DNA of 10,253 nt, taken from an uncultured Clostridia bacterium (GTDB lineage Bacteria; Bacillota; Clostridia; Peptostreptococcales; Anaerovoracaceae). This document shows, piece after piece, positions 1-10,253 of this stretch. A program made the position numbers and the translations under genes. The stretch lies in assembly GCA_934255435.1 (NCBI GenBank), contig CAKQNZ010000064.1:1-10253 (forward strand). Reading direction: 5' to 3'. The first letter of the stretch is position 1; the number at the start of each line of letters is the position of its first letter. The notes under the pieces were generated by a model. It was given only the letters and a program-made list of their open reading frames with translations, was not told where the DNA came from and made no database searches.

Positions 1-551
1 GGTCTACAGAGAACCAGCAGCACCGATTCATATCCAGCGGACTCGATATCCCTGTAGGTATGAAAAATCCTACCGGAGGAAGTTTCGAAGTCATGCTCAA
101 TTCCATCGCAGCTACTCAGAAGCAGCATGTGTTCATGTACAGAGGATACGAGGTGGAGTCGGAGGGCAATCCTTTTTCCCACGGTATACTCAGAGGTGCA
201 GTGGATATCACAGGGGCTACAGTACCCAATTACCATTATGAAGATCTTTACAGACTTTATGAGATGTATTTGCAGAAGGATCTGACGAACATGGCCGTGG
301 TGGTGGATGTGAACCATTCCAACTCCGGTAAACGGTGGTATGAACAGGAGCGTATCTGCAGAGATGTGCTGGGCAGCTGCAGATACTCAGTTGACTTGCG
401 TAAACTGGTGAAAGGTTTCATGGTTGAAAGCTATATAGAAGATGGAAGCCAGCCTGTGGATGGCGGTATCTATGGAAAATCAATAACAGATCCGTGTATG
501 GGGTGGGAGAAAACAGAGAGATTCCTGTATGAGATAGCTGAACTGGTGTGA
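1..551 (+). CDS. 3-deoxy-7-phosphoheptulonate (DAHP) synthase, class I, C-terminal part (5' truncated)
   Basis: Condenses phosphoenolpyruvate with erythrose 4-phosphate, the first step of the shikimate pathway, in the cytoplasm. The frame is open from base 3, so the N-terminal half lies outside the window. The visible part matches the end of the AroF/AroG/AroH family. The start reads STENQQHR then GLDIPVGMKNPTGG, like the [21 protein letters not shown] region of E. coli AroG. The metal ligands of the family are present: His in VNHSNSGK (codon 315-317), Glu in FMVESYI (codon 426-428) and Asp in SITDPCMGW (codon 489-491). The protein ends where the family usually ends, with no chorismate mutase fusion at this end. 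Feedback type (Phe, Tyr or Trp) cannot be judged. It stops 41 bases before the next gene on the same strand, so it may be the precursor-supply gene of the operon or simply an upstream neighbour. Confidence 0.95.
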   Translation, partial: STENQQHRFISSGLDIPVGMKNPTGGSFEVMLNSIAATQKQHVFMYRGYEVESEGNPFSHGILRGAVDITGATVPNYHYEDLYRLYEMYLQKDLTNMAVVVDVNHSNSGKRWYEQERICRDVLGSCRYSVDLRKLVKGFMVESYIEDGSQPVDGGIYGKSITDPCMGWEKTERFLYEIAELV

Positions 552-576
552 CAGCTCAGCGGTGAAAAAATATACT
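548..576 (+). promoter_or_regulatory. Possible sigma-70/SigA-type promoter overlapping the DAHP synthase stop codon
   Basis: GTGACA at 548-553 matches 5 of 6 bases of the -35 consensus and TATACT at 571-576 matches 5 of 6 of the -10 consensus, with a 17-base spacer. The -35 box covers the stop codon of the upstream gene. The predicted transcript start, near 583, falls inside the ribosome binding site of the next gene (GGAG at 581-584). The mRNA would then have a leader of only about ten bases and a damaged binding site. The sequence match is good but the geometry is awkward, so this may be chance. Confidence 0.3.
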
Positions 577-592
577 TAAAGGAGAAGACGAA

Positions 593-1603
593 TTGAAGAA
601 AACTAAAGTGATAGGTGCAGGTAAATATATACCTGATAAAGTCGTGACAAGTGCGGAGCTTGAGGAGCAGATGGGATTCGAACGCCTGGGTGTCAGGAAA
701 GGAACGATAAAGCTGCTGAACGGTGTTAATGAAAGACACTTCGCATCGGATGAAGAAAACACATCTGATCTTGCTGCGAAAGCAGGTATGCAGGCAATAG
801 AAATGGCAGGAATCGATCCGGAGGATATAGACCTGCTGATATTCGCATCCATATCCCAGGATTTTATCGAACCGGCTACTGCCAATGCTGTCCAGTACAA
901 ACTGGGAGCCACGAATGCCAAGTGCTTTGATGTGAAGAATGCATGCAATGCATTCATAACTTCCCTTGAAATAGCAAATGCGTATATTGCTTCGGGAAAC
1001 GTAGAGACAGTGCTGATCACATCAGGTGAGATAATGCACAATTATATAAAATGGGATTACAACGACAAAGAGGAGATCTGCGAGACCAACGCTACGCTGG
1101 GATTCGGCGACGGCGGCGGTGCCATACTGCTGCAGGCGTCAGACGATGAAAATGTCGGTATGAGCACGAGATTCCAGACCAACGGCAATTACTGGGATAT
1201 AGGAGTAATCTGGGGCGGCGGCTCGATGTACATGGCAGATCCGGACAAGTTTACGATGAAGAATGTGGATCCGGACATGGTACAGAAGAATACCATGCGT
1301 GCAGCCAAGTTCTACTTCGATTCCATGAAAAAGAACGGCATAGATATAGACGACGTGGATCTTTACATAACCACACAGATGGGCAAATACAAGATACACC
1401 AGCTGGCCGATACACTTAAGATACCTCACGAAAAGATAGTCGTGCAGTGCGACAGATTCGGCAATACTGCAGCAGCGTCCATGCCGATAGCTCTCACAAG
1501 AGCCCTGGAAAGCGGAGAGCTGTCTCTCGGTTCCGGTCAGAGAGTAGTGATGTTCGGTGCTGCCAACGGCCTTACATTCGGATATGCGTCATTCGTGCTG
1601 TAA
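593..1603 (+). CDS. 3-oxoacyl-ACP synthase III-like (KAS III/FabH-like) protein with catalytic His replaced by Thr
   Basis: Thiolase-fold enzyme of the KAS III family, 336 residues, close to the usual 310-340. The start is TTG at 593, preceded by AAGGAG at 579-584 with 8-base spacing. No later start keeps the essential first strand (MKKTKVIGAG, compare MYTKIIGTG in FabH). The nucleophile is Cys118 in KNACNAF and the conserved Asn is Asn291 in DRFGNTAAAS. The HQAN motif that carries the catalytic His of FabH reads TQMG here (residues 261-264), so His becomes Thr261. The glycine-rich end (GAANGLTFGYASF) fits the family. Normal KAS III enzymes use Cys-His-Asn for decarboxylative condensation of an acyl-CoA with malonyl-ACP. 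Without His, acyl transfer or a divergent condensation is more likely (inference). It is followed 22 bases later by an acyl ligase, so its acyl donor may be the carrier protein at 3456-3686. Confidence 0.9.
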   Translation: MKKTKVIGAGKYIPDKVVTSAELEEQMGFERLGVRKGTIKLLNGVNERHFASDEENTSDLAAKAGMQAIEMAGIDPEDIDLLIFASISQDFIEPATANAVQYKLGATNAKCFDVKNACNAFITSLEIANAYIASGNVETVLITSGEIMHNYIKWDYNDKEEICETNATLGFGDGGGAILLQASDDENVGMSTRFQTNGNYWDIGVIWGGGSMYMADPDKFTMKNVDPDMVQKNTMRAAKFYFDSMKKNGIDIDDVDLYITTQMGKYKIHQLADTLKIPHEKIVVQCDRFGNTAAASMPIALTRALESGELSLGSGQRVVMFGAANGLTFGYASFVL

Positions 1604-1625
1604 TAAAGACAAGTGAGGTGCATCA

Positions 1626-3443
1626 ATGAAAATTTATACAGAAAATGATGTCATGAGCGTTGCTGCCGGAATTTTTCCGGCAGCTTCCGTACCTTTTACA
1701 AGAAATCTTACCAAAGAACTCGGATATGAGGTGGAAGCAGTAGATGCTCTGATAAGTAAAATAAACGAAACCTATGGTCTTCATATAGAAAGACCGGCTG
1801 ATGATGAACTGACACTCAACGATATCATCGAGCTGATGAATCATGAAATAGGTGTGGATGATGTCATTATCAGAGATTTCATTACGGAGATATGCGAGAC
1901 TGAGCCCGACAAGGATGCGATAATCTTCGACGGTGAGCATTACACATACAGACAGATCATGGATACTGTAAACAGCCTGTCGGCAGGTCTCATGAAACTG
2001 GGGGCAGGAAAGTCGAAGCGAGTGGCGCTGATAATGTCCAACAGGATAGAATACATACTGCTGTATTTCGCACTGTTCTTTATCGGAGCATATCCTGTAC
2101 CTGTGAACACAAGATGGGGAAAGCAGGAGATCTTCAATGTCATCGGCGATTCAGATTCGGATATCATAATCACTGAGGAGAAGATAGGCAGCCATCCTTA
2201 CGGAGAATACGTCGGCGAGTTCATCACTTTCCATCCGGAATTGAAACATGTGGTGTATTTCGGAGACAATCACTTCGGAGATAAAGGTATCACTTATGAA
2301 GATATGCTTGCCAGCGGTGAAGGCGTTAATCCTGAGTTTGAAGATATAAAGCCGGACGATGTAGCAATGCTCTCCTATACGTCAGGAACAACAGGTATGC
2401 CGAAGGGCGTAATGCTGAAGCAGAATGATATAGTGAAGATATCATGCTACACCACACAGATGTGGCGTACTGAAGAAGAGGAATATCCGTTCTCAATAGC
2501 ACCGCTTTACTCGGCGCAGGGTTTCCTGAGCCTGTTCATAGATTTTGCAATAGGCAAGACTTTCAAGATGTCATCGTCTTTCAATCCCAACGATATATTG
2601 AAAGAAATCTCCAAGTGCGAGAACACTGTGGTGCATACGCAGCCGACGATGTGGTCACTGCTTCTTAACTGCAGGATAATCAACTTCACAAGATTCGATT
2701 CACTGAAAAAGCTGGTAGTATCGGGTTCACTCTGCAGCCCGCAGCTGGCGAAACAGATAGAAGAAAAACTTGGCTGCACACTGCTGAACGCATATGGCCT
2801 CATCGAAGGTACCAGCGTAGTGACAATGACACGTATGAACGACTCCTACGATGTCAGGATGAATACTGTAGGACGTGTGATACCCGGTATAAAGATAAAG
2901 ATCGTCGATGAGGAACACAATGAAGTACCTCACGGTGAAGTAGGCGAGCTGGTGATAAAAGGTTACAACATGGCAGGCTACTACAACAACGACGAGAAGA
3001 CGAAGGAAGTGCTTTCCGAGGACGGATGGCTCTATACCGGAGATCTGGCAAGATACTATGATGATGAGAACATCTGCATAGTAGGAAGATGCAAGGACAT
3101 GATCATCAGAGGCGGCTTCAATGTATATCCCAGCGATATCGAGGAATACATCCTGCAGATAGACGGCGTCCAGAACGCTGCCGTGGTAGGCAGAGAAAAC
3201 GAGATACTGGGCGAGGAGATAGTGGCGTTCGTCCTTCCGAAAGCAGGCAGGAGCCTGGTGAAGAACGATATCATAAGACCGCTGTTCAACCAGCTGGCAA
3301 ACTACAAGATGCCGGACAAGGTGTTCTTCGTGTCGGAACTTCCGACGATACTTGCCGGCAAGATAGACAAGAAACAGCTTCACAAGTGGGCCAAGGACGG
3401 TATACCTCAGGACAAGCAGATACTGTTCGGCTCGGCAGAATAA
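1626..3443 (+). CDS. AMP-dependent acyl ligase (ANL superfamily) with N-terminal carrier-like domain lacking the serine
   Basis: Activates a carboxylic acid with ATP to an acyl-adenylate and passes it to a thiol (CoA or a carrier protein); 605 residues, cytosolic. The start ATG follows GAGGTG at 1615-1620. Residues about 25-72 align without gaps over the core with acyl carrier protein helices II-III: ELGYEVEAV corresponds to DLGADSLDT, then KINETYGLHI to ALEEEFGIEI. The attachment serine is Val36, so this domain cannot carry phosphopantetheine. The ligase part spans about residues 80-590. The P-loop is SYTSGTTGMPKG (250-261). The A5 motif is YGLIE (390-394), with Ile for the usual Thr. YTGD lies at 470-473 and GRCKDMIIRGG at 487-497. 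The A10 Lys is K579 in AGKIDKK. A real carrier protein starts 12 bases downstream and is its likely partner. The substrate (fatty or aryl acid) cannot be told from sequence alone. Confidence 0.92.
   Translation: MKIYTENDVMSVAAGIFPAASVPFTRNLTKELGYEVEAVDALISKINETYGLHIERPADDELTLNDIIELMNHEIGVDDVIIRDFITEICETEPDKDAIIFDGEHYTYRQIMDTVNSLSAGLMKLGAGKSKRVALIMSNRIEYILLYFALFFIGAYPVPVNTRWGKQEIFNVIGDSDSDIIITEEKIGSHPYGEYVGEFITFHPELKHVVYFGDNHFGDKGITYEDMLASGEGVNPEFEDIKPDDVAMLSYTSGTTGMPKGVMLKQNDIVKISCYTTQMWRTEEEEYPFSIAPLYSAQGFLSLFIDFAIGKTFKMSSSFNPNDILKEISKCENTVVHTQPTMWSLLLNCRIINFTRFDSLKKLVVSGSLCSPQLAKQIEEKLGCTLLNAYGLIEGTSVVTMTRMNDSYDVRMNTVGRVIPGIKIKIVDEEHNEVPHGEVGELVIKGYNMAGYYNNDEKTKEVLSEDGWLYTGDLARYYDDENICIVGRCKDMIIRGGFNVYPSDIEEYILQIDGVQNAAVVGRENEILGEEIVAFVLPKAGRSLVKNDIIRPLFNQLANYKMPDKVFFVSELPTILAGKIDKKQLHKWAKDGIPQDKQILFGSAE
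1662..1684 (+). repeat. Perfect 10-bp inverted repeat with 3-base loop inside the ligase coding region
   Basis: GCTGCCGGAA (1662-1671), TTT, then its exact reverse complement TTCCGGCAGC (1675-1684). It begins 36 bases after the A of the ligase start codon and encodes the near-symmetric peptide AAGIFPAA. In RNA it would form a GC-rich hairpin. No T-run follows, so it is not a standard terminator. It could affect translation of the ligase relative to the upstream gene, or be a chance result of the coding sequence. Confidence 0.6.
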
Positions 3444-3455
3444 GGAGACAGATAT

Positions 3456-3686
3456 ATGGCATATGATGATTTTCTGAAATTCCTCTCAGACAGGTTCGGC
3501 GTGGATACGAAGGAACTTGAGGAAACTGATAATTTCGGAGAGCTTGGTGTGGATTCACTGTCGCTCTTCAACATGATCACTGATATCGAAGAGGAATTCA
3601 AGATAAGTATAGACATAGACGATATGACGGAAGTGGATTCAGTGAGCAAGATGTATAAATACATAACTGAAAAGGTGGCAGGATGA
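3456..3686 (+). CDS. Acyl carrier protein (first of two)
   Basis: Small acidic four-helix carrier of 76 residues, the normal length. The phosphopantetheine serine is Ser34 in LGVDSLSL (codon 3555-3557). After attachment of the arm by a holo-ACP synthase, encoded elsewhere, it would hold an acyl group as a thioester. Helix III and the loop read DIEEEFKISI, typical of the family. The start ATG follows AAGGAG at 3442-3447 with 8-base spacing. The gene lies 12 bases after a ligase and overlaps the next gene by 4 bases (ATGA), so all three are probably made together. The likely role is to receive the acyl group from the 1626-3443 ligase and present it to the KAS III-like protein. Whether it also serves housekeeping fatty acid synthesis cannot be seen, but its setting argues for a dedicated role. 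Confidence 0.95.
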   Translation: MAYDDFLKFLSDRFGVDTKELEETDNFGELGVDSLSLFNMITDIEEEFKISIDIDDMTEVDSVSKMYKYITEKVAG

Positions 3687-4714
3687 TAAAGATACCGGAG
3701 TTAGTACTGGAAGGAAAATACGACATAGACGAGGCATATGTACTGAATGAACTCAGAAACTATGATTTCCGCAGCAAAGACGTACATGAGGACAAGTGTT
3801 TCGAAGTGTGCAGGGTCGGAGGATACAGATATATATCTGCAGAGGACGGCTCCTGCAGGATGATAGGCTGGCAGTGCAATTTTGCATCCATACAGAACTA
3901 CGATATATGCCTGCCGACGATAATCGTCATAGATGTGGATAGTGACAACCGCATCAGCAGCATACATCTCAATGAGAATTTCAAAGGTAGCCAGGGAATA
4001 CCATGCAGCTTCAGATATCTTGAAAGGAGGCTCCAGGCGTATGAGGGAGCCGAGTTTTCACAGAAAAACGACGTCATGAGCGACGATCTGGGAACAGGAT
4101 GCAGACATACCTTCGAAGTGATGTACGGAGCATGCACTTTCCGTGAGTGGTGTATAAAAAACGGAGAAACAGACGCATGGATGTCAGAAGCCACTGCTTC
4201 GTATCATACGGACGATGGTATCGTGGCTCTGGACAGGAATTCCATCAACGGCACGGAGACTGTGACAGAGATATATATATCGGATTTCAAGGAGCATATA
4301 AAGTATGATCATAACGGAGCCCTTTGCGGATGCCGTGATATGAAAATAGAAGGATTCGCACTTGAAGACGGAAGCAGGACAGCCATAGCAGACGCAAAGT
4401 ATATAACATCTGACAGCAAGGCGGATTTCGATCTGAAGATCCTTAAGATACTTTCGAAACCCTGGATGCAGTCAGGCAAGAGGATCGGTATAAAGAACAA
4501 ATTCTATTTCTCGCATCTGTGGCCTACCACACTGTTCGGGATACTGGTGCAGATGTTCGCCATAGTGGTCTACAGCGACAGTTATTCATATTTCCAGCAC
4601 TGTATCAGAGGACTTCAAAAAGATGAGGACCACTGTGCCTGCATAGGTGTATGTGAAGACATAGACGAGTGTATGAAATATTTTCCGGATTTTGAGATAG
4701 ACGATTTATTTTAG
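3683..4714 (+). CDS. Cys-rich protein of unknown function with a possible DUF2889-like region
   Basis: 343 residues; I do not recognise it with certainty. It holds 16 Cys, several in pairs or clusters (KCFEVC, LCGC, and four in HCACIGVCEDIDEC at residues 317-330), but no clear zinc or Fe-S spacing. Residues about 77-155 resemble DUF2889: a segment of alternating hydrophobic residues (TIIVIDVDSDNRISSIHL), then IPCSFRYLERRL, then a GCRH element (139-142) followed by FEVMYGACTF, compared from memory with the family's GCTHL followed by a TTAF segment. The second half is not recognised. It contains one hydrophobic run, residues 283-297, without flanking features that would make it a convincing membrane helix. 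There is no signal peptide. The start codon overlaps the carrier protein stop (ATGA), pointing to translational coupling and to a role acting on the acyl-carrier intermediate. It sits just before the exporter genes. The DUF2889 link is a tentative recognition by eye. Confidence 0.8.
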   Translation: MIKIPELVLEGKYDIDEAYVLNELRNYDFRSKDVHEDKCFEVCRVGGYRYISAEDGSCRMIGWQCNFASIQNYDICLPTIIVIDVDSDNRISSIHLNENFKGSQGIPCSFRYLERRLQAYEGAEFSQKNDVMSDDLGTGCRHTFEVMYGACTFREWCIKNGETDAWMSEATASYHTDDGIVALDRNSINGTETVTEIYISDFKEHIKYDHNGALCGCRDMKIEGFALEDGSRTAIADAKYITSDSKADFDLKILKILSKPWMQSGKRIGIKNKFYFSHLWPTTLFGILVQMFAIVVYSDSYSYFQHCIRGLQKDEDHCACIGVCEDIDECMKYFPDFEIDDLF

Positions 4715-4732
4715 ACAGTGAAAGGATGAATG

Positions 4733-5434
4733 ATGAGTATAATCGAATTCAAACATGTTTCAAGAGAATTCAGGAGCGGAAGCGACGTTGTCAGAGCTCT
4801 CGATGATGCCAGCTTCGAGATCGAAAAAGGCAGATTCACAGTGATACTGGGACCCAGCGGTTCCGGCAAGTCCACGACGCTGAATCTTCTGGGAGGTATG
4901 GACAAGGCCACTTCGGGAGAGATCTGGATAGACGGCAGAGATATATCGAAGATGTCGCTGGCCCAGCTCACAAGATACAGGAGAGAAGATGTAGGCTTCG
5001 TTTTCCAGTTCTACAATCTTATACCTAATCTCACTGCTTTTGAAAATGTGGATATGGCAAAGAAAATAAGCAAGGGGCAGATGAATACGGCAGAAGCTCT
5101 GAAGGCGGTAGGTCTTGAGCACAGGATGAAAAGCTTCCCGTCGCAGCTTTCCGGAGGCGAGCTGCAGAGAGTTTCCATAGCGAGAGCCATATGCAAGAAT
5201 CCGAAGCTGCTGCTGTGCGATGAGCCTACAGGAGCGCTGGACAGTGATACGGGAAGAAAGGTGTTCACACTGCTGCAGCAGATGTCAAGGACGTATGACA
5301 GCGCAGTAGTCGTTGTAACGCATAATGCAGCGGTGGCACCTGCAGCGGATCGTGTCATCAGGCTGAAAGATGGACGTATACACAGTGTGACAGACAACAG
5401 TGCACCGGTAAGTATGGAAGAGGTGGAGCTGTAA
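4733..5434 (+). CDS. ABC transporter ATP-binding protein, MacB/LolD type
   Basis: Cytoplasmic ATPase of 233 residues that powers the permease encoded next to it. All ABC motifs are intact (numbering from the upstream ATG at 4730): Walker A GPSGSGKST 41-49, Q-loop VFQFYN with Gln93, signature LSGGELQRV 140-148, Walker B LLLCDEPTG with Glu165, and H-loop THN with His198. The DEPTGALD string and DVGFVFQFYNLIPNLTAFENV are typical of the LolD/MacB/FtsE branch rather than of importers. There are two adjacent ATG codons, 4730 and 4733. AAAGGA at 4721-4726 lies 6 bases before the second but only 3 before the first, so 4733 is chosen. The stop codon overlaps the permease start by one base. Such ATPases usually work as homodimers with FtsX-like permeases in export, lipoprotein extraction or peptide resistance. 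Confidence 0.95.
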   Translation: MSIIEFKHVSREFRSGSDVVRALDDASFEIEKGRFTVILGPSGSGKSTTLNLLGGMDKATSGEIWIDGRDISKMSLAQLTRYRREDVGFVFQFYNLIPNLTAFENVDMAKKISKGQMNTAEALKAVGLEHRMKSFPSQLSGGELQRVSIARAICKNPKLLLCDEPTGALDSDTGRKVFTLLQQMSRTYDSAVVVVTHNAAVAPAADRVIRLKDGRIHSVTDNSAPVSMEEVEL

Positions 5435-7767
5435 TGAAATATCTGTTTGTGAAACTACGCAGGGACATATCCAGGATGTGGGTGCAGTTTTTCGCAGTTT
5501 TCATGATGTCGGTCCTGGCGATAACCATATACTCCGGTATGGAGGGAGTATGGTACGGACTGAGATGTGAGACCAACGACTACTATACCCAGACAAAACT
5601 TGCAGACGCCTGGGTGAACGGCAGCATGATAACTGACGATATGGTGAAGGACGTCAGGGCCCTGGACGATGTGAAAAAGGTCACGAGATCCATGACTGCT
5701 ACAGTGCAGCTGGATACCGATAAAAACGACAAGCCGGACGTGAAGCTGATGAGCATGGACTCCACAGCACTTTTCGATCCGGTGATACGCGACGGTGAGA
5801 CTTTCGACAAGGATTCTTCTGACGGCATATGGTTAGATGAAACTATCTGCAAAGAGCGGGGTCTCGAGGTAGGGGACAAGATAACCCTTAAATACGGTCA
5901 GGCAAAGAAGACGTTCAGGATAAAAGGAACTATCCTTGATTCTGAATTCATCTACTACACAGGTTCGGTCACAGATACCGTGCCTAACCACAAGATACAC
6001 GGATATGGTCTGACAGGCAGCAAGGCAGCAGAAAGCTTTTACGGCATGTATGTATGCAACGAGCTGAGGCTCGATGTCAGCAAAGGCTGTGACTACACGA
6101 AACTGCAGGCAGATGTGGAGGATATACTGGGAGACAGTTATCTGAACTTTTCCGAGAGAGACGATATTTCTTCGGTAAGCCAGATCACAAAGGAAATCAA
6201 CCAGATGCAGAACATGGCCAATCTGTTCTCGGCAGTATTCATAATACTGGCAGTTTTGAGCATGTATTCCACGATGACAAGGCTCATCAGCACCCAGACT
6301 ACACAGATCGGCACAATGAAAGCCATCGGATTTTCCAACGCCGCTATCAGACTGCATTACATTTGCTATGGATTCTTCGTATCACTGGCAGGCAGCTGCG
6401 TCGGTATATTTTTCGGAAAGGCACTGGTATCCAGGGCCGTCATGAAAGTCAAAAAGGCTACGCTGACGCTGCCTGAGTGGCAGGTAAGCCTGTCCTTCAG
6501 GATATATCTGATAATCGGTGGCATCGTTCTGGTTTGTGTACTGGCCACTATACTGGCAGCGCAGAAAGGTCTGAACAAGATGCCGGCAGAGTCCATGAGG
6601 AACACTGCCAATGTGAAATCAGGCAGGAGACATTTCGACCCTGACAGGTTCAGGATCTGGAGGAATCTTGACTACAGGACGAAGTGGATGACAAGAGATA
6701 ACATGCAGAACATCATCAGATGGGTGATGAGTATCATCGGTGTTGCCGGAAGCATGGTGCTGATGATGGCAGGTCTCGGATTCAGGGACTCCATAAATTT
6801 CTCCAACGATTACGTCTACAACACGCAATACTCATACGAATACAAGGTGGTTCTGAACAATGGGTATGATCCGGCGCAGCTGGACGATCTGGAATCAGAG
6901 ATAAAGTCGGACTATCAGACGGTATATGAGTACAATCTCGATATGTATTACCCTGATTCCGACAATAAAGAACGTCGCACGATCTCAGTAATCGATAAGG
7001 GCGATTATGTGAACCTTGACAGAAAAGACGGGAAAGCACTGAAACTGACGGATTCCACAGTAGCTGTAAGCAGCAAGATCGCAGGCGTTCTGGGGATATC
7101 GGAAGGCGACGAACTGAAAGTGAGAGTCCTGGGCGACGATAAATATCACAAGCTGAAGATCACAGATGTCGTCATGGCGCCGTCTCCTCAGGGGATATTC
7201 GTTTCCAGCGGATACTGGGAAGATGAGATGGACAGGGAGTACACCCCGAGTGCAGTGCTCCTGGAAAGTAAAGCAGATTACGATGCTGTCAGAGACATGG
7301 ACATCGTCAAGGAGACATCAACTATAGGCGATCAGCTGGCAAGCATGAAGATCATGACAAAGAGCGTCATGACGATAATCTATCTGATGATAGTAGCATC
7401 AGTACTTCTGGGCTGTATCATAATATACAATCTGGGCATGCTCAATTATATCGAGCGGTTCAGAGACTATGCGACTATGAAGGTACTGGGATTCTATCAG
7501 CGTGAAGTCCGCAGCATAATAATACGTGACTGCATGATCACGACTGTGCTTGGATGGCTGATAGGTATACCGGCAGGTTATAAATTCCTGTCGTTCTATA
7601 TAGGTATAGTACAGTTCAAGACCTTTGAATGGGTACCTGCGTTATCTGTGCCGAGCTTCATCGTAGCGTCGGTGGTGGTGTTCGCATGCTCCATCATCGT
7701 AAACATGGCGGTGGCACATAAAGTGACGAAGATATCCATGATCGAGGCCCTGAAATCAGTTGAGTAA
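5434..7767 (+). CDS. FtsX-like ABC transporter permease, two-module (about 8 transmembrane helices)
   Basis: Membrane partner of the preceding ATPase, 777 residues. The hydrophobic pattern shows two repeats of one helix, a large soluble domain and three helices. Module 1 has a helix at about 15-36, a soluble domain at about 45-255, and helices near 262-282, 306-330 and 356-377. Module 2 has a helix near 428-450, a soluble domain at about 455-635, and helices near 643-668, 699-724 and 740-760. The MKAIGFSNAAIR segment (295-306) and MKVLGFYQREVR (682-693) are the matching FtsX coupling motifs of the two modules, so one chain probably replaces the permease dimer found in MacB or LolCE. The two large domains should face outward. 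Start: ATG at 5434 overlaps the ATPase stop (TAATG), with AGGTGG at 5421-5426. The likely cargo is the product of this operon or a toxic amphiphile, which is inference. Confidence 0.93.
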   Translation: MKYLFVKLRRDISRMWVQFFAVFMMSVLAITIYSGMEGVWYGLRCETNDYYTQTKLADAWVNGSMITDDMVKDVRALDDVKKVTRSMTATVQLDTDKNDKPDVKLMSMDSTALFDPVIRDGETFDKDSSDGIWLDETICKERGLEVGDKITLKYGQAKKTFRIKGTILDSEFIYYTGSVTDTVPNHKIHGYGLTGSKAAESFYGMYVCNELRLDVSKGCDYTKLQADVEDILGDSYLNFSERDDISSVSQITKEINQMQNMANLFSAVFIILAVLSMYSTMTRLISTQTTQIGTMKAIGFSNAAIRLHYICYGFFVSLAGSCVGIFFGKALVSRAVMKVKKATLTLPEWQVSLSFRIYLIIGGIVLVCVLATILAAQKGLNKMPAESMRNTANVKSGRRHFDPDRFRIWRNLDYRTKWMTRDNMQNIIRWVMSIIGVAGSMVLMMAGLGFRDSINFSNDYVYNTQYSYEYKVVLNNGYDPAQLDDLESEIKSDYQTVYEYNLDMYYPDSDNKERRTISVIDKGDYVNLDRKDGKALKLTDSTVAVSSKIAGVLGISEGDELKVRVLGDDKYHKLKITDVVMAPSPQGIFVSSGYWEDEMDREYTPSAVLLESKADYDAVRDMDIVKETSTIGDQLASMKIMTKSVMTIIYLMIVASVLLGCIIIYNLGMLNYIERFRDYATMKVLGFYQREVRSIIIRDCMITTVLGWLIGIPAGYKFLSFYIGIVQFKTFEWVPALSVPSFIVASVVVFACSIIVNMAVAHKVTKISMIEALKSVE

Positions 7768-7768
7768 C

Positions 7769-7773
7769 AGGAG
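7769..7773 (+). promoter_or_regulatory. Ribosome binding site deciding the second ligase start
   Basis: AGGAG lies 7 bases before ATG at 7781. An in-frame TTG at 7760, inside the permease gene, would extend the ligase by seven residues but would place this site inside the coding region. ATG 7781 is therefore the better start. Confidence 0.75.
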
Positions 7774-7780
7774 TCAATCT

Positions 7781-9436
7781 ATGAGAAAAACAAGCAGGAT
7801 CATCGAAAGACATATGGATCAGATCAGCACGCTGCAGGATCTGGTACGCCTCACTGGCAGCGTATACGGAGACGACATACCGGTGGTGTGGGACATGACG
7901 TCAGGTACAGAATATAGCATTACATACAGGCAGCTCTGCGGCGATGTGTCGGCAGTAGCTGATTACCTGACAGGAAAAGGCATATGCAGAAGGCGTATAG
8001 CGGTAATGGGGGCACTGGATCATCACTGGCTGACAGCATTCCTCGGCATCATAAGCAGCGGGAATATCGCTGTCCCCCTTGACAGGAACGATAATACCCT
8101 TGAGGAAAAGATAGGGCTGGCGGATCTCTATGGTATATATATGGACGAAACTGTTAAGGATCATGAAAACTTTGCGTCATCACATGGAATAGGTTTCGTG
8201 CTGGATACTGAAGAATGCTGCAGGGCAGCTGAGGCAGCAGGAAATGGCAGTAACGGTCAGTTTATATATGAGTCCGATCCGGATGATGATGCCATGATCG
8301 TTTTCACATCAGGCACTACAGGTATAGGCAAAGGTGTGGTACTGACGAACAGGAACATCATAGCAAATACCAAGTGCGGCGTGTTTTTCCTGGATGATGG
8401 TATACAGGAAGGTGGAAGGACGATACCTGTACTGCCGCCCACACATATGCTGCAGGTGACAGTGGGGCTGCTTACTCCGCTTTACTACGGCGTAACGCTG
8501 TGCTTCGGAGGCGGTATAAAATATATATCGAAGAATATGAAAACATTCAGTCCCGAAGTCATGGTACTGGTACCGATGGTCGTGGAGAATCTCTATGAAA
8601 AGATAGACCTTAAAATCAGGAAAAAACTTTCGGAGCGGAAGCTCAAAGCCATCATAAGATTCAGCGAGACCATGAGGAAACTGGGGATAGATCTGCGATA
8701 CAAACTGTTCAGAGAAGTCCATGACGCTTTCGGAGGCAGACTCAGGACCATCGTATGCGGAGGTTCAAGTCTTGATGCAGATGTCATCAGAGGTCTGGAC
8801 ATATACGGCATACAGGTCCTGGAAGGATACGGCATAACCGAGTGCTCTCCGGTGATATCCTGCAACAGGAAAGCCAGCCGACTCATAGGATCTGTAGGTG
8901 TCAAGGCACCTGATGAATTCTGTCAGATTAAGATCATAGACGGAGAACTCTGCGTCAGGGGCGATATAGTGTTCAGAGAATATTTCCGCAATGAAAAGGA
9001 AACTCAGGCTGCAAAGCCTGACGGATGGTTCCATACAGGAGATATCTGCGCAATGGATGAAGAAGGGTACATACACATCACAGGACGAAAGAAGAACCTG
9101 ATAATCCTTTCCGACGGCAACAATGTTTCGCCGGAGGAGATAGAAGGCTATTTCTGCAGTCATCCGTATATCAAGTCCATGTTCATAAGCGAGCATTCAT
9201 CCCGAAGGAACTGCCTGGTGGCATCGGTACATCCGAATTTCGAGATACTGGAAGAAGCAGAGAAGATGGATATACATCTTAAGATAAACGAGCATATCAA
9301 GGAGATAAACCGCAGGCTGCCGGCTTTCAAGCGGATCGGCAAGGTAGTGTTCTACGATGAGGATTTCGAGAAGACTGCTCTGGGAAAGATAAGGCGATTC
9401 AAATATATACAGGAGAACAATGCAAATGCTGGATAA
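7781..9436 (+). CDS. Long-chain-acyl-CoA ligase-like (FadD-type) AMP-dependent synthetase
   Basis: Second adenylate-forming enzyme of the operon, 551 residues from the ATG chosen by its ribosome binding site. It activates a carboxylic acid as acyl-AMP and then transfers it to CoA or to a carrier protein. Motifs: P-loop FTSGTTGIGKG 175-185, with Gly for the usual Pro; A5 EGYGITEC 348-355, fully standard; FHTGD 417-421; GRKKNLIILSDGNNVSPEEIE 435-455; A10 Lys536 in TALGKIRR. The LSDGNNVSPEEIE form and the PPTHMLQ segment (219-225) resemble the FadD15/FAA branch of fatty acyl ligases and differ from the 1626-3443 ligase, so this is not a recent copy of it. It has no extra N-terminal carrier-like domain. 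Its last bases overlap the start of a carrier protein gene, which makes that protein the likely acceptor rather than free CoA (inference from context). Confidence 0.92.
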   Translation: MRKTSRIIERHMDQISTLQDLVRLTGSVYGDDIPVVWDMTSGTEYSITYRQLCGDVSAVADYLTGKGICRRRIAVMGALDHHWLTAFLGIISSGNIAVPLDRNDNTLEEKIGLADLYGIYMDETVKDHENFASSHGIGFVLDTEECCRAAEAAGNGSNGQFIYESDPDDDAMIVFTSGTTGIGKGVVLTNRNIIANTKCGVFFLDDGIQEGGRTIPVLPPTHMLQVTVGLLTPLYYGVTLCFGGGIKYISKNMKTFSPEVMVLVPMVVENLYEKIDLKIRKKLSERKLKAIIRFSETMRKLGIDLRYKLFREVHDAFGGRLRTIVCGGSSLDADVIRGLDIYGIQVLEGYGITECSPVISCNRKASRLIGSVGVKAPDEFCQIKIIDGELCVRGDIVFREYFRNEKETQAAKPDGWFHTGDICAMDEEGYIHITGRKKNLIILSDGNNVSPEEIEGYFCSHPYIKSMFISEHSSRRNCLVASVHPNFEILEEAEKMDIHLKINEHIKEINRRLPAFKRIGKVVFYDEDFEKTALGKIRRFKYIQENNANAG

Positions 9437-9659
9437 GATAAGAGAATATTTACATGAGAATTACGATATAGACAAGGACGCTGTCAGTGAGGAAAGTGAA
9501 CTGGGCAATGACCTGGATCTCACATCATTTCAGCTTGTGGAGATATGTGCAGAGCTTGAAGACGAGTTCGATGTGGAGATCAGCGAAGAGGATCTTCCGG
9601 GTATAATAACCATCGGTGATCTGATGAACGTGATAACCAGAAACGGAGGAAAGGCATGA
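9420..9659 (+). CDS. Acyl carrier protein (second of two), TSF-type serine motif
   Basis: 79 residues, small and acidic. The attachment site is Ser36 in DLDLTSFQLVEI (codon 9525-9527). Phe follows the serine and Thr precedes it, unlike the DSL of the carrier at 3456-3686, so the two carriers are probably read by different partners. The segment ELEDEFDVEI corresponds to helix III of carrier proteins. There are two possible starts. ATG 9420 lies 4 bases after AGGAG (9411-9415), while ATG 9426 lies 10 bases after it; either gives the whole domain. The gene overlaps the ligase end by 17 or 11 bases and its own stop overlaps the U32 gene start (ATGA). This suggests a ligase, carrier and U32 protein made in step. 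A D-alanyl-carrier role is less likely because the ligase is of fatty-acyl type. Confidence 0.92.
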   Translation: MQMLDKIREYLHENYDIDKDAVSEESELGNDLDLTSFQLVEICAELEDEFDVEISEEDLPGIITIGDLMNVITRNGGKA

Positions 9660-10253
9660 TACACATACTGGCGCCGGTAAGAAATTATGAAACGGCGAAA
9701 ATGCAGATAGATGCAGGCGCAGACGAGATATATCTGGGCGTTGACGGAGGAGATTTCAACGTGTATTCCTACGGTGGCAGATTCAAAAGCATGAATAATG
9801 TAGTGACGCAGGTAGCTGATGTAGACGAACTGGCGAAGATAAGCCGTTACTGCCGCAAGAAGGGCAGGCTCCTGCAGCTTACGATGAACATGCATTATAT
9901 ACCGAGAGAATTCGAAGAAGGATATATGGAGCATCTGAAAAACTGCGCACCATACATCGATCAGGTCATAATTTCCAATATAGGGCTGATAAGCAAAGTC
10001 CGCAAGGCAGGGATAGATATCCCGGTAGCTGCGGGTTCATTCACATTCATACCAAACAGTGAGATGATAAAATACCTGCAGAGCCTCGGCGTTGTCAGGG
10101 TCGTGCTGCCTCACGCATCAAGAGTCAGTGAGATCGCCAGGATACATGACGCTGTGCCGGATATGGAGCTTGAGATATTCGCACTTATCGGAGGCGGCAA
10201 CAACTGCGGCAGATGCATGATGTTCCACAGCCCGCTGAAATGTGATATAGGGC
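9656..10253 (+). CDS. U32 family protein (YhbU/RlhA/TrhP/UbiU-like), 3' truncated
   Basis: N-terminal 199 residues of a U32 (once called collagenase-like peptidase) protein; the rest lies beyond the right edge. The start ATG overlaps the carrier stop and follows GGAGG at 9645-9649. The opening (MIHILAPVRNYETAKMQIDAGADEIYLGV) is the typical first strand and helix of the family's TIM-like barrel. Near the end of the visible part, Cys184, Cys187 and Cys196 (in NNCGRCMM and LKCDIG) lie where U32 proteins carry Fe-S ligand cysteines; a fourth would be expected past the edge. Characterised relatives UbiU/UbiV, RlhA and TrhP hydroxylate ubiquinone precursors, rRNA or tRNA without oxygen, while others were reported as proteases. 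Context with a carrier protein and ligase suggests action on a carrier-bound acyl group, which is inference. It might instead be a housekeeping RNA-modifying paralogue. Confidence 0.85.
   Translation, partial: MIHILAPVRNYETAKMQIDAGADEIYLGVDGGDFNVYSYGGRFKSMNNVVTQVADVDELAKISRYCRKKGRLLQLTMNMHYIPREFEEGYMEHLKNCAPYIDQVIISNIGLISKVRKAGIDIPVAAGSFTFIPNSEMIKYLQSLGVVRVVLPHASRVSEIARIHDAVPDMELEIFALIGGGNNCGRCMMFHSPLKCDIG

Follow-up and report, generated by a model that had tools for sequence, protein, structure and literature searches.

Which product, if any, is built and exported by a run of tightly packed clostridial genes that sets a KAS III-like condensing enzyme (KAS) beside two AMP-forming ligases, two free carrier proteins and an ABC transporter? 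Here we analyzed the locus in a window of 10,253 nucleotides, which is the whole stretch studied (positions 1–10,253 of the forward strand of contig CAKQNZ010000064.1, assembly GCA_934255435.1, from an uncultured Clostridia bacterium, apparently of gut type). The initial annotation had proposed an undescribed biosynthesis and export operon. The six-gene core is apparently such a conserved operon, its order being kept in diverged relatives and no description of this gene set having been found in the open-access PMC literature, and the export is putative; the lipid nature of the product, which had also been suggested, is not supported. Our best explanation, with a probability of roughly one half, is a thiotemplated clostridial pathway which would join two carrier-loaded acids by a seldom-met reaction and export the product, as suggested by gene order and catalytic residues.

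Gene content and layout

Nine plus-strand genes extend from 593 to the end of the window, separated by at most 22 bases or overlapping. These are, in order, the KAS, ligase 1, carrier 1, a protein without assigned family, an ABC ATPase, an FtsX permease, ligase 2, carrier 2 and a U32-family gene. The spacing from an upstream DAHP synthase gene to the KAS gene is 41 bases, and thereafter 22, 12, -4, 15, -1, -8, -17 and -4. Pfam matches and the measured gaps thus bear out the earlier reading of one tightly spaced strand, and each ligase directly precedes its own free carrier, with a gap of 12 bases in the first pair and an overlap of 17 in the second. The reported absence of ketoreductase, dehydratase and thioesterase domains and of any NRPS module also held when the ten window proteins were compared with Pfam, and no malonyl transferase or condensation domain was matched either. 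Rfam gave no match in the window at gathering scores and no tRNA was present there. Promoter-like sites (18 against 17.9 in shuffles) and terminator-like sites (6 against 5.9) were not enriched, and we therefore do not use them to place operon boundaries.

Related loci and occurrence

The order KAS, ligase, carrier, unclassified protein, ATPase and FtsX recurs in four related loci (L001, L002, L004 and L026) with one inserted gene in each, and L005 is a decayed core holding only fragments of the unclassified protein and the ATPase and no FtsX. Identities between the window and these five loci are 42–47% for the KAS, 53–57% for ligase 1, 32–46% for the unclassified protein and 55–63% for the ATPase, with 38–41% for FtsX in the four loci that have it. 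The loading genes vary. Ligase 2 is absent from L001, L003 and L005, and the L002 contig ends before that point; in L001 the second carrier stands alone with no ligase 2 beside it, and L003 consists of carrier, unclassified protein and carrier together with a KAS lacking the Glu discussed below and without ligase 1. L002, L004 and L026 each contain an amino-acid:carrier ligase-like gene (PRK07080-type), and the L001 genome has one on another contig. L004 and L026 also encode a second, degenerate KAS-like protein, and a formyltransferase-domain gene occurs once among the relatives, in L004.

A KAS close to homologue P0054 was found in 2 of 257 sampled genomes (G001, which was a seed, and G099), both of which contain the unclassified protein. 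Sampling genomes more widely turned up few additional copies of the latter, which was matched in 5, 1, 1 and 2 of 346, 347, 347 and 391 genomes, respectively, in samples that overlap and counts that include seeds, the matches in G326 and G344 being distant. A scan of genome contigs by two peptide patterns missed the species of homologue P0146, whose protein fits neither pattern. The cluster looks rare, and the rarity figure is a lower bound because a profile search found P0143, P0146 and a sister family of the unclassified protein beyond its single-sequence search, which had given 22 homologues.

Condensing enzyme

The KAS gene (593..1603, TTG start) matches PF08541 (9e-24), PF08545 (2e-16) and also PF00108, which places it in the KAS III/thiolase superfamily. 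A longer start as in homologue P0023 is excluded by an in-frame stop at 563-565. The enzyme retains Glu93 (codon 869..871), the nucleophile Cys118 (944..946) and Asn291, and by homologue alignment has Thr261 (1373..1375) where FabH and OleA-type enzymes carry His. In the alignment to the 6b2r chain, which we take to be Xanthomonas OleA (the file names it 3-oxoacyl-[ACP] synthase III), query residue 2 falls on chain residue 103 without gaps, hence query residue 16 (Glu93) on 117, so that Glu93-Pro94 stand opposite positions 117–118 and Cys118 opposite 143, that is, OleA Glu117 and Cys143. The KAS profile also matched the 3row chain, presumably an OleA as well, at 7e-50. The NCBIfam equivalog PRK09258, which we assume covers OleA, gave 166.5 bits and its cut-off of 285 bits was not reached.

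The 6b2r numbering agrees with that of PMC7064751, according to which OleA homologues are the only characterised thiolases to have the Glu base and need it for condensation; the paper gives Glu-Pro, with the Glu at OleA position 117, as the rule, and screens OleA by hydrolysis of p-nitrophenyl esters. According to PMC4578411, loss of the corresponding Glu abolishes the activity of PpyS, which likewise uses a Glu base and joins two acyl chains. The pattern of Glu-Pro and Cys is a signature of non-decarboxylative, head-to-head condensation.

This pattern is widely kept. All four catalytic columns are spanned by 117 of the 120 listed KAS homologues, with Glu in 90 of those 117; the 18 closest among those listed are all E/C/T/N and all keep Glu93-Pro94; and of the six related core loci all but L003 have the Glu. 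A tree built from 127 sequences divides exactly into the 99 tips with Glu and the 28 without it (local support 1.0), and 22 His-less tips group with the window KAS (support 0.999). The Glu-bearing group is large and its members are mostly without known function, which counts against the best explanation.

The catalytic His (OleA His285, LstA His271, PpyS His281) is replaced by Thr261, and PMC12141560 reports that mutation of this His abolishes LstAB activity, so the KAS may only transfer acyl groups. Such an enzyme would take an acyl group off one carrier and hand it to a second carrier, a hydroxyl or an amine, giving an ester, an amide or an acylated amino acid with no C–C bond, and the loss of His with Cys and Asn retained in the window clade speaks for it. 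Acyltransferases of the KAS III-like kind include CerJ, ChlB3 and DpsC. Acylating ketosynthases are named for cervimycin, xenocyloin and nonactin biosynthesis in PMC4578411, and the amino-acid:carrier ligase-like genes of the relatives would offer an amine acceptor. A carbon-acid base of the OleA type has no evident use in a pure acyltransferase, so that the retention of Glu in the closest homologues and most core loci argues against this alternative, as does the His that L004, L005 and L026 also retain; we consider it the strongest competitor and still rather unlikely.

Head-to-head condensation by the KAS is kept as the preferred reading in a qualified form: the enzyme may function like OleA, although it is not classified as one, a true OleA being rejected on the missing His and the missed PRK09258 cut-off. 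It shares with OleA the KAS III/thiolase scaffold, the Glu-Pro at the Glu117 site, the Cys nucleophile, the Asn and two acyl thioesters as likely substrates, whereas the window clade has Thr for His and its acids are probably held on dedicated carriers rather than CoA. The ole and beta-lactone clusters differ further, as no OleB or OleD domain was matched among the ten window proteins (to 10253) and the window has two ligase-carrier pairs, the unclassified protein and an ABC pair. The lack of an OleD-like reductase, OleB or other later ole/lst enzyme in the window is counted against the best explanation. CorB and MxnB join carrier-bound chains; they were matched only weakly (4yuc, CorB, 5e-22; the 4v2p ketosynthase, presumably MxnB, 1.5e-21), and no PKS genes lie in the window.

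Ligases, carriers and transporter

Ligase 1 (1626..3443; PF00501 3e-74, PF13193 3e-14) is an AMP-forming acyl/aryl ligase whose N-terminal part of about 75 aa aligns with carriers and lacks the attachment Ser, which confirms the serine-less carrier-like domain described before; the same domain retains Ser in ligase 1 of L004 and L026. Ligase 2 (7760..9436; PF00501 6e-46, PF23562 5e-7) is also AMP-forming and unlike ligase 1. The NCBIfam comparison of the ligases for an OleC-type beta-lactone synthetase covered the best 25 of 111 and the best 25 of 100 matches, and both ligases are AMP-binding. Each free carrier still has its attachment Ser, which is Ser34 in carrier 1 (3456..3686; PF00550 2e-13) and Ser36 within a TSF motif in carrier 2 (9420..9659; PF00550 2e-8).

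It had been suggested that two activation modules load two acids which are then joined. The joining has gained a possible mechanism through Glu93 as an OleA/PpyS-type base, but the view that the two ligases load both acids in every version of the locus is not supported, since carrier 2 of L001 has no adjacent ligase 2 and L002, L004 and L026 have the amino-acid:carrier ligase-like gene. The absence of ligase 2 from several relatives, and the L003 arrangement with neither Glu in the KAS nor ligase 1, are also counted against the best explanation. The added proteins resemble amino acid:[carrier protein] ligases of the Bll0957 type (4h2w against the L026 protein, 3e-26), while the relatives score 138–147 bits against an NCBIfam cut-off of 357 and none was seen in the window.

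Lipstatin bears a formyl-amino-acid side chain, and its amino acid is activated by the NRPS LstE. In L004 and L026 the OleA-type KAS is accompanied by the degenerate KAS-like protein and by the amino-acid:carrier ligase-like gene, and in L004 also by the formyltransferase-domain gene, whereas their amino acid would probably be activated by an aminoacyl-tRNA-synthetase-like carrier ligase instead of an NRPS and no reductase was seen. These additions may echo the logic of lipstatin without PKS or NRPS, the lipstatin synthase LstAB being a pair of KAS III-like subunits according to PMC12141560. The window itself, as far as read, is rejected as a lipstatin-type cluster, as the second KAS and the formyltransferase occur only in relatives.

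The ABC ATPase (4730..5434; PF00005 4e-37) is of the LolD/MacB/FtsE type and the permease (5434..7767, 777 aa; PF02687 3e-25) has two FtsX stretches; together they form a MacB/LolCDE-type set of PF00005 plus two PF02687 stretches. TIGR02211 matched the ATPase at 1e-65, below its cut-off, and the equivalog cut-offs were missed for MacB (205 of 966 bits) and LolD (221 of 308 bits). As the ligase-carrier pairs adjoin a LolD/FtsX-type transporter, the locus could be imagined as a DltA/DltC-like modification of envelope or membrane lipids, in which an acyl or aminoacyl group is placed on or removed from the envelope via the FtsX-type pair and no metabolite is secreted. This is improbable, because two ligases and a condensing enzyme are more than D-alanylation requires, the window proteins gave no match to an MBOAT/DltB-type acyltransferase, and the patchy occurrence is unlike envelope housekeeping.

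Unclassified protein

The protein of 343 aa encoded at 3683..4714 has no match in Pfam (E <= 0.1) or NCBIfam. The label "DUF2889-like" given to it before is not supported: identity with DUF2889 (PF11136) is rejected, as the window protein has no Pfam match at that threshold and the L027 and L028 relatives have none at 0.5, and the DUF2889 profile found nothing above its cut-off in 10 genomes (7 with relatives of the protein, two of these distant), with one sub-threshold match in G344 (E 0.27). A passage of PMC4520260 mentions DUF2889 and gives no function. Fourteen sequences share an invariant GSQG, Cys108, Cys140, His142, Glu145, Glu169, Gln312 and Cys320, and a pattern of strands then helices occurs twice. 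Two AF2 models (pLDDT 90 for the window protein) gave weak MHC-like or scattered matches against the PDB, with no clear fold match, and no function is drawn from them. A mobile origin is rejected, since no homologue of the protein was found at E <= 1e-5 in 72,556 plasmid and 50,697 phage records and none was confirmed in viral contigs.

The sister family (L027, L028) adjoins ligase, carrier and 2-hydroxyacyl-CoA dehydratase-like (HGD-D) genes. With ligases and a thiolase-superfamily enzyme in the window, this could point to a catabolic operon in which aromatic or fatty acids are activated and split in the thiolase direction, the ABC pair serving uptake or stress; we hold this to be very improbable, for the free carriers rather than CoA alone, the patchy occurrence, and the lack of any dehydrogenase, hydratase or CoA-transferase match in the window speak against it.

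Proposed pathway and its significance

In the preferred biosynthetic reading, the locus would encode a small pathway to a specialised metabolite in an anaerobic clostridium. Each of the two AMP-forming ligases would activate one acid and attach it to the phosphopantetheine of the free carrier with which it is paired, as the gene pairs suggest. One acyl group would pass to Cys118 of the KAS, and Glu93, extending across from the other subunit as its OleA counterpart does, would deprotonate the alpha-carbon of an acyl thioester, leading to a non-decarboxylative, head-to-head union of the two chains like that made by OleA, LstAB and PpyS. The unclassified protein may act on the acyl group bound to carrier 1 or on the product, since in 7 of 7 core loci its gene comes directly after the carrier 1 gene, and the ATPase/FtsX pair would extract the product from the membrane or export it from the cell.

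If right, this would be a PKS- and NRPS-free route for building and exporting an acyl product in anaerobic gut-type bacteria, based on a kind of head-to-head condensing enzyme hitherto familiar from olefin, lipstatin and pyrone synthesis, and would reveal whether such an enzyme works without His. It would also tie a protein family without Pfam or NCBIfam match to carrier proteins. A homologue of the unclassified protein in the named, cultured species Anaerocolumna xylanovorans (P0146, on a contig of 158 kb) makes the question testable.

Flanking genes

DAHP synthase (3-deoxy-7-phosphoheptulonate synthase) is the first enzyme of the route to shikimate, chorismate and prephenate. The 3' part of a class I gene lies at 3..551 on the plus strand (PF00793 3e-17; NF009395 1e-47) and covers positions 168-346 of the 355 of the NF009395 profile; its score falls short of the cut-off, in keeping with truncation of the gene at the window start. 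Neither this gene nor the U32 gene was found in nine related loci, so both ends of the run may be unrelated neighbours, and the DAHP synthase perhaps lies outside the system. That the whole run is a chance assembly of unrelated genes is refuted for the core (593-7767), where the six-gene order is conserved despite diverged proteins and reading frames overlap, the two end genes standing outside that verdict. Genes rarely found together, a concern raised at the outset, thus describes these two in the nine related loci and not the six-gene core.

Speculatively, and in the window only, the pair may provide chorismate or prephenate and an O2-independent hydroxylation. The shikimate route leads to prephenate, from which, according to PMC11574389, the oxygen is drawn when ubiquinone is made anaerobically. 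A wider proposal, which we regard as doubtful, is a new class in anaerobic gut-type Firmicutes in which free ligases, amino-acid:carrier ligases and carriers would feed a His-less OleA-like enzyme joining two carrier-bound acids (one perhaps an amino acid in some relatives), a founding enzyme of unclassified fold would act on the product, and the U32 oxidase of the window, with prephenate via a dedicated DAHP synthase, would hydroxylate it without O2. The U32 gene, should the preferred reading hold, would be a candidate for a member of this family in a specialised-metabolite operon, beside a shikimate-entry gene. It shares the U32 domain with the oxidases UbiU/V, TrhP and RlhA, with the DAHP synthase at the opposite end of the gene run, and differs from them in being divergent and cut.

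The 5' part of the U32 gene (9656..10253; PF01136 2e-14, 53.6 bits against a cut-off of 22.4) overlaps carrier 2 by 4 bases and is cut by the window end. Its protein is 22-29% identical to 12 U32-matching stretches from five related genomes, and the readable part of 199 residues, the C-terminus lying beyond the window, has Cys at 66, 97, 184, 187 and 196.

Gene organization and distribution of the cluster

Ten genes, all on the plus strand, are found in the window: a DAHP synthase which is incomplete at the window start (3-551), a KAS III-like condensing enzyme (KAS; 593-1603), AMP-ligase 1 (1626-3443), carrier 1 (3456-3686), a 343-aa protein (3683-4714), an ABC ATPase (4730-5434), an FtsX permease (5434-7767), AMP-ligase 2 (7760-9436), carrier 2 (9420-9659) and a U32-family gene which begins at 9656 and is incomplete at the window end. 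The DAHP synthase and KAS genes are 41 bases apart. The later gaps are 22, 12, -4, 15, -1, -8, -17 and -4 bases, and the initial annotation, which gave overlaps or gaps of 22 bases or less from the KAS gene on, is confirmed in this. Both free carriers have the attachment Ser. The gene run is interpreted as a thiotemplated pathway, in which two acids would be activated and each loaded on a separate carrier, the loaded acids would be joined by an OleA-like non-decarboxylative condensation, and the 343-aa protein would act on the joined product before its export by the ABC pair.

The core was compared in seven loci, namely the window, five loci of the genome collection (L001-L005) found by two peptide patterns drawn from an alignment of the 343-aa protein, and L026, added by sampling of the family of G001, the genome holding L001. 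Carrier 1 lies directly 5′ of the gene of the 343-aa protein and an ABC ATPase lies downstream in all seven; in L005 both the ATPase and the 343-aa protein are fragments and FtsX is absent, and in the other six FtsX follows the ATPase, the L002 copy being interrupted by the contig end. A Glu-bearing KAS and ligase 1 are upstream in six, the exception being L003, which has no ligase 1 and a downstream KAS without the Glu. The order is varied by an extra free carrier that separates KAS from ligase 1 (L001, L002) and by one gene (L004, L026) or several genes (L003) between the 343-aa protein and the ATPase. Ligase 2 and carrier 2 come after FtsX in the window, L004 and L026; L001 has a carrier alone there, without ligase 2, the pair is absent from L003 and L005, and the contig of L002 stops before that position. 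Identity to the window is 32-63% for the parts of L001, L002, L004, L005 and L026, and in L003 it is as low as 28% (KAS) and 20-30% (FtsX).

The core is a conserved cluster and it looks rare: a KAS close to the homologue P0054 (E <= 1e-40) was present in 2 of 257 sampled genomes, G001 (a seed of the sampling) and G099, which both encode the 343-aa protein too. The co-occurrence expected initially held for the six-gene core (KAS, ligase 1, carrier 1, the 343-aa protein, ATPase and FtsX) and failed for U32, whose gene, like that of DAHP synthase, was not found in any of nine related loci. No description of this gene set was found in the open-access literature by searches which were not all aimed at a match.

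Condensing enzyme

KAS residues 78-135 were aligned to the 6b2r chain, which we take to be Xanthomonas OleA (file name 3-oxoacyl-[ACP] synthase III), with query residue 2 on chain position 103 and one inserted residue before the Cys. Glu93 aligns with chain position 117 and Cys118 with 143; the window KAS shares the Glu and Cys positions of OleA and differs from it by Thr in place of the catalytic His. According to PMC7064751, the OleA base is a Glu from the other subunit, unique among characterised thiolases and essential for condensation, and Glu117-Pro is seen in all but two of the aligned OleA proteins; in PMC4578411, no photopyrone is made by PpyS E105A.

Among 120 listed of 146 KAS homologues found, 117 have all four columns, and Glu is present in 90 and not in 27 of these; His is retained in 37/90 Glu-bearing and 25/27 Glu-less proteins. 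In the tree (FastTree, 127 sequences, read unrooted) local support is 1.0 both for the exact split of 99 Glu-bearing tips from the other 28 and for a 41-tip clade uniting the window KAS with those of L001, L002, L004, L005 and L026, and it is 0.999 for the 22-tip His-less clade of the window; at an intermediate node of 89 tips it is just 0.166.

The main rival to the condensation is that KAS transfers an acyl group without C-C bond formation. Thr replaces His in the clade of the window, and the same His is needed by LstAB, whose activity is lost on its mutation according to PMC12141560, so the simple OleA reading is weakened; however, Glu, Cys, Thr and Asn are all kept in the 18 closest homologues listed (P0023-P0040; 18/18), the Glu base included, and L004, L005 and L026 still have the His.

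The 343-aa protein

The 343-aa protein has no Pfam or NCBIfam match, and the earlier label of DUF2889-like found no support by profile. A single-sequence search of limited sensitivity against about 5.8 billion proteins gave 22 homologues (E <= 1e-3). Profile searching brought in a few further close homologues as well as a distantly related sister family, whose proteins are about 310 aa long and account for most of the 120 entries listed among 199 matches to profile A4. The homologue P0146, named as a protein from Anaerocolumna xylanovorans, is 39% identical to the window protein. The sister family, some members of which are named Oscillospiraceae, includes L027 (7487-11796) and L028 (3778-9383), where a ligase-2-like gene, a carrier and the 310-aa sister stand in this order, adjoining one or two HGD-D (2-hydroxyacyl-CoA dehydratase-like) genes; this is possibly a separate carrier-based module. 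GSQG, Cys108, Cys140, His142, Glu145, Glu169, Gln312 and Cys320 (window numbering) are among the positions invariant in 14 aligned members of both families, and the three Cys and one His could be metal ligands. In the predicted models (pLDDT 90 and 89) strands are followed by helices, the set occurring twice; a PDB structure search with these models gave no clear match.

Terminal genes and genes of related loci

The U32 gene overlaps that of carrier 2 by 4 bases. With just 22-29% identity to the stretches that match U32 in five related genomes, its protein is a divergent paralogue. U32 oxidases carry out O2-independent hydroxylation; the oxygen comes from prephenate in the synthesis of ubiquinone, and probably also in the case of RNA (PMC11574389). 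DAHP synthase (the shikimate entry) and U32 at opposite ends suggest a possible link by prephenate-fed hydroxylation of this type; DAHP synthase is explained as simply by an aryl acid substrate, and the two genes may be mere neighbours of the core.

The N-terminus of ligase 1 (1626-1860) is a carrier-like domain without the Ser; it seems a decayed or structural carrier domain, since the same domain has the Ser in L004 and L026 and a free carrier stands at the KAS-ligase 1 junction in L001 and L002.

An amino-acid:[carrier protein] ligase-like protein is encoded in L002, L004 and L026, the last matching the solved Bll0957-type enzyme; L004 also has a formyltransferase-domain protein, and a second KAS-like protein, degenerate but retaining the Cys, is encoded in both L004 and L026. 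On another contig of G001, L030 (1-6481) carries an amino-acid:carrier ligase-like protein, a PP-loop (WbuX-like) protein, a ligase, a second Glu-bearing, His-less KAS, a carrier-like protein and, at the extreme contig end, the first part of a KAS. As L001 begins inside a KAS, the two contigs probably represent opposite ends of a single cluster, with L030 as its upstream half.

In genome G003, a recombinase piece with zinc-ribbon and DUF4368 domains (L003:8035-8769) lies shortly before the acetyltransferase-carrier-343-aa homologue-carrier-KAS set, a hint that this version is mobile. The second G003 copy (L005:9893-10715, the same as L029:9109-9931) is decaying, its 343-aa homologue and ATPase being reduced to 96- and 115-aa frames. 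In P0075 (458 aa) a formyltransferase domain is linked to the first part of a Glu-bearing KAS, by fusion or by a deletion between neighbours.
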